Positions 1 to 64,000 of a stretch of DNA of 64,000 bases are shown here, piece after piece. The position numbers and the translations under genes were made by a program. This DNA comes from Acidimicrobiales bacterium (GTDB taxonomy: Bacteria > Actinomycetota > Acidimicrobiia > Acidimicrobiales > Aldehydirespiratoraceae): NCBI GenBank assembly GCA_040219515.1, contig JAVJSI010000012.1, positions 62,001 to 126,000 on the forward strand, in the 5' to 3' direction. The notes below the pieces were generated by a model, which did not search any database, was not told the origin of the DNA, and worked only from the letters and a program-made list of their open reading frames with translations. Numbering within the stretch: position 1 is the first letter of the stretch; each line of letters opens with the position of its first letter.

Positions 1-508
1 CGGCGGCCCACGCCCTCACTGCGTCGGCCTTGGCTCGACCCCAGACGAACGGCCCCTCGGTCACGCCGGTGTAGACCCCTCCCTCGGACTGCCACTTCGT
101 GGCGACCACGGCGTCGAACCCGAGCTGCTCGGCCAGCGGCGAGACCCAGGGCTCGGGCGAGGTGGTGGCGAGCACCAGCAGACGCCCGGCCGCACGGTGC
201 TCGTCGATGGTCATGCGGGCGAACGGCAGCAGCAGTTCCTCGTCGATCTCCACTGCGGCGGCGGACGCCGCGGCATGCACCGACTCGACCGGCCAGTCCC
301 TGGCCGAGCGGGCCCCGAGCTTGGCCGGCTGCATCATCACCCAGCTCTCCCCGAACTGCTCGTAGAACCTCATGAAGGCGTCGGCCAGCGGCAGGTCGGG
401 AACCGACCCGAGACCCACGTCGCTCAGGTGGCGCTGGAACACGAGCGCCGACGACGAGCTGATGAGCGTGCGATCGAGGTCGAAAATCGCCGCGGTGGGA
501 CGAGCCAT
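1..508 (-). CDS. HAD-superfamily IB phosphatase-like hydrolase (3' end beyond window)
   Basis: The first 169 codons are present; the gene runs off the left edge. It opens with MARPTAAIFDLDRTLIS, where FDLDRT is HAD motif I (DxDxT), the phosphoaspartate nucleophile. A later segment, LLVLATTSPEPW, fits HAD motif II (TTS). The order matches subfamily IB proteins of the SerB type, which dephosphorylate small phosphorylated metabolites; the substrate cannot be told. ATG at 508 is the only start that leaves motif I close to the N-terminus. It is transcribed divergently from the alpha/beta hydrolase at 589, so the 80-bp gap should hold promoters for both. In actinobacteria such proteins are sometimes fused to acyltransferases; the missing end prevents checking that. 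Confidence 0.85.
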   Translation of the reverse strand, partial: MARPTAAIFDLDRTLISSSSALVFQRHLSDVGLGSVPDLPLADAFMRFYEQFGESWVMMQPAKLGARSARDWPVESVHAAASAAAVEIDEELLLPFARMTIDEHRAAGRLLVLATTSPEPWVSPLAEQLGFDAVVATKWQSEGGVYTGVTEGPFVWGRAKADAVRAWAA

Positions 509-588
509 TGGTGTTCCCCTTCGGAGCAGTACCCGTGATCGTAATGTGCGACGCTCGGCGAGCGCCCTGGCGACCTAATCTCCAGGTC

Positions 589-1542
589 ATGACCATGCCG
601 GCGGACTCGCCCCATCCCGTGCCCCAGTGGCAGACGCTCGCCCGACCCGACGCCGACATCGAGTGGTGCCGATGGCCGACCGACCACGCCACCCCGACCG
701 GCGGAATCCTGATCGCCCACGGCGCCAGCGAACACGCGGCCCGCTACTCGCGCGTGGCGGGGATCCTCAACGACGCCGGCTGGGACGTCTACGGCATCGA
801 TCACCGCGGCCACGGTCGCACCGCCGCCGAGCACGGCGCGCCCGGCGTCGCTCGGCCCGGCGGTTGGGACGCGATGGTCGACGACATCATCGCCGTGACC
901 GACCTCGCCAGAGACGGATCCGACGGTCCCTTCGTCCTGTTCGGGCACAGCATGGGTTCACTTCTCGGCCAGCGGGTGTGTCAGCTGGCCGGCGACCGGT
1001 TCGACGCGGTGGTGCTGTCGGGCACGTCCGGCAGCCTCGACGGGGCCGACGACCTCGCTGCGCTCCTGCGCTCGATCGAGGAGGCCGAGGGTCACGAGCA
1101 GCCGTCCGCGTTGTTCGCCGGCATGTTCGCCGGCTTCAACGAGCCGTTCGCCGCCGAGGTCGACTCGCCGTCGGGTTTCGAGTGGTTGAGTCGTGACGCC
1201 GCCGAGGTGGCCGTCTATGTCGCCGATCCCTGGTGCGGGGGCGATCTGTCCAACGGTTTCGTGACCGACATGATCACCGGCATGGCGGCGATGTGGTCGT
1301 CCGGCGCGGAGGACGCCATCCCGCGTGCACTTCCCGTGCTGCTGATCGCCGGCGACAGGGACCCGGTCGGCGACTTCGGCGCGTCGGTGCGGGCCCTGCA
1401 CGAGCGCTATGTCGACGCCGGCATCGCCGACGCCGAACTCGTGCTCTACCCCGACGCCCGCCACGAACTCCTGAACGAGACCAACCGGGACGAGGTCCAC
1501 CGCGACCTCCTCGCCTGGCTCGCACGGATCGCCGCCCACTGA
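589..1542 (+). CDS. alpha/beta hydrolase, monoacylglycerol lipase/lysophospholipase type
   Basis: A 317-residue Hydrolase_4-type alpha/beta hydrolase. The N-terminal HG motif (ILIAHGASEH) forms the oxyanion region, HRGHGRT follows, and GHSMGS supplies the nucleophile Ser near residue 121. The acid is probably Asp256 (AGDRDP) and the base His292 (DARHELLNE). This set is typical of monoglyceride lipases and lysophospholipases that release fatty acids from glycerol or glycerophospholipids. The open frame extends upstream to 508, but that part overlaps the divergent HAD gene; ATG 589 (or 595) gives a normal family N-terminus. It sits upstream of an acyl-CoA ligase and an acyltransferase on the same strand, consistent with lipid turnover. 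Exact substrate unknown. Confidence 0.88.
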   Translation: MTMPADSPHPVPQWQTLARPDADIEWCRWPTDHATPTGGILIAHGASEHAARYSRVAGILNDAGWDVYGIDHRGHGRTAAEHGAPGVARPGGWDAMVDDIIAVTDLARDGSDGPFVLFGHSMGSLLGQRVCQLAGDRFDAVVLSGTSGSLDGADDLAALLRSIEEAEGHEQPSALFAGMFAGFNEPFAAEVDSPSGFEWLSRDAAEVAVYVADPWCGGDLSNGFVTDMITGMAAMWSSGAEDAIPRALPVLLIAGDRDPVGDFGASVRALHERYVDAGIADAELVLYPDARHELLNETNRDEVHRDLLAWLARIAAH

Positions 1543-1594
1543 CACGTCCGCTGCCCACTGCAGGAACACTGACGGCCGTCTACAGTCCCGCCCT

Positions 1595-3049
1595 GTGACG
1601 CTTGCCACTCTGATCGACCAGCACCCCGACGACGATGTCGCCCTGATCGAGGGTGGTCGAGCGACCACCTATGGGGAGCTTCGTGACCTCGTCGCCCGCA
1701 CCCGGGCCGGTCTCGTGGCCTCCGACCTCGCCCCACGCGACCGGGTCGCCGTCGTGTGCGCCAACAACCGGGCCGCGGTGGTGAGCGTGCTCGCCGCCAC
1801 CTCCGCCGGCATGGTCGCGGTGCTGCTGGACCCGAACTGCCCCGGGCCCGAGCTCCGCGAACAGGTCAACACGGTGCGAGCAGCGATCGTGCTCACCGGC
1901 TCTCCGGTGAGCGAGGAGTTCCATCCCCACATCGCTTCGCCGGCGAGTGCGGCGGTGCACGGCGTCGACCCACTCCCCGACGGTCCCCCGGTTGCTGCTG
2001 CTGCGCCCGACGAAGATGCGCTCGCCGTGATGCTGTTCACCAGTGGCACGGCAGGCACCCCCAAGGCCGCGATGCTCAGCCATCGCAACCTGACCTCGAA
2101 TCAGCAGTCGGTGATGAACACCGCGGGCGCCGGGTTGGGGCCCGGCGACGTCGTTCTCGCCACCATTCCGATCTCACACATGTACGGCTTCAACATGGCC
2201 CTGCTGACCACCCTGCGGGCCGGCGGCACGGTGGTCCTCGCCGAGCAGTTCTCTCCGGACGAGTGCGCGGCCCTCGTTCGTGAACACCACGTCGACCGGT
2301 TCGCCGGCGTCCCGCCGATGTGGCGGGCCCTCATCGACAGCGCCGTGCCCGACGACGCCTTCGCCGGTGTCAGCCGCATCAGCTCGGGAGCGTCGGCGCT
2401 GCATCCACGGCTCTGGACGGAGTTCAAGGAGAGGTTCGGGGTGGAGTTGTGTGAGGGCTACGGCCTCACCGAGACCTCACCGACCGTCACCTCCCACGTC
2501 GGCATTCCGATCCGACCGGGCACGGTGGGCAAGCCGGCCCCCGGAGTCGAGGTGAAGGTGGTCGACCACGACGGCCACGAGGTGCCCTTCGACGACTCGG
2601 GCGAGATCATGGTTCGCGGCCCCGGGGTGTTCCTCGGCTACTGGGAGAACGAGGAGGCCACAAAGGCCGTGCTCGACCACGACGGCTGGCTCGCCACGCG
2701 CGACATCGGCGTGATCTCCGACGACGGCTACCTGGCCCTGATCGACCGGGCGAAGGATCTCATCATCGTCTCCGGCTTCAACGTGTATCCCTTCGAGGTC
2801 GAGACGGTGCTGGTGCAACACCCAAAGGTCGACCAGACCGTGGTGATCGGTCGCGACGACGACCGTCGCGGCGAGCGGGTGGTCGCCTTCGTCACCGTTC
2901 CCGACGGTTCCGAGCCCCCGACACTCGACGAGCTGGTGGCCTTCTGTCGCGAACGTCTGGCCCGCTACAAGTGTCCGACCGAACTGGAGATCGTCACCGA
3001 ACTGCCGATCGGTACGAGCGGCAAAACCCAGCGCCGGAAGCTGAGCTGA
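1595..3049 (+). CDS. AMP-forming acyl-CoA synthetase (fatty-acid CoA ligase family)
   Basis: A 484-residue ANL-superfamily adenylating enzyme that activates a carboxylic acid with ATP and joins it to CoA. Visible motifs in order: the P-loop TSGTAGTPK (about 149-157), YGLTET (about 289), the hinge/ribose-binding part with RAKDLIIVSGFNVYPFEVE, and the catalytic Lys in GTSGKTQRRK (about Lys477). Length and motif spacing fit medium/long-chain fatty acyl-CoA ligases, but the acid substrate cannot be read from the sequence. The start is GTG at 1595, 52 bp after the preceding hydrolase. The acyltransferase gene begins 5 bp after its stop, so the two are almost certainly co-transcribed: ligase makes acyl-CoA, acyltransferase uses it. 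Confidence 0.92.
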   Translation: MTLATLIDQHPDDDVALIEGGRATTYGELRDLVARTRAGLVASDLAPRDRVAVVCANNRAAVVSVLAATSAGMVAVLLDPNCPGPELREQVNTVRAAIVLTGSPVSEEFHPHIASPASAAVHGVDPLPDGPPVAAAAPDEDALAVMLFTSGTAGTPKAAMLSHRNLTSNQQSVMNTAGAGLGPGDVVLATIPISHMYGFNMALLTTLRAGGTVVLAEQFSPDECAALVREHHVDRFAGVPPMWRALIDSAVPDDAFAGVSRISSGASALHPRLWTEFKERFGVELCEGYGLTETSPTVTSHVGIPIRPGTVGKPAPGVEVKVVDHDGHEVPFDDSGEIMVRGPGVFLGYWENEEATKAVLDHDGWLATRDIGVISDDGYLALIDRAKDLIIVSGFNVYPFEVETVLVQHPKVDQTVVIGRDDDRRGERVVAFVTVPDGSEPPTLDELVAFCRERLARYKCPTELEIVTELPIGTSGKTQRRKLS

Positions 3050-3054
3050 TCACC

Positions 3055-3795
3055 ATGGCCCGCGAGACCGGATGGCTCCAGCAACCACTACTGCGAGTGC
3101 TCAAGCCGCTGATGCACCGCATGTGGGACCTCGACATCACGGGTATCGACAACATCCCGGTCGCCGGCCCCGCCCTGCTCGCGCCCAACCACCTCTCGTT
3201 CCTCGACTCACCGTTCACGATGTCGCTCATGCCGCGCCGCACCCTGGCCGTGGGCAAGGCGGAATACATGGACAGCTGGAAGACCAAGTACTTCTTCCCG
3301 GCCACCGGGATGATCCCGCTCGACCGATCGGGAGGCGACGCCAGCCAGGTCGCGCTCGATGCCGCAGCGGTTGCGCTTGACCGAGGCGATCTGTTCCTCA
3401 TCTATCCCGAAGGCACCCGCACCCGCGACGGCTACCTGCACAAGGGCAAGACGGGCGTTGCTCGGCTCGCGCTGCGCACCGGCGCACCGATCATCCCGAT
3501 CGGGCTCGTCGGCACCGACCGCATCCAACCGCCCGACCGCACCATGCCCAGGTTCGGCGAGAGTTGTGGCATCCACATCGGCCCACCCATCGATGTCACC
3601 CGCTATCGCAGTCGCATCGACGACCGCCTGATCCTGCGCCAGATCACCGACGAGGTGATGTTCGAGATCGGTGAACTCTCCGGCCAGACATACGTCGACG
3701 TCTACTCCGGCGAACCGCTGCCCGAGGATCCACCACCACCGGCACCGCAGAAAACGCCGGCGCCGGCACCCGACCGCGCCGCCATCACCGCCTGA
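3055..3795 (+). CDS. 1-acyl-sn-glycerol-3-phosphate acyltransferase family protein
   Basis: A 246-residue PlsC-type acyltransferase. The catalytic HX4D motif is NHLSFLD (His46, Asp51) and the phosphate-binding motif is EGTR at about 119-122, followed by a GKTGVARLAL segment usual for this family. Such enzymes transfer an acyl chain from acyl-CoA or acyl-ACP to a glycerophosphate acceptor at the membrane. The C-terminus ends in a short proline-rich tail (PPPPAPQKTPAPAP). ATG 3055 lies 6 bp past the upstream ligase stop; an earlier in-frame start at 2971 would put coding sequence inside the ligase and is less likely. It converges with the dioxygenase gene, with no gap between the two stop codons. 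Confidence 0.9.
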   Translation: MARETGWLQQPLLRVLKPLMHRMWDLDITGIDNIPVAGPALLAPNHLSFLDSPFTMSLMPRRTLAVGKAEYMDSWKTKYFFPATGMIPLDRSGGDASQVALDAAAVALDRGDLFLIYPEGTRTRDGYLHKGKTGVARLALRTGAPIIPIGLVGTDRIQPPDRTMPRFGESCGIHIGPPIDVTRYRSRIDDRLILRQITDEVMFEIGELSGQTYVDVYSGEPLPEDPPPPAPQKTPAPAPDRAAITA

Positions 3796-4824
3796 TCAGG
3801 CGCGGGTTCGGTTCGCGGCCCAATGGCTGGTCGCGCCGGCGGCCTGGAATCGTTCGGGCCGATCGTTCGGACCGAGGATGTCGGTGGCCAGCCACAGACG
3901 CTTGAGCCAACGCACCCGACCCGACTCGGGGTCATCCACATAGCTCCGGCGTCCGTGGAGCACGTGATAGTTGTTCACGAACTGCATGTCGCCGGGGGCG
4001 AACGTCATCTCGACCCGATGGTCGGCGTCGTGGATGAGCGCGTCGTACGCATCCATCGCAGCACGCTGGTCGGCCGACAGGCGGGGCGCGTCGGCGTGAC
4101 GTTGCGAGGCCTCGATGTAGGGCCGGATGTAGCGGACGAACAGCCGATCGTCGTGTTGGGAGAACACCGGTACGGTGTAGAAGGGCGTGCCGCCGTCACG
4201 CTGCTCGCCGCGAAAGTCGTAGGGCAAGCCGTCGAAGAGCACCGCGGCAAGGGCGGGGTCGGCCCCGACCAGCCGGTTGTAGGCACCCACCGCGTTGGCC
4301 ACCAGGCTCTCGCCGCCCGACACCCCGGGATCGAGACACATGAGGCCGACCAGGTCCGACCCGTCGGAATGAAACGTCTGGGCGACGCCACCGAGTTCGT
4401 TGCCCCGCGCCGTCGGATCGTCGGGACGTTTCCCCTGGTCCTTCACGTCGCCGAGCAGGTGACCCTTCACGTTCTGCGGCCACGGCACGCCGAGGTGCAG
4501 TCCGATGCCCCAGTACATCCACGACGCGTCGTCGACGCCGACCCGTTCGACCGGCAGCGCCGAGATCCGCTGAAAACCACGACCGTCGATGAGCTCCTCG
4601 GCGATCGTGCGGAGGATCGGACCCAGCGTGGGCAGCGGGAATTCGTCCTTGCGCACGTCCAGCACCTCGTCGGTGCGGGCCCGGGCGACGGCCACCGCGG
4701 CCTCGAGCTCGGCGATCTCGTCGGCGGTGAGCCGGTGGGTCCACACGTCGGGATCGGCGACATCGGCCGCCGTCCAGTTCGCATGGGTCTCGAGCGGCCG
4801 AACGTCGACCTCGGCGCGATCCAC
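3796..4824 (-). CDS. TauD/TfdA-family Fe(II)/2-oxoglutarate-dependent dioxygenase
   Basis: A 342-residue TauD-like oxygenase. The iron-binding HxD is in TFHSDGSD (His152, Asp154) and the distal His is in LHGRRSYVDD (about His290); the Arg residues just after it suit 2-oxoglutarate binding. The family hydroxylates small molecules, using 2-oxoglutarate and O2 and releasing succinate and CO2; the substrate here is unknown. The chosen start is GTG at 4824, four bases after the stop of the upstream amidohydrolase; a longer frame to 5004 would overlap that gene. The tight spacing indicates an operon with the amidohydrolase, so the pair may act on the same nitrogen-containing compound (inference). 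Confidence 0.88.
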   Translation of the reverse strand: MDRAEVDVRPLETHANWTAADVADPDVWTHRLTADEIAELEAAVAVARARTDEVLDVRKDEFPLPTLGPILRTIAEELIDGRGFQRISALPVERVGVDDASWMYWGIGLHLGVPWPQNVKGHLLGDVKDQGKRPDDPTARGNELGGVAQTFHSDGSDLVGLMCLDPGVSGGESLVANAVGAYNRLVGADPALAAVLFDGLPYDFRGEQRDGGTPFYTVPVFSQHDDRLFVRYIRPYIEASQRHADAPRLSADQRAAMDAYDALIHDADHRVEMTFAPGDMQFVNNYHVLHGRRSYVDDPESGRVRWLKRLWLATDILGPNDRPERFQAAGATSHWAANRTRA

Positions 4825-4828
4825 GGTG

Positions 4829-6553
4829 TCAGGCCCCGACCGGAGCCACCTGGGCCCCTCGGACCAGTCGACCGGGCAACTCGCCGGTCGCCTCGCCAGA
4901 GGCATAGGTCTCGACCCCGGCGACCACCGTGTGGAGGTAGCCGTCGGCCCGTTGCAGGACCCGGCGTCCACCGGCCGGCAGGTCGTAGGCCAACTCGGGA
5001 CCACGCACCCGCAGGTTGTCGAAGTCGATCACGTTGAGGTCGGCTCGATAGCCCGGTGCCAGCACGCCGCGATCGTGGAGGCCGACGGTGCGGGCCGTGT
5101 CCCGGCACTGACGTCGGACGAGGAACTCGAGATCGATCCGGTCGGTCGGGCGCTCGCGACCCCAGTGCTGGAGGAGCGTGGTGGGGAACGAGCCGTCGCA
5201 GATCGTGCCGACATGGGCGCCGCCGTCGCTCAGCGCCGGCACGGTGAAGTCGTGGGTGAGCAGTTCACGGGTGCCGTCGAGAGTGCCCGTGCCGTAGTTG
5301 GTGAACGGCAACCACAGCATGTTGGTGCCGTCGTGCTCGAGCAGCAGGTCGAGCGCGAACTCGGCCGGGGCGACGCCGGCCGCAGCCGCTCGCCGCACCA
5401 CGGTCCGGTCGGCGGACGGCTCGTAGTAGGGCCACTCCCCCATCTCGTACATCGTCTCGAACTTCTCGATCAGGCTGCCGCCGACGAGCACACTGTCGGT
5501 GCCCCCGGCTGCGGACAGCAGCCGTGCGCGGCGGTCGGGGTCGTTCAGCGCCACCACCCGCTCGGCCGGCGCGAGATCGGCGACCTCGGCCCACACCGGG
5601 TTGCGCATGAACGGATTGAGGGTGCACTCGAAGCCCAGCAGGATGCCGATCGGGCGCACCGGGCACTGCCCCGTGATCTGGAAACCGTCGGCCCGGGCCC
5701 CCTCGATCCGACGCAGCAGGTCCTGATGGAAGTCGCCGCTCTTCGGGCTCTCGACGATGGTGAACGACAACGGACGACCGGAGACGCGACACATGTCGCG
5801 AAACATCTGGAACTCGCGTTCGCGATCGACGAAGTCCGACACGAGCTGGAACACGCCCGTGCCGCCGGCGCCGACGGCCTCGGCGATGCCGACCAGCTCG
5901 TCGGCCGCCGCGGTGAGGGTGGGAGTGAAGTCACCCGTGGAGGTCTTGTGGTTCGACGTGCGGCTGGTCGAGAAGCCCAGCGCACCGGCGGCGATGCCCG
6001 CCGCCGCCAGGCGGCCCATCTCGGCGATGTCATCGGCGGTCGCATCCTCGCGGTTCGCGCCGCGCTCCCCCATCACGTGCAGGCGCAATGCACCGTGCGG
6101 CACCTGGGTGGCGATGTCCATGTCCTTGGGCGAATCGCAGGCATCGAGATACTCGGCGAACGAACTCCAGTTCCAGGAGAGCCCCTCGTGCAGAGCGGCG
6201 CCGGGGATGTCCTCCACCCCTTCCATGAGTTCGACCAGCTTGTTGTGATCGTTGCTGTGGACGGGCGCGAACCCCACGCCGCAGTTGCCGAACACGACCG
6301 TGGTCACGCCGTGCCAGCTCGACGGCTGCATCCGTGTGTCCCACGTGGCCTGACCGTCGTAGTGGGTGTGGATGTCGACGAAACCGGGGGCCACCAGCGC
6401 GCCGTCGGCGTCGATCTCCCGCGTGGCCGAGCCGTCGACCTCGCCGACCTCGGTGACCACACCGTCGGTGATGGCGACGTCGGCGGTGCGCGCCGGCGCG
6501 CCCGTCCCGTCGACCACGTTGCCACCGCGGATGATCAGGTCGTGTGCAGCCAT
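4829..6553 (-). CDS. N-acyl-D-amino-acid deacylase-like amidohydrolase
   Basis: A 574-residue metal-dependent amidohydrolase. The N-terminus (HDLIIRGGNVVDGTG) and GFVDIHTHYD, with His62 and His64 as metal ligands, are typical of the D-aminoacylase/dihydroorotase group. The HGVTTVVFGNCGVGFAPV segment and the late SDGGAHVG motif with its metal-binding Asp also match N-acyl-D-amino-acid deacylases, which remove acyl groups from N-acyl-D-amino acids. The length is somewhat above the roughly 480-530 usual for that enzyme, so another amide substrate is possible. ATG 6553 is chosen because upstream codons lack family character. It leads an operon with the dioxygenase and is divergent from the mutase gene at 6643, leaving an 89-bp shared promoter region. 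Confidence 0.88.
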   Translation of the reverse strand: MAAHDLIIRGGNVVDGTGAPARTADVAITDGVVTEVGEVDGSATREIDADGALVAPGFVDIHTHYDGQATWDTRMQPSSWHGVTTVVFGNCGVGFAPVHSNDHNKLVELMEGVEDIPGAALHEGLSWNWSSFAEYLDACDSPKDMDIATQVPHGALRLHVMGERGANREDATADDIAEMGRLAAAGIAAGALGFSTSRTSNHKTSTGDFTPTLTAAADELVGIAEAVGAGGTGVFQLVSDFVDREREFQMFRDMCRVSGRPLSFTIVESPKSGDFHQDLLRRIEGARADGFQITGQCPVRPIGILLGFECTLNPFMRNPVWAEVADLAPAERVVALNDPDRRARLLSAAGGTDSVLVGGSLIEKFETMYEMGEWPYYEPSADRTVVRRAAAAGVAPAEFALDLLLEHDGTNMLWLPFTNYGTGTLDGTRELLTHDFTVPALSDGGAHVGTICDGSFPTTLLQHWGRERPTDRIDLEFLVRRQCRDTARTVGLHDRGVLAPGYRADLNVIDFDNLRVRGPELAYDLPAGGRRVLQRADGYLHTVVAGVETYASGEATGELPGRLVRGAQVAPVGA

Positions 6554-6642
6554 GTTCGCTCCCCAAGGTTCAGTTCTCCCATGATGACAGTGATGGGCGC
6601 CGCCGCCCAGACGACCCGACCCACTGCGGTAGTTTGTCCCCC

Positions 6643-8289
6643 ATGACCGATCCGTCGCCCCCGACCGATCCGCAGGAGCAGTGGCAAGCGGACTACGACG
6701 CCGCTCGACTCCGCGAGGTGCCCTTCGAGACGATGTCGGGCGTGCCGCTCGACGGCGTGTACGGCGAGGCACCCCTGCCCGGGCAATACCCCTACACACG
6801 CGGTCTCCACGCCGCCGGCTACCGGTCGCGGCTCTGGACCATGCGGATGTTCGCCGGGTTCGGCACCGCGGAGGACACCAACCTCCGCTTCAAGGAACTG
6901 CTGCGGGCCGGTGGCACCGGGCTGTCGACCGCCTTCGACATGCCCACCCTCATGGGCCGCGACTCCGACTCGCCGTGGGCCCTCGGCGAGGTCGGTCGGG
7001 CCGGCGTGGCCGTCGACACCCTGGCCGACATGGAGGACCTCTTCGCCGACATCGACCTCGCCGGTGTCTCCACCTCGATGACCATCAACGGGCCCGCGGC
7101 GACCCTGCTGGCGATGTATGTCGCCGTCGGTGAGAAGACCGGTGTGGCCCGCGCCGATCTCGCCGGCACCCTCCAGAACGACATCCTGAAGGAGTACCAG
7201 GCCCAGAAGGAATACATCTATCCGCCGCGACCGTCGATGCGCATCGTCACCGACACCGTGAGGTTCGCCACCGCCGAGATGCCGAAATGGCACCCGATCT
7301 CGATCTCCGGCTACCACATCCGCGAGGCCGGATCGACCGCCGCCCAGGAGCTCGCCTTCACCCTCGTCAACGGGTTCGCCTATGTGGAAGCGGCGATGGC
7401 GGCCGGGGAGAACATCGACGAGTTCGGACGGCGTCTGTCGTTCTTCTTCAACAGCCACAGCGACTTCTTCGAGGAGATCGGGAAGTTCCGGGCCGCTCGC
7501 CGCATCTGGGCCCGCTGGATGAAGGAGCGTTACGGCGCCACCGACGAGCGGGCCATGATGTGTCGCTTCCACACCCAGACGGCCGGCGTGTCGCTCACCG
7601 CCCAACAGCCCGAGATCAACATCGCCCGGGTGGCCACCCAGGCCCTGGCCGCCGCCCTCGGCGGCACCCAGAGCCTGCACAGCGACAGCTTCGACGAGGC
7701 GCTCGCCCTCCCCACTGAGAAGGCCGCCCGCATCGCGTTGCGCACCCAGCAGCTGATCGCCCACGAGACCGGGGTGACCAATGTCGTCGATCCGCTCGGC
7801 GGCGCGCCGTTCGTCGAATGGATGACCGACGAGATGGAGCGCCAGGCCGAGGCGGTGTTCTCCCATCTCGACGATCTCGGCAACGGTTCGATCCTCGAAG
7901 GGGTCTACGCGGGCATCGACAACGGCTACTTCGTCGGGGAGATCGCCGACGCGGCCTACCGCTTCGAACGCGAGGTCAACGCCCAACGTCGCATCGTCGT
8001 CGGGGTCAACGCCTTCACCGACGGCGGCGAGGACACCGACCCGAACCTGCTGCGGATCGACCATGCGACCGAGGAGTACCAGCGCAAACGCCTCGACAAG
8101 GTGAAGCGTGAACGCAGCCAGGAGGCGGTCGATGCCGCGCTGGCCCAGGTCACCGCCGATGCCGACGACCCCACGGTCAACCTGATGCCGTCGATCATCG
8201 ACGCGGTGAAGGCCTACGCGACCGAAGAGGAGATCGCGATGGCCATGGAGTCGGTCTTCGGAACGTATGTCGAGACCGCCATTGTCTGA
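6643..8289 (+). CDS. B12-dependent acyl-CoA mutase large subunit, isobutyryl-CoA mutase type
   Basis: A 548-residue substrate-binding (TIM-barrel) subunit of the methylmalonyl-CoA mutase superfamily; it lacks the B12 domain, which is the next gene. It aligns without gaps to Propionibacterium methylmalonyl-CoA mutase over the active site. Phe70 stands at Tyr89, Ala97 at Ala116, Gln188 (in KEYQAQKEY) at Arg207 and His225 (SGYHIREAG) at His244. Loss of the Arg that binds the free carboxylate, with Phe and Gln in the diagnostic positions, is the isobutyryl-CoA mutase pattern. Hydroxyisobutyryl-CoA mutase would have Ile and Asp at the first two sites. The likely reaction is isobutyryl-CoA to n-butyryl-CoA rearrangement, useful in valine or branched-chain acid catabolism. 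Start ATG 6643. Confidence 0.9.
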   Translation: MTDPSPPTDPQEQWQADYDAARLREVPFETMSGVPLDGVYGEAPLPGQYPYTRGLHAAGYRSRLWTMRMFAGFGTAEDTNLRFKELLRAGGTGLSTAFDMPTLMGRDSDSPWALGEVGRAGVAVDTLADMEDLFADIDLAGVSTSMTINGPAATLLAMYVAVGEKTGVARADLAGTLQNDILKEYQAQKEYIYPPRPSMRIVTDTVRFATAEMPKWHPISISGYHIREAGSTAAQELAFTLVNGFAYVEAAMAAGENIDEFGRRLSFFFNSHSDFFEEIGKFRAARRIWARWMKERYGATDERAMMCRFHTQTAGVSLTAQQPEINIARVATQALAAALGGTQSLHSDSFDEALALPTEKAARIALRTQQLIAHETGVTNVVDPLGGAPFVEWMTDEMERQAEAVFSHLDDLGNGSILEGVYAGIDNGYFVGEIADAAYRFEREVNAQRRIVVGVNAFTDGGEDTDPNLLRIDHATEEYQRKRLDKVKRERSQEAVDAALAQVTADADDPTVNLMPSIIDAVKAYATEEEIAMAMESVFGTYVETAIV

Positions 8290-8713
8290 GTCATCATTGT
8301 CTGAATCATCATTGTCTGAATCATCACCACCGCGGATCGTGCTCGCGAAGTTGGGTCTCGATGGCCACGACCGCGGGATCAAGGTGGTTGCGCGGATGCT
8401 GCGCGACGCGGGGATGGAGGTCATCTATCTCGGCCTGCGCCAGACCACCGACAGCATCGTGGCCGCGGTCGAGCAGGAGGACGCCGACGCCATCGGCCTC
8501 TCGATGCACAACGCCGGACACCTCACCCTCGGCCCCGCGATGCTCGCCGCGCTCGACGCCGCCGGGCTCGACGTGCCACTCATCATCGGCGGCATCGTGC
8601 CCGAGGCCGACCTGGCCGTACTCGAGGAGGCCGGCGTCGCCGCCGTGCTCGGCCCCGGCGCGTCGGCCGAGGAGGTCGTACGCACCGTGCGCCGAGTGGT
8701 CCACACCGAGTGA
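8267..8713 (+). CDS. B12-binding small subunit of the acyl-CoA mutase
   Basis: A 148-residue cobalamin-binding subunit. The DxHxxG motif is LDGHDRG (Asp32, His34, Gly37), which provides the lower axial His to cobalt. It is followed by SMHNAGH in the SxL position and IIGGIVP, the GG motif near the nucleotide tail. It pairs with the large subunit immediately upstream. ATG 8267 makes it overlap that gene by 23 bp. The alternative TTG starts inside the LSESS repeat (8282, 8297 or 8312) would shorten the flexible N-terminal tail; the choice is not settled. It overlaps the following meaB gene by 4 bp, so all three are one translationally coupled unit. Confidence 0.92.
   Translation: MSRPPLSESSLSESSLSESSPPRIVLAKLGLDGHDRGIKVVARMLRDAGMEVIYLGLRQTTDSIVAAVEQEDADAIGLSMHNAGHLTLGPAMLAALDAAGLDVPLIIGGIVPEADLAVLEEAGVAAVLGPGASAEEVVRTVRRVVHTE
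8282..8326 (+). repeat. 15-bp tandem repeat, three copies, coding for LSESS
   Basis: The unit TTGTCTGARTCATCA occurs three times head to tail at 8282-8296, 8297-8311 and 8312-8326; copies two and three are identical and copy one differs by a single base. In the frame of the B12 subunit it encodes LSESS three times. The first copy contains the stop codon of the mutase large subunit (TGA 8287-8289). Each copy also begins with a TTG, so the repeat multiplies possible start codons for the downstream gene. Confidence 0.9.
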
Positions 8714-9696
8714 CCACCCGCCACCTCACCCCCCGCGAACTGGTCGAGCGTGCGGTCGCCGGTGACCGTCGGGCCGTGGGTCGACTGCTCACGCTGGTCG
8801 AACGGGGCGGCGCCGCAGCCGACGAGATCGCCGAACTGACCCACGCGGCCAGCCACGAGGCCCACGTCATCGGCATCACCGGCTCGCCCGGCGCCGGCAA
8901 GTCCACGATGGTCGCCCGCCTGGTCGGCACGTTCACCGACGCGGGGCATCGGCCCGCGGTGCTCGCCGTCGACCCGTCGTCGCCGCTCACCGGTGGGGCC
9001 ATTCTCGGCGACCGGGTGCGCATGGCCGCCGTCGACACCACCGCGTTCATCCGGTCCGTCGCCACCCGTGGTCACGCCGGTGGACTCGCACTCGCCATCC
9101 CCGGAGGGGCGCGCGTCCTCGCCGCGGCCGGGTTCGATCCGGTCATCATCGAAACGGTCGGCGTCGGCCAGGTCGAGGTCGACGTCACCGCGGCAGCCGA
9201 CACGACGGTCGTCGTCGTCACCCCCGGCATGGGTGACGCGGTGCAGGCCAACAAGGCCGGGCTCCTCGAGGTCGCCGATGTCTTCGTGGTGAACAAGGCC
9301 GACCGTCCCGGGGCCGACGACACGCGCCGCGACCTCGAACTCATGCTCGAGCTGAGCCATGTGACCGGCCAGGAGGACGCCGGCTACCGCCCACCGATCG
9401 CCATGGTGAACTCGCTGGACGGCGACGGCATCGCCCTGGTCCGCTCACTGGTGGATGCCCACCGCCATCACCTCGACTCGTCGGGCGGGCGTCACACACG
9501 ACGCTGCCGACGGGCCCGCTTCGAGCTCGAGAGCCGAGCCGGACTCGAGTTCGAGCAGCGCCTGCGGGCCGCCTTGGCCTCCCCGGAGGTGAGCAGTGTG
9601 CTCGACCAGATCGCGACCGGGCAGCGCTCGCCCGCCGACGGACTCGGGGCGCTGCTCACCGCGCTTCCCCCACCGGTCCCCCGCGAGCCGACCTAA
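8710..9696 (+). CDS. meaB: MeaB/ArgK-family GTPase, mutase chaperone
   Basis: A 328-residue G3E GTPase. The Walker A motif is GSPGAGKST at about 58-66; VDPSSPLTGGAILGDRVRM, the metal-binding and switch I region, and NKADRPGADD, the base-specificity motif, follow. MeaB proteins gate cofactor loading and protect B12-dependent mutases by removing damaged cobalamin. GTG 8710 overlaps the stop of the B12 subunit, confirming that this chaperone belongs to the mutase operon. Because the mutase shows isobutyryl-CoA residues, this MeaB would serve that enzyme rather than a methylmalonyl-CoA mutase, though the protein itself does not reveal which partner it uses. Confidence 0.93.
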   Translation: MTTRHLTPRELVERAVAGDRRAVGRLLTLVERGGAAADEIAELTHAASHEAHVIGITGSPGAGKSTMVARLVGTFTDAGHRPAVLAVDPSSPLTGGAILGDRVRMAAVDTTAFIRSVATRGHAGGLALAIPGGARVLAAAGFDPVIIETVGVGQVEVDVTAAADTTVVVVTPGMGDAVQANKAGLLEVADVFVVNKADRPGADDTRRDLELMLELSHVTGQEDAGYRPPIAMVNSLDGDGIALVRSLVDAHRHHLDSSGGRHTRRCRRARFELESRAGLEFEQRLRAALASPEVSSVLDQIATGQRSPADGLGALLTALPPPVPREPT

Positions 9697-9705
9697 CATC
9701 GCCGC

Positions 9706-10887
9706 GTGAACCCCTCGACCGACATTCTCGACCCGGCCTGGTGGCAGCAGGATCCCCAGGCCGGCTATCGCGAGCTCCTCGCCCATCCGGGTCTGTGGCG
9801 AGACGAGCGCAGCGGGTTCTGGCTCGCGGCCCGCCATCGCGACCTCCTCACCGTCGAGCGTGACCCCGTCACCTTCGCCAGTCGGGCCGACGACGGCGGC
9901 GCGTATCGCATCAACCCGTCGCCGGGCGAGGAGACGATGATCAGCAAGGACGACCCGGAGCATCTCGCCCAGCGGCGTGCGGTGAACCGTCGCTTCACTC
10001 CCAAGGCCGTCCGAGACCACACCGACCACTATTCCTCCATGATCGAGACACTCGTGGACGCGGCGGTCGAGACCGTCGACACGAGTGGTCGGGTCGAGGT
10101 GATCGAGGCGCTGGCATCACAGTTGCCGTGCCGCGTCACCGCCGAGCTCCTGGGCTTCGGACAGGAAGCCTGGCGAGAAGTGAAAGACTGGTCCGAGCGC
10201 CAGATGCGAATCGACTCGGCGATGGCCGATCCCGAGCTGTTCGAGTCGTTCATCGGCAGCATCCAGGAGTGGGCTGCGGTCATGGAGAAGGTCGTCCCCG
10301 AGCGCGAGAAGGCGCCGGCCGACGACCTTTTCTCCGACTGGCTGGCCGTCGACATGGACCGCTCCACGATGGTCATGGAGACCGGTCTGCTCATCGCCGG
10401 CGGGGCCGAGACGACCCGCACCGTGATCGCCCACGGCCTGCGCACCCTGGCCGATCGCCCGGAGGTCTGGGAGCACCTGGCCGAGACTCCGTCGGCGATT
10501 CCCGGGGCCGTCGAGGAGCTCATCCGCTGGGTCACCCCCCTCAACAACATGTTCCGCATCGCCACCCGCGACGCCGTCGTCGACGGCACCGCGATCTCGG
10601 CCGGTGACCGGGTGGCCTTGGTGTACCCGGCCGCCAACCGCGACCCGGCGGTGTTCGATGCCCCCGACACGTTCGACATCACCCGCGACCCCAACCCCCA
10701 CGTCTCGTTCGGCCACGGCACCCACTTCTGTCTCGGCGCCAACCTGGCCCGGATCGAGCTGCGGCTGCTGCTCGAGGCGCTCACCCGGCGGGTGACCAAC
10801 CTTCGGGTCGTCACCGAGCCCGATGTCGAGCCCAACATCTTCGCCCGCGCCGTCCGCACCTTCGAACTGTCCTGGGACCGCCGCTGA
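9706..10887 (+). CDS. cytochrome P450
   Basis: A 393-residue soluble bacterial P450. The I-helix oxygen-activation region is LIAGGAETTRTV, the K-helix ExxR is in EELIRWVTP, and the heme-binding loop is FGHGTHFCLG with Cys342 as thiolate ligand. Size and the absence of a membrane anchor fit class I actinobacterial P450s that take electrons from ferredoxin; no ferredoxin gene is adjacent. Related actinobacterial enzymes hydroxylate steroid side chains, terpenes or branched fatty acids; the substrate is not predictable here. GTG 9706 starts 10 bp after meaB, so it may be co-transcribed with the mutase genes. It converges with the XRE regulator. Confidence 0.93.
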   Translation: MNPSTDILDPAWWQQDPQAGYRELLAHPGLWRDERSGFWLAARHRDLLTVERDPVTFASRADDGGAYRINPSPGEETMISKDDPEHLAQRRAVNRRFTPKAVRDHTDHYSSMIETLVDAAVETVDTSGRVEVIEALASQLPCRVTAELLGFGQEAWREVKDWSERQMRIDSAMADPELFESFIGSIQEWAAVMEKVVPEREKAPADDLFSDWLAVDMDRSTMVMETGLLIAGGAETTRTVIAHGLRTLADRPEVWEHLAETPSAIPGAVEELIRWVTPLNNMFRIATRDAVVDGTAISAGDRVALVYPAANRDPAVFDAPDTFDITRDPNPHVSFGHGTHFCLGANLARIELRLLLEALTRRVTNLRVVTEPDVEPNIFARAVRTFELSWDRR

Positions 10888-10890
10888 CGG

Positions 10891-11706
10891 TCAGTGCGGC
10901 CGAGCCGCCATCACCCGGGCGAACCGCGCCGCGGTGGTCGTCCCACTGGTCGGGGTGTAGATCACGGTACTCCAGCCCGGATGATCGGGAAGATTCAGGC
11001 GGTGGTGGTCGAAGACCAGTTCGCCCTCGATCTCGTGGGCGAACCGGCGGGTCTGCGGTGAGAACACATCGACGTCGTGGCCGGCCCACGCCTCGGCGAA
11101 CTCGGGATGGTCGCGGCGGAGTTCGTCGACCAGTCCGATCGCTTCGTCGCTCGGATACTGACCGAGATGGAGTCGGAACTGCCGGGTGAGACGGGCCAGT
11201 TCGTCCGACCAGTCGGTCATGAACCCTCGCAGCGACGGGGTCTCGAGGGTGAGACGGAGCAGGTTGGGGTCGGTCGCCTCGTCGAGCACCGGAAAGAGCG
11301 CCGCCTCGGCCCGGTTCCAGCAGACGAGGTTCCACACATGGTCGAGCACGTAGGCCGGATTGGGTTCGAGCCCGTCGACGAGGACGCGCTGGGCCGGCTC
11401 GGCCGCCTGACCCGCCACGATGGGGCTCGGCGGGCGCACGTCGGCGAGACCGAACAGGTGGGCGCGCTCCGGGCGGGAAAGGCGCAGCGCGGTGGCGAGG
11501 CCGTCGAGCACCTCACCCGACACGCGGTTGGCCCGCCCCTGTTCGAGTCGGGTCAACCACGAGACACCGATGTTGGCGAGCACCGCCACCTCTTCGCGTC
11601 GAAGCCCGCTCGTTCGCCGGCCCTTCGCGGTCGGCAGACCCACGTCCTCGGGCCGAAGCCGCTGTCGGCGGGTCCGGAGGAAGTCGCCCAACTCGATCGC
11701 TTCCAT
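10891..11706 (-). CDS. XRE-family regulator with MmyB-like ligand-binding domain
   Basis: A 271-residue transcription factor. Residues about 5-85 form an XRE helix-turn-helix; KGRRTSGLRREEVAVLA and GVSWLTRLEQGR are the conserved pieces of the MmyB-type subgroup. The C-terminal 180 residues match the MmyB-like PAS-related domain (LDHVWNLVCWNRAEA, and a final HPGWSTVIYTPT), which binds small hydrophobic ligands in characterised relatives. Actinobacterial members usually control a single divergent neighbour. The divergent gene here is the aminotransferase at 11785, and a perfect palindrome lies between them. ATG 11706 is used instead of an upstream frame start because the palindrome would otherwise be coding. 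Confidence 0.9.
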   Translation of the reverse strand: MEAIELGDFLRTRRQRLRPEDVGLPTAKGRRTSGLRREEVAVLANIGVSWLTRLEQGRANRVSGEVLDGLATALRLSRPERAHLFGLADVRPPSPIVAGQAAEPAQRVLVDGLEPNPAYVLDHVWNLVCWNRAEAALFPVLDEATDPNLLRLTLETPSLRGFMTDWSDELARLTRQFRLHLGQYPSDEAIGLVDELRRDHPEFAEAWAGHDVDVFSPQTRRFAHEIEGELVFDHHRLNLPDHPGWSTVIYTPTSGTTTAARFARVMAARPH

Positions 11707-11724
11707 TGCCGCTGAACCTACCAC

Positions 11725-11738
11725 TGGTGGTACCACCA
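11725..11738. promoter_or_regulatory. 14-bp perfect palindrome, candidate operator
   Basis: TGGTGGTACCACCA at 11725-11738 is a perfect palindrome centred in the 78-bp gap between the MmyB-like regulator (start 11706, leftward) and the aminotransferase (start 11785, rightward). A dimeric XRE repressor bound here could control both genes. The position and symmetry are seen directly; the binding is an inference. Confidence 0.55.
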
Positions 11739-11784
11739 TTGGGAGAGGCTTCCGCCATCGTCAGCTGCGCGTCAGGCTGCGAGG

Positions 11785-12942
11785 ATGTCGTCGCTCCTCA
11801 GCCGGCAGGCCCGATCGGCGACCACCTCCGCCATCCGGGACCTGCTCGAACACGCCCAACGTCCGGGGATGATCAGCCTCGCCGGCGGTCTGCCCGATCC
11901 GGCCCGCTTTCCGGTGGAGGAACTCGCCACCATCGCCGAGCGCGTGCTGCGCGACGACGGTCGCCGGGTGCTCCAGTACGGGCTCACGGCCGGCGAGCGC
12001 GACCTGCGTGATCACATCGTCGCCACCACGGCCGCGGCGGCGAGCGCCGAGGAGGTCGTCATCACGACCGGCTCCCAGCAGGGCCTGCGCCTGCTCGCCC
12101 ACGTGCTCATCGACCCCGGCGACCGCGTCGTGGTCGCCGATCCGGAGTACCTGGGTGCGACGCAGGCGTTCGCACAGGCGGGTGGACTACCGGTGGCCTT
12201 TCCGACCGACGCCGACGGACTCGATGTCGATGCGGTCGAGACCGCGTTGACGGACGGGCTCCGGCCGAAGTTCGTGTACCTCGTGCCCCACTTCCACAAT
12301 CCCACGGGCGCCACCCTCGCCGCCGAGCGCCGGCGGCGACTCTTCGAACTGGCCGATCGCTACGGCTTCATGGTCCTGCTCGACGATCCCTATCGTGAGC
12401 TCTACATCGGCGCGAACGCCCCGGACGAGGACGACCCGCATCCCATGGCGGTGCATCTGCGCAGTACGTCGAAGGTGCTCGCCCCGGGTCTTCGTATCGG
12501 CTGGTTGATCGGACCGGCGTGGCTGACCACGGCGGTCGAGCGATCGAAACAGGCCGTGGATCTCCACACGAGTACCGTCGCCCAGGCCATCGTCCTCGCC
12601 GCCCTCCGGGCCGACTGGTTCCCTCCCCACCTCGACGAACTGCGCGCCGCAACCGGTGAGAAGCGCGACGCACTCTGTCGAGCCCTGGACGACGCGCTGG
12701 GTGAGCGGATCTCGTTCACCCGTCCCGGCGGCGGCATGTTCGTGTGGGCCGCGCTCGAGGGAGTCGACACGACGACGCTGCTGGCCCCGGCCCTCGAGCG
12801 CGGTGTCGCGTTCGTGCCCGGTGGGGCGTTCGCGATCCACCGCGACCTTGCCGACCACCTCCGTCTGAGTTGGGCCACCGCGTCGCCCGATGAGCTGAGC
12901 GAGGCGGTCTCGAGACTCGCCGCGGCCCTCGACGACCTCTAG
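11785..12942 (+). CDS. PLP-dependent class I/II aminotransferase (2-aminoadipate aminotransferase-like)
   Basis: A 385-residue fold-type I aminotransferase. It begins without a DNA-binding domain (RSATTSAIRDLLEH), continues with ISLAGGLPDPARFP, TTGSQQGLRLLAHV (phosphate loop) and PHFHNPTG, and has the Schiff-base Lys at about 230 in RSTSKVLAPG; LRIGW follows. This is the LysN/ArAT-like group, which transaminates 2-aminoadipate, leucine or aromatic amino acids with broad specificity. Function beyond amino-acid transamination is uncertain. It starts at ATG 11785, divergent from an MmyB-like regulator that probably controls it, and is followed after 16 bp by an AhpD-like gene. Confidence 0.88.
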   Translation: MSSLLSRQARSATTSAIRDLLEHAQRPGMISLAGGLPDPARFPVEELATIAERVLRDDGRRVLQYGLTAGERDLRDHIVATTAAAASAEEVVITTGSQQGLRLLAHVLIDPGDRVVVADPEYLGATQAFAQAGGLPVAFPTDADGLDVDAVETALTDGLRPKFVYLVPHFHNPTGATLAAERRRRLFELADRYGFMVLLDDPYRELYIGANAPDEDDPHPMAVHLRSTSKVLAPGLRIGWLIGPAWLTTAVERSKQAVDLHTSTVAQAIVLAALRADWFPPHLDELRAATGEKRDALCRALDDALGERISFTRPGGGMFVWAALEGVDTTTLLAPALERGVAFVPGGAFAIHRDLADHLRLSWATASPDELSEAVSRLAAALDDL

Positions 12943-12958
12943 TCTCGGAGGCACGCTC

Positions 12959-13330
12959 ATGGCCTTCACCGATCAGCTTGCGCCCAACGTCGCCGCGGCC
13001 TTCGACCATCTGCTCGACGGCGTGTGGGACGGAAGGGTCGACACCGGCCTGCTCGAGTCGTGCCGCCAACGGGTGTGTGCTCTGGTCGGCGCGCCCGATG
13101 CCGCCGGGCGTCATCGCCGCGAGCCCGTCGCCACGACCGACCACCCGGCGACGGCGGCGTGTCTCGCCTTCACCGAGATGTGGGTGATCGACCCGCACGC
13201 GGTCACCGACGAGATGGCCGCCGCCGTACGGGCTCATCTCACCGACGCCGAGGCCGCGGCCTTCACGATCGCGCTCGCCACCATCGAAGCGCAGGCTCGC
13301 GCCACCCTCGCCTGGGAGGGCGGCGCGTGA
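12959..13330 (+). CDS. small AhpD/carboxymuconolactone decarboxylase-like partner protein
   Basis: A 123-residue, mostly helical protein. The C-terminal half (ATAACLAFTEMWVIDPHAVTDEM, then AHLTDAEAAAFTIALATIEA, each read in part) resembles the helical core of the AhpD-like alkyl hydroperoxidase fold, but the CxxC redox pair is absent. Two Cys (CRQRVCALVG) lie near residues 35-40. Its stop overlaps the GTG start of the following selenoprotein candidate, so the two are translationally coupled and may form a heteromer; the redox centre would be in the partner. Assignment to the AhpD-like fold is by weak resemblance and context. A hydrolase or regulator role cannot be excluded. Confidence 0.6.
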   Translation: MAFTDQLAPNVAAAFDHLLDGVWDGRVDTGLLESCRQRVCALVGAPDAAGRHRREPVATTDHPATAACLAFTEMWVIDPHAVTDEMAAAVRAHLTDAEAAAFTIALATIEAQARATLAWEGGA

Positions 13331-13815
13331 GATTCGCCCCACCGCCCGACTCGATGAACTTCTTCGAGCACGACGGGGAACTGAACGACCGGTTCAACGC
13401 GTTCTACGCCGAACTCTGGCAACGTGGCGTCGTCGACGAAGCGACCCTCGAGGTCGGTCGACTCCGCAACGCGCAGATCACCGACTGCGGGATTTGACGC
13501 AACCTCCGCTTCGCAGGTGCGCAGCAGCAGGGTCTGACCGAAGACCACATCAGCGCGCTCGGCGGTGAGCGCGAGGACGGCGCCCTTCCCGCTCGATGGC
13601 GCGACGCGGCGGAGTGGGCCGACGTGGTGATCGGCGCGACCTCGATGTCGTCTCGCGAGACACCCTCCCGGAAGATGCTCACCACCATGAGCGAGGCGGA
13701 ACTGGCCGAACTGACGCTCACCGTGGCGGTGGCCCAGGGCTTCTCGAAAGCCGCGATCGCCTGGGGTCCGGCCCCCGAGCTCCCCACCATGGTGATCCCC
13801 ACCCCGGGTACCTGA
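13327..13815 (+). CDS. candidate selenoprotein: AhpD-like protein with CxxU motif
   Basis: Reading from GTG 13327 to TGA 13813-13815 gives 162 residues if the in-frame TGA at 13495-13497 is decoded as selenocysteine. That codon falls in RNAQITDCGI-U-RNLRF, exactly where the AhpD/carboxymuconolactone-decarboxylase family has the second Cys of its CxxC redox motif (Cys54, Sec57). Family-like sequence continues unbroken after the TGA (AGAQQQGLTEDHISAL, then ELTLTVAVAQGFSKAAIAWG), so the frame is under selection on both sides. A hairpin with an AGGU loop starts at the distance expected of a bacterial SECIS. The likely role is peroxide or thiol redox chemistry. A standard gene caller would split this into fragments or call a pseudogene; a TGC/TGT-to-TGA error or mutation is the alternative. 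Confidence 0.8.
13495..13533 (+). promoter_or_regulatory. SECIS-like element directly after the in-frame TGA
   Basis: Seventeen nucleotides after the TGA the sequence forms CUUCGC-AGGU-GCGCAG (13509-13524): three G-C pairs close a four-base AGGU loop, with a U-C mismatch and two further pairs below. A looser lower stem, ACC with GGU (13502-13533), is possible. In E. coli fdhF the SECIS loop also begins AGG and also starts 17 nt after the UGA, following GC. SelB reads this kind of apical loop. Spacing and loop are seen in the sequence; function is inferred. Confidence 0.72.
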
Positions 13816-13885
13816 CCGACTGAAATCAGTCCGATCGACGCCGGCGTGGGTTGCCTCCTGTCAGTCGCGCTGACACGATGTGCGG

Positions 13886-14674
13886 ATGGCGCATCGCCCT
13901 CACCCGATCCTGGCCCTCCTCGAGGTGCGTGCGGCACCCGAGTTCGGCGCGTTCGCGGCGTCGATCCCGGCGATGAAGGCCCTGCTCCCCCGGGGCAACG
14001 AGGACCGCCACGTCCTCGTACTTCCCGGCTTCATGGCCGGCGACGGCAGCACCAAGCCCCTCCGGGCCCTCCTCGACCGGCTCGGTCACCAGACCCACGG
14101 CTGGGGCCTCGGTCGCAACATCGGGCCCACCACCGACATCCTCGAGGGCATGATCGTGCTGGTCGAGCGGCTCGCCCTGGACAAGGGTCCGATCGACATC
14201 GTCGGCTGGTCGCTCGGTGGCCTCTACGGCCGAGAGATCGCCCGCCTCCACCCCGGAGCCGTACGCCAGGTGATCACCCTGGGCAGTCCCTTCCAGACCA
14301 TCGGCCCCGAGGAGTCCAACGCGAAGGAGGCGTTCGCCGCCCTGCGTCACCGCCACTCCGACGAGACGAAGATCCCCCGCGTGCCGAGCTGGGCCCGGGA
14401 ACCGCTGACCGTGCCCGCCACCTCGATCTACACCAAGGGCGACGGCATCGTCAGCTGGCACCAGTGCCTCAATCGCGCCCTCCCGCGTACCGAGAACGTC
14501 GAGGTCTACGGCAGCCACTGCGGACTCGGCCACAACCCCGCCGCCATCTGGGTGATCGCCGATCGTCTCGCCCAGCGCGGCGTCGAGTGGGCCCCGTTCC
14601 GGCCACGCCGCGTGCTGCGGGCCCTGTACCCCAACGCCGACGTGCTCGACACCGACCGCGTCGGCGCGGCCTGA
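13886..14674 (+). CDS. alpha/beta hydrolase, lipase-like
   Basis: A 262-residue alpha/beta hydrolase. The oxyanion region is VLVLPGFMAGDGSTK, and GWSLGGLYGRE holds the nucleophile Ser near residue 109 in a GxSxG motif. Later, SIYTKGDGIVSWHQC likely carries the catalytic Asp and GSHCGLGHNP the His. The pattern resembles PGAP1-like/triacylglycerol lipase-type esterases found widely in actinobacteria; the ester substrate is unknown. ATG 13886 is preferred to a GTG two codons upstream. It is followed convergently by the small helical protein at 14679, with 4 bp between stops, and is probably a separate unit from the AhpD-like pair. Confidence 0.85.
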   Translation: MAHRPHPILALLEVRAAPEFGAFAASIPAMKALLPRGNEDRHVLVLPGFMAGDGSTKPLRALLDRLGHQTHGWGLGRNIGPTTDILEGMIVLVERLALDKGPIDIVGWSLGGLYGREIARLHPGAVRQVITLGSPFQTIGPEESNAKEAFAALRHRHSDETKIPRVPSWAREPLTVPATSIYTKGDGIVSWHQCLNRALPRTENVEVYGSHCGLGHNPAAIWVIADRLAQRGVEWAPFRPRRVLRALYPNADVLDTDRVGAA

Positions 14675-14678
14675 CCCC

Positions 14679-15071
14679 TCAGTCCGTCGGCACCGCGGCC
14701 GCGAGCTCGAGCGCCGCGCGGGCCTGATCCCGGTAGGTCCGCGACAGGTCGTCCTGCTGAGCGGCGTGGCGTTCGAGTGCCACCCGCGTCTCGCTCAACG
14801 AGACCGCCGCCGACCACAACGAGAACCCGATGCTGCGTTGGAGCTCGGTGCGACTCACAGTGGCGGCCCGTGACGACCACGTGGCCGGCGTGTGCCGAGC
14901 GACCGGGGCGTCGTCGTGGCCGAGGATCCGCACCCGGTGTCGTTCGATGTCGAGCGCGAGATCGCGAGCCGACGTCGCGAGACCACCCGCCCGCATCGCC
15001 GCCGCCTCCAGGTCCTCGGCCCGCGCCGCATACTCGACCCCTTCACCCTCGACCCCTTCACCCTTGACCAT
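14679..15071 (-). CDS. hypothetical helical protein with GEGVE repeat
   Basis: A 130-residue protein that I do not recognise. It begins MVKGEGVEGEGVEYA, encoded by a tandem 15-bp duplication (15033-15062), then is predicted almost entirely helical with heptad-like spacing (ARAEDLEAAAMRAGG; RVALERHAAQQDDLSR). No signal peptide, membrane segment, Cys or catalytic motif is evident. A TWSS-type Trp near the middle gives a faint resemblance to WXG100-like helical hairpins, but the family signature is not convincing. It is divergent from the acyltransferase at 15206, and the 134-bp gap contains AT-richer sequence suitable for promoters. Codon usage matches its neighbours, supporting a real gene. 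Confidence 0.6.
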   Translation of the reverse strand: MVKGEGVEGEGVEYAARAEDLEAAAMRAGGLATSARDLALDIERHRVRILGHDDAPVARHTPATWSSRAATVSRTELQRSIGFSLWSAAVSLSETRVALERHAAQQDDLSRTYRDQARAALELAAAVPTD

Positions 15072-15205
15072 GATGACTTCTCCCTTCGGTCGGCCTCTGT
15101 GCCGAGCCGATCGTAGATTTCGGCCCGGCGTGAAACAACACGAAAATTACTCATGTGCATCTCCGGTCGAAGCCCGCGCGGTGCCGGAGCGCTAGCGTCG
15201 CTTCC

Positions 15206-16249
15206 ATGGCTGACCTGCCGAGGCCGGCGATCCGTCGACCGATCAGCATCTCCGTGCTGAGCCTCACGTTCTTCGTGGTGCTCGCGCTCACCCCGGTGGT
15301 CCTGGCCCTACTCGCCGTCGTCGACATCGTCACCCGCAGTCGGTTTCGGCGGGCCCGGATCTGGCTGATCACCCTCGCCGTCCTCTTCAACGAAGGGCTC
15401 GGTACCTGGCTCGCCCTCGCCATGATCGTCGCCCACCTCGGCCGACTCGACGGTTCGCGATCCCAGGAGCGGTTCCACCGACTGATGGTCTGGTGGGGTG
15501 GACGGCACCTCGCCTACCTCCGTCGTCTCGCCGGGGTGCGGTGGTTCGTCGAGAACCCCGAGGAGGCGGTCGAGGCGAACGCGATCGTGCTCGCCCGTCA
15601 CGCGAGCCACCCCGATGCGATTCTGCCCATCCTGCTCTTCGGCATCGAGGGCGGTCATCACGTGCGCTACACGCTGAAGGACGATCTCCAGTGGTCGCCG
15701 GCCATGGACATCGTCGGCAATCTCCTCCCCCACGTCTTCGTGGACCGTTCGCCGGGAGCCGACTCACCCCTGTGGGATCGCATCCGCGAGCTCGCCACCG
15801 GCGTCGACGATCACACCGTCACCGTCATCTTCCCCGAGGGCACGTTCTTCACCCCCGCCCGGCTCGACCGGGCGGCCACCCGGATCGCCCGGACTCGGCC
15901 CGACCTCGAGGAGGCGGCCCGCTCGCTGCGTCACCTCCTGCCGCCGCGACCGGCCGGCACCCACGCCCTGCTCGAAGGTGCGCCCGACGCCGACCTCGTC
16001 CTCGTTGCCCACGAGGGCATGGAATCGTTCGGTGATCTCGCCACGATCCGGGCCAACCTGCCCCTGACCGACCCGGTACGGGTCCGTCTGTGGCGCATCG
16101 CCCGCGCCGACGTGCCCGACGACCAAGATGACTTCATCACCTGGCTTCTGGATCGATGGCTCGACATGGATCGATGGATCGACGAACGTGTGCTCGAGCG
16201 ACGTTCCGGCCAGCGTGCGTCGTCCTCCGGAAGGGAGCTCCGCCCGTGA
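15206..16249 (+). CDS. membrane-anchored lysophospholipid acyltransferase-like protein
   Basis: A 347-residue PlsC-like protein. Two hydrophobic segments come first (about 12-40, LSLTFFVVLALTPVVLALL; and about 52-76, WLITLAVLFNEGLGTWL), then the acyltransferase domain. HX4D is RHASHPD (His132 to Asp137) and the second motif is FPEGTFF, where usual enzymes have EGTR, so the phosphate-binding Arg is missing. That loss suggests an acceptor other than a simple lysophosphatidate. ATG 15206 begins MADLPRPAIRRP; the longer frame from 15155 lacks family sequence. Its stop overlaps the GTG of the DUF1295 gene, and a third gene overlaps that, so 15206-17809 is a coupled three-gene operon. Confidence 0.85.
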   Translation: MADLPRPAIRRPISISVLSLTFFVVLALTPVVLALLAVVDIVTRSRFRRARIWLITLAVLFNEGLGTWLALAMIVAHLGRLDGSRSQERFHRLMVWWGGRHLAYLRRLAGVRWFVENPEEAVEANAIVLARHASHPDAILPILLFGIEGGHHVRYTLKDDLQWSPAMDIVGNLLPHVFVDRSPGADSPLWDRIRELATGVDDHTVTVIFPEGTFFTPARLDRAATRIARTRPDLEEAARSLRHLLPPRPAGTHALLEGAPDADLVLVAHEGMESFGDLATIRANLPLTDPVRVRLWRIARADVPDDQDDFITWLLDRWLDMDRWIDERVLERRSGQRASSSGRELRP

Positions 16250-17040
16250 GCGGTCATCTCGATGTCATGATCGGGGCCGCCCTCGGCATCGTCTTCCTCA
16301 TGGTGGCCACCTGGCTCGTCAGCCTCGTGCAACGCAACGCGAGCATCGTCGACATCGTCTGGGGCGCCGGCTTCGTGGTCGTCGCGTGGATCAGTCGGGC
16401 GATCGGCGACGGGAACGACGATCGCATGAACCTGCTCACCGCGATGATCACGATCTGGGGTGCCCGTCTCAGCATCTACCTCTGGTGGCGCAACCACGGC
16501 AAGGAAGAGGACTTCCGCTACCAGTCGATGCGACGGCGACATGGCGACCGTTTCCCACTGCGTTCGCTCGTCACCGTCTTCGGGCTGCAGACGGTGGTCA
16601 TGTTCGTCGTCGCCCTACCGGTGCAGTTGGCCGCCACGCCGGCCTCGCCCGACATCGGATGGATCGCCGTGGTCGGCGTCGCACTGTGGGGCGTCGGCCT
16701 GTTCTTCGAGACGGTCGGCGATGCTCAGTTGGCCCGCTTCAAGGCCGATCCCGACAATGCCGGCGCCGTGATGGACCGCGGTCTGTGGCGCTACACCCGA
16801 CATCCGAACTACTTCGGTGACTTCTGCATCTGGTGGGGCATCTTTCTCGTCGCCGCCGAGACGGCCGATGCCCGCATCGGCGTCATCGGTCCGTTGCTGA
16901 TGTCGTTCATGCTGCTCGAGGTGTCGGGTGTCGCCATGCTCGAGCGGGGGCTGATGAAGCGCCGCGAGGGCTACGACGACTATGTCGCCCGCACCGCCAC
17001 GTTCTTCCCCCGACCGCCCCGAAAGAGCACCAGTGTCTAG
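16246..17040 (+). CDS. DUF1295/steroid-5-alpha-reductase-like membrane protein
   Basis: A 264-residue polytopic membrane protein of the DUF1295 family, related to 3-oxo-5-alpha-steroid 4-dehydrogenase and isoprenylcysteine methyltransferase folds. Six or so hydrophobic spans are visible. The C-terminal signature RYTRHPNYFGDFCIWWG, where the conserved His-Pro-Asn-Tyr binds the nicotinamide or methyl donor, is intact, and a charged RREGYDDYVART tail follows. The family is thought to reduce lipid or steroid double bonds, but most members are uncharacterised. GTG 16246 overlaps the acyltransferase stop; its own stop overlaps the next gene's GTG. The genomic setting, between an acyltransferase and a small phosphatase, supports a lipid role. 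Confidence 0.88.
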   Translation: MSGHLDVMIGAALGIVFLMVATWLVSLVQRNASIVDIVWGAGFVVVAWISRAIGDGNDDRMNLLTAMITIWGARLSIYLWWRNHGKEEDFRYQSMRRRHGDRFPLRSLVTVFGLQTVVMFVVALPVQLAATPASPDIGWIAVVGVALWGVGLFFETVGDAQLARFKADPDNAGAVMDRGLWRYTRHPNYFGDFCIWWGIFLVAAETADARIGVIGPLLMSFMLLEVSGVAMLERGLMKRREGYDDYVARTATFFPRPPRKSTSV

Positions 17041-17809
17041 TTTTCCCCCGGTCGACCCCTCGCTGGTCGACGCCGCCGTCGAGATCGCCCGCATGGCCGG
17101 CGAACTCACGCTCGGCTGGTTCCGCAACGACGACCTCGCCGTCGACCACAAGGCCGATGGCTCTCCCGTCACTGCGGCCGACCTCGCGGCCGAGTCGCTC
17201 ATGCGTGACCAGATCGCGGCACGGTTCCCCGATGACGCGGTGATGGGTGAGGAGCACCAGGACACCGAGGGCACCAGCGGGCGCTCGTGGGTGATCGATC
17301 CGATCGACGGCACGAAGGCGTTCACCAAGGGCGTTCCCCTCTACAGCAACCTCCTGGCGATGGTCGACGAACACGGCCCCGCCGTCGGCGTGATCAATCT
17401 TCCGGCCCTCGGCGAGACCGTCTGGGCGGGGCGGGGGCTCGGCGCGTTCCACAACGGCACCCCGTGCCGGGTCAGCGATCACGCGTCGACCGACGGCGCC
17501 TACGCGATGACGAGCGGGTTCGGCTACTGGCCCGCCAACGCCCTTCGCTCGGTGCTCGACAGCCCAATGGTGTTCCGGACCTGGGGCGATGCCTACGGCT
17601 ATGCGCTCGTGGCCACCGGCCGGGCCGAGGCGATGATCGATCCGCTGGCGAACCCGTGGGACGTTGCGCCGATGGCGGTGATCGTGCCCGAAGCCGGCGG
17701 TCGCTACTCCACCTTCGACGGCGACGATGGCGCCGACGCCTGGCGAACCGGTTCGGGCGTGGCGACCAACGGCCTCGTCCACGACGAACTGCTCGCCCTC
17801 TGGCAGTAG
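17033..17809 (+). CDS. inositol monophosphatase/histidinol-phosphatase family protein
   Basis: A 258-residue Mg-dependent phosphatase of the IMPase fold. Metal-binding residues appear in order: GEEHQD (Glu), WVIDPIDGTKAF (Asp89, Ile91 backbone, Asp92, then DGT) and the late NPWDVAPMAVIVPEAGG (Asp). The details SPVTAADLAAE and GTKAFTKGVP resemble the HisN-type histidinol-phosphate phosphatases of actinobacteria, but inositol phosphate or other sugar phosphates are equally possible. GTG 17033 overlaps the stop of the DUF1295 gene by 8 bp, making this the last member of the operon. It converges on the DUF3105 lipoprotein gene with 4 bp between them. Confidence 0.88.
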   Translation: MSSFPPVDPSLVDAAVEIARMAGELTLGWFRNDDLAVDHKADGSPVTAADLAAESLMRDQIAARFPDDAVMGEEHQDTEGTSGRSWVIDPIDGTKAFTKGVPLYSNLLAMVDEHGPAVGVINLPALGETVWAGRGLGAFHNGTPCRVSDHASTDGAYAMTSGFGYWPANALRSVLDSPMVFRTWGDAYGYALVATGRAEAMIDPLANPWDVAPMAVIVPEAGGRYSTFDGDDGADAWRTGSGVATNGLVHDELLALWQ

Positions 17810-17813
17810 TTCC

Positions 17814-18473
17814 TCAGCCGAGCACCTGCGCCACGATCTCCTCGAACGCGGCGTTGGGGTCGGCGGGCGGTGATCCGATCTGACCGCCACAGCTGGCGCC
17901 GGCCTCGGGGGCGGTGGGCGACTTGCGGGCCTCGTAGGTGTCGATGAACTCCTCGAACATGGGGTCACCGACACGATCGAGGGCGAGTTGGCGGGTCCAC
18001 GCCGTCATCACGATGGGATTCTGGAGTCCTGGGTAGGGCGCCGCCAGCAGGTGCGATTGCCCCGCGACCCGGGCTTCGATGGCCGCGATCTCGTCCGATG
18101 GGAGATCCGGGGAGTAGGCGATCCACACCGCACCGTGCTCGAGGGCGTGCACGGCGGTCTGGTCCTGCACCGGCGCCGTGTAGAAGCCGCAGTTCTGCCA
18201 GGCGTCGAAGTGGTCGCCGCTGGCCGGCGGCCGCTGATCGTAGGTCGGGCAGAACACATGGTCCCTGCCCTCGTCGGGCAGCTCGGTGACGACACCGACC
18301 TCGAGGAGTTCGGGCTCGGGCATCGATTCGCCCAGACAGAGCTCGATCGCACCCATGACTCCACCCTCGTCAACGGTCACGGTGGGGGCAGCGTCGGAAC
18401 CGTCCTCGCTGCTGCACGCACCGGCCAGAACGGCGACTGCGAGCGTGACGAAAAATGCAGCGTGGCGACCCAT
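17814..18473 (-). CDS. DUF3105 lipoprotein
   Basis: A 219-residue exported lipoprotein. The N-terminus MGRHAAFFVTLAVAVLAGAC is a signal peptide ending in a lipobox (LAGAC), so the mature protein would be attached to the membrane by Cys20. An Asp/Ser/Glu-rich linker precedes a DUF3105 domain with the characteristic HALEHGAVWIAY segment and other conserved residues (CPTYDQRPPASGDHFD; GFYTAP). DUF3105 is common in actinobacterial secreted proteins and its function is unknown; conserved His and acidic residues could bind a metal. Two pairs of Cys may form disulfides. It stands alone between convergent hisN-like and sigma-factor genes. Confidence 0.87.
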   Translation of the reverse strand: MGRHAAFFVTLAVAVLAGACSSEDGSDAAPTVTVDEGGVMGAIELCLGESMPEPELLEVGVVTELPDEGRDHVFCPTYDQRPPASGDHFDAWQNCGFYTAPVQDQTAVHALEHGAVWIAYSPDLPSDEIAAIEARVAGQSHLLAAPYPGLQNPIVMTAWTRQLALDRVGDPMFEEFIDTYEARKSPTAPEAGASCGGQIGSPPADPNAAFEEIVAQVLG

Positions 18474-18561
18474 GGGCCGCCACGCTACCTCTGCTTGCTA
18501 CGTCATCGTTCTGTACACATTGGCGACGGGAGGTCGCCCTCCCGGTCGCAGTTCTCTCGGG

Positions 18562-19509
18562 TCAGCGCAGCCCGACGATGGCGGGGGCGTCGGACTCGAT
18601 CAGGTTGATCTGTTCCATACGATCGGCGAACGCCGAGGCTTCGGAGATCCCCTTGGCGTAGGTGGCCTTGCGGCGAGCGACACGGCCGGTGACGTCACAC
18701 GGCTCGGGCGTGTCGGACACGTACTGCGCCTCGATGCCCTCCTGCAGCATCAGCAGCGACTCCGAGCGGAGCTGGCTGATGCGGGACTCGGTGACACCCA
18801 GGAAGTCGGCGAGGTCCTGCGAGGTACGACCCTCGAGGAAGTAGCCGACGACCACGAGACGATGCCGCTCGGGAAGGAGCGAGATGGCGTCCCGCAGGTA
18901 GCCGTGGAGCTCGCGGGTCTCGAGTTCGGCGGAGGGCTCGATCGAGCTCTCGTCGACGAGCACGTCGACCAGGGTGAGATCCTTCTCGACGTCGTCGGCC
19001 GTCTCGTGTTCGAGGGCGAGAACGACGGAGCGGAACATCCGATCCTGAAGACGATTGAGTTCGCTCTGGCTCATGCCGAGCGCCTCGGACATCTCTTCCT
19101 TGGTGGGCACACGGCCCAGCTCGGTGGCGAGACGCTGCTCGGCCCCTTCGAGCTTGCGGGCGAGGTTGCGAACCGAGCGCGGGGCCCAGTCGGCGGCACG
19201 AACGGCATCGAGGATGGCACCCCGGATGCGCTGGGCGGCGAAACGCTCGAACGGCACACCGCGGTCCTCGTCGTAGCGCCGAGCGGCTTCGACCAGACCG
19301 AGCGCACCGGCCCGGGCCAGGTCGTCACGATCGACGTGACGGGGGAAGTGCACGGCCACCTGGAACACGATGTGCTTCACCAGCGGCAGGTTGTCCTCGA
19401 TCATCTCGGCGAGCTCGGCGTCCATGGAGCCGGCCCCCTGATCGGGACGCACGCGGCGACGGCTCGCCCTCGTGCTGCGCATTCTCTGATCGGTCTCGCC
19501 CTTGTTCAT
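18562..19509 (-). CDS. FliA/WhiG-family RNA polymerase sigma factor
   Basis: A 315-residue sigma-70-type factor of the sigma-28 branch. Region 2 is about residues 35-105 (NLPLVKHIVFQVAVHFPR, ARAGALGLVEAARRYDE, FERFAAQRIRGAILDAVR); region 3 includes RVPTKEEMSEALGMS; region 4 is LLPERHRLVVVGYFLEGRT with the helix-turn-helix SQDLADFLGVTESRISQLR. The first 28 residues are basic and extra. The C-terminal 45 residues beyond region 4 are also unusual. This family controls motility or, in streptomycetes (WhiG), sporulation; no flagellar genes are in the window and the regulon is unknown. The start may be ATG 19509 or the later ATG at 19482-19485. The preceding 184 bp hold its promoter and no gene. 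Confidence 0.9.
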   Translation of the reverse strand: MNKGETDQRMRSTRASRRRVRPDQGAGSMDAELAEMIEDNLPLVKHIVFQVAVHFPRHVDRDDLARAGALGLVEAARRYDEDRGVPFERFAAQRIRGAILDAVRAADWAPRSVRNLARKLEGAEQRLATELGRVPTKEEMSEALGMSQSELNRLQDRMFRSVVLALEHETADDVEKDLTLVDVLVDESSIEPSAELETRELHGYLRDAISLLPERHRLVVVGYFLEGRTSQDLADFLGVTESRISQLRSESLLMLQEGIEAQYVSDTPEPCDVTGRVARRKATYAKGISEASAFADRMEQINLIESDAPAIVGLR

Positions 19510-19693
19510 CGCCCCGGAACTCCCTCGTGGTTGAGTGTGAAGTCGGTCTCGTACCGAACTTCTTCCAGCGGAGATGGTTTCGGCGGAAGGCCCAAAGTCC
19601 TTTAGCGATTTCTCGAAAAATGTCCCAGATGGCCCATATCGAGCGTCGTTCGAACCCTTCTACGGCACGTTCGCGGGTGACCTTGAACCCGAT

Positions 19694-20683
19694 TCACAGG
19701 AAGGTCGTCACACCTTCGAAACGCATCGGTCGAACCCCACAATCCGCGACGGCGTGCAGAAGAGTCAGTGACTCGGCCATGCCGGCGAGCCCGTACGCCC
19801 CGGCCTGGGCGCGACCCTCGAGCACGTGCAGGGTGGTGCACGCGGCCACCGCACCGGCCGCCACCGCGGGACGTTCGATGGCCCCCATCACCAGCACCTT
19901 GCGCTCGATGCCCACGCGTCCGCGCACCTCCACCCGAACCGCGCCGATGCCACCCTCGGCGTGGGGTCGGCGCATCATCGGGAGAGGGGCGGTCAGGCGA
20001 TCCCGTCGGGTTGCCGCCTGGCGGGCGGTGACCCGCTCGACCCCCTCGAACTCCGGCACCAACAACAGGGCATCGGGCAGGCCGGCGCGATAGCAGTCAC
20101 GGCCACCGATCGGATCGGGGAAGTAGACGAGTTCTCGTCCCGAACCGCCGGCCCGACGGGTCCACTTGCCATCTCGCCAGTCGAGGCCGGTCGACGAGAG
20201 CGCCCGATGGTGCTGACGGGCACAGGCCGGCCCCCCGGTACCCACCTTGGCGACATGGACCTCCTCCACACGATCGAGCTCGGTCGCGCCATGGCGAGCC
20301 AGGAGCCCGGTCAGACCCGGCATGAACCCGGCGCCGATCACCACGGCGACCCCCTGGTGACGAGCTTCCTGCTCGAGGGTCAGCAGCCGCCGCACCTCGG
20401 ACATCTGATTGGAGGTCGACACCACCGGCACGCCGCGATGCACGGCACGGCGGGCGATCGCGGCGTGAGACCCCGGTGACGTGGCCACGACGACCGCGTC
20501 GACGTCGGCATCGATGCCGCGACCGGAGCCGTACACGGTGCCGGACCCGAGCGTGTTCACGAGCTCCCTGGCCTTCGCCTCCTGCTGGTCGCGGATCTCC
20601 ACCCAGGCCACCAGCCCGCTGGACCGCAACTGTCGCGCGATCCGGGCGCCGGTGGCGCCCGCACCGAAGATGACGACCTTCAC
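19694..20683 (-). CDS. saccharopine dehydrogenase-like NAD(P)-binding oxidoreductase
   Basis: A 329-residue oxidoreductase with an N-terminal Rossmann fold (VVIFGAGATGARIARQL, the GxGxxG motif) and the Sacchrp_dh_NADP arrangement, in which VVVATSPGSHAAIARRAV and VVSTSNQMSEVRR follow. GAGFMPGLTGLLARHGA recalls the catalytic-domain start of saccharopine dehydrogenase-like reductases. The exact substrate is unknown. The last 70 residues (GIGAVRVEVRGRVG to the C-terminus) form a beta-rich domain. GTG 20683 overlaps the stop of a small membrane-protein gene upstream, so the two are coupled. It lies downstream of the tRNA-Ile gene on the same strand. Confidence 0.8.
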   Translation of the reverse strand: MKVVIFGAGATGARIARQLRSSGLVAWVEIRDQQEAKARELVNTLGSGTVYGSGRGIDADVDAVVVATSPGSHAAIARRAVHRGVPVVSTSNQMSEVRRLLTLEQEARHQGVAVVIGAGFMPGLTGLLARHGATELDRVEEVHVAKVGTGGPACARQHHRALSSTGLDWRDGKWTRRAGGSGRELVYFPDPIGGRDCYRAGLPDALLLVPEFEGVERVTARQAATRRDRLTAPLPMMRRPHAEGGIGAVRVEVRGRVGIERKVLVMGAIERPAVAAGAVAACTTLHVLEGRAQAGAYGLAGMAESLTLLHAVADCGVRPMRFEGVTTFL

Positions 20684-20835
20684 TGGAGGTCGGGGCCCTC
20701 GAGCTCGCGCCAGCCGCCCTTCTGCGGCGGCACGCCGCCACTGCCGCGTACGCGGATCGCCGCCGCCACCGAGATGCCGGCGAAGATCGCGACCATGGCG
20801 CGACGCACGAGTGTCACCAGACCACGACCGCCCAT
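20680..20835 (-). CDS. 51-residue single-span membrane protein
   Basis: A short ORF starting at ATG 20835: MGGRGLVTLVRRAMVAIFAG, then ISVAAAIRVRG and a polar tail ending in ELEGPDLQ. It has one hydrophobic span after a basic N-terminus, as in small membrane proteins. Its TGA overlaps the GTG start of the saccharopine dehydrogenase-like gene (GTGA), which supports it being translated. No family is recognised. A longer frame back to 20937 would run through the tRNA gene and is rejected. Confidence 0.5.
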   Translation of the reverse strand: MGGRGLVTLVRRAMVAIFAGISVAAAIRVRGSGGVPPQKGGWRELEGPDLQ

Positions 20836-20904
20836 CGGACCCCTCACGGAAATGCGGGGAGCTCCGCCCCTCGGCGAAACTCCGTGGAACTCGAAGAATT
20901 CCCG

Positions 20905-20978
<74 letters not shown>

Positions 20979-21046
20979 GTGAGGCGCACACGCTACCGGT
21001 GAGGGCTCACGCTCGCCAACATGTCGGGCGATGTGGAATCGAGGCC

Positions 21047-21757
21047 TCAGCCCGCCGGTTCGTCGGTCTCGGCCGTCTGGGCGGTGGGCAACACGGGAAC
21101 CGGCTCGTCGCGGCGCTCGGGCTCGGCCAGACGCGGGGGTCCGGTCGGCGCGACCTCGCGTTCGCCGGGCGCCGGACCGGCGATACGTGCCCCATGGCGG
21201 GGCCGGGTGCGCTTGGGTCGAGGGCGCGCGGTTTCTTCCTCGACCACGGTGAAACGCACACCACCGGTGAGGTCGCTGATCAGGTTGAACAACACGGCCA
21301 TCAGCACCGTGAACCCGGACCCGGCGACCACGAGCACGAGCCCACCAATGGCACTGGCCCGGAAGATCTCGTCGGCGTTGAACTCGAAGCTCTCCAACGC
21401 GAAGAGTTCGGTGACGAAGTTCTCGACATTGTCGACGGTGCCGGACCCCACGGCGAAGCTCCACAGGATCACACCCGCGATCAGCAGGATCACCCAGAGG
21501 CAGAAGTAGAAGATCAGCGAGACCTTGAGCACCGACCATGGTTCGACATGACGAACCAGCCGGCGCACCTTGCGGGCTCGGAGCCGACCGGCAGTACGCC
21601 GGTCGCGCAGCGACGGCCGCGGTGCGCCGGTGTTGGCCGGGGCCGTGCCGTTGTCTCGTTGCAGTTCACCCGACGACGGTTCGTCACCGGGCAGCACGAG
21701 TTCCTCGCCGGTGGCAAGGCGGAAGGTGGCGTCGTCGGGATCGGGAAGCTCGCTCAT
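21047..21757 (-). CDS. DUF3566 membrane protein
   Basis: A 236-residue protein with a charged N-terminal cytoplasmic region (about 1-75), two transmembrane helices (about 78-102 and 135-160), and a charged C-terminal tail (about 165-236) rich in Arg, Glu and Pro. The core sequence ARKVRRLVRHVEPWSVLKVS is the DUF3566 signature; GLVLVVAGSGFTVLMAVLF forms the second span. DUF3566 proteins are conserved next to gyrA in actinobacteria and have no established function; membrane topology and linkage suggest a role in cell-envelope or division processes. In this genome DUF3445 and TadE-like genes separate it from gyrA. It is followed after about 70 bp by tRNA-Ile. Confidence 0.88.
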   Translation of the reverse strand: MSELPDPDDATFRLATGEELVLPGDEPSSGELQRDNGTAPANTGAPRPSLRDRRTAGRLRARKVRRLVRHVEPWSVLKVSLIFYFCLWVILLIAGVILWSFAVGSGTVDNVENFVTELFALESFEFNADEIFRASAIGGLVLVVAGSGFTVLMAVLFNLISDLTGGVRFTVVEEETARPRPKRTRPRHGARIAGPAPGEREVAPTGPPRLAEPERRDEPVPVLPTAQTAETDEPAG

Positions 21758-21841
21758 GGTGTGATGCGCACTCCGCCGCCCGCGGCGGGAGCACCGGGAA
21801 AGTGTAGAGGACGAATTCGACCGGACCGCCTCACCCCGGAT

Positions 21842-22693
21842 TCATCCTGTGAAGGACCGTAGCCACGCAACCACCATCGGGCGGATGCCGTCGAGGTCTT
21901 TGTAGTGCGCCACGTCGATCGGGATGCGTTCGAGTTCATCCGCGAAACTGGCTGCGGGGAGCTGCGCCGCCACTCCATTCAGCGGCCACACGTGAACACG
22001 GATCCCGAACACCACGGCCTCGTGGCCGGTCAGGCGGCGCAGTGTCTGTCGCTCGACGCGCACGAACAACTGGTCGCCGATGTGGTCGGGCACCCTGGCC
22101 GGCGCCTGGGGCTCGTGCGGGCCGAGGCGGCGGCTCGGGTCGTCGACCAGCGACCAGTTGAGACGGGAGGCGATCACCCCGGGGCTCATCCGATCGAAGA
22201 ACCGGTCGACCTGGCGGCCGAGATGTTCGTCGTAGCCGGGCACGGGCGCGTGGATCTCGGCCAGCGAACGCCCGAGCTTGGCCGGGACGTCCCATCGCGT
22301 CGGGAAACACACCGAGGCAGCGGTCATCGTCCATGCCCCGTCGAGCTGCTCCATCAGACACAGGTCCTCCTGTACGCTGCAGCCGGCGGCGTCGAGGGGA
22401 TGGCGCGGACCGACACCCGCCGGCACGGATGCCAACCCGCGGTCGACGAGATCAGCGGCGACCAGGTCTCGGACCTCGGCTGCCGCGGCCTCGCTCCCGG
22501 GCAGGGCCACGAACGTCTCGTCGGGCCATCGCCGCCGCAGGTCTGCCTTCTCACGCAGGTCGTCGGTTCGGAGGTCGTCGGGTTGCAGCCACTGTGCACG
22601 ATCGGTCGCTCGCACGCCCATGCGCCACCGGAAGGTGTCGCTCGGCGCACCGAAGAGCGAGGGGTGCACGACGTCGACGAATCCCATGGGCAT
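21842..22693 (-). CDS. DUF3445 (heme-dependent oxidative N-demethylase-like) protein
   Basis: A 283-residue protein with the DUF3445/HDOD signature: an N-terminal FRWRMGVRATDRAQWL segment, a middle MTAASVCFPTRWDVPAKLGR, then AEIHAPVPGYDEHLGRQVDRFF and NWSLVDDPSRRLG. Characterised relatives bind heme and oxidatively remove methyl groups from small amines such as dimethylamine. Here the associated reductase or ferredoxin subunits are not adjacent, so the electron source and substrate remain unknown. Two ATG starts (22693 and 22687) are equally good. Between it and the TadE-like gene is a 170-bp region with no clear gene. Confidence 0.82.
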   Translation of the reverse strand: MPMGFVDVVHPSLFGAPSDTFRWRMGVRATDRAQWLQPDDLRTDDLREKADLRRRWPDETFVALPGSEAAAAEVRDLVAADLVDRGLASVPAGVGPRHPLDAAGCSVQEDLCLMEQLDGAWTMTAASVCFPTRWDVPAKLGRSLAEIHAPVPGYDEHLGRQVDRFFDRMSPGVIASRLNWSLVDDPSRRLGPHEPQAPARVPDHIGDQLFVRVERQTLRRLTGHEAVVFGIRVHVWPLNGVAAQLPAASFADELERIPIDVAHYKDLDGIRPMVVAWLRSFTG

Positions 22694-22863
22694 CGATCCC
22701 AGGCTCGCACGACGACGGGGTCAGAGCACGGACGTGGTGGTTCCTCGTGGCGCTCGAGGAACCCGTGACCCGCGTCGTGCAGTTGGCCGTCCGCGCCGCG
22801 AGCGCCACCCACCCGGCCTTTTTCGCCGGGCGCGACACGCTGGTCGCCGCGGCCGGCCAGCTC

Positions 22864-23238
22864 TCACTCGTCAGCAGTCCGGCGGCCTGACGGCACCCAC
22901 TCGACCGACCGCTCGGCCCGGGCTCGAGCCGTTGCGACGCCCACCCGCACCACCACCTCGACCTCGGAACCGTACGCCTCGTAGTCGACCAGCGTCCCGC
23001 CGTTGGCCCCGGCCACCCCCTCTGCGGCCCCACGCCCACTCGCGGCACCGGCGAGCGCCGCGGCATCGGCCGCGGTACGAGCCCGAGCCGCATGATCGGC
23101 CGCCGTCCCCGCCCGCACGACCAACACCAGCGCCACCATCGCGACGGCGACGACCACCAGCAACAAGGGCAGGGCCTGCCCCCGATCATCCCTGTACCGC
23201 ACACCGCTGTACCGCACGACCATGTGCCCACCTCGCAT
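22864..23238 (-). CDS. TadE/TadG-like protein
   Basis: A 124-residue protein starting at ATG 23238 (an internal ATG at 23223 is an alternative). It has a basic N-terminus, then RDDRGQALPLLLVVVAVAMV, the hydrophobic class III prepilin-like segment of Flp-pilus TadE/G proteins and the related actinobacterial secretion-neighbourhood family. An Ala-rich helical stretch with regular small residues follows (HAARARTAADAAALAGAA), then a beta-rich end. Most genomes carry such genes within a tad cluster; no tad gene flanks this copy, so it is orphaned. Its function is uncertain; it may be exported and assembled with proteins encoded elsewhere. Confidence 0.72.
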   Translation of the reverse strand: MRGGHMVVRYSGVRYRDDRGQALPLLLVVVAVAMVALVLVVRAGTAADHAARARTAADAAALAGAASGRGAAEGVAGANGGTLVDYEAYGSEVEVVVRVGVATARARAERSVEWVPSGRRTADE

Positions 23239-23314
23239 GTCCACTTCGGATCGGTGGGGAAAGTCGAAGGAGGGGAAGTGGCGACGAGGGTAGCGGCGCG
23301 ACTCGCGGGCCGAG

Positions 23315-25863
23315 CTACTCCTCGGGCGGTGGCGTGGTCTCGGCCTCGGTCTCTGTGTCCGTGTCGGCGTCAGCGAGCGCCTCGACGACCTCTTCGGGAA
23401 CCGTGACGAGGGCAATGGACGCCACTGAGTCGTCCGCGTCGGGACTCATGACCCTGACGCCACTTGCGGTGCGACCCTGTTGGGAGATGTTCTCCACCGG
23501 GGTACGTATGAGCACCCCGGCCGAGGTCATGGCGAGGATCTCGTCGTCGTCGTCGACCATCAACGTGCCGACCACCGAGCCCTTGTCCTCGGTGATCTTG
23601 ATGCCGACCACACCCATGCCGCCGCGTCCCTTGGCCGGATAGTCGTCGACTGGGGTCCGCTTGCCGTAGCCCTTGGTCGTGATGTGGAGCAGGGTCGAAC
23701 CCTCACGGGCGATGTCACAGGCCACGACCGCGTCACCGGTCTTCTTGAACTTCAGGCCGATGACGCCGGCCGCGTTGCGACCCATCTCCCGCACCTGTTC
23801 TTCCTTGAACCTGATCGTCTGGCCGAATCGCGACGAGAGCAGGATGTCGAAGTTTCCGTTGGTGGGAATGACCTCGACCAGCTCGTCGTCGTCGTTGAGC
23901 TTGATGGCGATCAGGCCGGCTCGCAACGACGAGTCGTAGGCGTTGAACCGGGTCTTCTTGACCCGACCCTTGGCCGTGGCGAAGAACAGATAGCGATTGG
24001 TCTCGTAGTCGCGGGTGTCGATGATCGCCTGGATCTGCTCGTCGTCCTGCAACGGCAGCAGGTTCACGATCGCGGTGCCGCGGGCCTGCCGCGATGCCAC
24101 GGGAACCTGGTGTGCCTTGAGGCGATACACACGCCCGCGCGTGGAGAAGAACATCAGATACGAATGCGCGGTGGTCTGGATCAGGTGGGTGAGGGTGTCC
24201 TCGTCCTTGAGCTTGGTGCCGGCGATACCGCGGCCCCCGCGCCCCTGGGTCTTGAACTCCTCGGCCGGCACCGTCTTGACGTAGCCCGACGCCGACATGG
24301 TGAAGACCAACGGGTCGTCGTCGATCAGGTCTTCGATGTCGAACTCGCCGGGATCGATTTCGAGCAGCGAGCGACGCTCTTCGCCGAACTTCTCGCGGAT
24401 CACTCCGAGTTCGTCGATGATGACCGCACGCAACTTGACGTCGTCCCCCAGGATCTCGAGGAGGCCGCCGATGGTCTCGCGCAGCTCGCCCGCTTCGGTT
24501 TCGAGGTCGGACCGGCCGAGTCGGGTGAGTCGACCCAGCTGCATGTCGAGAATGTGGTTGGCCTGGACCTCGCTGAACTCGAAGGGAGCGACCATCAGCG
24601 CTTCTCGGGCCGCGCCTCGATCTTCACTCGCACGAATGGTGGTGATGATCTCGTCGATCAGGTCGAGCGCCTTGATGAGGCCTTCGACGATGTGCAGGCG
24701 CTTCTCGGCCTGGTCGAGGCGGTACTCCGAACGCCGCGTGATGACCTCGATCTGGTGGTCGACATAGGCCACCAGCGCCGACCGCAGGTCGAGCGTGCGG
24801 GGAACACCCCCGACGAGCGCCACCATGTTGACGCCGAAGCTGGTCTGCAGCGGTGTGTGCTTCCAGAGATTGTTGAGCACGACCTCGGGGTTGGCGTCGC
24901 GCTTGAGCGTGATCACGAATCGGGTGTCGTCGCCAGAGGACTCGTCGTTGACATCGGCGATGCCCTCGAGCTCTCGGGCGTTGACCAGCTCGGAGATCTT
25001 GCGAGCCACGGCACCGGCCGACACCTGGTAGGGGAACGCAGTGACCACCACGGCCTGCCGTTGGCCGCGCTCCTCGATCTCGGTGGCGGCGCGCATCTTC
25101 ACCGAACCTCGACCGGTGCGGTAGGCCGACTCGATACCGACTCGACCGAGGATCTGACCGCCGGTCGGGAAATCGGGCCCCTTCACGAACTCCATCAGGT
25201 CGTCGACGGACGCATCGGGGTTGTTCAGCAGGTGGGTGACCGCGTCACACACCTCGTTGAGGTTGTGCGGTGGGATGTTGGTGGCCATCCCCACCGCGAT
25301 GCCCTGGCTGCCGTTGACCAGGAGGTTGGGGAACCGGGCCGGCAACACCGCGGGTTCGGTGAAGTCGCCCGAGTAGTTGTCGATGAAGTCGACGGTGTTC
25401 TCGTCGATGTCGGCCAGCATCTGCATGGCCAGCTGGTCGAGCTTGCACTCGGTGTAGCGGGCGGCCGCCGGCGGATCCTCGGGCGAGCCGTAGTTGCCGT
25501 GGAAGTCGATGAGGGGGTGACGCAGCGAGAAGGGCTGTGCCATACGAGCGAGCGCGTCGTAGATGGCGCTGTCGCCGTGGGGATGGAAGCGGGCCATGAC
25601 GTCGCCCGTGACCCGGGCGCACTTCACGTGGGCGCGATCGGGGCGGAAGCCCTGGTCGTACATCGACCACAGGATGCGGCGATGCACCGGCTTGAGCCCG
25701 TCGCGCGCGTCGGGAAGGGCGCGGCTGATGATGACCGACATCGCGTAGTCGAGGAAGGAGCTCTCCATCTCCTCCTGGATCTCGATGACGGTGACGCCGT
25801 CGTTCTCGTCGTCATCGTGTTCGGTGTCGTCGGTCTCGGTCGGGGGTGGCGGTGAGTCACTCA

Positions 25864-25864
<1 letters not shown>
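23315..25864 (-). CDS. gyrA: DNA gyrase subunit A
   Basis: An 849-residue type IIA topoisomerase subunit, of usual size. The catalytic Tyr137 is in AAARYTECKL; the quinolone-resistance-determining region is HPHGDSAIYDALARMAQP, with Ser and Asp at the classical wild-type positions. The GyrA box (KTQGRGGRGIAG) marks the start of the C-terminal DNA-wrapping domain, whose six repeating blades continue to the acidic tail ETEAETTPPPEE. The N-terminus has an extra Asp/Glu-rich stretch. No intein interrupts the sequence. ATG 25864 overlaps the TGA of gyrB by one base, so gyrB and gyrA are co-translated to make the A2B2 enzyme that introduces negative supercoils. Confidence 0.98.
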
Positions 25865-27840
<1,976 letters not shown>

Positions 27841-28055
27841 TTCGCTCCTCGTTTCCTCAAGCGAATCCTCGGGCCCAGTCTCGATCGAGGGTGTGACACC
27901 GTCGACGGGAGGCTGGAGAGAATCGTCTGCCGCACTCACGAACGAGCTCCGGGATCAGTGCCTCGGACATCGTCGTTTCGGAGGGTCTCGGCGCCTCGAA
28001 GACGCTGGTGAAACAGCCCGTACACGGTCCCACCAGTGTAGCAGTTACACGCGTG

Positions 28056-28394
28056 TCATTTGCGCCTCGCGACCCGCACGGTGACGTGGGAAACGCGGTC
28101 GGACCCCGACACCGTGGCGACCCGCGAAATCACCTCGTTCTCCAGCCACCGAAGCTCGCTCGCCCAGGTGGAATCGTCGACCGAGACGACCAGCGTGTCA
28201 CCGTCGATCGACACCGGTCGGGAGTGCTGGGCGACGGCGTCACCGACGATCTCGGGCCACTTCGTGAACACACTGTCGAGCACGTCGACGGAGGGCGCTC
28301 GCAGCGTGCCCATCAGTCGATCGAGGGCCCGTCCGACCGACTGAGGATCACCCCGGTCACCGCGGTGTCGCCAGTCACCTCCGAAGGCGTTCAT
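28056..28394 (-). CDS. DUF721 (DciA-like) protein
   Basis: A 112-residue DUF721 protein with the conserved LDSVFTKWPEIVGDAVAQHS, DGDTLVVSVDDSTWASELRW (partial) and ISRVATVSGSDRVSHVTVR segments. DUF721 proteins related to DciA help load the replicative helicase DnaB in bacteria lacking DnaC-type loaders; the actinobacterial gene normally lies between recF and gyrB, as here. ATG 28394 overlaps the TGA of recF (ATGA). A DciA-type helicase-loading role is an inference from family and position. Confidence 0.88.
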   Translation of the reverse strand: MNAFGGDWRHRGDRGDPQSVGRALDRLMGTLRAPSVDVLDSVFTKWPEIVGDAVAQHSRPVSIDGDTLVVSVDDSTWASELRWLENEVISRVATVSGSDRVSHVTVRVARRK

Positions 28395-29476
28395 CCGCGG
28401 ACCTCCCTCACGGTGCCGTCGACAACCTTCAACACCCGATCCGGCACCGCCGCCGGTGGGAGCCACGCCGCCGTGGTGAGCAGCCGCTGCCCACCGGGCA
28501 AGGCGTCGAGCAGCGCCTCGGCCCGGCCGGGGTCGAGTTCGGAGAACACGTCGTCCAGCAACAAGATGGGCTCGGCCACACCCGCCTCGCGCACGACGGC
28601 ATCGGCCGCCAGCCGCAGCGACAGCGCCAACGAGCGCTGTTCGCCCTGTGAACCGTGGGTCCGAGCGGGCGCGCCGGCGATGCGCAGCAGGATCTCGTCG
28701 CGGTGCGGTCCCACCGTGGAAACGCCCCGTCGCACGTCGAGGTCACGCGAGGAGACGAGTGCCTCGGCCAGGTCGCCCTCCCAGCTCGATTCGTAGACGG
28801 CGTCCACCTCCGCCTCCTTTCGGGCCACCGCGTCGTAGGCGGCGGCCAATCGCGGCGCCATCTCGGCCAGCAGTGATTCGCGGGCCGCCCGCAACGCGTC
28901 GCCGGCGGCGGCGAGTTTCGCGTCCCACACGTCGAGGGTGAAGGCCGCGTCGCCGTCGAGACGTCCCCGAGCGGATCGCAGCAGCGCGTTGCGCTGCCGC
29001 AGGATGCGGTCGAGATCGTGTCGCAGTGCGTCGTTCTTCGGATGGCGACTGACCAGGGCTTCGTCGATCCACTTGCGGCGGATCGCCGGTCCTCGTTTGA
29101 CGAGTTCGAGGTCGTCGGGGGAGAAAACCGTCACCTGCACCACGCCGAGCAGGTCTCGCACCCGACCGAGCCGCTGGCGGTTCACCTGGACACGGTTGCG
29201 ACCGATCCGCGGCAGTTCGGCCTCGATGAGCTGGTCCCGGCCACCGGAGGAGACGACGGTCGCCCGCATGATCGCCGCGTCGCTGCCGACCCGGATCAAT
29301 GCGTCATCGGGTACACCGCGAAACGACCCGAGCCCGGCGATCCAGCTGATCGCCTCGAGCAGGTTGGTCTTGCCCTGACCGTTCTCCCCGACGATCGCCG
29401 TCAATCCGTCGGACAGTTCGAGCGAGGCCGATTCGTAGGACCGGAAGTTCTTGAGCTCGAGGGTCCGGATCTGCAC
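28391..29476 (-). CDS. recF: DNA replication and repair protein RecF
   Basis: A 361-residue SMC-like ATPase used in recombinational gap repair. It begins with QIRTLELKNFRSYE, then the Walker A GENGQGKTN (about 30-38), the ABC-signature-like QGEQRSLALSLRLA, and the Walker B LLLDDVFSELD. RecF loads RecA onto gapped DNA together with RecO and RecR. The start is GTG 29476, giving the family N-terminus. It overlaps DUF721 by 4 bp. Unlike the usual order, it is not directly after dnaN; an LtrA gene on the opposite strand lies between them, so recF needs its own promoter in the 78-bp divergent gap. Confidence 0.96.
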   Translation of the reverse strand: MQIRTLELKNFRSYESASLELSDGLTAIVGENGQGKTNLLEAISWIAGLGSFRGVPDDALIRVGSDAAIMRATVVSSGGRDQLIEAELPRIGRNRVQVNRQRLGRVRDLLGVVQVTVFSPDDLELVKRGPAIRRKWIDEALVSRHPKNDALRHDLDRILRQRNALLRSARGRLDGDAAFTLDVWDAKLAAAGDALRAARESLLAEMAPRLAAAYDAVARKEAEVDAVYESSWEGDLAEALVSSRDLDVRRGVSTVGPHRDEILLRIAGAPARTHGSQGEQRSLALSLRLAADAVVREAGVAEPILLLDDVFSELDPGRAEALLDALPGGQRLLTTAAWLPPAAVPDRVLKVVDGTVREVRG

Positions 29477-29554
29477 AGCGCTCAAGCTAACAAGACGCAC
29501 ACGGTTGTCGGAGAGGAGCCACGCCGGCGTGTGCGCGTTCTAGAGTCGGCGACC

Positions 29555-30739
29555 GTGGACGGACCTCACAAACGCACCCTCGCCGCCGGTTGGATCCGAC
29601 GACCCGATCCCACCGAGGACTTCACCGCCAACCCCGTCGAGCTCTTCTTCGACCTCGCCTTCGTCTTCGCCTTCGCGCAGCTGGTGTCACACCTGGTCCA
29701 CCACCCCGACGTGGAGGGCATCCTCGAAGCGGCCCTGCTCTTCTGGATGCTCTGGCTGCCGTGGAGCCAGGTCACCTGGGCGACCAATGCGGTGTCGGCC
29801 AACGCCCGCAACGTGCAGGTCATCCTTCTCGTCGCCACGGTGGCCTCGGTTCCCATGGCCGCGTCGATCTCCACCGCGTTCGACGACGGCGGCTGGATAT
29901 TCACCGGATCGGTCGCCGTCATCCTCGCCACCGGTCTCATGTTGCTGATCATGGCCAGCCCCACGGGATCCCCCGAGTGGCGATCGAGTGTGCGCTACGC
30001 CATACCCAACGCGGTGGCAGTGGTGTTCTTCTTCGTGGGCGCCGCCGTCGACGCGCAGCCCACCCGCGTCACCCTGTGGTTGGTCGGCATCGCGATCATC
30101 GCCGTGGGCACGTTGGGGGCGGGTCGCGGCGATTGGGTCATCCGCCCGGGCCACTTCGCCGAACGTCACGGGCTGATCCTCATCATCGCCCTGGGCGAGG
30201 TCATCGTGGCGTTGGCCGTACCGGTACTCGATTCACTCGGCGAACAACGGGGACTTCCCGGCACCACGATCGCCGCGCTCACCGCCGCCGGCATTTTCGC
30301 CGCGTTGTTGTGGTGGGGTTATTTCGACCGCCCCCAGCACGCCCTCGAACACCGTTTCGCAGAGCTGGCGGGTCGCGAACGCTCGGCATTCGCTCGCGAT
30401 GTCTACACCTACCTGCATTCACTGATCGTCGCCGGCGTCATCTTGTCCGCCGCAGCGCTCGAGGAGATCACCCTGCATCCGTCGGACCCTCTCCCGCTCG
30501 AGTTCCGCGTGATGTTGTTGATCGGTCTCACCATGTACGTGCTCGCCGTCGAGGTCTCGGCGTGGCGTGCCTACCACGTCATCCCACCGGAGAGAGCGGC
30601 CGGCGCCATCGTCCTTGCAGGGGTTCTGTTGTTGGGCGGCTCGCTGGACGGCGTGTGGTTGCTCGTCCTGATCGACACCGTCGTGCTGGTGACCTTCGGC
30701 CTCGAGAGTCGTCGGCTCGAACGTCCGACGGTCAGCTGA
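29555..30739 (+). CDS. low temperature requirement A (LtrA) family membrane protein
   Basis: A 394-residue polytopic membrane protein with the LtrA family signature near the N-terminus (TANPVELFFDLAFVFAFAQL) and about ten hydrophobic spans. GHFAERHGLILIIALGE, with conserved His and Glu, is another family feature. The role of LtrA is poorly defined (originally cold growth in Listeria); the many charged residues within spans suggest transport of a small solute or ion. Its stop overlaps the end of dnaN by 8 bp on the opposite strand. Position on the plus strand between minus-strand dnaN and recF indicates an insertion into the ancestral replication operon. GTG 29555 is the chosen start. Confidence 0.88.
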   Translation: MDGPHKRTLAAGWIRRPDPTEDFTANPVELFFDLAFVFAFAQLVSHLVHHPDVEGILEAALLFWMLWLPWSQVTWATNAVSANARNVQVILLVATVASVPMAASISTAFDDGGWIFTGSVAVILATGLMLLIMASPTGSPEWRSSVRYAIPNAVAVVFFFVGAAVDAQPTRVTLWLVGIAIIAVGTLGAGRGDWVIRPGHFAERHGLILIIALGEVIVALAVPVLDSLGEQRGLPGTTIAALTAAGIFAALLWWGYFDRPQHALEHRFAELAGRERSAFARDVYTYLHSLIVAGVILSAAALEEITLHPSDPLPLEFRVMLLIGLTMYVLAVEVSAWRAYHVIPPERAAGAIVLAGVLLLGGSLDGVWLLVLIDTVVLVTFGLESRRLERPTVS

Positions 30740-31835
30740 CCCGCACGGGCATCAGCAGGTAGAGGAAGTTGGGATCCTCGGTCGACTTCAACAGGGCCGG
30801 CTTCAGCTCGTCGACGGTCTCGAGGATGATCTCGTCGCCGGGCGCCACCTCGATACCGTCGATGAGGTACTCGGGGTTGAACGCCACGGTGAGGTCATCG
30901 CCCTTGTAGGTCGCATCCTCGACGGCTTCGTGCGCCTGGCCGACGTCCTGCGTGACGGCCACGAGCTCGAGACCCGAGGACGACATCGCCATGCGAATCG
31001 GTGTCGACTCCTGGGCGAGAAGGCGCACTCGGCGGACCGCGTCGAGCAGTGTCAGACGATCGACGCTCAGCTGGTTCGGGTGATTCGTGGGGATGAGGCC
31101 GCGATAGTTCGGGAACTCGCCTTCGATGAGACGGGTGGTGACCGAGATGTTGCCGACCTCGAAGCCGGCATCGCGTTCACCCAGTCGCAGGGTGATCTGC
31201 TCTGCGTCTCCGACCACCCGGGCCAGCTCCTTCAGCGCACGGCTCGGTACGAGGACCTTCTCCCCCTCACTCAGCACCGAGGTGCCGGCCAGGTCACGCA
31301 CCGACAACCGGTACGAATCGGTCGAGACGAGACGCAGACCGCCCTCCTCGGCTGCCATCAGGACACCGGTGAGGATCGGACGGGCATCATCGGACGATGC
31401 CGCCTTCTCGACCTGCTCGATGGCCGCCTTGAACGTGGTGGCATCAAGGGTGACCGCGCTGCCGCTCGGTGCGGCAAGCTCCGGGAACTCGTCGGCGGGA
31501 ATGATCCGGATCGCGAACTCCGAGGGTGACGCGACGATACGTGCGTCGTCGTCCTCGACCGTGACGTCGACGCCGCCGGCGCGCACCGAGCGAACCACGT
31601 CGGAGGCGAGCTTCGAGGGCAGCACCGCCACTCCGTCTTCGGAACCGGACACTTCGATGTTGACCGAGATCGTCAGGTCGAGGTCGCTACCGGTGACGGT
31701 GAGCTGGTCACCCGTGAGTTCGAGACGAACACCGGCCAGCACCGGGAGCGCGCCACCTCGGGTGGTGACGGCACGACCGGCATCGGCGAGTGCTTTGGCG
31801 AGGATGTCTCGTTCGCATCGGAACTTCAGGCCCAT
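30732..31835 (-). CDS. dnaN: DNA polymerase III beta sliding clamp
   Basis: A 367-residue beta clamp that encircles DNA and tethers DNA polymerase III. It shows the three-fold repeat of the clamp fold: MGLKFRCERDILAKALADAG at the start, GVLMAAEEGGLRLVSTDSYR (a strongly conserved segment) in domain 2, and YLIDGIEVAPGDEIILE near the end. The C-terminal motif LYLLMPVRVS is the standard clamp ending. ATG 31835 fits well. A 274-bp spacer separates it from dnaA. Confidence 0.97.
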   Translation of the reverse strand: MGLKFRCERDILAKALADAGRAVTTRGGALPVLAGVRLELTGDQLTVTGSDLDLTISVNIEVSGSEDGVAVLPSKLASDVVRSVRAGGVDVTVEDDDARIVASPSEFAIRIIPADEFPELAAPSGSAVTLDATTFKAAIEQVEKAASSDDARPILTGVLMAAEEGGLRLVSTDSYRLSVRDLAGTSVLSEGEKVLVPSRALKELARVVGDAEQITLRLGERDAGFEVGNISVTTRLIEGEFPNYRGLIPTNHPNQLSVDRLTLLDAVRRVRLLAQESTPIRMAMSSSGLELVAVTQDVGQAHEAVEDATYKGDDLTVAFNPEYLIDGIEVAPGDEIILETVDELKPALLKSTEDPNFLYLLMPVRVS

Positions 31836-32109
31836 GGTGCGGTTACTTCTCCCTGTCGTATGGACTTCTGGTTAGTAGCAGTCCATAGGGCTTGTGGATT
31901 GTGGACGGTGGTGAGTCTGCCGTGGAACGACGCGGAAGTGGCGTCCCCACGATGTCCCCGCGCGGTCACAGTGTGTGGCCCCCGGCGCGGGGCCTGGTGG
32001 ATGTCGGGCGACTTTGTGCATCGGGGTCCACTCGTGGTGCCCAGATGATCCCCAGGGCTGTCCCCAACCTGTGTGTGAGCGACGGTTGGGTGAAGGACGG
32101 TTGGGTTCG
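31836..32109. other. dnaN-dnaA spacer with weak DnaA-box-like sites
   Basis: This 274-bp spacer contains no convincing gene; open frames here are short and lack family sequence. TGTGGATTG (31893-31901) and TGTGGACGG (31900-31908) resemble DnaA boxes on the minus strand at 7 and 6 of 9 positions. Some actinobacterial origins (Mycobacterium, Streptomyces) are in this position, but the better cluster in this window is on the other side of dnaA. It must also carry the promoter or read-through for dnaN. Confidence 0.6.
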
Positions 32110-33480
32110 TCACTTGGGATGGTTGAGTCGGTGTTGGAGTTCGGTGACCTTGTCGAAGATCTGCTGACGTTCGCCCATGCGCGCCTCGATCTTGCGGACG
32201 GCGTGCATGACGGTGGTGTGGTCCCGGTTGCCGAAGGCCTTGCCGATGTCGGGGAAGGAGAGGTCGGTCATGTTGCGGGTGACGTACATCGCCACTTGGC
32301 GGGCGTCGACCAGCGGCCGGCGGCGGGAACCACCGGTGATCTGCTCGATGTCGAAGCCGAACATCTCACCGGTGAGGTCGATGATGCGTTCGGCGGTGAC
32401 CGGCGGCTTCTCGGCGTTGGTGATCAGGTCGCTCAGGACGAGGGCGGCCAGCTCGCGGTCGAGTGGTTGCTGCGTGAGGTTGGCGTAGGCGGTCACCTTG
32501 ATGAGGGCGCCTTCGAGCTCGCGGATCGAGTCGGTGATGTTCTCCGCGATGAAGGCGAACACCTCGTCGGACATGTCGATCGTCTTGGATTCGGCCTTGC
32601 GACGCAGGATGGCGAGACGGGTCTCGAGGTCGGGACGCTGGATGTCGGTGATCAGTCCCCACTTGAACCGGCTGCGCAGGCGGTCCTCGAGCGTGGGGAT
32701 CGCGTCCGGGGTGCGGTCCGACGAGAGCACGATCTGTTTGTTGTTCTGGTGCAGCTCGTTGAACGTGTGGAAGAACTCCTCCTGGAGGCCCTCCTTGCCT
32801 TCGATGAACTGGATGTCGTCGATCAACAACACGTCGTTGTCGCGATAGCGCCGCTTGAACTCGGGCTGGGTGTTCGTGCGGATCGCCTCGACGAACTCGT
32901 TGAGGAAGGTCTCGGTCGACACGTAGCGAACGCGGTACGTCGGGTAGTGATCCGCGACATAGTGGGCAATGCCACGCAGGAGATGGGTCTTGCCCAGACC
33001 GGAGTCGCCGTGGATGAAGAGCGGGTTGTAGCTGGCAGCCGGCGTCTCGGCCACGGAGAGGGCCGCGGCGTGGGCGAAGCGGTTGGACGGGCCGATCACG
33101 AAGTGCTCGAAGGTGAACTTCTCGTCTCGCATTCCCTCGAGTCCTGCCACGACGGTGGGGGCCGGCGCCGGGTCGTCGGGAGAACGCAGATCCGCGGCGG
33201 GGACATCGAAGGCGACCTCGTCCCAGTCCGTGTCGATCTCGACCCGCACGGTCACATCCGTGCTGGTCTCCTCGATGGCGTCCTGCACGAGGCCGAGGTA
33301 GCGGCCCTCGATCCGTTCCTTCTGCAGACCGTTGGGCACCACGATGACGAGCTCACCCTCGTCGAATGCCACGGCCTTCGCACCACTGAAGGTCGTACGC
33401 CACACGGCGTCGCTGACCTGGGCGCGAATGCTCTCTGCGCAGGTGGTCCACAGACCATCGGCGTCGCCTATCTCATCCAC
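32110..33480 (-). CDS. dnaA: chromosomal replication initiator DnaA
   Basis: A 456-residue AAA+ initiator. Domain I begins GLWTTCAESIRAQVSDAVW; domain III has Walker A GDSGLGKTHLL, Walker B LLIDDIQFIEG, sensor I SSDRTPDAI and the Arg finger region; domain IV ends with the DnaA signature (GNRDHTTVMHAVRKIE) that reads DnaA boxes. The open frame runs back to 33690, but the extra residues have no family character and the DNA there carries DnaA-box-like repeats. GTG 33480 places domain I about ten residues from the start, as expected. GTG 33498 or 33510 are alternatives. It is divergent from rpmH. Confidence 0.97.
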   Translation of the reverse strand: MDEIGDADGLWTTCAESIRAQVSDAVWRTTFSGAKAVAFDEGELVIVVPNGLQKERIEGRYLGLVQDAIEETSTDVTVRVEIDTDWDEVAFDVPAADLRSPDDPAPAPTVVAGLEGMRDEKFTFEHFVIGPSNRFAHAAALSVAETPAASYNPLFIHGDSGLGKTHLLRGIAHYVADHYPTYRVRYVSTETFLNEFVEAIRTNTQPEFKRRYRDNDVLLIDDIQFIEGKEGLQEEFFHTFNELHQNNKQIVLSSDRTPDAIPTLEDRLRSRFKWGLITDIQRPDLETRLAILRRKAESKTIDMSDEVFAFIAENITDSIRELEGALIKVTAYANLTQQPLDRELAALVLSDLITNAEKPPVTAERIIDLTGEMFGFDIEQITGGSRRRPLVDARQVAMYVTRNMTDLSFPDIGKAFGNRDHTTVMHAVRKIEARMGERQQIFDKVTELQHRLNHPK

Positions 33481-33490
33481 GTGCAATTCT

Positions 33491-33711
33491 GTCTCCACAG
33501 CCGCGTCCACAGGTGTGGACGACCCTCCGTATGCCCAGTCGGAAAGAAACGGTCGGCGAATGGCAAAAATGCCACTTGCTGGTTCCGTACTCCCTCCGGC
33601 GTGGGCGGGCAACATACCAACGTTGTGGATAGCTGCAAGCCGAAGTCCGAGGTGGGCGCGAACCGCCAGTTCAGCTCCCGTTTTCCCCAAACGAATTACA
33701 ACTGTGGAACA
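33491..33711. other. candidate replication origin (DnaA-box-like cluster)
   Basis: The 421-bp dnaA-rpmH gap (33481-33901) holds no gene. TCCACA-type DnaA-box-like sites occur at 33491-33499, 33503-33511, 33514-33522 (minus) and 33624-33632 (CTATCCACA on the minus strand, 8 of 9 to TTATCCACA), and at 33703-33711 (minus, 7 of 9). A further one at 33444-33452 is inside dnaA. The stretch 33688-33740 is unusually AT-rich for this genome and could be the unwinding element. Genes on both sides point away from the gap, as expected of divergent leading strands. The dnaA and rpmH promoters must also be here. Confidence 0.6.
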
Positions 33712-33901
33712 TCAAATGACATCGATGACATTACGGCAAGGGTGCCGATCGCCCGGTCGCGACGGCCCCAGAGGTTGTCCCGCCTGGTTGTTGACGTTGG
33801 CCGGGTGCCATACCGTGACGGGTTGACGTCATCGGTTCCGCCTCATCGGAACCGTCATTCCCGCGGTGCCGACTCCTGCCCGCGGTTTTCGGAGGATCAC
33901 A

Positions 33902-34036
33902 ATGAAGCGGCCGTATCAGCCCAACGTGCGCAAGCGGGCGAAGAAGCATGGATTCCGTTCGCGTATGAGCACCCGCGGAGGACGCGCCGTTCTTCGCTCT
34001 CGTCGTCAGAGGGGCCGCGCCCGCCTGTCGGCGTGA
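33902..34036 (+). CDS. rpmH: ribosomal protein bL34
   Basis: A 44-residue, very basic protein beginning [20 protein letters not shown] and ending RGRARLSA, the typical bL34. It belongs to the 50S subunit. A strong Shine-Dalgarno (GGAGG) sits a few bases before ATG 33902. Its TGA overlaps the GTG start of rnpA, the conserved rpmH-rnpA arrangement that couples ribosomal and RNase P protein synthesis. It is the first gene rightward from the candidate origin. Confidence 0.98.
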
Positions 34037-34401
34037 TCGGTCGGCTTGCCGGCCGTGGCGCCTTCGCCCGCTTGCGGAATGAAGGCACGCGCCACGGTCG
34101 TGGGCCGATCCGCCTGGTCTCTCGATCCGACGAGACGGCCTCGCAAGCGCACATCGCGTTTGCGATACCACGCACCGTGGGAAACGCCGTCGCAAGGAAT
34201 CGAATTCGGCGCCGGATACGAGCCGTGCTGCAGGAACTCCATCGAGAGAATCCCGCTGTCCCGGCCCGTGGCGAACACCTCATCCGGGTGTCGGCGCCGA
34301 TCGACGACTGGTCACACACCACACTGCGCCACACCATGTCCCGCCTGCTCGATCTCACTGGTCGCGACACCGACGACAGCACTGTCGCCGGTTCACGCTG
34401 A
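34033..34401 (+). CDS. rnpA: ribonuclease P protein component
   Basis: A 122-residue basic protein, the protein cofactor of RNase P that helps the RNA subunit remove 5' leaders from pre-tRNA. The RNR signature is [15 protein letters not shown]; the preceding [11 protein letters not shown] and the N-terminal ARLRNEGTR are also typical. GTG 34033 overlaps the rpmH stop as GTGA; a longer open frame upstream is the antisense of dnaA. Its TGA overlaps the ATG of yidD by one base. Confidence 0.95.
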
Positions 34402-34640
34402 TGCGACCGGTCGCGCGCGTCCTGGCGTCGGGTGTGCGTGGCTATCAGCGGCTCTTTTCCGGCCGACCTTCACCTTGTCGACATGTGCCGTCGTGTTCGA
34501 ACTACGCGCTCGAGGCCCTCGAGGGCCATGGTGCGCGCCGTGGCAGCTGGCTTGCCACCAAACGATTGTGCCGTTGTCATCCGTGGGGCTCCCACGGCTA
34601 TGACCCCGTGCCTGCTGCTCCAGGAGCTCTAGATGTTTGA
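34401..34640 (+). CDS. yidD: membrane protein insertion efficiency factor YidD
   Basis: A 79-residue YidD protein. The family core is [20 protein letters not shown] and [14 protein letters not shown]; the Cys residues in [10 protein letters not shown] and [13 protein letters not shown] are conserved. YidD assists insertion of inner-membrane proteins by YidC and is encoded between rnpA and yidC in most bacteria, as here. The start overlaps rnpA by one base, and the end overlaps yidC by 8 bp. Confidence 0.95.
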
Positions 34641-35739
34641 TCTGATTGCGTCCGTTCTCGCCTTCTTCTACGAGAACGTGCTGGAGAGTTACGGGCTCGC
34701 CATCGTCTTGTTGACCCTCGCGGTCATGATCGTCGCCACGCCGCTGACGCTCAAGAGCACCAAGTCGATGCTGCAGATGCAGCGGCTCCAGCCCGAGCTC
34801 AAGGCCATCCAAACCCGGTACAAGGACGACCGGCAGAAGATGAACGAAGAGTTGATGGCCTTCTACCAGGAGAACGGCATCAACCCCCTGGGTGGCTGCC
34901 TTCCCATGCTCGTCCAGCTGCCGATCTTCCTGGTGCTGTTCCGTGTGGTGCAAGGCATCACCCGTCGCGCAACCGACATCGGCAGCCAGGTCGGCTGGAT
35001 CACCGGTCGCGTCGGCAGTGACGGGGTCCTCGATCTCCACACGATCGCCACGAGCGAACGGACGTTCGATCCCGAGAACCTCCATCACGACAGCAAGATG
35101 TACGAGAGTCTCCTCAACGACACGGAGATGACGTCGTTGGGGATCGACCTCTCTCGCTCCGCGCAGGAGGTCCTGAGCGACAACTTCGTCACCGCGCTCC
35201 CCTATCTCGGCCTCATCGTGGTCGTTCTCGTGAGCAGCCTCTACCAGCAGCGACAGATCCAGGGCCGCAACACGGGCGCCCAGATCAACCCGCAGCAGCA
35301 GATGATCATGAAGATCCTGCCCTTCATGTTGCCGGTGTTCAGCTTCACGATGCCGGCCGCCCTCGTCATCTACTTCGTCGTCTCGAATCTCTACCGCATT
35401 GGGCAGCAGGCCTACATCACCCAGTCGCTGTACAAGGGTGATGACAGTCCAGGCGCCCAGCTGGCGCAGCAACGGGCCAAGGACAAGGTGTCCGGCAAGA
35501 GCGGCGCCGACCGGGGTGGCGGGCGAGTGACGCCCAAGAAGGGCGAACCGACGCCCAAGCGCGGTGAGGACAAGGCGACCGCCGGGAAGACCAGGGCGGG
35601 TACCGCGAAAACGAAGTCGAACAAGAGCGCGAAGGCGACGGGTGCCGGACGCACCGGCAAGGCCCCGAGCCGTCAGTCCCGTGGCAGTGGACGAACCACT
35701 GATCCCGGGGCACCGCAACACAAAAAGCGCAAGAAGTAG
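34633..35739 (+). CDS. yidC: membrane protein insertase YidC
   Basis: A 368-residue Oxa1/YidC-family insertase of the short actinobacterial form, without the large periplasmic domain of proteobacteria. Visible are the first span, the coiled-coil hairpin ([20 protein letters not shown]), [20 protein letters not shown] with the conserved second span, and later spans with [20 protein letters not shown]. The C-terminal 90 residues are very basic and rich in Lys, Gly and Ser, suited to ribosome contact. It inserts membrane proteins alone or with SecYEG. ATG 34633 overlaps yidD. Confidence 0.96.
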
Positions 35740-35761
35740 CGGCGAACACACCGCGCCACCG

Positions 35762-35792
35762 CGCTGATCCAGCCCCAGGGGGACGATCAGCG
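35762..35792 (+). terminator. 8-bp inverted repeat between yidC and jag
   Basis: CGCTGATC (35762-35769) and GATCAGCG (35785-35792) form a perfect 8-bp stem with a 15-base loop 22 bp after the yidC stop. No U tract follows, so it may be a weak terminator, an RNA processing site or an attenuator rather than an intrinsic terminator. It lies in the 114-bp gap before jag. Confidence 0.4.
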
Positions 35793-35853
35793 ACCGTTGT
35801 GGCCACCGGATGGTGTGTCGTGCTACCGGCGCCCCGCATGAGAGGAGACAACG

Positions 35854-36750
35854 ATGGAATGGGTGGAGAGCACCGGTTCATCGATCGATGAAGCCAAGGA
35901 ACGAGCCCTCGACCGGCTCGGCGTCCATGGAGACGACGCCGAGTTCGAGGTGATCTCTGACACCAAGACCGGTCTGTTCGGCCGGGTCAAGGAAGAGGCC
36001 CGAGTTCGTGCTCGGGTCGCCCCCGCAACACCTCGGGCCAAGGACGACGGCCGTCGCCGTGGTCGAGGCCGTGGGGGTCAGAAGGGTGGTGCCGGACGCA
36101 GCGACGGGGGCAATCGCGGTAAGTCTCGCGAGCGCAAGCCCAAGTCGAACGACACCGCCGGTGACACGGCGAATGCGTCAGAGGCGTCGTCGAAGAGTGG
36201 AAAGTCCAATCGAGAGAGCGCCAACTCACGTGGCGAGAAGAGAGAAAAGACCATGCGCGACGATGAGCCGACGATGTCACTCCCCGATCAGGCGGATCTC
36301 GCCGAAGAGTTCGTGAAGGGGCTGGCGGAACGCTTCGGCACGGCGGTGACCTTTGCTCGAGAGGACGTCGAGGACGACGAGATCCGCATCACGGTGTCCG
36401 GCGACGACCTTGGCCGCATGGTCGGTCGTCGTGGTACGACGGCCGGCGCGATCGACGAGCTGGTTCGCACGGTCCTCCAACGTCAGGCCGGCAGTAGCCG
36501 CAATGGCCGGATCCGGGTGGACATCGGTGGCGTGCGGGCCCGTCGAGCCGAGGCACTGGCGAACTTCGCTCGCGCCCAAGCCGACGAGGTTCGGTCGTCG
36601 GGCAAGGCTCGTTCGCTCGAGCCGATGTCGGCGGCCGACCGCAAGGTCGTGCACGACGCACTCACCGATGAGGATGGCGTGGAGACCCGATCCGAGGGTG
36701 AGGACTCCCAGCGCCGGGTGGTCATCGTGGCCACCGAGGCCGGTGACTGA
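35854..36750 (+). CDS. jag: Jag/KhpB-like RNA-binding protein
   Basis: A 298-residue RNA-binding protein. The Jag-N domain (EWVESTGSSIDEAKERALDR, about 1-55) is followed by a long basic and Ser/Lys/Glu-rich linker, then a KH domain (about 140-220) with the GxxG loop GRRG in GDDLGRMVGRRGTTA, and a C-terminal R3H domain (RRAEALANFARAQADEV, then MSAADRKVVHDALTD). KhpB proteins act with KhpA in RNA-based control of growth and cell division. Its end overlaps rsmG. Confidence 0.93.
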   Translation: MEWVESTGSSIDEAKERALDRLGVHGDDAEFEVISDTKTGLFGRVKEEARVRARVAPATPRAKDDGRRRGRGRGGQKGGAGRSDGGNRGKSRERKPKSNDTAGDTANASEASSKSGKSNRESANSRGEKREKTMRDDEPTMSLPDQADLAEEFVKGLAERFGTAVTFAREDVEDDEIRITVSGDDLGRMVGRRGTTAGAIDELVRTVLQRQAGSSRNGRIRVDIGGVRARRAEALANFARAQADEVRSSGKARSLEPMSAADRKVVHDALTDEDGVETRSEGEDSQRRVVIVATEAGD

Positions 36751-37366
36751 GCCCGACTGGGCCGCCCTCGACGCTGCCTGGCAACCCGCTCGCAAGGCGG
36801 GCGTGCTGGGGAGCGCGACGACAGATGAGTTGATTGTGCACGCGGCCGGGTATCTCCCGGCCGCGTGCCGCGTCGCGGACGAGTTCTCTGGGGCCGATCT
36901 CGGCACCGGGGCCGGAGTACCCGGCGTCGTGTTGGCGGCCCTACGGCCGGCCTCTCGCTGGCTGCTCGTCGATGCCAGCGAGCGACGGTGTGAGTTCGCC
37001 CAGGCGGCCGTGCGTGCACTGGGATTGAGCGAACGGGTGACCGTGCGTCATGCACGGGCAGAGGAGGTCGCGCATGACGTCCTCCACCGGGCGAGCTGTG
37101 CGCTGGTCGTCGCCCGTTCCTTCGGAACACCGGGTGAGGTAGCCGAATGCGGGCTCCCGCTCCTTGCCGGCGATGGCCGGTTGGTCGTGTCGGTGGTCGC
37201 GGCGACCATGGAGATCTGGATGTCGGCAGCGTCGGATCTTGGCCTGACGGTCGAGCCTCGACAGGGGAACGACGGCGCTCAGTACGTCGAGGTGCAGCGA
37301 CCGGCGTTGGTTCCGGACGAGTGGCCTCGGCGGCCCGCCGCGCGCCGCCGCACCCCCCTGCTGTGA
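36743..37366 (+). CDS. rsmG: 16S rRNA (guanine527-N7) methyltransferase
   Basis: A 207-residue class I SAM methyltransferase. The SAM-binding motif I is GADLGTGAGVPGVVLA, followed by WLLVDASERRCEF; VARSFGTPGEVAE and GRLVVSVV correspond to later conserved parts of RsmG. The enzyme methylates G527 of 16S rRNA; loss confers streptomycin resistance in characterised bacteria. GTG 36743 overlaps jag by 8 bp, giving a jag-rsmG operon. The gene order rsmG-parS-parA is widely conserved. Confidence 0.95.
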   Translation: MTEPDWAALDAAWQPARKAGVLGSATTDELIVHAAGYLPAACRVADEFSGADLGTGAGVPGVVLAALRPASRWLLVDASERRCEFAQAAVRALGLSERVTVRHARAEEVAHDVLHRASCALVVARSFGTPGEVAECGLPLLAGDGRLVVSVVAATMEIWMSAASDLGLTVEPRQGNDGAQYVEVQRPALVPDEWPRRPAARRRTPLL

Positions 37367-37386
37367 GGACCCCGCTCCGGTTGAGC

Positions 37387-37402
37387 TGTTTCACGTGAAA
37401 CA
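37387..37402. other. parS: parS centromere site 1
   Basis: TGTTTCACGTGAAACA, identical to the bacterial 16-bp parS consensus and fully palindromic, 21 bp after the rsmG stop. ParB binds it, loads with CTP and spreads along DNA. Confidence 0.97.
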
Positions 37403-37424
37403 AGGAAATTGCCGATTGCGTCGG

Positions 37425-37440
37425 TGTTTCACGTGAAACA
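37425..37440. other. parS: parS centromere site 2
   Basis: A second perfect TGTTTCACGTGAAACA; its start is 38 bp from the start of the first. It lies about 130 bp upstream of parA, so ParB bound here may also affect parAB expression. Confidence 0.97.
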
Positions 37441-37568
37441 CGAGTTTCGGGAACGAACCTTTCGAGGAAACGGCGACGTTTTCCACAAGGGTCCTTGACC
37501 CGTCGTCACGGAGCGACGAGGATGGCGTGGCTCGGAGTGACAGTGCTCCAATGAAGGGAGAGTGCCTC

Positions 37569-38369
37569 GTGGCATTCGTGCAGGAGGACGCAAGCCCCGC
37601 GTCCGTGCCCCGCATCTTTGCGGTGGCGAACCAGAAGGGTGGCGTCGGAAAGACCACCACCACGGTGAATCTCGGTGCGTGTTTCGCCGAGCTGGGGCAG
37701 CGAGTGCTCATCGTCGATCTCGATCCGCAGGCCAACGCCAGTACCGGTCTCGGTCTCAATCCACGACAGCTCGACTACTCCCTCTACGACGTGCTGCTCC
37801 AGGACGTCCCCATGGAGGATGTCATCGAGCCGGTCTCCGTGAAGGGGCTCTATGTGGCGCCCGCCAGCCTCGACCTGGCAGGTGCCGAGATCGAACTGGT
37901 CCCGGCCCTGAACCGGGAGCGGAAGCTCAAAGAGGCCATCGAGTCGGTCGCCGATGACTATGACATCGTGCTCATCGACTGTCCCCCATCGCTCGGACTC
38001 CTGACGATCAACGGTCTGACGGCGGCCAACGAGGTACTCGTGCCGATTCAGACCGAGTACTATGCGCTCGAAGGCCTCGGGCAACTGATCCGAAACGTCG
38101 ACCTCGTCACCCGGAATCTGAACCCCACGCTCGATCTCAGCACCATCGTGCTGGTCATGTTCGACGCCCGCACGAAGCTGTCGGGCCAGGTCGCCGACGA
38201 GGTACGTGCCCACTTTGGCGAAAAAGTCTGCCGGCAGGTCATCCCCCGCACGGTTCGTCTCAGCGAGGCGCCCTCGTTCGGTCAGCCGATCACCTCGTTC
38301 GATCCCATGTCGCGCGGTGCCATTGCGTACCGTGAACTCGCAAAGGAGATTCTCGGTGTCGAAACGTAG
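37569..38369 (+). CDS. parA: chromosome-partitioning ATPase ParA
   Basis: A 266-residue ParA/Soj ATPase that forms the DNA-bound gradient moving ParB-parS complexes. The deviant Walker A is QKGGVGKTTTTVN (signature Lys23, Lys28); VLIVDLDPQANASTGLG and VLIDCPPSLGLLT are the A' and B motifs. GTG 37569 is preferred since AAGGGAG lies eight bases upstream; ATG 37551 is possible. The frame continues upstream to 37527 without family sequence. It overlaps parB by 14 bp. Confidence 0.96.
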   Translation: MAFVQEDASPASVPRIFAVANQKGGVGKTTTTVNLGACFAELGQRVLIVDLDPQANASTGLGLNPRQLDYSLYDVLLQDVPMEDVIEPVSVKGLYVAPASLDLAGAEIELVPALNRERKLKEAIESVADDYDIVLIDCPPSLGLLTINGLTAANEVLVPIQTEYYALEGLGQLIRNVDLVTRNLNPTLDLSTIVLVMFDARTKLSGQVADEVRAHFGEKVCRQVIPRTVRLSEAPSFGQPITSFDPMSRGAIAYRELAKEILGVET

Positions 38370-39297
38370 TGGTTTGGGCAAGGGTCTCAGTTCGCTGATT
38401 CCGGCCGATGTGTCGACCGAGGGAGCGGTCTATCGCGAAATCGACGTGAACGATGTCGTGCCGAACCGTTATCAGCCACGCGAGCACTTCGACGAAGCGA
38501 CGTTGAGTGCACTCGCCTCCTCCGTTGCTGAGGTCGGTGTGATCCAGCCGATCGTGGTCCGAGAGAAGGACGATGGTGGCTATGAACTCATCGCGGGGGA
38601 GCGACGGTGGCGGGCCGCGAAGCGGGCGAACCTGCCGTCGATCCCGGCGCTGATCAGGGGTGTCGACGATCTCTCGAGTCTCGAGACGGCGGTCGTCGAG
38701 AACCTCCATCGCCAGGATCTCAACGCGTTGGAGGAGGCGGCCGCCTACCAGCAACTCATCGAGGACTTCTCGCTCACCCAGGACGAGGTCGCGACCCGAG
38801 TCGGCCGCAGTCGCTCGGCGGTGGCCAACACGATCCGCCTGTTGCAGTTGCCGCCGGCTGTGCAACGGCTGATGATCGAGAATCAGATCTCGGCCGGTCA
38901 CGCCCGCGCACTGCTGGCCACACCGGATCGTGCGGCCCAGGAGCGACTGGCGGCGAAGATCGTGGCCGAGGGGCTCACCGTGCGCCAGGTCGAGGACCTA
39001 CTGAGAAGCGACCTCGATGACGTTGACGGCGACGGTCCGGACGCGCACGGCGACGGTGACGACGCAGGTGACGGCGGGGTGGGTGATGATGCGGCGACGG
39101 GCGCGTCGGATGATGTCGGGGTCTCGATGTCGGAGCCGGCCGTGCTCGAGCTCGAGGAATTGCTTGCCGCTCGCTTGTCCACAAGGGTGGCGGTCAAGCT
39201 GGGGAAGGGTCCCGGAAAGCTGGTCGTGGATTTCGCCGATCTCGACGATCTGGAGCGGATCTATCGGGTGATCACGCCGCCGGGAACCGTGGTCTAG
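38356..39297 (+). CDS. parB: chromosome-partitioning protein ParB
   Basis: A 313-residue ParB CTPase. The N-terminal domain includes PNRYQPREHFDEATL, ELIAGERRWRAAKRA (the CTP-binding part) and ENLHRQDLNALEEAAAYQ; the HTH (LTQDEVATRVGRSRSAVANT) recognises parS, and the last 45 residues are the dimerisation domain. A long Asp/Gly-rich linker (about 220-255, DGDGPDAHGDGDDAGDGG and so on) separates these, more acidic than usual. GTG 38356 follows an AAAGGAG ribosome-binding site. ParB needs parS, which is present twice upstream. Confidence 0.96.
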   Translation: MSKRSGLGKGLSSLIPADVSTEGAVYREIDVNDVVPNRYQPREHFDEATLSALASSVAEVGVIQPIVVREKDDGGYELIAGERRWRAAKRANLPSIPALIRGVDDLSSLETAVVENLHRQDLNALEEAAAYQQLIEDFSLTQDEVATRVGRSRSAVANTIRLLQLPPAVQRLMIENQISAGHARALLATPDRAAQERLAAKIVAEGLTVRQVEDLLRSDLDDVDGDGPDAHGDGDDAGDGGVGDDAATGASDDVGVSMSEPAVLELEELLAARLSTRVAVKLGKGPGKLVVDFADLDDLERIYRVITPPGTVV

Positions 39298-39428
39298 CAG
39301 CGAAAATTCGGAATGGTCCGCAACTATTGACACCAGGGGTGTCAATAGGGGAGTGGCGTCCCCAAGGACTGCCGTACGCTGTGGACACTCCTGTGGAAAA
39401 CCAGCCGTCGTGCCGAACGATGTCGACC

Positions 39429-40460
39429 TCAGTCCTCGACTTGCTCATCGGTGTCGCGACACCAGCTGGTGACGGCATCGCGCAGCGCGTCGGTGACGGC
39501 GGCGGCTCGTTCGACCACCAGCGACGCCGGGCCGAGGCGGCACCAGACGGCCGGCATCCGGGTTTCGCGCAGGATGGGGAGCCGCATGCCATTGGCTTCC
39601 ACATCTACAGCGAGTACACCTCGCAATGCATCGACGCAGTGATGGGCCAGAGATCGGCCACCGTGAGAGGTGAATCCGTCGATCTCGAAGTACGAGATCT
39701 GGTGGCGCTCATCGGCGAGGGTCAGCCCGAGGTAGGCGCTGCCACGCCATTCATTGGCGGCTCGGGCCTGGTCGGAGAGGTCGGGCTGGTGAAGGGTGAC
39801 GACATCGGCGCCATCAAGGCGCAGGCGGCGGGCGAGACCGTCGACGATCGCCGGGAGACCGCCGGACTCGCCGATCACGAGCCGTTGACCGTCCACCCCG
39901 GTGTGGCCGCGCAGACGCTCGAGGTCACGGACCTCGGCGACGGTCTTGTCGCCCGAGCGGCGGCCGGCCAGTCGGTCGAGGGCGGCGACCGTTTCGCGTC
40001 CCACGACGCCGTCGGCGTTCACGCCCTGGTTGTGCTGGAAGTCGCGCACGGCCCGCTCGGTGTCGGGACCGAAGATGCCATCGAGCCAACCGGCGTCGAA
40101 GCCGAGACTGCCGAGGCGCTGTTGGAGATCGGTGACGTCGTCACCCCTGGTCATCGGTGAGCGCAGGTAGATCATGCGGTCGCCGAGCCGGAAGTCGGCG
40201 TCCACGAGGGCGGCCCAGGTCTGGCGGGCGCAGATGCCGTCCTCCACGAGCCGGCGAGATGCCTGGAACTCGCGCAGCGCCTTCTCGGTGTGGGCGTCGA
40301 ACTGGTCGAGATCACCCAGGTCACGAAAGCCCGCGGCGGCCAGGCGGCCGTGCAGATCACGCACCGCAGCGCCGGCGTGGCCGTCACGCAGCGGCAGACC
40401 AGCCGGCTCGTTGTTTGCTGCGCGCGGCCCGGCGGACGGCGGTGGTGAATCCTGCGACAT
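39429..40460 (-). CDS. CwlM-like N-acetylmuramoyl-L-alanine amidase homologue, catalytically degenerate
   Basis: A 343-residue protein with two peptidoglycan-binding domains (about 28-80, AVRDLHGRLAAAGF; about 105-160, VTDLQQRLGSLGFDAGW), then an Amidase_3-like domain from about 185. Its place next to trxA, trxB and parB is that of mycobacterial cwlM, a regulator of peptidoglycan synthesis. The zinc-binding and catalytic positions look lost: the DPGHGG site reads VIGESGG, the SxHxN region reads YLGLTLAD, and the terminal Glu site reads AVWCRLGPAS. It is therefore probably a non-enzymatic regulator. No signal peptide is present, which agrees with cytoplasmic CwlM. Confidence 0.85.
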   Translation of the reverse strand: MSQDSPPPSAGPRAANNEPAGLPLRDGHAGAAVRDLHGRLAAAGFRDLGDLDQFDAHTEKALREFQASRRLVEDGICARQTWAALVDADFRLGDRMIYLRSPMTRGDDVTDLQQRLGSLGFDAGWLDGIFGPDTERAVRDFQHNQGVNADGVVGRETVAALDRLAGRRSGDKTVAEVRDLERLRGHTGVDGQRLVIGESGGLPAIVDGLARRLRLDGADVVTLHQPDLSDQARAANEWRGSAYLGLTLADERHQISYFEIDGFTSHGGRSLAHHCVDALRGVLAVDVEANGMRLPILRETRMPAVWCRLGPASLVVERAAAVTDALRDAVTSWCRDTDEQVED

Positions 40461-40498
40461 CGTGCCGCAAGGCTAGTGTCGCTGCGGGTGGTGCGGGC

Positions 40499-40825
40499 CT
40501 ACAGGTACTCGGCGAGGTCGTCGAGGAGGGCCTGCTTGGGCTTCGCCCCGATGATGCGCTTGGCTTCCGCGCCGTCCTTGAACAGGATCATCGTGGGGAT
40601 GCTCATCACCTCGAAGCGGCGGGCGATCTCGCCGGCCTCGTCGACGTTGAGCTTGGCGATCTTGAGCACGGCGCCCTTCTCGTCGGCGATCTCCTCGAGG
40701 ATGGGTGCGATCATCTTGCAGGGACCGCACCATTCGGCCCAGAAGTCGACCAGTACCGGTGTGGAGGAGCTGCCGATCTCCTCGTCGAACGTGGCGTCGG
40801 AGAGTGTGGTGATGGCACCAGCCAT
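40499..40825 (-). CDS. trxA: thioredoxin
   Basis: A 108-residue thioredoxin with the WCGPCK active site (Cys33, Cys36) and the cis-Pro region in VMSIPTMILFKDG. It reduces protein disulfides and is kept reduced by the thioredoxin reductase encoded 93 bp upstream. The set cwlM-trxA-trxB-sigM on one strand is a conserved actinobacterial block. ATG 40825 is clear. Confidence 0.97.
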   Translation of the reverse strand: MAGAITTLSDATFDEEIGSSSTPVLVDFWAEWCGPCKMIAPILEEIADEKGAVLKIAKLNVDEAGEIARRFEVMSIPTMILFKDGAEAKRIIGAKPKQALLDDLAEYL

Positions 40826-40918
40826 GATGTGGTCCTTTCGAGTGACCTGGATCCGCTGACCCGAGTAGTGGAACGCTGCCGAGCGAGCGGCTATTCCATC
40901 AGCGCCTTGCGGTCGACC

Positions 40919-41881
40919 CTAGTCGTGCTGGTCTTCGAGCCAGCGCTCGGCATCGATGGCCGCCATGCAACCCGACCCCGAGGCGGTGATGGCCTGACGG
41001 TAGTTGTCGTCCTGGACGTCGCCGCAGGCGAACACGCCCTCGACGTTCGTGTATGACGAGTCGGGCTTCGTGACGAGGTAGCCGTTGTCCTTCATCTCGA
41101 GCTGCCCGACGAACAGGTCGGTGTTCGGCTTGTGTCCGATGGCCACGAAGACCCCGGAGAACGCGACGTCGTCGACCTGGTCGGTGTGGACGTTGCGGAG
41201 TCTGAGACCACGGATCGCCCCATCGGCCAGGTATTCGTCGACCACGGTGTCCCACATGATCTCGATCTTCGGGTTGTCGAAGGCCCGCTGTTGCATGATC
41301 TTCGACGCCCGGAACTCGTCGCGACGGTGGATGATGGTGACCTTGCTGGCGAACCGCGTGAGAAAGGTGGCTTCCTCGATGGCGGAGTCGCCTCCGCCGA
41401 TCACGGCGATCTCCTGGTCCCGGAAGAAGAAGCCGTCGCAGGTCGCGCAGGTGGAGAGGCCATGGCCGATGAGGGCGGTCTCGTTGGGAAGGCCGAGCAT
41501 CAGCGACTGGGCGCCGGTGGAGACGATCACCGTGTGGGACCGGTAGGTGGGCTCGGCCGTGTCGGGGTCGCCGACCCAGACGCCGAACGGACGAGCGGAC
41601 AGGTCGACTCGCGACGCCTTGACCGTCTCGATCTGGGCGCCGAAGCGCAGCGCCTGATTGCGAAAGTTCTGCATGAGTTCGGGACCCATGACGCCGTCGG
41701 GAAAGCCCGGGTAGTTCTCGACGTCGGTGGTGAGCATGAGCTGTCCACCGGGCTGATCGCTGGTGCTGCTGGGCTCGCCTTCCAGCACCAGGGGAGCGAG
41801 GTTGGCCCGCGCCGTGTAGATCGCCGCGGTGAGCCCGGCGGGTCCGGAACCGACGATGATGACGTCATGAATGTCGGTCAC
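40919..41881 (-). CDS. trxB: thioredoxin reductase
   Basis: A 320-residue FAD-dependent NADPH:thioredoxin oxidoreductase. The FAD-binding GxGxxG is VGSGPAGLTAAIY, the redox-active pair is CATC (Cys145, Cys148), and the NADPH-binding motif is IGGGDSAIEEA. GVFACGDVQDDNYRQA is the C-terminal FAD motif. It supplies reducing power to TrxA directly downstream. Expression is often under the nearby ECF sigma factor in relatives. ATG 41881. Confidence 0.97.
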   Translation of the reverse strand: MTDIHDVIIVGSGPAGLTAAIYTARANLAPLVLEGEPSSTSDQPGGQLMLTTDVENYPGFPDGVMGPELMQNFRNQALRFGAQIETVKASRVDLSARPFGVWVGDPDTAEPTYRSHTVIVSTGAQSLMLGLPNETALIGHGLSTCATCDGFFFRDQEIAVIGGGDSAIEEATFLTRFASKVTIIHRRDEFRASKIMQQRAFDNPKIEIMWDTVVDEYLADGAIRGLRLRNVHTDQVDDVAFSGVFVAIGHKPNTDLFVGQLEMKDNGYLVTKPDSSYTNVEGVFACGDVQDDNYRQAITASGSGCMAAIDAERWLEDQHD

Positions 41882-41925
41882 GAGAGCCTCACAAACAACC
41901 TTGGTCGGGGACGGGATCGGCGTGC

Positions 41926-42324
41926 TCAGCTGGCGAGGCCGTAGGCCACGAGCACGACGATGATGACGAAGTCAACGGCGACGGCCAGCCAGAAATTCCG
42001 CATGCTGGTGGACTTGCGGCTCGCCCAGAGTCCGAACCCGAGGATGGACAGCAGCGTTCCGATGAACAGGTGTGCGGCCCAGGTCGCGTCGCCGACCCCG
42101 GCACCGATCGGCAGGTAGGCGTCGGCCATTCGCACGGCCAGCACCACCGTGAAGATGACGGCCGCGATGCCGAAGACCATCGCCACCAGGCCGAAAACCA
42201 CTGCCCGCAGCACCCGGACCATGTTGTCGGTGCCGACGGTGCGGGCCTTGTCGACGTAGCCGATGATCGAGTCGGTCGCCCCGACGATCCAGTCGGCTTG
42301 CGCGGTGGAGGTGTCGTCGCCCAT
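41926..42324 (-). CDS. hypothetical three-span membrane protein
   Basis: A 132-residue membrane protein with a polar N-terminus of about 40 residues, then three hydrophobic spans (about 43-68, VVFGLVAMVFGIAAVIFTVV; about 83-100; about 109-130, FWLAVAVDFVIIVVLVAY). No family is recognised. It sits between trxB and the anti-sigma-like gene on the same strand and may be part of the SigM-like regulon (inference). ATG 42324 is the only good start. Confidence 0.72.
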   Translation of the reverse strand: MGDDTSTAQADWIVGATDSIIGYVDKARTVGTDNMVRVLRAVVFGLVAMVFGIAAVIFTVVLAVRMADAYLPIGAGVGDATWAAHLFIGTLLSILGFGLWASRKSTSMRNFWLAVAVDFVIIVVLVAYGLAS

Positions 42325-42368
42325 GTCGTCGGACTCTATCCGGCGCAGTCTACGGCCGCATCAGCGTG

Positions 42369-43442
42369 TCATTCGAGCGGCTGCGCGGCGACGGCACAGG
42401 TGTCCGGATCGATGATCAGGGCGACGGCCCGGCCGTCCGAGAGCTGGATCACCCCACCGACGAGCGCCGCGCCGTCGAGCGTGGCGGTGGCGAGGTCGAC
42501 CGCCATGATCACCGCCGACCCGATGGCGGCGTCGACCTCGGCGCCGATTGCTCCGGCGAGATCGACACAGTCACCGAGGCCGAGCTCGGCGAGTCGGGCC
42601 GCGGCGAGATCGGTGAGAACCTGGTCGCCGGCTTCAACGGTGTCACCGTCGTTGCTGGTGTCGGTGGTACTCGACGGTGGCGGCGAGGTGCGGAAGACAT
42701 CCCACGAGAGGCTGATGGCGTCGTCGAGGTCGCCGCGCGTGGCGAAATCGCCGAGATCGTCGGGCAATGGTGCGAAACCGTCGACCAGCCCGAATGCGAG
42801 AGCGTCGGTGAACGCCCTGTTCGCCCGAGCGTCCTCGGGGGCGAACGGCGCCTCGGCGTCGTCGGTGACCGCACCCTCATCGGCACTGTCGTCGCCGGCA
42901 CTGTCGTCGCCGGCACTGTCGGCATCTCCTTCGGCCATCTCGGCCGCCGCGGTGCTGGGCATCGATTCGAACGAGAGGTCGCCGCCCGTGTCGCCATCGT
43001 CGGCGAAGTCCGCCGTGTCCATGTCGGCGCTGGTGGCCGAGTCTCCGGCGTCGGCGGTATCGGCATCGTCGTCGGCGCCGAGCGACACGACGACCGAGGC
43101 GGTGATGGCCAGGGCGACGACACCGGCGGCGAGCGAGGCCAGGCGGGTGGGCCACAATCGATCGCGTCGGGCCGAGGCGGCAGCGAGATCGGTCACGTTT
43201 TCGGCGGTGGCGCCGGCCCCGGCTGACAGCGCCGCGGCGATCATCCGGTCGGCGTCGGCCGTGGAGAGGGGGACGACCGGGGTCGCGGCGAGTTCGTCGG
43301 CGGCGCGCAGCGCGTCGAGTCGGCGGCGCAGGGCGGGTTCGCTCGTCAGCCGTCGATCGACGAGCGCGACCTCATCGACGGTGAGTTCACCGTCGAGGTA
43401 GGACGAGAGCAGCTCGTCGTCGGGAAGCGAATGGTCGGGCAT
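42369..43442 (-). CDS. probable membrane anti-sigma factor
   Basis: A 357-residue protein with an N-terminal cytoplasmic region that fits an anti-sigma domain (PDDELLSSYLDGELTVDEVA, then a helical Arg/Leu-rich segment), one transmembrane helix (about 106-122, LASLAAGVVALAITASVVV) and an extracytoplasmic part rich in Asp, Ala and Ser. The usual zinc motif HxxxCxxC is absent. An imperfect 15-bp tandem repeat encodes SAGDDSAGDD. It follows the ECF sigma gene by 2 bp, which is the strongest sign that it binds that sigma. Regulated release is inferred from family behaviour. Confidence 0.82.
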   Translation of the reverse strand: MPDHSLPDDELLSSYLDGELTVDEVALVDRRLTSEPALRRRLDALRAADELAATPVVPLSTADADRMIAAALSAGAGATAENVTDLAAASARRDRLWPTRLASLAAGVVALAITASVVVSLGADDDADTADAGDSATSADMDTADFADDGDTGGDLSFESMPSTAAAEMAEGDADSAGDDSAGDDSADEGAVTDDAEAPFAPEDARANRAFTDALAFGLVDGFAPLPDDLGDFATRGDLDDAISLSWDVFRTSPPPSSTTDTSNDGDTVEAGDQVLTDLAAARLAELGLGDCVDLAGAIGAEVDAAIGSAVIMAVDLATATLDGAALVGGVIQLSDGRAVALIIDPDTCAVAAQPLE

Positions 43443-43444
43443 GG

Positions 43445-44017
43445 CTATGGGGTCTGACGTTCGTCGAGGGGAGTCTGGTTCCCGGAGATCGCGTCGGCGA
43501 GGCGGCCGCGTCCTCGTGCGATGCGGGACCGGACGGTGCCGGGCGCCAGATCGAGTACCTCGGCGATCTCGGCGTAGTCGAGACCGGCGACATCGCGCAG
43601 GATCACCGCGGTGCGGAACTCCTCGGGCACCATCGCCAGACCACGGTCGACATCGATTCGCGCCGAAACGGTCTCCGCCGGATCGCGGGGCGAACTGCCA
43701 CCGACCGGCGTGAGTGACGCGGTCTCGTGTTCGGGGAGTCCGGGGTCGGGCCGGCGGCCCCGCCGTCGGAGTTCGTCGAGGCAGGCGTTGGTGGCCACGC
43801 GATAGGCCCAGGTCGAGAACTTCGCCCGCCCGTCGAATCGGGGAAGCCCCTTCACGACGGCGATCAACGCCTCCTGGGTGGCATCGAGGGCGTCGGCGTC
43901 GTTGCCCGCGAGACGACGACAGACCGCGTGGATGCGGTCGTGATGCAGCCGCAGCAGCTGGTCGAGGGCTTTTTGGTCCCCTCGCTGCGCGGCGCTGATC
44001 AGCGTCGATTCGTCCAT
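43445..44017 (-). CDS. ECF-family RNA polymerase sigma factor (SigM-like)
   Basis: A 190-residue ECF sigma factor. Region 2 has ISAAQRGDQKALDQLLRLHH, DALDATQEALIAVVKGL and FSTWAYRVATNACLDELRRR; region 4 (about 130-180) has VPEEFRTAVILRDVAGLDY, AEIAEVLDLAPGTVRSRIARG. Its position upstream of an anti-sigma-like gene and trxB/trxA/cwlM-like genes matches sigM of actinobacteria, which responds to envelope and oxidative stress in studied species. The linker has an extra Pro/Ser-rich stretch. ATG 44017. Confidence 0.93.
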   Translation of the reverse strand: MDESTLISAAQRGDQKALDQLLRLHHDRIHAVCRRLAGNDADALDATQEALIAVVKGLPRFDGRAKFSTWAYRVATNACLDELRRRGRRPDPGLPEHETASLTPVGGSSPRDPAETVSARIDVDRGLAMVPEEFRTAVILRDVAGLDYAEIAEVLDLAPGTVRSRIARGRGRLADAISGNQTPLDERQTP

Positions 44018-44050
44018 GGGAGCGATCCCGCGGACCCTAGCCGCACGCGC

Positions 44051-45601
44051 TCACCCGATCGTGACTTCGGTGATGGCGAGGCTGATGGGCAGGAACCCGG
44101 CGCCGAGGTCGGTGAGCCAGACCACAACCGTGTCACCGCGCCCGGACACGGACACGTCGGCGACGGTCCCGAGGCCCGACCCGGTCCCGCGTACCTCGCC
44201 GAAGTCCCCGATCGAGGTCGCGTCGTCGACGGTGATCCCGGACGCGACACGCACCTCGAGAGCCCAGTCCTGGGCATCGGCGGTGTGGACGGTGACGCGA
44301 CGGATGTCCTGTTCGCGGTCGAGGGTCAGCACGAGACCGACGCCCGATTTCGACCCGAGATCCCGGCTCGAGTAGCGCTCGGTGGTCCACACGGTCGAGG
44401 GGTCGCCGTCGATCGCGAACAGGGCCCGATCGTTGTGCTCGCCGGGTGCCCCGGTGCCCTCGGGGTCGAATGCGTTCGAGCGGGCGATCACCAGGTCGGT
44501 GCCGTCGTTCCCGTCGTTCGTCGACCCGGCGGGGGAGCCGTCGGAAGCGTCATCGCCGGAGTCGATGGCGGCGACCAGGCTCCACCCCAGCGCCGCGATC
44601 GCCGCGACGATCAGCAGACCCACGACCCGTGGCCACCGCTTCCGCCGATAGCGGACCCGGGGACCGGGTCGGGCGGTCGGCGATGGGGCAGGGAGTGCGG
44701 GCGTCGGCGCGGCGGGAAGTGCCACGGTGGCCGACGCCCCCGAAGTGCGGATGGGCGGCGGGGGCAGGGTCGAGCCGCCGCGCAGGGCCATACTCCCGCG
44801 CAAGGCCGTGGCGAACGCCGCCGCGGTGGGCCATCGATCGCTCGGTTCGCGAGACAGCCCTCGCATCACCGCCCCGGTGAGGCCCTCGGGCAGGTGCGGA
44901 TGCGTGATCCGGAGGTCTCGGGGGTCCTCCTCGAGGCGGGCGAGGGCGGTGGGAAGGTCGCCCTCGCGACTCCAGGGTGGTGTACCGCTGAGTGCTTCGT
45001 AGAGCACCGCGGCGAGGGCGAAGACGTCGGCCCGGCCGTCGATCTCGCCTCCGCGTACCTGCTCGGGGGCGAGATACTTGGCGGTGCCGAGGACGATGCC
45101 GGTGGCGGTGCGGTCGCCGGCGTTGGCCGTCGCGATGCCGAAGTCGGTGAGCTTGGGGACCCCGGTGGCCGTCAGCAGGATGTTGGCGGGCTTGACGTCG
45201 CGGTGCACGAGTCCGTGGGCGTGCAGGGCGGCCAGGCCGTCGGCGATGGCCGCGCCGATCGACGCGGCCTCGCTCGGCTCGAGGGTGCTCTCGTCGAGGC
45301 GTTGACGGAGATCCGGACCGTCGATCCACTCGAGGACCATGCCGGGATGGTCGGTGATCGAGTCGTAGACCGCGACCAGGTTGGGGTGGTTCACGGTGGC
45401 GGCGGTGCGGGCCTCGTCGACGAATCGGTCCATGAACTGGTCGTCGGCGGCGAGGTGTTCGAAGAGGATCTTCACCGCGACGCGACGGCGGAGGAACTCG
45501 TCCTGGGTCTCCCACACGGTCGCGGTGGCACCCGACGCCCGCCGGGCGATGATGCGGTAGCGGTCGTCGAGCAGCGCGCCCGCGTCGATGGTTCCCACCA
45601 C
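44051..45601 (-). CDS. transmembrane Ser/Thr protein kinase with discoidin-like extracellular domain
   Basis: A 516-residue receptor-type kinase. The kinase domain (about 15-270) keeps the ATP Lys44 (VAVKIL), catalytic HRDVKPAN (Asp135) and DFG (153-155), but the Gly-rich loop is reduced to ASGATATVW. A Pro/Ala-rich juxtamembrane region leads to one span (about 326-346) and a 170-residue outer domain (ALFAIDGDPSTVWTTERYSS, DIRRVTVHTADAQDWALEVR) resembling F5/8-type-C carbohydrate-binding modules. Its place between DUF6049/DegV and the sigma gene is that of mycobacterial MviN, whose C-terminal half has the same kinase-TM-CBM order. GTG 45601 or 45598. Confidence 0.9.
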   Translation of the reverse strand: MVGTIDAGALLDDRYRIIARRASGATATVWETQDEFLRRRVAVKILFEHLAADDQFMDRFVDEARTAATVNHPNLVAVYDSITDHPGMVLEWIDGPDLRQRLDESTLEPSEAASIGAAIADGLAALHAHGLVHRDVKPANILLTATGVPKLTDFGIATANAGDRTATGIVLGTAKYLAPEQVRGGEIDGRADVFALAAVLYEALSGTPPWSREGDLPTALARLEEDPRDLRITHPHLPEGLTGAVMRGLSREPSDRWPTAAAFATALRGSMALRGGSTLPPPPIRTSGASATVALPAAPTPALPAPSPTARPGPRVRYRRKRWPRVVGLLIVAAIAALGWSLVAAIDSGDDASDGSPAGSTNDGNDGTDLVIARSNAFDPEGTGAPGEHNDRALFAIDGDPSTVWTTERYSSRDLGSKSGVGLVLTLDREQDIRRVTVHTADAQDWALEVRVASGITVDDATSIGDFGEVRGTGSGLGTVADVSVSGRGDTVVVWLTDLGAGFLPISLAITEVTIG

Positions 45602-45656
45602 GCGGAAACTAGCGCCTGCTGGGCCGGAGACTCCCGCGGTCGGGCCGTGACCTCGC

Positions 45657-46505
45657 TCAGGCCGGTGTCTGGAAGGCGAGGCCCATCACCCGGGGGCCGC
45701 CGTGGGTGCCGATGACCGGCCCGATCTTCTCGATACGGATCGTGTCGACGTCGACGATGTCGGAGATCATCGACAGGAACACGTCGATGTCGGGGGCGTC
45801 GCCGTGCATGACGGCGAGGTTCTCGACCGGCCCGACTTCTCGGAGCTTGTCGCGGAGCCAGCCGAGCGCCTTCTTTCGGGTGCGCTGCTTGCCGGCCTCC
45901 TCGACCTCGCCGCTCGAGATGTCGATGATCGGCTTGATCGAGAGCATCGAGCCGATCATCGCCTGGGCGCCGCCGATGCGACCGCCCTTCTTCAGGTTCT
46001 CGAGGGTGTCGAGGCTGCCGTAGACCTGGGTGCGGTCGCTCAAAGGGCCGACGGCGGCGACGATCTCGTCGGTGGTGGCGCCGTCGATGCCCATCTGCGC
46101 GGCCGCGAGCACGATGGACCCGAGGCCGGCGGTGATCGATCGGCTGTCGACCACCCGCACGTCGGCGTCGGGCTGCTCGGCCCGCAGGTTGTCGGCTGCG
46201 GTCTGCGCCGACTGCATCGTGGCGGAGAGCGCGGCCGAGAGGTTGATGCAGACCACTCCCGTCGCGCCGGCCTCGAACTGACGTCGGAACGCGGCGTCGA
46301 ACTTGCCCGGCGCGGGCGCCGCTGTTTCCGGCAACTCGTCGGACTCGGCGAGCAGTCGGTAGAACTCGGTGACACCGAGGTCTTCGCGATCGACGTATTC
46401 CTTGTCGCCGAAGCGGATGGTCAGCGGGACGACCTCGATGCCGAACCGGTCGACCTCCTCACCACGAAGATCACAGGCACTGTCGGTGACGATGCGGACG
46501 GTCAC
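45657..46505 (-). CDS. DegV family fatty acid-binding protein
   Basis: A 282-residue DegV protein. The start VRIVTDSACDL and the segments VVPLTIRFGDKEYVD, VVCINLSAALSATMQSAQ and TLENLKKGGRIGGAQA are the conserved fatty-acid-binding fold pieces. DegV/FakB proteins bind a fatty acid; in Firmicutes FakB presents it to the kinase FakA, but no FakA is adjacent here, so the partner is unknown. GTG 46505 overlaps the stop of the DUF6049 gene (46502-46504). Confidence 0.9.
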   Translation of the reverse strand: MTVRIVTDSACDLRGEEVDRFGIEVVPLTIRFGDKEYVDREDLGVTEFYRLLAESDELPETAAPAPGKFDAAFRRQFEAGATGVVCINLSAALSATMQSAQTAADNLRAEQPDADVRVVDSRSITAGLGSIVLAAAQMGIDGATTDEIVAAVGPLSDRTQVYGSLDTLENLKKGGRIGGAQAMIGSMLSIKPIIDISSGEVEEAGKQRTRKKALGWLRDKLREVGPVENLAVMHGDAPDIDVFLSMISDIVDVDTIRIEKIGPVIGTHGGPRVMGLAFQTPA

Positions 46506-48493
46506 GATTCTCCCTCGGTCGTTGTCTCGTCGACAGACTCGGCCGAGACCGTAGCAGCGCCGCGATTGCGGCGGATACGGATGATCGTGCGAACCCACCA
46601 CACGGCGAGCACGAGCAGGGCGATCACCGAGATGACCAGCCCCAGTCCGGAGATCGCGGTGGAGCGGATGTCGACCGAACCCGTGTCCAGTTCGAAGTGG
46701 CCGCCGGGGGAGACGAGCGTGGCGCTGACGCGGGCGTCGCCCGACGCCAGGGTCTCGACGGGAATCGTGAGGTGGGTCTCGCCGGGGTCGAGCGTGATCG
46801 CAACGCGGTCGCCGTCGGGAAAGCGGACCTTTTCGGCGGTCAGCACGAGCTCCACGTTGACGGGAACGGTCTGACGGTTGACGATCGTCAGCGGCAGGTC
46901 GGTGCGGCGGTCGGTGAGGGTGACCCGGGCGCCGTCGAGGATCTCGATTCCGGAACTGCGGGCGTCGATCTCCCGGTCCACGCGGTCCACGAACTCCCGG
47001 GCGCGCGAGGGGCTGAGTTCGGACGCGACCGCAGTCTGGAGGAGATCGACGTACGGGGTGAGGACTTCGATGTCGGATTCGATCATCCGGGCGATGGTCG
47101 CCACACCGATGAAGGACTCGCGTAGGTCGGCGGCCAGGCCGGTCACGTCGGGCGGGTCGGTGGGGACGAGTTCACCGCGGAGGGTGTCGCCGTCGCGGCG
47201 GGCGAGGTCGGCTTCGGCGAGGGTGGCGACGTTCACGACCGCCAGGTCGTCGAGTCGATCGAGCCGGCCGATGAATTCGTCGAGGGTTGCCGGGTCGATT
47301 CGGCTGACATCGAGCAGGACACCGAGCTCGGTGGTGGCTTCGTCGGACAAGGCGAGCAGCTCGGCGGCGGCCCGCGCCGCCGCGAGCTCGACGTCGGGGT
47401 CGTCGAGGGTGGTGTGCAGGGCTTCGTCGATGCGCAGTGCCGTGATGGCGACGCCGTTCTCGTCCAGGAGTTGGAACGGCTGGTCGGGGTCGATGCCGAG
47501 GGTCGCCGCGCTGAGTTGGGCATCGTCGACCACGACGGTGGTGGCGCCCGCGGATCGCAGGAGGCCGAGCGTCTCGGGCCGGGCGTCGGGATCGAGTCGC
47601 ACGAGGCCGCTCGGGGGCGAGCCGACGATCGCCTCGAATGTGTCGTTGCCGCGGGCGTACTGCGACACGACCTGGTCGGACTCGCCCGCGACCCGCCAGC
47701 CCTCCTCGTCCATGTCGACCCAGGGTCCTCGCAGGAGGGGACGGTCGTCGAGCACCCGGAGGAGTTCGGCGAGGGTCTCTGGGTCGGTTGCGGCGAGCGC
47801 ATCGAGCGTCTCCGGGCGGATCTCGGTGGTCATCGCCACGTCGGGGTGACGTTCGAGCGCCGCCGCCGCGTCGAGCACGTCGGCGCCGCTGACCTCGATG
47901 TCGAGATCGGGCTGGCGGGCGATCGGGACGATCACCTGATCGAGGAACGCGACCCGCACGTTCGGCTCGCTCGTCGTGGTCGCACTCCGACGCGGGACGA
48001 CCAGACTCGTGGCGAGCGTGGCGAGACGCTCACCGTCGTCGTCGATGAGGCGCACGACGAACGGCAGCACGCCGGGGCGGGCCCGCAGGCTCTCGCCGAT
48101 CTCGGCGTCGTCGAGGGTGATCGCGAACGCGCCGTCGGCGCGAAGGGACATCATCGCCTGGTTCCGGCAGTCGCCGTCGAGTGTGCACTCGAACTCGGCG
48201 ATGCGGCTGCCACCGCCCGGTGGATCGTCATGGTGGTCGCGTACTGCGTCGCGGTCGCGCGCCACGGCGTCGTAGACGGTGAATCGCAGACGAGCGTCGA
48301 CGGGGGCGTCGATGACCCGCACGACGATCTCGGCCGGGTCGTCGTCGACCACCAGTGTCTGGGATTCGAGGTCGAGGCGTGGCTCGCCCTGGGCGAATGC
48401 CGCCGGTGTGTGAAACGAGGTGATGGAGAGAAACGACGCCATGGTGAGAACCGTGGCCATGACGGCGAGCGCGGCCTTCGGTGCGCGCCTCAT
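46502..48493 (-). CDS. DUF6049 secreted/membrane protein
   Basis: A 663-residue protein with an N-terminal signal segment (KAALAVMATVLTMASFLSIT, then AFAQ as a likely cleavage site), a large extracellular region and one C-terminal span (about 622-644, LGLVISVIALLVLAVWWV) with a charged tail. The order of domains and its place near pcnA and the mviN position fit the actinobacterial DUF6049 family (Rv3909-like), of unknown function and probably in the cell envelope. No catalytic motif stands out. ATG 48493 overlaps the GNAT gene stop; the end overlaps DegV. Confidence 0.8.
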   Translation of the reverse strand: MRRAPKAALAVMATVLTMASFLSITSFHTPAAFAQGEPRLDLESQTLVVDDDPAEIVVRVIDAPVDARLRFTVYDAVARDRDAVRDHHDDPPGGGSRIAEFECTLDGDCRNQAMMSLRADGAFAITLDDAEIGESLRARPGVLPFVVRLIDDDGERLATLATSLVVPRRSATTTSEPNVRVAFLDQVIVPIARQPDLDIEVSGADVLDAAAALERHPDVAMTTEIRPETLDALAATDPETLAELLRVLDDRPLLRGPWVDMDEEGWRVAGESDQVVSQYARGNDTFEAIVGSPPSGLVRLDPDARPETLGLLRSAGATTVVVDDAQLSAATLGIDPDQPFQLLDENGVAITALRIDEALHTTLDDPDVELAAARAAAELLALSDEATTELGVLLDVSRIDPATLDEFIGRLDRLDDLAVVNVATLAEADLARRDGDTLRGELVPTDPPDVTGLAADLRESFIGVATIARMIESDIEVLTPYVDLLQTAVASELSPSRAREFVDRVDREIDARSSGIEILDGARVTLTDRRTDLPLTIVNRQTVPVNVELVLTAEKVRFPDGDRVAITLDPGETHLTIPVETLASGDARVSATLVSPGGHFELDTGSVDIRSTAISGLGLVISVIALLVLAVWWVRTIIRIRRNRGAATVSAESVDETTTEGES

Positions 48494-49215
48494 CGGACCG
48501 CTCGGGCCAGGACGGTGAGCTGATGGTCGGCCGGCCGAAACCCGAGGTGCTCGTAGAGCGCGAGGGCACGGTCGTTCGCCTCCTGGGTGTTGACCCAACC
48601 GACGGTGGCTCCCCGTCGGCGCATCCAGCGCAGCGCATCGTGGACGAGGGCGGTGCCGAGCCCGGCGCCCTGTCGTGAGGGATCCACCGCCAGTCGCTGG
48701 AGGAAGCCCTGATTGCCGGCCCGGCCGCTGACGGCGTAGCCCACGATAGGCGCCTCGGCCGTGCCGCGGATGACACGCAGCCGGCTCACCGGTGTGGCGT
48801 CCATAGCATCGGTCAGGCCCTCGTCGTCGAGTTGCCAGAATTCCTCGAAGGTCCGACTGTCGAGGTCGAGGACGGCGGGACGATCGGCCGAGTGGCCTCG
48901 CTCGATGCGGGGTCGGGATCGCCAGGCGAGTCGGCCTGGCGCGGGGAGTGACTGGAGATCGTGGGTGAGCAGGTGGAGTTGTTCGCGCTCCTCGAACCCG
49001 TCACGCAGGAGCGCAGCCCGCTCGGCGGGGGCCACGGCGGCAGTCACGATCTCGTCGAATCCCTGGGCGTCGAGGGCGGCGCGGGCCTTGGCCAGGGCCT
49101 CGGTGGTGAGCGTGTGGGCGGGACTCAGGGGCACGAGATAGGCCAGATCGCCGCGAGCGCGCCACTTTCCGACCCGAAAGCGAGCGCCGTCGAACGAGAA
49201 GGACTGGAGGGCCAT
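48490..49215 (-). CDS. GNAT-family N-acetyltransferase
   Basis: A 241-residue acetyltransferase, likely with a degenerate first GNAT half and a functional second half. The CoA-binding loop is RLAVDPSRQGAGLGTALVHD (motif A, Q/RxxGxG/A), followed by WVNTQEANDRALALYEHLGF (motif B). The target is unknown. Starting at ATG 49215 gives an ordinary N-terminus; earlier starts overlap the divergent histone-deacetylase-like gene. It overlaps DUF6049 by 4 bp. Confidence 0.86.
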   Translation of the reverse strand: MALQSFSFDGARFRVGKWRARGDLAYLVPLSPAHTLTTEALAKARAALDAQGFDEIVTAAVAPAERAALLRDGFEEREQLHLLTHDLQSLPAPGRLAWRSRPRIERGHSADRPAVLDLDSRTFEEFWQLDDEGLTDAMDATPVSRLRVIRGTAEAPIVGYAVSGRAGNQGFLQRLAVDPSRQGAGLGTALVHDALRWMRRRGATVGWVNTQEANDRALALYEHLGFRPADHQLTVLARAVR

Positions 49216-49243
49216 GGTTGGTCGCCAGGCTACGCTCCGCGGC

Positions 49244-50263
49244 GTGCTGCTGGTCGTGACCGACGAACGCTGCGCCGACCACATCGCCGGCGCCCGACAT
49301 CCTGAGCGACCCGATCGCCTCCGTGCCGCGGTCGACGGGTTGGCCCAGGCGGGACTCACCGACGCCGTCGACGTGGTCGCGCCACGGCCGGCGACGCCGG
49401 CGGATCTGGCCCGGGTCCACGCGGCGCCCTTGATCGAGCGCATCACGCGGATCGGGTCCAGCGGGGGAGGGTTCGTCGACCCCGACACGGCGATGAACGA
49501 GGCCAGTCTCGAGGCGGCCCTGCTCGCGGCCGGCTCGGTGCTCACGGCGGTCGACGCCCTCGAGGCGCGGCCCGAACTGGCGGCCGCCTACAGCATCGTG
49601 CGGCCCCCCGGTCATCACGCGACCGCCACGCAGTCGATGGGATTCTGCCTGTTCAACTCGGTGGCCGTGGCTGCGGCCGCTCGCGCCGAGAAGGGTGAGC
49701 GGGTGGCCATCGTCGACATCGACGCGCACCACGGCAACGGCACGCAGGACATCTTCTTCGCCCGAGACGACGTCTGGTTCGGATCCATCCATCAGTCGCC
49801 GCTGTATCCGGGGACGGGCGATGTCGGCGAGACCGGCGTGGGGGCCGGCCGCGGCGCCACGATGAACCTTCCGCTGCCGCCCGGTGCCACCGGCGACATC
49901 GCCAGGGCCGGTGTCGCCGAGCTCGTCGCTCCGGCCCTCGACGCCTTCGCTCCCGACTGGGTCTTCATCTCGGCCGGCTACGACGGTCACCGGGCCGATC
50001 CGCTCACCGACCTCGGCTACACCTCGGCCGACATCGCCGATCTGGTCACCGATGTCCAGGCGCTCGCACCGGCCGGACGAACCGTCGTGTTGCTCGAAGG
50101 CGGCTACGACCTCGACGCCGTGCGCGACAGCAGCGCGGCCGTCGCCGCCGCACTGCTCGGCGAACGCCATCGCCCCGAACCGGCGTCGCACGGAGGGCCG
50201 GGTGCCGGCATCGTCGAGGCGACCCGCCGTCTCCACGAACGACTTCGGGACGGTGAGGCGTGA
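49244..50263 (+). CDS. histone deacetylase superfamily (AcuC/HDAC-like) hydrolase
   Basis: A 339-residue zinc-dependent deacetylase of the arginase/deacetylase fold. The charge-relay and metal region are intact: RPPGHHA (tandem His), VDIDAHHGNGTQDIFF (metal ligands Asp and His) and SAGYDGHRADPL (third metal Asp), with GGYDLDAV near the end. Bacterial relatives deacetylate acetyl-polyamines, acetylated proteins (AcuC acting on acetyl-CoA synthetase) or other amides; the substrate is not clear. GTG 49244 is used, with ATG 49214 (overlapping the divergent GNAT start) as alternative. It overlaps the CCA-adding enzyme by 4 bp. Confidence 0.9.
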   Translation: MLLVVTDERCADHIAGARHPERPDRLRAAVDGLAQAGLTDAVDVVAPRPATPADLARVHAAPLIERITRIGSSGGGFVDPDTAMNEASLEAALLAAGSVLTAVDALEARPELAAAYSIVRPPGHHATATQSMGFCLFNSVAVAAAARAEKGERVAIVDIDAHHGNGTQDIFFARDDVWFGSIHQSPLYPGTGDVGETGVGAGRGATMNLPLPPGATGDIARAGVAELVAPALDAFAPDWVFISAGYDGHRADPLTDLGYTSADIADLVTDVQALAPAGRTVVLLEGGYDLDAVRDSSAAVAAALLGERHRPEPASHGGPGAGIVEATRRLHERLRDGEA

Positions 50264-51549
50264 CCGATCTGCCTGCTGGACTCGCGGCGGTGATCCAACG
50301 AGCCGAGCCGTTGAGCAGGCGATTCGCCGAGGCGGGGCACCGCCTGTACTTCGTCGGCGGCGTGGTGAGGGATCAGCTGCTGGCCCGAGCCCGCGACGAG
50401 CAGGACCTCGATGCCACCACCGACGCCCGCCCGCCGCAGATCAAGGCGCTGGTCGCGGATCTCGCCGATGCCGTGTGGACCCAGGGTGAGCGGTTCGGCA
50501 CGATCGGTTGCACCGTCGACGGGCAGATCTACGAGATCACGACCCACCGGGCCGAGGCCTACGACCCCCGATCACGCAAGCCGACGGTCTCGTTCGGTGA
50601 TCGCATCGGCGACGACCTGGCCCGGCGCGACTTCACGGTGAACGCCATGGCCGTCGATGTCGCCGACGGCACGTTGGTCGATCCGTTCGGCGGTCGGGCC
50701 GACCTCGTGGCCGGCGTTCTGAGGACCCCGCTCGACCCCGAGATCTCGTTCTCCGAGGACCCGCTGCGCATGTTGCGCGCGGCGCGGTTCCACGCGGGGT
50801 ATCGGCTGACCCCCACCGCCGAACTCGAGGCCGCGATCACGGCGCTGCTCGATCGAATGGCCATCGTCTCGGCCGAACGCATCCGCGACGAACTCCAGAA
50901 GCTGCTGCTGCTGGACTCGCCCGCCGAGGGGTTTCGCCTCCTCGCGGCCACCGGTCTGTTGGCCGTGGTGTTGCCGTCGCTCGGTGCAACGGGCGACGAC
51001 GAGGCCGTCGCTCGGGCGGCACGAGCGGCGAGCGTGGCGCCCGACGCGGGCGCGCGTTGGGCGGCCCTGCTCGCCCCCGACGGCATCGACGTGGCGACCT
51101 TGCGGGAGCTGAAGTTCTCCGGCGCGCTCAGCCGCGATGTCGTCTGGTTCGCATCCGCCGTCACCTGGGTCGACGACCCGGACGTGCGCGCGGCCGATGC
51201 ACCGTCGATCCGGCGACTGGCGGCCATGGTGCCGGGCGGGCGCACGGTCGACGAGCTGCTCGACTGGGTGGCCGCCCAGCGCGCCCATCTCGGTCGAACG
51301 ACCACCGATCTCGAGGCGTTCCGCGCCGCGCACGACACGCTGCGAGCGGCAGAGCCCGACCTGGCCGACCCCTCACCCCTGTTGAGTGGCGAGTCGGTGT
51401 GTGCCTTGCTCGCCATCGAGCCCGGTCCCGAGGTGGGTGTGGCCATGACGTGGCTGCGTGATCTGCGGCTGGCCGAGGGGCCGATGGACCCGGCCCTTGC
51501 CGCCGACCGCCTCCGCCAGTGGTGGGAGACTCGAGCCGACCCGGCGTAG
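50260..51549 (+). CDS. cca: CCA tRNA nucleotidyltransferase
   Basis: A 429-residue class II nucleotidyltransferase that adds or repairs the CCA end of tRNAs; the tRNA-Ile in this window does not encode CCA, so this activity is needed. The catalytic VGGVVRDQLLAR and the DEQDLDATTDARP metal-binding motif (DxD) are followed by RRDFTVNAMA, DLVAGVLRT and SEDPLRMLRAARF. The expected C-terminal HD domain of long actinobacterial forms is not obvious here. GTG 50260. The name pcnA is often used for this locus in actinobacteria. Confidence 0.93.
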   Translation: MTDLPAGLAAVIQRAEPLSRRFAEAGHRLYFVGGVVRDQLLARARDEQDLDATTDARPPQIKALVADLADAVWTQGERFGTIGCTVDGQIYEITTHRAEAYDPRSRKPTVSFGDRIGDDLARRDFTVNAMAVDVADGTLVDPFGGRADLVAGVLRTPLDPEISFSEDPLRMLRAARFHAGYRLTPTAELEAAITALLDRMAIVSAERIRDELQKLLLLDSPAEGFRLLAATGLLAVVLPSLGATGDDEAVARAARAASVAPDAGARWAALLAPDGIDVATLRELKFSGALSRDVVWFASAVTWVDDPDVRAADAPSIRRLAAMVPGGRTVDELLDWVAAQRAHLGRTTTDLEAFRAAHDTLRAAEPDLADPSPLLSGESVCALLAIEPGPEVGVAMTWLRDLRLAEGPMDPALAADRLRQWWETRADPA

Positions 51550-51586
51550 CTCGAGAGGGGCCGTAGCCCGAGATCGGGCGGGTCGC

Positions 51587-52228
51587 TCAGATGCCGAGCT
51601 TGCGGGCCCGGATCACCAGGGTGGCAGGCACCAGGTCCTGGTCGCGGCGCTCGAGCAACTGATCGACGGCGAAGTTCGCGCGGGTCAGCGACGAGGTGAG
51701 CGACTCGGCGGTGTGCAGCCAGCGATCACCGATCGCCTGATGGTGCTCCCACGGGGTGACCGTGCGGCCGGGGTCGGCCGGATCGGCCGTCAACGTGGCC
51801 GGATGCGGAACGGCGATCACGAAGTGTCCACCCGGGCGCACGACGCGATGGACCTGGCGGAAGACACGGTCGAGGTCGTCGACGAACGACAACGAGGTGA
51901 TGGCGAGCGCCACCTCGACATGGTCGGCGGGGAGAAATGCGAGCTCGGCCGGTCGGGCCTGGTGGAACTCGATCGTGACCTCGTGCGCCGCGGCCAGGGC
52001 CCGGGCGGTGCCGAGTTGGGTGACGTCGTCGTCGATGGCGATGACCCTGGCACCACGCACGGCCAGCCCGACGGCGGTGTGCCCTTGGCCGCAGCCGAGA
52101 TCGAGGATGCGACGGCCCGTGACCTCGCCCAGGAGACGGCGGTCGACTTCGGCGCCGACGCCAGGACCGAAGTCGACCGAGTCGAGGGAACGGCGGTCGT
52201 CGGGCGTGCGGTGGTCGTGCAGAGGCAT
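51587..52228 (-). CDS. class I SAM-dependent methyltransferase
   Basis: A 213-residue methyltransferase. The SAM-binding motif I is ILDLGCGQGHTAVGLAVRG, followed by an acidic RVIAIDDDVTQ and the later VVRPGGHFVIAVPHPA typical of UbiE/Methyltransf_11-type enzymes. Substrate unknown. It is divergent from the DUF5318 gene at 52279, with a 50-bp gap that may hold both promoters. ATG 52228. Confidence 0.87.
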   Translation of the reverse strand: MPLHDHRTPDDRRSLDSVDFGPGVGAEVDRRLLGEVTGRRILDLGCGQGHTAVGLAVRGARVIAIDDDVTQLGTARALAAAHEVTIEFHQARPAELAFLPADHVEVALAITSLSFVDDLDRVFRQVHRVVRPGGHFVIAVPHPATLTADPADPGRTVTPWEHHQAIGDRWLHTAESLTSSLTRANFAVDQLLERRDQDLVPATLVIRARKLGI

Positions 52229-52278
52229 GCCGTGAGTCTTGCCGCCTTCCGATGGGTTGGTGTGGAGGGGTACCCTCG

Positions 52279-52731
52279 ATGGCTGTGAAGATGGGACTCA
52301 CCGAAGCCGTCCGTGGTCACGCCGGGATCGACTACCGGTTGGCGCGCGAGGCCACGCTGTCGGCATGGCGCGACGGCGACCTGTCCACGGCCCAGGTGTG
52401 CGATGCCCAGCGCGAGTTGCGCCGTAACGCCGAATTCTGCGGGGTCGACCTCGGCACCCCCTGCCCGGTCTGCGCCGCCGACGACCTCGTCGAGGTCACC
52501 TATGTCTTCGGCCCCCGGCTACCCAAGCACGGTCGGTGCGTCACGAGCGACAAGGAGATGGCTCGCATCAGCGCTCGCAAGTCCGTCAGCCAGGGCTACG
52601 TGGTCGAGGTGTGCACCACCTGCGGGTGGAACCATCTCACCCGCTCGCGCGCCCTCGGCGGGTCCGAGGGTGTGGGCGGCCGCCATGCCCGCAGCGTCGA
52701 CGGCGACCCGCGATCTCCCCGGACCCCTTGA
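52279..52731 (+). CDS. DUF5318 zinc-ribbon-like protein
   Basis: A 150-residue protein with two Cys pairs: CPVC (about 56-59) and CTTC (about 113-116), likely binding one zinc. The intervening segment VTYVFGPRLPKHGRCVTSD is the DUF5318 core. Members occur across actinobacteria near pcnA/mviN; no function is known, but the zinc-ribbon form suggests nucleic-acid or protein binding. ATG 52279 is chosen over an earlier ATG at 52252. The next gene, panB, is 78 bp downstream with a good ribosome-binding site. Confidence 0.82.
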   Translation: MAVKMGLTEAVRGHAGIDYRLAREATLSAWRDGDLSTAQVCDAQRELRRNAEFCGVDLGTPCPVCAADDLVEVTYVFGPRLPKHGRCVTSDKEMARISARKSVSQGYVVEVCTTCGWNHLTRSRALGGSEGVGGRHARSVDGDPRSPRTP

Positions 52732-52809
52732 GCTGGAGTGGTGGCACGGGTATCGTGAGCCGTACCGCCGGCAGCCATCGTGCGCTGGACGGGAAAGGAG
52801 CAATCAGTC

Positions 52810-53658
52810 ATGGGCAAACTCACCGCCCCTGCAATCGGCCACCACAAGGTCCGCAACGGCAGCGACCCGCTCGTCATGGTCACGGCCTACGACGCGCCCG
52901 GTGCCCGGATGGCCAGTGAAGCCGGCGCCGACCTGATCCTCGTGGGCGACAGCCTCGCGATGGTCGTCCTCGGCTACGACGACACGCTGCAGGTGTCCAT
53001 CGACGACATGTGCCACCACACGGCGGCGGTCGCCCGGGCCAAGCCCGACTGTCACATCGTCGGCGACATGCCGTGGATGAGCTACCACGTGTCACCCCAG
53101 GAGACCGTGCAGAACGCGGCCCAGCTCATGCGGGCGGGTGCCCATTCGGTGAAGCTCGAGGGTGGTCGCAAGCGCCTTCCCATGATCGAGCAGATCATCG
53201 ACGCCGAGATTCCCGTGATGGGTCACATCGGCCTCACCCCCCAGTCGATTCATGCGATGGGTGGGTTCAAGGTCCAGGGCAAGCAGGCCGAACACGCCCG
53301 CAAACTCGTGCAGGCGGCCAAGTCGCTCGCCCACGCCGGCTGCTTCGCCGTCGTGCTCGAGGGCGTGCCCGTTCGGGTGGCCGAGATGGTCACCGAGGCG
53401 ATCGACATCCCCACCATCGGCATCGGTGCCGGTCACCACTGCGACGGTCAGGTGCTCGTCTACCACGACCTGCTCGGCATCGAGGATCGATTCGTGCCCA
53501 AGTTCGTGCGCCGCTACGCCGACATCAAGGGCCAGTCGGTCGACGCGATCAAGGCCTACGCGGCCGATGTGCGCAACGGCTCGTTCCCCAACGCGAGCGA
53601 GAGCTACCACATGGCCGACGAAGAGGCCGAGGAACTCCAGCTCTACGGCGGCGGCTGA
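52810..53658 (+). CDS. panB: 3-methyl-2-oxobutanoate hydroxymethyltransferase
   Basis: A 282-residue PanB, the first committed enzyme of pantothenate and CoA synthesis; it joins a one-carbon unit from methylenetetrahydrofolate to ketoisovalerate. The conserved segments are MVTAYDAPGARM, LILVGDSLAMVVLGYDDTL (Mg site with the Asp), GDMPWMSY, GAHSVKLEGG (Lys) and GHIGLTPQS, then IPTIGIGAGHHCDGQVLVYHD. ATG 52810 has AAAGGAG upstream. No panC or panD is near. Spaced from DUF5318, likely with its own promoter. Confidence 0.96.
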   Translation: MGKLTAPAIGHHKVRNGSDPLVMVTAYDAPGARMASEAGADLILVGDSLAMVVLGYDDTLQVSIDDMCHHTAAVARAKPDCHIVGDMPWMSYHVSPQETVQNAAQLMRAGAHSVKLEGGRKRLPMIEQIIDAEIPVMGHIGLTPQSIHAMGGFKVQGKQAEHARKLVQAAKSLAHAGCFAVVLEGVPVRVAEMVTEAIDIPTIGIGAGHHCDGQVLVYHDLLGIEDRFVPKFVRRYADIKGQSVDAIKAYAADVRNGSFPNASESYHMADEEAEELQLYGGG

Positions 53659-53665
53659 TCCGTCG

Positions 53666-54847
53666 TCACGTCGGCCGGTCGAGTGCGCTGATCAGCGCGT
53701 CGATCTCGTCATGGGTGTTGTAGATGTGCACCGACGCGCGCATGAGTGGCGGAAGGTCGCGCTCGAGCGTGTCGAGCAGGGCGCTCGCCGGTGGGACCAC
53801 GCTCACGTTGATGCCCTGATCGCGCAGCTGCGTCTGGAGTGCCGACACGTCCCGCTCGCCGAGTGAGAACGTGACGATGCCGCACCGGGTGGTGCCGAGG
53901 TCGCGCACGACGGCGTCGGACACCTCGTCGGTCAGGCGTTCACGCAACGAGTGGGCGACCTCGACGATCCGCGCGTTGATGGCGTCGAGTCCCCAGTCGA
54001 GAGCGTCGTCGACCGCCGCGCCCAGGCCCAGCATCGCGGCCCAGTTCCTCTCCCAGGTCTCGAACCGCTTGGCGCCCGCCTCGAGTTCGTAGCTGTCGCG
54101 CCCGGTCCAGGTGGCGGCGTCGTGGTCGATCATGATCGGTTCGATCGTCTCGAGCAGTGCAGGGCGCACCCACAAGAAGCCGGTCCCCCGTGGCCCGCGG
54201 AGGAACTTGCGGCCGGTGGAGGTGAGGGCATCGCACCCGATCTCGTCGACGTCCAGAGGGATCTGGCCGGCTGACTGGCAGGCGTCGAGCAGGTACGGAA
54301 TGCCGTGGGCCGTGGCGACTCGACCGATCTCCGCTGCGGGATTCACGAGACCACCGTTGGTCGGGACGTGGTTGACCGAGATGAGCTTCACCCGCTCGTC
54401 CACCATCCCTTCGAGCGCTTCGACGTCGAGTTCGCCGGCGCCGTTGTTGGGCACCACCTCGACGGTGATGCCGTGGCGGGCCGCGATCTGGAGGTAGGCC
54501 ACGTAGTTCGCCCCGTATTCGGACTGGGTCGTGAGGAGCCGGTCCCCCGTCTGCCAGGGGAGCGAGTAGACGAACAGGTCGAGCGCCGCGGTGGCGCTGG
54601 TGGCCAGCGCCACGTCGGTCGGCTCGGCGTTGATCAGCTTTGCGATCGACCCGTAGGCGTTCTCGATCTGGTCGGCTGCGTCGGCTTGGGCCTCGTAACC
54701 ACCGATGCGGGCTTCTCGCCCGAGATAGTCGATCTGGGTCCGCAATGTGCGAGCAGTGGGAAGGGCCGCCCCGGCGTTGTTGAAGTGGACGACGTCACGA
54801 CAGCCCGGGGTTTCGGCTCGGGCTCGGGCTACGTCGATCGGCGGCAC
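53666..54847 (-). CDS. class V PLP-dependent aminotransferase (cysteine desulfurase/epimerase-like)
   Basis: A 393-residue fold-type I enzyme. HFNNAGAALPT is the family start, SATAALDLF the phosphate loop, LLDACQSAGQIPLDV carries the pyridine Asp, and the Schiff-base Lys is in STGRKFLRGPRGTGFLWV. The conserved Cys of SufS/NifS desulfurases is absent (the region reads MRASVHIYNTHDEID), so a lyase or epimerase-type reaction like isopenicillin N epimerase-like or ergothioneine EgtE-like enzymes is more likely than sulfur transfer. The substrate is unknown. It converges with panB (7 bp between stops). Confidence 0.87.
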   Translation of the reverse strand: MPPIDVARARAETPGCRDVVHFNNAGAALPTARTLRTQIDYLGREARIGGYEAQADAADQIENAYGSIAKLINAEPTDVALATSATAALDLFVYSLPWQTGDRLLTTQSEYGANYVAYLQIAARHGITVEVVPNNGAGELDVEALEGMVDERVKLISVNHVPTNGGLVNPAAEIGRVATAHGIPYLLDACQSAGQIPLDVDEIGCDALTSTGRKFLRGPRGTGFLWVRPALLETIEPIMIDHDAATWTGRDSYELEAGAKRFETWERNWAAMLGLGAAVDDALDWGLDAINARIVEVAHSLRERLTDEVSDAVVRDLGTTRCGIVTFSLGERDVSALQTQLRDQGINVSVVPPASALLDTLERDLPPLMRASVHIYNTHDEIDALISALDRPT

Positions 54848-54856
54848 CGTTGCAGG

Positions 54857-55969
54857 TTAGGGGCAGTCGACACCGACGTCGGCCTGGATTCCGGCGTGGT
54901 CCGAGGCCCAGTGGAGCCCGTCGACGGGTTCGTCGAGGGCGGTGTCGGCCCAGTGCCCGGTACGGGTGCCGTCGCCGTCGCGGTCGTCGCCGTCGACCAC
55001 GAGCGCGCACCCCTCCGGAGGACGGGCGAGGATGAAGTCGATGCGGGATCGGGGCACCGTTTCGGCGACATCGAGTCCCGCGTAGTCGGTATCCGCACCG
55101 TCGCCGATCCCGCTCGTACAGCCGATGCCACCGCTCGTCGGACACTCCTCGTTGCCGGCCGCGAGATACGTGTCGAGAAAGCCCGCCGTGACGAGTGTCT
55201 GCACCCGTGGCTCGGTCACCTGACGGTTGAGATCACCGACGACGAGTTGGAGGGATCCCGGCGCCGCGTGGTCGTCGAGGAAGGCGAGGGTCTCGACGGG
55301 GTGGCAGTCGCCGAGGTGGGCGTCGACCGGGCAGCCGGGGTCACACCTCGTGGCCGGGCCGGCGCCACACAGGGGATCGAAGGAACTGCTGGCGTAGTGC
55401 GTGGCGAACACGTCGACGACGAGTCCGTCGACGGCCTCGAGTTGCGCCCAGTGCGCCGACCACACCGGCGCGCCGGCCAGCTCGACGCGCTGATGGCCGA
55501 TGACCGGCAATGTCGTGAGGATCATCTCCTGATCGAAGAGCCCGAGGTCCTCGGTGAGAAGCACGTGGTCGCCGGCGCACAGGTCGGGCAGCCGTGCGGG
55601 GACCACCTCGAACCAACGCTCGGCGATCTCCTGGAGAGCGATGATGTCGGGGCAGCCGACATCGGTCTCGAGCAGGTTCCAGAGGATCTGCACCCGCGCC
55701 TCGACATTGCACTGGTCGGTCGCGGGAGCGCATCCGGAGATGGGTGGCTGGAGACCGTGCAGGACGTTGATCGTCGCCACCTCGACATCCGTGGGTGGAG
55801 GGGTTTGCGTCGGGGTGGTCGTCGTCGGGGTGGTCGTCGTCGGGGTCGTCGGGGTCGTCGGGGTGGTCGTCGGACTCGGTGTCGCGCCCGAGTCGTCGCC
55901 GCACGCCGCAACGAGCGCGAGCCCGGCGCTGATGGCCAGCACCATGACGTGTCGGCGCACAGTCCTCAT
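54857..55969 (-). CDS. lipoprotein with endonuclease/exonuclease/phosphatase domain
   Basis: A 370-residue exported lipoprotein. The N-terminus MRTVRRHVMVLAISAGLALV ends in a lipobox AAC; a Thr/Pro low-complexity linker (TPTTPTT repeats, with a 15-bp DNA duplication) precedes an EEP-fold domain. The catalytic features EVATINVLHGL, IIALQEI (metal Glu), VVGDLNRQ (Asp, Asn) and ASDHAG (His) match phosphodiesterases or DNases of this fold. Several Cys pairs suggest disulfides. A likely extracellular phosphodiesterase or nuclease, with substrate unknown. ATG 55969. Confidence 0.86.
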   Translation of the reverse strand: MRTVRRHVMVLAISAGLALVAACGDDSGATPSPTTTPTTPTTPTTTTPTTTTPTQTPPPTDVEVATINVLHGLQPPISGCAPATDQCNVEARVQILWNLLETDVGCPDIIALQEIAERWFEVVPARLPDLCAGDHVLLTEDLGLFDQEMILTTLPVIGHQRVELAGAPVWSAHWAQLEAVDGLVVDVFATHYASSSFDPLCGAGPATRCDPGCPVDAHLGDCHPVETLAFLDDHAAPGSLQLVVGDLNRQVTEPRVQTLVTAGFLDTYLAAGNEECPTSGGIGCTSGIGDGADTDYAGLDVAETVPRSRIDFILARPPEGCALVVDGDDRDGDGTRTGHWADTALDEPVDGLHWASDHAGIQADVGVDCP

Positions 55970-56103
55970 GACGGCAGTCTTATCGCACCGCCCGTGGGGC
56001 GGGCGACGAAACGCCGTACGCCACATCCTCCCGTGGTGTCACACCCGATCCGTATGGTGCATGGCGGAGGTGCAGACATGCGTTCGGCCGGTACCCTTGG
56101 TCC

Positions 56104-56130
56104 GTCCCTCGGCGGATTTCATCGAGGGAC
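56104..56130 (+). promoter_or_regulatory. hairpin in the rpsF leader
   Basis: GTCCCTCG (56104-56111) and CGAGGGAC (56123-56130) form a perfect 8-bp stem with an 11-base loop about 70 bp before rpsF. G/C-rich sequence downstream can fold further, and AGGAGGT directly precedes the GTG start. In many bacteria this leader binds S6:S18 to repress the operon; whether this hairpin is that element is not certain because the CCG signature cannot be verified by eye. Confidence 0.45.
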
Positions 56131-56196
56131 CCACAACCGAAACAACCCCTGCCCCGGGAAGGGGCCCCGCAGTGCGGGTCCACAGGAGGTGAGCTC

Positions 56197-56547
56197 GTGA
56201 CTCTTCAGCGAGCCTATGAATTGATGATCATCATCGACAGCGACGTTCCCGAGAACGACGTGCAGAAGGTGATGGCCCGGACCGTCGAACAGATCACGGC
56301 CGAGGGCGCGACGATCGCCTCGACTGATCATTGGGGTCGTCGCCGGTTCGCCTACGAGATCGACCACAAGACCGAAGGCAACTATGTCGTGTGGGAGATC
56401 GTGACCGAAACGGCCGGCCTTCCCACCACCGAGCGCCAGCTCCGTCTCGCGGACGACATCGTCCGCCACAAGCTGTTCCGTCTCCCCGAGAAGGAGGCCG
56501 CCAAGCGTGGTCTCTTCGGTGAGACGGCGCCGGCTGCGGCCGGCTGA
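56197..56547 (+). CDS. rpsF: ribosomal protein bS6
   Basis: A 116-residue S6 protein with the conserved [40 protein letters not shown] and RLPEKEAAK segments. It binds S18 in the platform of the 30S subunit. GTG 56197 follows a full AGGAGGT ribosome-binding site. First gene of the rpsF-ssb-rpsR-rplI operon, which continues to dnaB; the hairpin upstream may mediate its control. Confidence 0.96.
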
Positions 56548-56564
56548 CCGGAAGAGGTACCGAC

Positions 56565-57032
56565 ATGGCATTCGACAACACCATCACCGTCGTGGGCAAC
56601 GTGACCCGCGATCCCGAGCTGCGGTTCACGCAGGGAGGCATGGCCGTCGCGAACTTCGGCATCGCCTGGAACAAGAAGAAGGCGGATGGCGAAGAAGAGG
56701 TCTCCTTCTTCAACGTGAGCTGCTTCCGCCAGCTCGCCGAGAACGTGGCCGAGTCCATCGCCAAGGGTTCACGCGTCGTCGTGTACGGCGCGTTGAGCCA
56801 GCGCTCGTGGGACACCCCCGAGGGGGATCGACGCTCGGCCGTGGAGATCATCGCCGACGATGTGGCGCCCAGTCTCAAGTGGGCGTCGGCGGAGATCCGC
56901 CGCAACGAGTTCCGTGGCGAGGGCGGCGGACAGGGAGGCGGCCAGAACAGCGGCAACAGCGGCGGCGGCCAGAGCCGTCCGGCCGCCAACCAGGCGCCCC
57001 CCGCCTACGACATGGACGAGGAGCCGTTCTAG
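56565..57032 (+). CDS. ssb: single-stranded DNA-binding protein
   Basis: A 155-residue SSB. The OB fold is residues 1-110 ([49 protein letters not shown]), followed by a Gly/Gln-rich flexible linker and the acidic C-terminal tip DMDEEPF that recruits other replication proteins. It protects single-stranded DNA at forks. Located in the standard place between rpsF and rpsR. ATG 56565. Confidence 0.96.
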
Positions 57033-57085
57033 CCCCCGGCGGAACGTGCCCCACAACGAGATTCGAACGAACGGAAAACACGAAC

Positions 57086-57562
57086 ATGGCCAAGGTAAAG
57101 AAGCGCGGCAGCTCGAAGAACATGAAAGACGCCGGTCGCCGCGGCAAGAAGAAGGTCTCGATCCTCTCCCAGGAGAAGATCGAGTACGTGGACTGGAAAG
57201 ACGCCAACCTGCTGCGGCGGTTCATCTCGGAGCGCGCGAAGATCCGTGCCCGCCGGGTGAACGGCAACGACACGCAGCAGCAGAAGCTCGTGGCCGATGC
57301 GATCAAGGTCGCACGCGAGATGGCGCTCATCCCCTACGCCAACCGGGTCACCACCCAGCGCAGCAACCGCGATCGTGGTGAGCGTGGCGGCCGGGCCGAC
57401 GGTCCCGCCCCGCGTCCGAGCGGTCCGCCGCCCGGTGGCGACGACGACGGCATCGACGAGGCCGGCAACGACACGGTCGACACCACCGAGATCGAGGGTG
57501 TCACGATCGACGGCGATCAGGCGATGGTTGCCGACGCCATGGGCGGGGAGGACAACTCGTGA
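57086..57562 (+). CDS. rpsR: ribosomal protein bS18 with long acidic C-terminal extension
   Basis: A 158-residue protein, about twice the usual length. The first 90 residues are S18 ([39 protein letters not shown], a basic RNA-binding helix, then [10 protein letters not shown]); the zinc-binding Cys of the Cys-plus form are absent. Residues about 95-158 are an added Gly/Pro then Asp/Glu-rich tail ending GGEDNS. The tail is encoded in the same frame with normal GC-rich codon use, so it is likely translated. It overlaps rplI by 4 bp. ATG 57086. Confidence 0.93.
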
Positions 57563-58005
57563 AGGTGATCCTGCGACAAGACGTCGACGGGCTGGGCCGC
57601 AAGGGCGAGGTCTGCGAGGTGGCCGAGGGTCACTTCCGCAATCTCCTCAACCCCCGTGGTCTCGCCATGAAGGCGACCAAGGGCGCCGAAGCACAGGGCG
57701 AAGCAATGCGCCGCGCCGCCACGATGCGCAACGCCGAGAGTCGAGCCGAGGCCGAAGAGGTCGCGACCAAGCTCGTGCCGACGGTCATCACCATCTCGGC
57801 CAAGGCCGGCGACGGTGGTCGACTCTTCGGTTCGGTCACCGAGGTGGAGATCGTTGCGGCGGTCGAGGCGCAGACGGGTGTGGTCATCGAACGCCGCAGT
57901 CTCAACCTCGAGAGCCATCTGAAGGAACTCGGTCAGACGATGGTGATGTGCAAGCTCCACCCCGAGGTGGAGTTTCCCATCACGGTCGAGATCGTCGAAG
58001 AGTGA
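57559..58005 (+). CDS. rplI: ribosomal protein bL9
   Basis: A 148-residue L9. The N-terminal domain has [20 protein letters not shown] and [14 protein letters not shown]; the long central helix leads to a C-terminal domain ([20 protein letters not shown], then [18 protein letters not shown]). It lies on the side of the 50S subunit near the L1 stalk. GTG 57559 overlaps the rpsR stop (57560-57562). Confidence 0.95.
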
Positions 58006-58183
58006 GCGCCCGGTCGCCCCGGCAACGGGGCGGCCGCGTGCACAATCCCCACCCCTCCACAGGTTCGTCCACAGCCGTACCCGTGGTGCGGCAGGGTCTT
58101 TCCACAGCATTTCCGGCCGATTTCCCCTGGTTCCGCACAAGCAATCGGGGGCATGCTCTCGATGAGCAGGGGTTGAGGCAGTC
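58006..58183. other. rplI-dnaB spacer with three TCCACA sites
   Basis: No gene is seen. TCCACA occurs at 58056-58061, 58068-58073 and 58101-58106, each as part of a partial DnaA-box-like sequence (best 7 of 9). The spacing could allow DnaA to control dnaB transcription, or it may be chance. A promoter for dnaB would also be here, since rplI is coupled to the upstream genes. Confidence 0.5.
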
Positions 58184-59539
58184 ATGGCGCTGAGCGAGAT
58201 CGATACGAGCCGCACGGCCCGAGTCCCACCACACAACCTCGAAGCCGAGGAGTCGGTGCTCGGTGCCATGTTGCTCTCGCGTGACGCGATCGCCGACGCG
58301 GTCGAGGTTGCGTCGGTCGAGCATTTCTACCGGCCCGCCCACGCCCACGTGTTCGATGCGATCTCGACCCTGTACGCGGCGGGAGATCCGGTCGATCCGG
58401 TCACTGTCGCCGAAGAACTCGACCGGGCCGGTGTGCTCGAGACCATCGGCGGTCTCGACGGTCTGATCAACCTGCAGCTCAACACCCCGGCCACCTCCAA
58501 CGCGGGCAAGTACGCGAGCATCATCCAGGAGCGCTACACGCTGCGGCGCCTGATCGAGGTGGCGGGGGAGATCTCCGAGATCGGCTACGGCCGCCCCGAC
58601 GACGTCACCCGGGCGGTCGACGAGGCCGAGAACATGATGTTCCAGGTCGCCCAGGGCCGCGTGGCCGACACGATGAGTGAGATCCGTGATCTCCTCGATG
58701 ACACCCTCGACCGGCTCGAACAGCTCTACGAGGCGGGCGAGGGCATCACCGGCACGCCGACGGGGTTCGTCGATCTCGACGATCTGTTGTCCGGGCTCCA
58801 GCCCAACGCACTGATCATCGTCGGTGCTCGGCCGGCGATGGGCAAGACCGCGTTCGCGCTCAACATGGCCGCACACGCCGCGGTTCGAGAGAAGCGCCCG
58901 ACCCTGATCTTCAGCCTGGAGATGGGTCACCTCGAGCTCACACAACGCTTGTTGTGCTCGGAGGCCAACGTCGACGCCAAGAACATGCGCGACGGAAATC
59001 TGAAGGAAGACGACTGGACCCGCATCTCCAACGGCATCGGTCGGTTGGCCGAGTCGCCGATGTGGATCGATGACAACCCGAACCTGACGATCATGGAGAT
59101 CCGGGCCAAGGCGCGGCGGCTGAAGAGTCGCACGGGTGATCTCGGCATGATCGTGGTCGACTATCTCCAGCTGATGACGGGCCGGGCGGGAGCCGAGAGT
59201 CGTCAGGTCGAGGTGGCCGAGATCAGTCGTGGACTGAAGATCCTGGCCCGTGAGCTCCAGTGCCCGGTCGTGGGGCTGTCGCAGCTCTCCCGCAACCTCG
59301 AGATGCGCCAGGACAAGCGGCCGATGCTGGCCGATCTTCGTGAGTCGGGTTCGATCGAGCAGGACGCCGATGTCGTGATGTTCCTGTACCGCGACGAGGT
59401 CTACAACCCCGGGAGCGAGAACGAGGGCATGGCCGAGGTGATCGTGGCCAAGCATCGAAACGGCCCGACGGGCACGGTCAACCTCGGGTTCCTGCCGCGG
59501 TTCACCGCATTCAAGAACCTGACCCGTCGCGACGTCTGA
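58184..59539 (+). CDS. dnaB: replicative DNA helicase DnaB
   Basis: A 451-residue hexameric helicase, without intein. The N-terminal domain begins with RVPPHNLEAEESVLGAMLLS; the RecA-like domain has Walker A GARPAMGKTAFALNMA (Lys221), Walker B MIVVDYLQLMTG, and SQLSRNLEMRQDKRPMLADL. It unwinds DNA ahead of DNA polymerase III and is loaded at the origin, perhaps with the DUF721 protein encoded here near gyrB. ATG 58184. It ends 7 bp before the next gene. Confidence 0.97.
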   Translation: MALSEIDTSRTARVPPHNLEAEESVLGAMLLSRDAIADAVEVASVEHFYRPAHAHVFDAISTLYAAGDPVDPVTVAEELDRAGVLETIGGLDGLINLQLNTPATSNAGKYASIIQERYTLRRLIEVAGEISEIGYGRPDDVTRAVDEAENMMFQVAQGRVADTMSEIRDLLDDTLDRLEQLYEAGEGITGTPTGFVDLDDLLSGLQPNALIIVGARPAMGKTAFALNMAAHAAVREKRPTLIFSLEMGHLELTQRLLCSEANVDAKNMRDGNLKEDDWTRISNGIGRLAESPMWIDDNPNLTIMEIRAKARRLKSRTGDLGMIVVDYLQLMTGRAGAESRQVEVAEISRGLKILARELQCPVVGLSQLSRNLEMRQDKRPMLADLRESGSIEQDADVVMFLYRDEVYNPGSENEGMAEVIVAKHRNGPTGTVNLGFLPRFTAFKNLTRRDV

Positions 59540-59546
59540 GGGCGAG

Positions 59547-60272
59547 GTGATCCGGCGTCCTTCGGCGCCGAACTACTCTCGGCTGATGCGTCAACTGATG
59601 CTCGTCGTGGGCGGTGTGGTCGCAGGCGTCGTCGCCGTTCTGGCTGTCGCTGCCCTGGTGCTCGGTGACGACGAGGACGCCGCGCCGACCGAGGGCATCG
59701 AGTTGTCGTTCCCGGCCATCGAGCACGATGACGAGGCGGCTGAGGCGCTGGTGGTGGCCTGGCACCGGTGGCGAACGGCGACGTTCGTCACGATCGGGAC
59801 GTGGACCCGCACGCTCGACGGTGACGAGGACCCGTTGACCGGCGACAGTTTCCTGGCCCAGGACCCGCCCCGGCGTGTCGTGGTGCGACTGGGTGCGGTG
59901 ATCGAGTCGATCGACGGCTCGACGGTCACGTGTGACGACCCGACCGAGCCGGTGATCGTGCCGGGCTGTACCGAGGTGGCGGGTGGAAGTTCCTATGGCG
60001 AGCGCCTCCGTACCGAGATGTCGCTGGTGTTGAACTACGCCCGCGGCGACGATCGCCTCTACGACGTGGCGACTGCCGACGGGTGTTTCCAGGTGGCGCT
60101 GCGGGAAGCCGCGTTGCGGTCGCCGTGGGGACGGGCAGCGGAGTTCTGTTTCGACGACGAGACCGGCGCGTTGGCCTCGAGTCGGGTGCGCCGCCAGAGC
60201 GCCATCGACACCGAGATCACTTCGGTGATCCGGACCGAGGTCACCGACGACGACTTCGGCCTGACCGAGTAG
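59547..60272 (+). CDS. hypothetical single-span exported protein
   Basis: A 241-residue protein with one N-terminal span (about 15-37, LMLVVGGVVAGVVAVLAVAA) and an extracytoplasmic domain that shows VVAWHRWRTATFVTIGTWTR and a Cys pair (VTCDDPTEPVIVPGCTEV). It resembles many actinobacterial membrane-anchored proteins without named family. No catalytic motif is clear. The start is GTG 59547, seven bases after dnaB; a later ATG at 59586 is possible. It may be co-transcribed with dnaB. Confidence 0.72.
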   Translation: MIRRPSAPNYSRLMRQLMLVVGGVVAGVVAVLAVAALVLGDDEDAAPTEGIELSFPAIEHDDEAAEALVVAWHRWRTATFVTIGTWTRTLDGDEDPLTGDSFLAQDPPRRVVVRLGAVIESIDGSTVTCDDPTEPVIVPGCTEVAGGSSYGERLRTEMSLVLNYARGDDRLYDVATADGCFQVALREAALRSPWGRAAEFCFDDETGALASSRVRRQSAIDTEITSVIRTEVTDDDFGLTE

Positions 60273-60299
60273 CCGTCCGCGGCCTGCCTGCGGGTTGTA

Positions 60300-60435
60300 G
60301 ATGAGAGGGGGCGGGGGCCGAACGAGTGCGCCAGCACCCTGGAAAGCACTGGTTGGCACGGCCTGAGAAGGCACTGTTGGAGGGAGTGATCGACCCCCGC
60401 CCGTCTCTCGTGGCCGTCGGGGGCGAGTCCGTCGG
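60300..60435 (+). repeat. structured repeat, copy A
   Basis: First of two related ~130-bp copies. Bases 60320-60345 (26 bp) are identical to 60823-60848, and much of the rest is similar. GAGAG near the start and CTCTC near position 60405 close a long stem, aided by GGGCGGGGG against CCCCCGCCC, with an inner CCAG/CTGG hairpin. This suggests a folded RNA or a mobile repeat; no protein family is supported. Confidence 0.65.
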
Positions 60436-60540
60436 CCAGTTCCCGTATCGGATGGGGACGGCCGTTCTTGACCTTCTGCGGGAAGGTGGGTCCGAACGGC
60501 CCGGTTGGCAGGCGACCGACGTCCGCACCAACATGGCGCG

Positions 60541-60750
60541 ATGTTCCTGGGCGACGACCTATTGCCGTGGTTGGTGTTGGCGATCGGCGGGGCGATGGCG
60601 GCCGGGAACTTCGCTGCGCTGATCCGGCCGCCGGAACGGTCGCATCACGACGAGGACCTCGAACGGGCGCCGATGGCACGCAGCATCGTGTTCATCGTCG
60701 TCGGACTGATCGCTGCGGTGTGGGCCCTTGCCAGCCTGATCGCCGGCTAG
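60541..60750 (+). CDS. 69-residue two-span membrane protein
   Basis: A short protein: an N-terminal span (MFLGDDLLPWLVLAIGGAMA, about 8-25), a charged loop with HHDEDLERAP, and a second span (SIVFIVVGLIAAVWALASLI) near the end. No family is recognised. It lies between the two repeat copies and is the only coding candidate there. ATG 60541 is the best start; ATG 60505 would extend into low-quality sequence. Confidence 0.55.
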   Translation: MFLGDDLLPWLVLAIGGAMAAGNFAALIRPPERSHHDEDLERAPMARSIVFIVVGLIAAVWALASLIAG

Positions 60751-60753
60751 CGA

Positions 60754-60803
60754 TCCGCAGCTTGCCTGCGGCGAGTGTTCCGCAGCTTGCCTGCGGCGAG
60801 TGA
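60754..60803 (+). repeat. tandem 25-bp repeat with hairpin
   Basis: Two direct copies of a 25-bp unit (60754-60778, 60779-60803) contain CCGCAGCTTGCCTGCGG, a 6-bp stem with 5-base loop. They follow the small ORF stop directly and precede copy B. A related CCGC-GCGG element lies before copy A. They could act as terminators or as the ends of a mobile repeat. Confidence 0.7.
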
Positions 60804-60926
60804 GATGAGAGGGGCGGAGGCTGAACGAGTGCGCCAGCACCCTGGAAAAGCGCTGGTGGCGATGCGTTGGAGGGAGTGTTCAACCCCCACCCGTCTCTCT
60901 GTGCCCGGCAGGGGCGAATCCGCCGG
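60804..60926 (+). repeat. structured repeat, copy B
   Basis: Second copy of the ~130-bp element, oriented the same way as copy A. It keeps the 26-bp identical block (60823-60848), the closing GAGAG/CTCTC ends and the inner CCAGC/GCTGG hairpin, while other parts differ. No gene lies between it and the end of the enoyl-CoA hydratase gene at 60971. Confidence 0.65.
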
Positions 60927-60970
60927 ACACTTCTATCTTCGGCCTGTGATGGGGGGCTCTTGAGCGGAAT

Positions 60971-61801
60971 CTACGAGTCGGGCCAGCGTGGCGTTCGTCG
61001 CTCGTTCAGGGCGGCGGTGCCTTCGCGATAGTCGGGCTGGGTCATCATGTGTTCGAGTCGGCGCTGGGCGTCGCGGACGGAGGTGGCCGGGTTGTCGTGG
61101 GTGGCGTCGTAGGCGAGTTGTTGGCGGGTGGCCCGAAGTGACGCAGGGCTGATGGTGTCGGTCAGTTCGCGGGCGTAGGCGAGGGCGGTGGGCAGCACCT
61201 CGGCGGTGGCCAGCCCTCTGTTTGCGAGCCCGATATCGGCGGCTTCGCTCCCCATGACGATGCGGGAGGTGAGAAGAATGTCGGTGGCTCGGCCGTGGCC
61301 GATGAGTCGGGGAAGAATCCACGAGAGCCCGTATTCTGCGGGGAGGCCGAGGCGTCCGTGGGCGCTGGTGAGCTTGGCGTCGTCGGCCACGAAGCGGACG
61401 TCGCACCAGCAGGCGAGTGCGAGACCCACACCGGCGGCGGCGCCGTTGATCGCGGCGATGGTGACGGTGTCGAGGCCCAGGAAGTAGGCGAAGTCGGCAT
61501 CGTATTCGTCGCGCACGCCATAGCCGGGGTTGGCGAGGTCGGTCGGTGTCCCGGGGTCGTAGGCCCCCCGTTCGGCATGGCCGGCGAGGGCGGTGGCATC
61601 GCCGCCGGGGCAGAAGGTCGACCCCTCGGGATCGCCGGTGATGACGATGGCCCCGATCCGGGGGTCGGTCTCCCCGAGTTGGAGCAGATGCCGCAGTTCG
61701 GTGTGCATCCGTCCGGTCCACGCGTTGTGGGCCTGGGGACGGGACAGGGTGAGTGTGGCGACGCGGCCGTCGACCTGCCAGCGCGTGGTCTTCAACTCCA
61801 T
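60971..61801 (-). CDS. enoyl-CoA hydratase/isomerase family protein
   Basis: A 276-residue crotonase-fold enzyme. The oxyanion-hole regions are ATLTLSRPQAHNAWTGRM and FCPGGDATALAGHAE, with AAINGAAAGVGLALACWCDV as the second part and SAHGRLGLPAEYGLSWILPR next. The Glu equivalent to the hydratase base may be at GLPAEYG. Family members hydrate or isomerise enoyl-CoA esters in beta-oxidation; substrate unknown. ATG 61801. It is divergent from the secreted protein at 61861, with a 59-bp gap. Confidence 0.9.
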   Translation of the reverse strand: MELKTTRWQVDGRVATLTLSRPQAHNAWTGRMHTELRHLLQLGETDPRIGAIVITGDPEGSTFCPGGDATALAGHAERGAYDPGTPTDLANPGYGVRDEYDADFAYFLGLDTVTIAAINGAAAGVGLALACWCDVRFVADDAKLTSAHGRLGLPAEYGLSWILPRLIGHGRATDILLTSRIVMGSEAADIGLANRGLATAEVLPTALAYARELTDTISPASLRATRQQLAYDATHDNPATSVRDAQRRLEHMMTQPDYREGTAALNERRTPRWPDS

Positions 61802-61860
61802 GTCCGGACCATAGGGGGCCGGGGCCGTCGGTTGGTTCGCAGTCGGTAGTCTTCGCCTTC

Positions 61861-63645
61861 GTGCCACACAGAGGATTCCGTCGAGTCGCCGGTCTGGTGT
61901 TGGTCGCCCTCGTGACGGGTATCGGCTTCGGTGCGCCGGCCGTGGCCCAGTCGGACACGGGCGACCCGGCCCTCACCGTCGCGACCACTGCGTCCTATCG
62001 CGTCGTGGTCGACACCGCTCGGGTCGAAGTGGCATTCGGCTACGAGTTCGAGAACCAGACCGCAGCTGCGGCGTTTCCGGGGTTCTTCGAGTCACTCCCG
62101 GTCGATGCCGTCGACGTGGTGGTCACAGACGGGTCGGGGGAACTCCTTGCCGGTCCGACCACCGAGGAGGACGGTTTCGACACGTGGTTGGTGGGTTTTC
62201 GGCGTCCGCTCGAGCCGGGTGAGACGGCCACCGTCACGATCGAGTGGGCGCTCGAACACTCCGTTTCACCGTCCGGTCCGCTCGTCTTCCCGGGGGCAGC
62301 GTCGTTCGACGTCTATGTCCCCGGGCCGGGAGAGTCCACGTGGGCACCCCCCGAGATCGAGTTGCCCGACGGTTTCGTCGCCGTGGGGTCGCCTGCGCCA
62401 CCGGAGATCGCGGCGCCCTATGAGATCGTGCGGGTGTCCTACGTCGACCCCGATGCGTTCTTCTCGCGGACGGTGGTGCTGCCGCCCGAGATCACCGTGC
62501 AGGACTGGGACTCCCGCGGCGCGTGGACCATCGACGTGGTCGATCGGGCCGAGGCCGTGGTGGCGTCGCTCGACAGCTGGTTCGGACCACGCGTCGACCC
62601 GCTCGAGCTCTGGCGGGCCTTTGCGACGTCCGAGCATCCGATGGTGGGCCCGGACCAGCTCGGGTTGGTCGGCGACGACGCCGAGTCGGTCGATCACCAG
62701 CTGGCCCACGCGTGGCTGAGCGATGTGGACGTCGACGAGCCGTGGTTCATCGAGGGGCTCGCGTCGGCATTCGCGGGAAACCAGCCCGATCCGTCGGGGC
62801 CGGCAGACGTCGTCCCCGTGGTCGTGAACGAGATCGGCGCGGCGGGGGTGCGATCCGTGGTCGATGCGCTGCGGGACGGCACGATCACCTACCCCGGCCC
62901 GGTTGCCGAACCCCAGCCGTTGCCGCCCGATTGGCGCACGCTGCTCGATCATCTCGAGGGGGTGGCCGGGGCCGACGGCGTGGACGATCTGTTGCGGGCG
63001 ACGACCCTGCTCGACGAGGCCGAACTGGTACTGCTCGATCAGCGGGCCATCGCCCGGGTCGACCATGACGCGCTCGAGTTTCGGGCCGGCGGCTGGACGT
63101 TGCCGCCCTATCTACGTCATGCGATGGCGGCGTGGGAGTTCGACGACTTCACCGCCGCGCAGGCGGCGGTGAGCGACGTGATCGTTCGTCGCGACGGGCT
63201 GCTCGCCTGGGCCGAGTCGCTGGATCTGCCGCCCCGTGACGACGGCAAGGTGCTGTTCGAGTCGGCCGAGACGGACATGGCCGAGGTCAACGATCTGCTC
63301 GACGCACAGGAGGCTGCGCTGGAGGCCTTCGACGAGGCGGAGCGGATGGTGAACGGCGACCGGGGACTGCTCGCCGGTGTGGGGCTCATCGGCCAGGACG
63401 TCGAGGCCGACCTCGAGTCCCTTCGAGTGGCCTGGATCGACGGCGACTACGACCGGGTCGAGCACGACAGCCATGCGTTGGCTTCGCGGGTCGAAGGCGC
63501 GGTCGGCGACGGCACGATCCGCTTGCTGATCCCGGCGCTGGGCCTGATCGCCGTGTGGCAGCTCGTCCGCATGGTTCGCCGTGGCACGGCTGCCGATGTC
63601 ACCGGGGCGGCCGACGATCAGTCCACGGAGAACACGTCGGCGTAG
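61861..63645 (+). CDS. secreted, membrane-anchored peptidase-MA-like protein with HQxxH
   Basis: A 594-residue exported protein. The N-terminal signal (VAGLVLVALVTGIGFGAPAV, AQ) precedes a beta-rich N-terminal half, a middle helical half, and a C-terminal span (about 560-577, LLIPALGLIAVWQLV). At about 279-283, HQLAHAWLSD resembles the HExxH zinc motif of MA-clan peptidases and is followed by WFIEGLASAF with Glu298 as third ligand; but the catalytic Glu of HExxH is Gln280. It therefore seems to be a non-catalytic or altered peptidase-like protein. GTG 61861. The end overlaps the acyl-CoA synthetase gene. Confidence 0.78.
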   Translation: MPHRGFRRVAGLVLVALVTGIGFGAPAVAQSDTGDPALTVATTASYRVVVDTARVEVAFGYEFENQTAAAAFPGFFESLPVDAVDVVVTDGSGELLAGPTTEEDGFDTWLVGFRRPLEPGETATVTIEWALEHSVSPSGPLVFPGAASFDVYVPGPGESTWAPPEIELPDGFVAVGSPAPPEIAAPYEIVRVSYVDPDAFFSRTVVLPPEITVQDWDSRGAWTIDVVDRAEAVVASLDSWFGPRVDPLELWRAFATSEHPMVGPDQLGLVGDDAESVDHQLAHAWLSDVDVDEPWFIEGLASAFAGNQPDPSGPADVVPVVVNEIGAAGVRSVVDALRDGTITYPGPVAEPQPLPPDWRTLLDHLEGVAGADGVDDLLRATTLLDEAELVLLDQRAIARVDHDALEFRAGGWTLPPYLRHAMAAWEFDDFTAAQAAVSDVIVRRDGLLAWAESLDLPPRDDGKVLFESAETDMAEVNDLLDAQEAALEAFDEAERMVNGDRGLLAGVGLIGQDVEADLESLRVAWIDGDYDRVEHDSHALASRVEGAVGDGTIRLLIPALGLIAVWQLVRMVRRGTAADVTGAADDQSTENTSA

Positions 63646-64000
63646 TCCGCCCGCAGCACGTTCTTCTGGATCTTGCCCATCGCGTTGCGGGGTAGTGCGT
63701 CGACGACGATCCGGATCTTCGGGTGCTTGAAACGGGCCAGTTTCTGTTGCAGCGCGGTCGTGGCTGTGGCGGGCTCGAAGTCCGGCTCGACCACGAGCAC
63801 GGCCACGACGCCCTCACCGAAGTCGGGGTGGGGAACCCCGATCACCGCGGACTCCCGGATGCCGTCGACCCCGTCGAGCACGAGTTCGATCTCCTTGGGA
63901 TAGATGTTCTCGCCGCCACTGATGATCATGTCGCCGGCCCGGCCTTGCAGCGTCAGGCGGCCCTCGGCATCGAGGCTGCCCACGTCGCCGGTCGCGAACC
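63618..64000 (-). CDS. AMP-forming acyl-CoA synthetase, C-terminal part (5' end beyond window)
   Basis: The last 126 codons of an ANL-family CoA ligase. FATGDVGSLDAEGRLTLQGR, AGDMIISGGENIYPKEIE (the hinge region) and LPRNAMGKIQKNVLR (the catalytic Lys segment) are visible. The wording of MGKIQK resembles malonyl-CoA synthetase-like and other short-chain ligases, but the deciding N-terminal part is outside the window. Its stop overlaps the convergent peptidase-MA-like gene by 28 bp. Confidence 0.9.
   Translation of the reverse strand, partial: FATGDVGSLDAEGRLTLQGRAGDMIISGGENIYPKEIELVLDGVDGIRESAVIGVPHPDFGEGVVAVLVVEPDFEPATATTALQQKLARFKHPKIRIVVDALPRNAMGKIQKNVLRADYADVFSVD

Follow-up and report, generated by a model that had tools for sequence, protein, structure and literature searches.

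The window analyzed here, which is the whole stretch of 64,000 nucleotides from an Acidimicrobiales bacterium, contains a gene for a predicted selenoprotein of the AhpD/CMD fold at positions 13327–13815 on the forward strand. The frame runs from a GTG start at 13327 to a TGA at 13495–13497, which is codon 57, continues for 105 sense codons, and ends at a second TGA (13813–13815). The product has 162 residues, with predicted selenocysteine (Sec) at position 57, and its calculated full-length size is about 17.7 kDa. Its redox motif is T-D-C-G-I-U-R-N-L-R-F: the internal TGA stands in place of the second cysteine of a CxxC motif, giving C-G-I-U. GTG 13327 is a sensible start, since methionine occupies the same place in all five other congeneric orthologues and there is a 4-nt overlap between this start and the stop of the gene upstream. 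Lack of conservation beyond the terminal TGA in the six congeneric orthologues suggests that it is a genuine stop. The gene is located on contig C12 of a host genome of 4.02 Mb in 19 contigs.

Directly upstream (12959–13330, forward strand) lies a partner gene encoding a diverged AhpD-fold protein of 123 residues with three scattered cysteines and no CxxC; it ends 4 nt inside the selenoprotein gene. This partner was absent from the preliminary description of the DNA. A class I/II PLP aminotransferase is encoded 16 nt upstream of the partner (11785–12942, forward strand) and possibly belongs to the same operon as the pair in this genus; its relative was also found upstream in two congeneric loci (L073, L074). 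Farther upstream, at 6544–10887, the window contains methylmalonyl-CoA mutase-like genes, recognized by eye, as well as a MeaB GTPase (8710–9696) and a cytochrome P450 (9706–10887), both checked with profiles.

The protein read through the TGA matched the Pfam CMD family (PF02627) with 27.6 bits against a cut-off of 23 over residues 18–99, a range spanning the TGA; in the six-frame search the same gene scored 22.0 bits, just below the cut-off. Substitutions among the six congeneric orthologues at codon positions 1, 2, and 3 numbered 300, 278, and 718 over 1502 codon pairs after the TGA, and 82, 76, and 322 over 840 codon pairs before it. The excess at third positions after the TGA therefore indicates that this part of the gene evolves as a sequence translated in this frame. 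If the TGA at 13495 were a true stop, a protein of 56 residues would be produced and the rest would be translated separately or by low-level readthrough. GC-rich DNA does hold frames open by chance; however, both the CMD domain and the AhpD fold extend across the TGA, the four homologues with cysteine at this site are each one continuous protein, and the TGA form co-occurs with SelB, as described below. TAA or TAG was not seen at the site in the counted rows, the counting having required U or C in an intact motif. We consider a true stop very improbable.

The predicted structure of the selenoprotein (pLDDT 85.0) has the all-helical AhpD fold that characterizes the CMD/AhpD-like superfamily (PF02627). 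Its best PDB matches were 2o4d and 2ijc (Z 14.7), followed by debrominase Bmp8 (Z 12.7), Sestrin2 (Z 11.0), and Mycobacterium tuberculosis AhpD (Z 10.4); folds missing from the lists of structure matches were not counted as evidence. The residue encoded by the TGA aligns with the second cysteine of solved AhpD-fold proteins. In the alignment with 2ijc, Glu42, Cys54, and the TGA residue correspond to Glu, Cys, and Cys of E-x11-C-A-Y-C, and Arg61 corresponds to the histidine four residues past the second cysteine. In AhpD, the second cysteine is peroxidatic, the first one is resolving, and Glu and His form a proton relay. Of the Glu, CxxC, and His of AhpD proper, the window protein thus keeps Glu42 and the Cys54/Sec57 pair and has Arg61 for His; this arginine is invariant in all 51 aligned rows, the Cys forms included. 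The term "AhpD-like", used in the preliminary description, is therefore appropriate for the fold and does not extend to the relay histidine. The lost histidine would fit a selenol that needs less help for deprotonation; this is only a thought, and the Cys homologues also lack the histidine. The window protein matched neither TIGR00777 nor TIGR00778, and seven divergent homologues scored 14.1–21.6 bits with TIGR00778 against a cut-off of 27.8. For these eight proteins no NCBIfam family was above its cut-off.

Homologues were searched for with patterns and profiles carrying cysteine at the site, or with patterns ending before it, so a bias towards TGA is not expected. Among the 51 genomes of the family sample are seven of the genus; six of these, the host included, were found to have an orthologue. 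The five other congeneric orthologues are 69–73% identical, and each has a single internal stop, a TGA at the same codon. We failed to find an orthologue in the seventh congeneric genome, G026 (97% complete), which has SelB and only a distant CMD relative. Four named relatives, with the record titles Acidimicrobiales or Acidimicrobiia bacterium, are 68–72% identical. Of the 395 genomes in the class sample, 26 matched at E ≤ 1e-12. Full members were found in 21 of them, with TGA in 17 and Cys in 4; the matches in the other 5 were partial or distant. The scan of named genomes yielded 57 loci. Altogether 83 loci reached at least 80 bits, and 82 of them had an intact motif with U or C; the remaining one, L068, stops at a contig border just past the motif. 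Merging nine loci with identical proteins left 73 distinct homologues; the codon in question is TGA in 69 of them and a cysteine codon in 4. Rows entered this count if they showed U or C within an intact motif, a requirement that removed L068 alone. Outside the 73 stand L068 (reading U), L121 (below 80 bits, reading U), and L063; matches below 80 bits are other CMD proteins (L019–L042, L064–L067, L069, L070) and were not included in the family count. L063, from genome G366, retains only the C-terminal half of a homologue, the upstream half being absent in the same frame; it is perhaps a decayed or rearranged copy.

These counts bear on the possibility that the TGA is a mutation or a miscall in an ordinary CxxC gene, that is, a pseudogene or a sequencing error. 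Cysteine codons TGC and TGT are one base away from TGA, and four homologues do show cysteine at the site; however, TGA is present in 69 of the 73 homologues with identity to the window protein down to 32%, the third-position bias continues past it, and the genome encodes SelB and tRNA-Sec. An error or a pseudogene is, in our opinion, extremely improbable.

Across 50 aligned homologues, identity to the window protein was 32–72% (alignment A2 contained 51 rows and alignment A3 contained 41 of the rows available). According to the record titles, the homologues belong to Actinomycetota, Pseudomonadota, Myxococcota, and Chloroflexota; isolated unexpected titles may reflect mislabelled assemblies. 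L102, titled Bifidobacterium breve, and L083, titled Acidobacteria, group within clades of Acidimicrobiia, and the protein of L102 is the same as that of L061, which belongs to the order of the window; both are probably mislabelled. In the tree, from which L123 was omitted, the four Cys rows fall into two separate pairs, and supported branches force at least two changes. Rooting is unsafe, and two reversions from Sec to Cys would be a guess.

The machinery for Sec incorporation was encoded in the host genome. SelA was found at C18:155544–156581 (E 7.7e-96), and SelB (276 bits, above the cut-off) is encoded by the ORF right after selA, its start sharing one base with the selA stop. A tRNA-Sec with the anticodon TCA, above the gathering score and also called by ARAGORN, is located about 24 kb from selA/selB. 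SelD (362 bits, above the cut-off; L011, C16:95480–96403, minus strand) has an in-frame TGA at its Sec/Cys position (GAG-U-GCK), so the selenophosphate synthetase of the host seems to be a selenoprotein itself. The genome thus carries selA, selB, selC, and selD, the complete set expected of a bacterium making selenoproteins. No support was found for reassignment of TGA throughout the genome, for example to tryptophan: the partner and selenoprotein genes both end in TGA, the site alternates with cysteine, and the Sec machinery is present. We regard such reassignment as practically negligible.

Two further genes with an in-frame TGA are likely Sec users of the host. One is an FdhA-like molybdopterin oxidoreductase (L129, C10:147800–150900, frame 0) with C-N-R-T-U-H-A-P, which we take to be an FdhA-type Sec site; the other is a second CMD gene (L128, C7:114400–116000, frame 2) with N-G-C-H-Y-U. 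Another CMD protein, with C-H-I-U-I-D-T-R-S, was found in nine genomes of g2, a genus of the same family (L021, L022, L024–L027, L033, L035, L039); its relatives in genera g1, g9, and g10, candidate orthologues, have N-G-C-x-V-C-L-N-T-R-S. The distant CMD protein of G026 (genus g1; L037) has E-C-P-I-U. The C-H-I-U/C-x-V-C and E-C-P-I-U proteins, as putative orthologues, would represent additional Sec/Cys pairs in the family.

SelB above the cut-off was found in 219 of the 395 genomes of the class. It was present in all 17 genomes with the TGA form versus 202 of the 378 others (Fisher p 3e-5, uncorrected for relatedness), and in two of the four genomes with the Cys form (G156 and G240; not above the cut-off in G110 and G160). 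In the second set, consisting of 80 of the 83 genomes chosen, SelB was above the cut-off in 62 of 67 TGA-bearing genomes. Three of the other five (G447, G463, G467) have partial matches, possibly SelB genes cut by contig ends; G466 and G477 showed neither SelB above the cut-off nor a clear piece of it, only weaker matches.

The preliminary description had given the frame correctly to the base and had proposed that family-like sequence continues past a TGA at the second cysteine of CxxC; the Pfam match across the TGA, congeneric conservation with its third-position bias, and the alignment with homologues and solved AhpD-fold proteins bear this out. Its reading of the gene as a selenoprotein gains support from the Sec machinery and from the ratio of 69 TGA to 4 Cys, two of the checks it had suggested (a search for selA, selB, selC, and selD, and inspection of homologues for Cys or TGA); the absence of selB and selC, which it had named as contrary evidence, does not hold for this genome, and the same ratio excludes the error or pseudogene that it had judged unlikely. 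On these grounds, insertion of Sec at UGA 13495–13497 is predicted from sequence as very probable.

A candidate SECIS hairpin was found in the window at 13508–13525 on the forward strand, 17 nt past the TGA, with arms at 13508–13514 and 13519–13525 and the loop AGGU at 13515–13518. Six of its seven positions pair; the stem is composed of 3 bp, a U·C mismatch common to the genus, and 3 bp. Published rules for bacterial SECIS elements include a loop of 3–9 nt with G in one of its first two positions, a stem of 4–16 bp, spacing of 16–37 nt, and MFE ≤ −7.5 (PMC13188914). The loop, spacing, and MFE of the window hairpin fit these rules; the stretch was no more stable than its shuffles (z +0.71). 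In their loose form the rules were rejected as a discriminator, since all four Cys homologues satisfied them too; with four contiguous pairs they were satisfied at 62 of 69 TGA sites.

Two versions of the hairpin occur in the family. Version 1 (32 loci, mainly Acidimicrobiia) has a stem from +11 to +28 and a loop of 4 nt, mostly AGGU or GGUC. Version 2 (37 loci, mainly Gammaproteobacteria and Microthrix-like Acidimicrobiia) has a stem from +18 to +36 closing C-G-U-G-N. Paired cells amounted to 94.3% in version 1 and 90.9% in version 2, falling to 57% or less when the partner was slid by 1–3 columns. Cells changed on both sides numbered 4 in version 1 (one pair, in one group of relatives) and 29 in version 2 (three pairs), and none of 500 shuffles was as high in either version, although the shuffles ignore relatedness. 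Two other measures showed no excess over shuffles: doubly changed pairs (1 in version 1 and 3 in version 2) and additional pair types (4 and 8).

When stems had to comply with the published rules on loop and spacing, one of 7 bp or longer was found at 70% of the 69 TGA sites, at 7.8% of the control codons (7573 codons elsewhere in these genes), and at none of the four Cys sites. With at least 6 bp, the values were 84%, 20%, and one of four, and with at least 5 bp, 87%, 42%, and two of four; at 8 bp or more there was no contrast (1.4%, 3.1%, and none of four). When the protein was held fixed by synonymous randomization, p ≤ 0.05 was reached at 4 of 69 sites for stem 1 and at 20 of 69 for stem 2. 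Significance in single sequences was seldom reached because the amino acids dictate most of the pairs; an excess of about 0.5 to 3 pairs was seen in most sequences and none in L079, L082, L120, and L127. Fold z-scores, calculated on a set of ten stretches, were −2.42, −1.99, −2.52, −0.13, −0.39, and −0.65 for the TGA loci L043, L048, L108, L053, L085, and L107, respectively, and +0.49, +0.70, and +0.42 for the Cys loci L046, L051, and L058, where the stretches of L046 and L051 were cut three bases early and that of L058 three bases late. Thus, the assignment of the hairpin as a SECIS element is well supported for the family. For the window itself, position and loop alone hint at such an element, and the hairpin is weak in the genus of the window.

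The partner gene accompanies the selenoprotein gene throughout the family. With a profile grown from the window partner, 61 of the 73 members, including all four with Cys, were found to have a partner homologue encoded separately and immediately upstream. In L056 the partner precedes the selenoprotein in one open frame, and nine Microthrix-like members carry it as a C-terminal fusion to the selenoprotein, which makes 10 fused forms. In 71 of 73 homologues the partner therefore either lies next to the selenoprotein gene on its upstream side or forms a fusion with it; the remaining two, L117 and L123, are cut by contig ends and undecidable. The distance from the partner stop to the nearest selenoprotein start never exceeded 38 nt in the 61 cases, with overlaps of −1 or −4 in 36, the choice of the nearest start leaning towards short gaps.

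No Pfam or NCBIfam match was obtained for the window partner, PF02627 included, and no NCBIfam family was above the cut-off for seven other partners. Among five partners of other lineages tested with PF02627, those of L053, L059, L079, and L058 were above the cut-off and that of L092 was just below it. The partner profile also matches the selenoprotein, although weakly, and the model of the window partner predicts the AhpD fold (pLDDT 89.8, Z 12.1 to 7xw1). CxxC was absent from all 61 upstream partners between domain start and stop; every one of them has some cysteine, and 20 retain the first cysteine in a G-C-x-x-E/D-like setting.

Among the neighbouring genes compared, the partner is the sole constant one. 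Clustering of neighbours, which covered the 57 named loci, showed that the others vary by lineage: acyl-CoA dehydrogenases were found in 13 of 57, and P450s, SDRs, CoA ligases, and the aminotransferase also occur. In seven of the 57 loci a peroxiredoxin gene lies close to the pair; these seven belong to a single clade. We infer from the neighbours that the pair may have an auxiliary redox role in the oxidative degradation of lipids or related compounds.

The following sequence of events would account for these data. SelB and tRNA-Sec would decode UGA 13495–13497 as Sec, helped by the hairpin about 17 nt downstream, to give an AhpD-fold enzyme with a redox pair C54-x-x-Sec57. Most likely, the selenolate of Sec57 would attack an oxidized substrate, for which a hydroperoxide, organic or lipid, is the probable candidate. 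Cys54 would then resolve the selenenic acid to a selenylsulfide, and a cellular thiol reductant would regenerate the enzyme. The product of 12959–13330 is most likely the second subunit, as adjacency and fusions suggest, and the working unit would be an asymmetric heteromer with one active site and one pseudo-site. It is highly likely that the selenoprotein gene belongs to a functional pair with its partner, whatever the substrate. Physical partnership of the two products is predicted as likely. The fold makes peroxide or thiol-disulfide chemistry rather probable; reduction of hydroperoxides in particular is quite conceivable on the same basis, yet short of probable.

The selenoprotein may instead not be a peroxidase. 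As a substrate-specific AhpD-fold enzyme or a sestrin-like sensor, it would use its Sec pair for thiol-disulfide or dehalogenation chemistry, and the partner would bind a ligand. The invariant arginine in place of the AhpD relay histidine, the structural matches to Bmp8 debrominase (Z 12.7) and Sestrin2 (Z 11.0) besides AhpD, and the lineage-dependent neighbours agree with such a role. The peroxiredoxin near the pair, albeit in seven loci of one clade, fits peroxide defence, and fold matches do not tell function. We therefore consider a non-peroxidase selenoprotein possible but on the whole doubtful. As a tentative and rather unlikely proposal, the two genes would encode a widespread two-subunit selenoenzyme distinct from AhpD, in which an AhpD-fold subunit with C-x-x-Sec, and with arginine in place of the relay histidine, is complemented by a CxxC-less AhpD-fold pseudo-subunit that contributes to the active site or acts as a ligand sensor, and which serves lipid or xenobiotic breakdown and not AhpC recycling.

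Selenoproteins of this kind are already known. The preliminary description had stated that AhpD-like selenoproteins occur in other bacteria, and CxxU proteins of the AhpD-like and CMD-like types have indeed been in print since 2005: 27 AhpD-like and 4 CMD domain-containing proteins were reported from the Sargasso Sea (PMC1088965), and an ocean survey listed 299 proteins of AhpD-like 1 and 70 of AhpD-like 2 (PMC2398784). AhpD-like 1 corresponds to COG2128 and AhpD-like 2 to pfam02627 (PMC1088965, PMC2398784). AhpD-like families also appear in PMC1794560 and PMC9312934, and a 2026 catalogue contains both AhpD-like and CMD-like selenoproteins, quoting the accession MBW1767730.1 (PMC13188914). With AhpD-like 1 and 2 and the CMD proteins of the Sargasso Sea, the window family shares the superfamily, Sec as the second residue of CxxU, and Cys homologues mixed in. 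One ocean-survey read with Prx-like 1 adjoining AhpD-like 2 (PMC2398784) parallels the peroxiredoxin near the pair in 7 of 57 loci. The window family may fall within AhpD-like 2 or the CMD-like family, from which it is set apart here by their descriptions and not by sequences; the descriptions consulted in PMC1088965 and PMC2398784 mention no CxxC-less partner gene, and the main text of PMC2398784 contains neither "Actinobacteria" nor "operon".

Three NCBIfam models of the same superfamily name selenoproteins: NF053654 (YciW-related), NF041047 (GSU3128 family), and NF041238 (AhpD-related). The window protein scored 22.4 and 15.4 bits with the first two against cut-offs of 310 and 110, and did not match the third at E ≤ 1. 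It shares its fold with single-domain proteins such as PA0269 of Pseudomonas aeruginosa (2ijc, 2o4d, 7xw1) and AhpD of M. tuberculosis (1gu9), and 2ijc also has the glutamate 12 residues ahead of the first cysteine and a CxxC aligning with CxxU. Unlike both of these proteins, the window protein has Sec for the second cysteine, arginine for the histidine four residues on, and a diverged partner gene. Bacterial two-domain AhpD-like proteins in which one domain lacks cysteines have been described in Corynebacterium ureicelerivorans and Comamonas aquatica and proposed as analogues of sestrins (PMC11429811). They resemble our pair in combining one active and one inactive AhpD-like domain, here fused in 10 homologues. 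They carry Cys, whereas here Sec is present and mostly two abutting or overlapping genes are involved; and the partners here, although without CxxC, are not cysteine-free, unlike the cysteine-less domain in PMC11429811.

Among the titles listed, our literature search found no paper on selenoproteins of the host lineage (Acidimicrobiia, Ilumatobacter) or on the motif. This agrees with the preliminary description as to the lineage, the kind of protein itself having a longer published record. Thus, the AhpD/CMD selenoprotein with CxxU is of a known kind, and we did not find its arrangement with a partner described, AhpD-like 2 having been compared by description only. The points of interest are the constant partner, the arginine in place of the AhpD relay histidine, and the spread across phyla.

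Annotation readily truncates or misses genes that carry a Sec TGA within the frame. The selenoproteome of this class of Actinomycetota, with SelB in more than half of the sampled genomes, may be under-described. In this family Sec has been retained over Cys, 69 to 4, in distant bacteria, and the pair of a Sec subunit and a CxxC-less subunit offers a clear, testable case of an asymmetric AhpD-fold selenoenzyme. If the less likely reading as a two-subunit selenoenzyme distinct from AhpD is true, the pseudo-subunit would work much like the second domain of sestrins, and the fused forms would be a selenium-based bacterial parallel of the sestrin layout.
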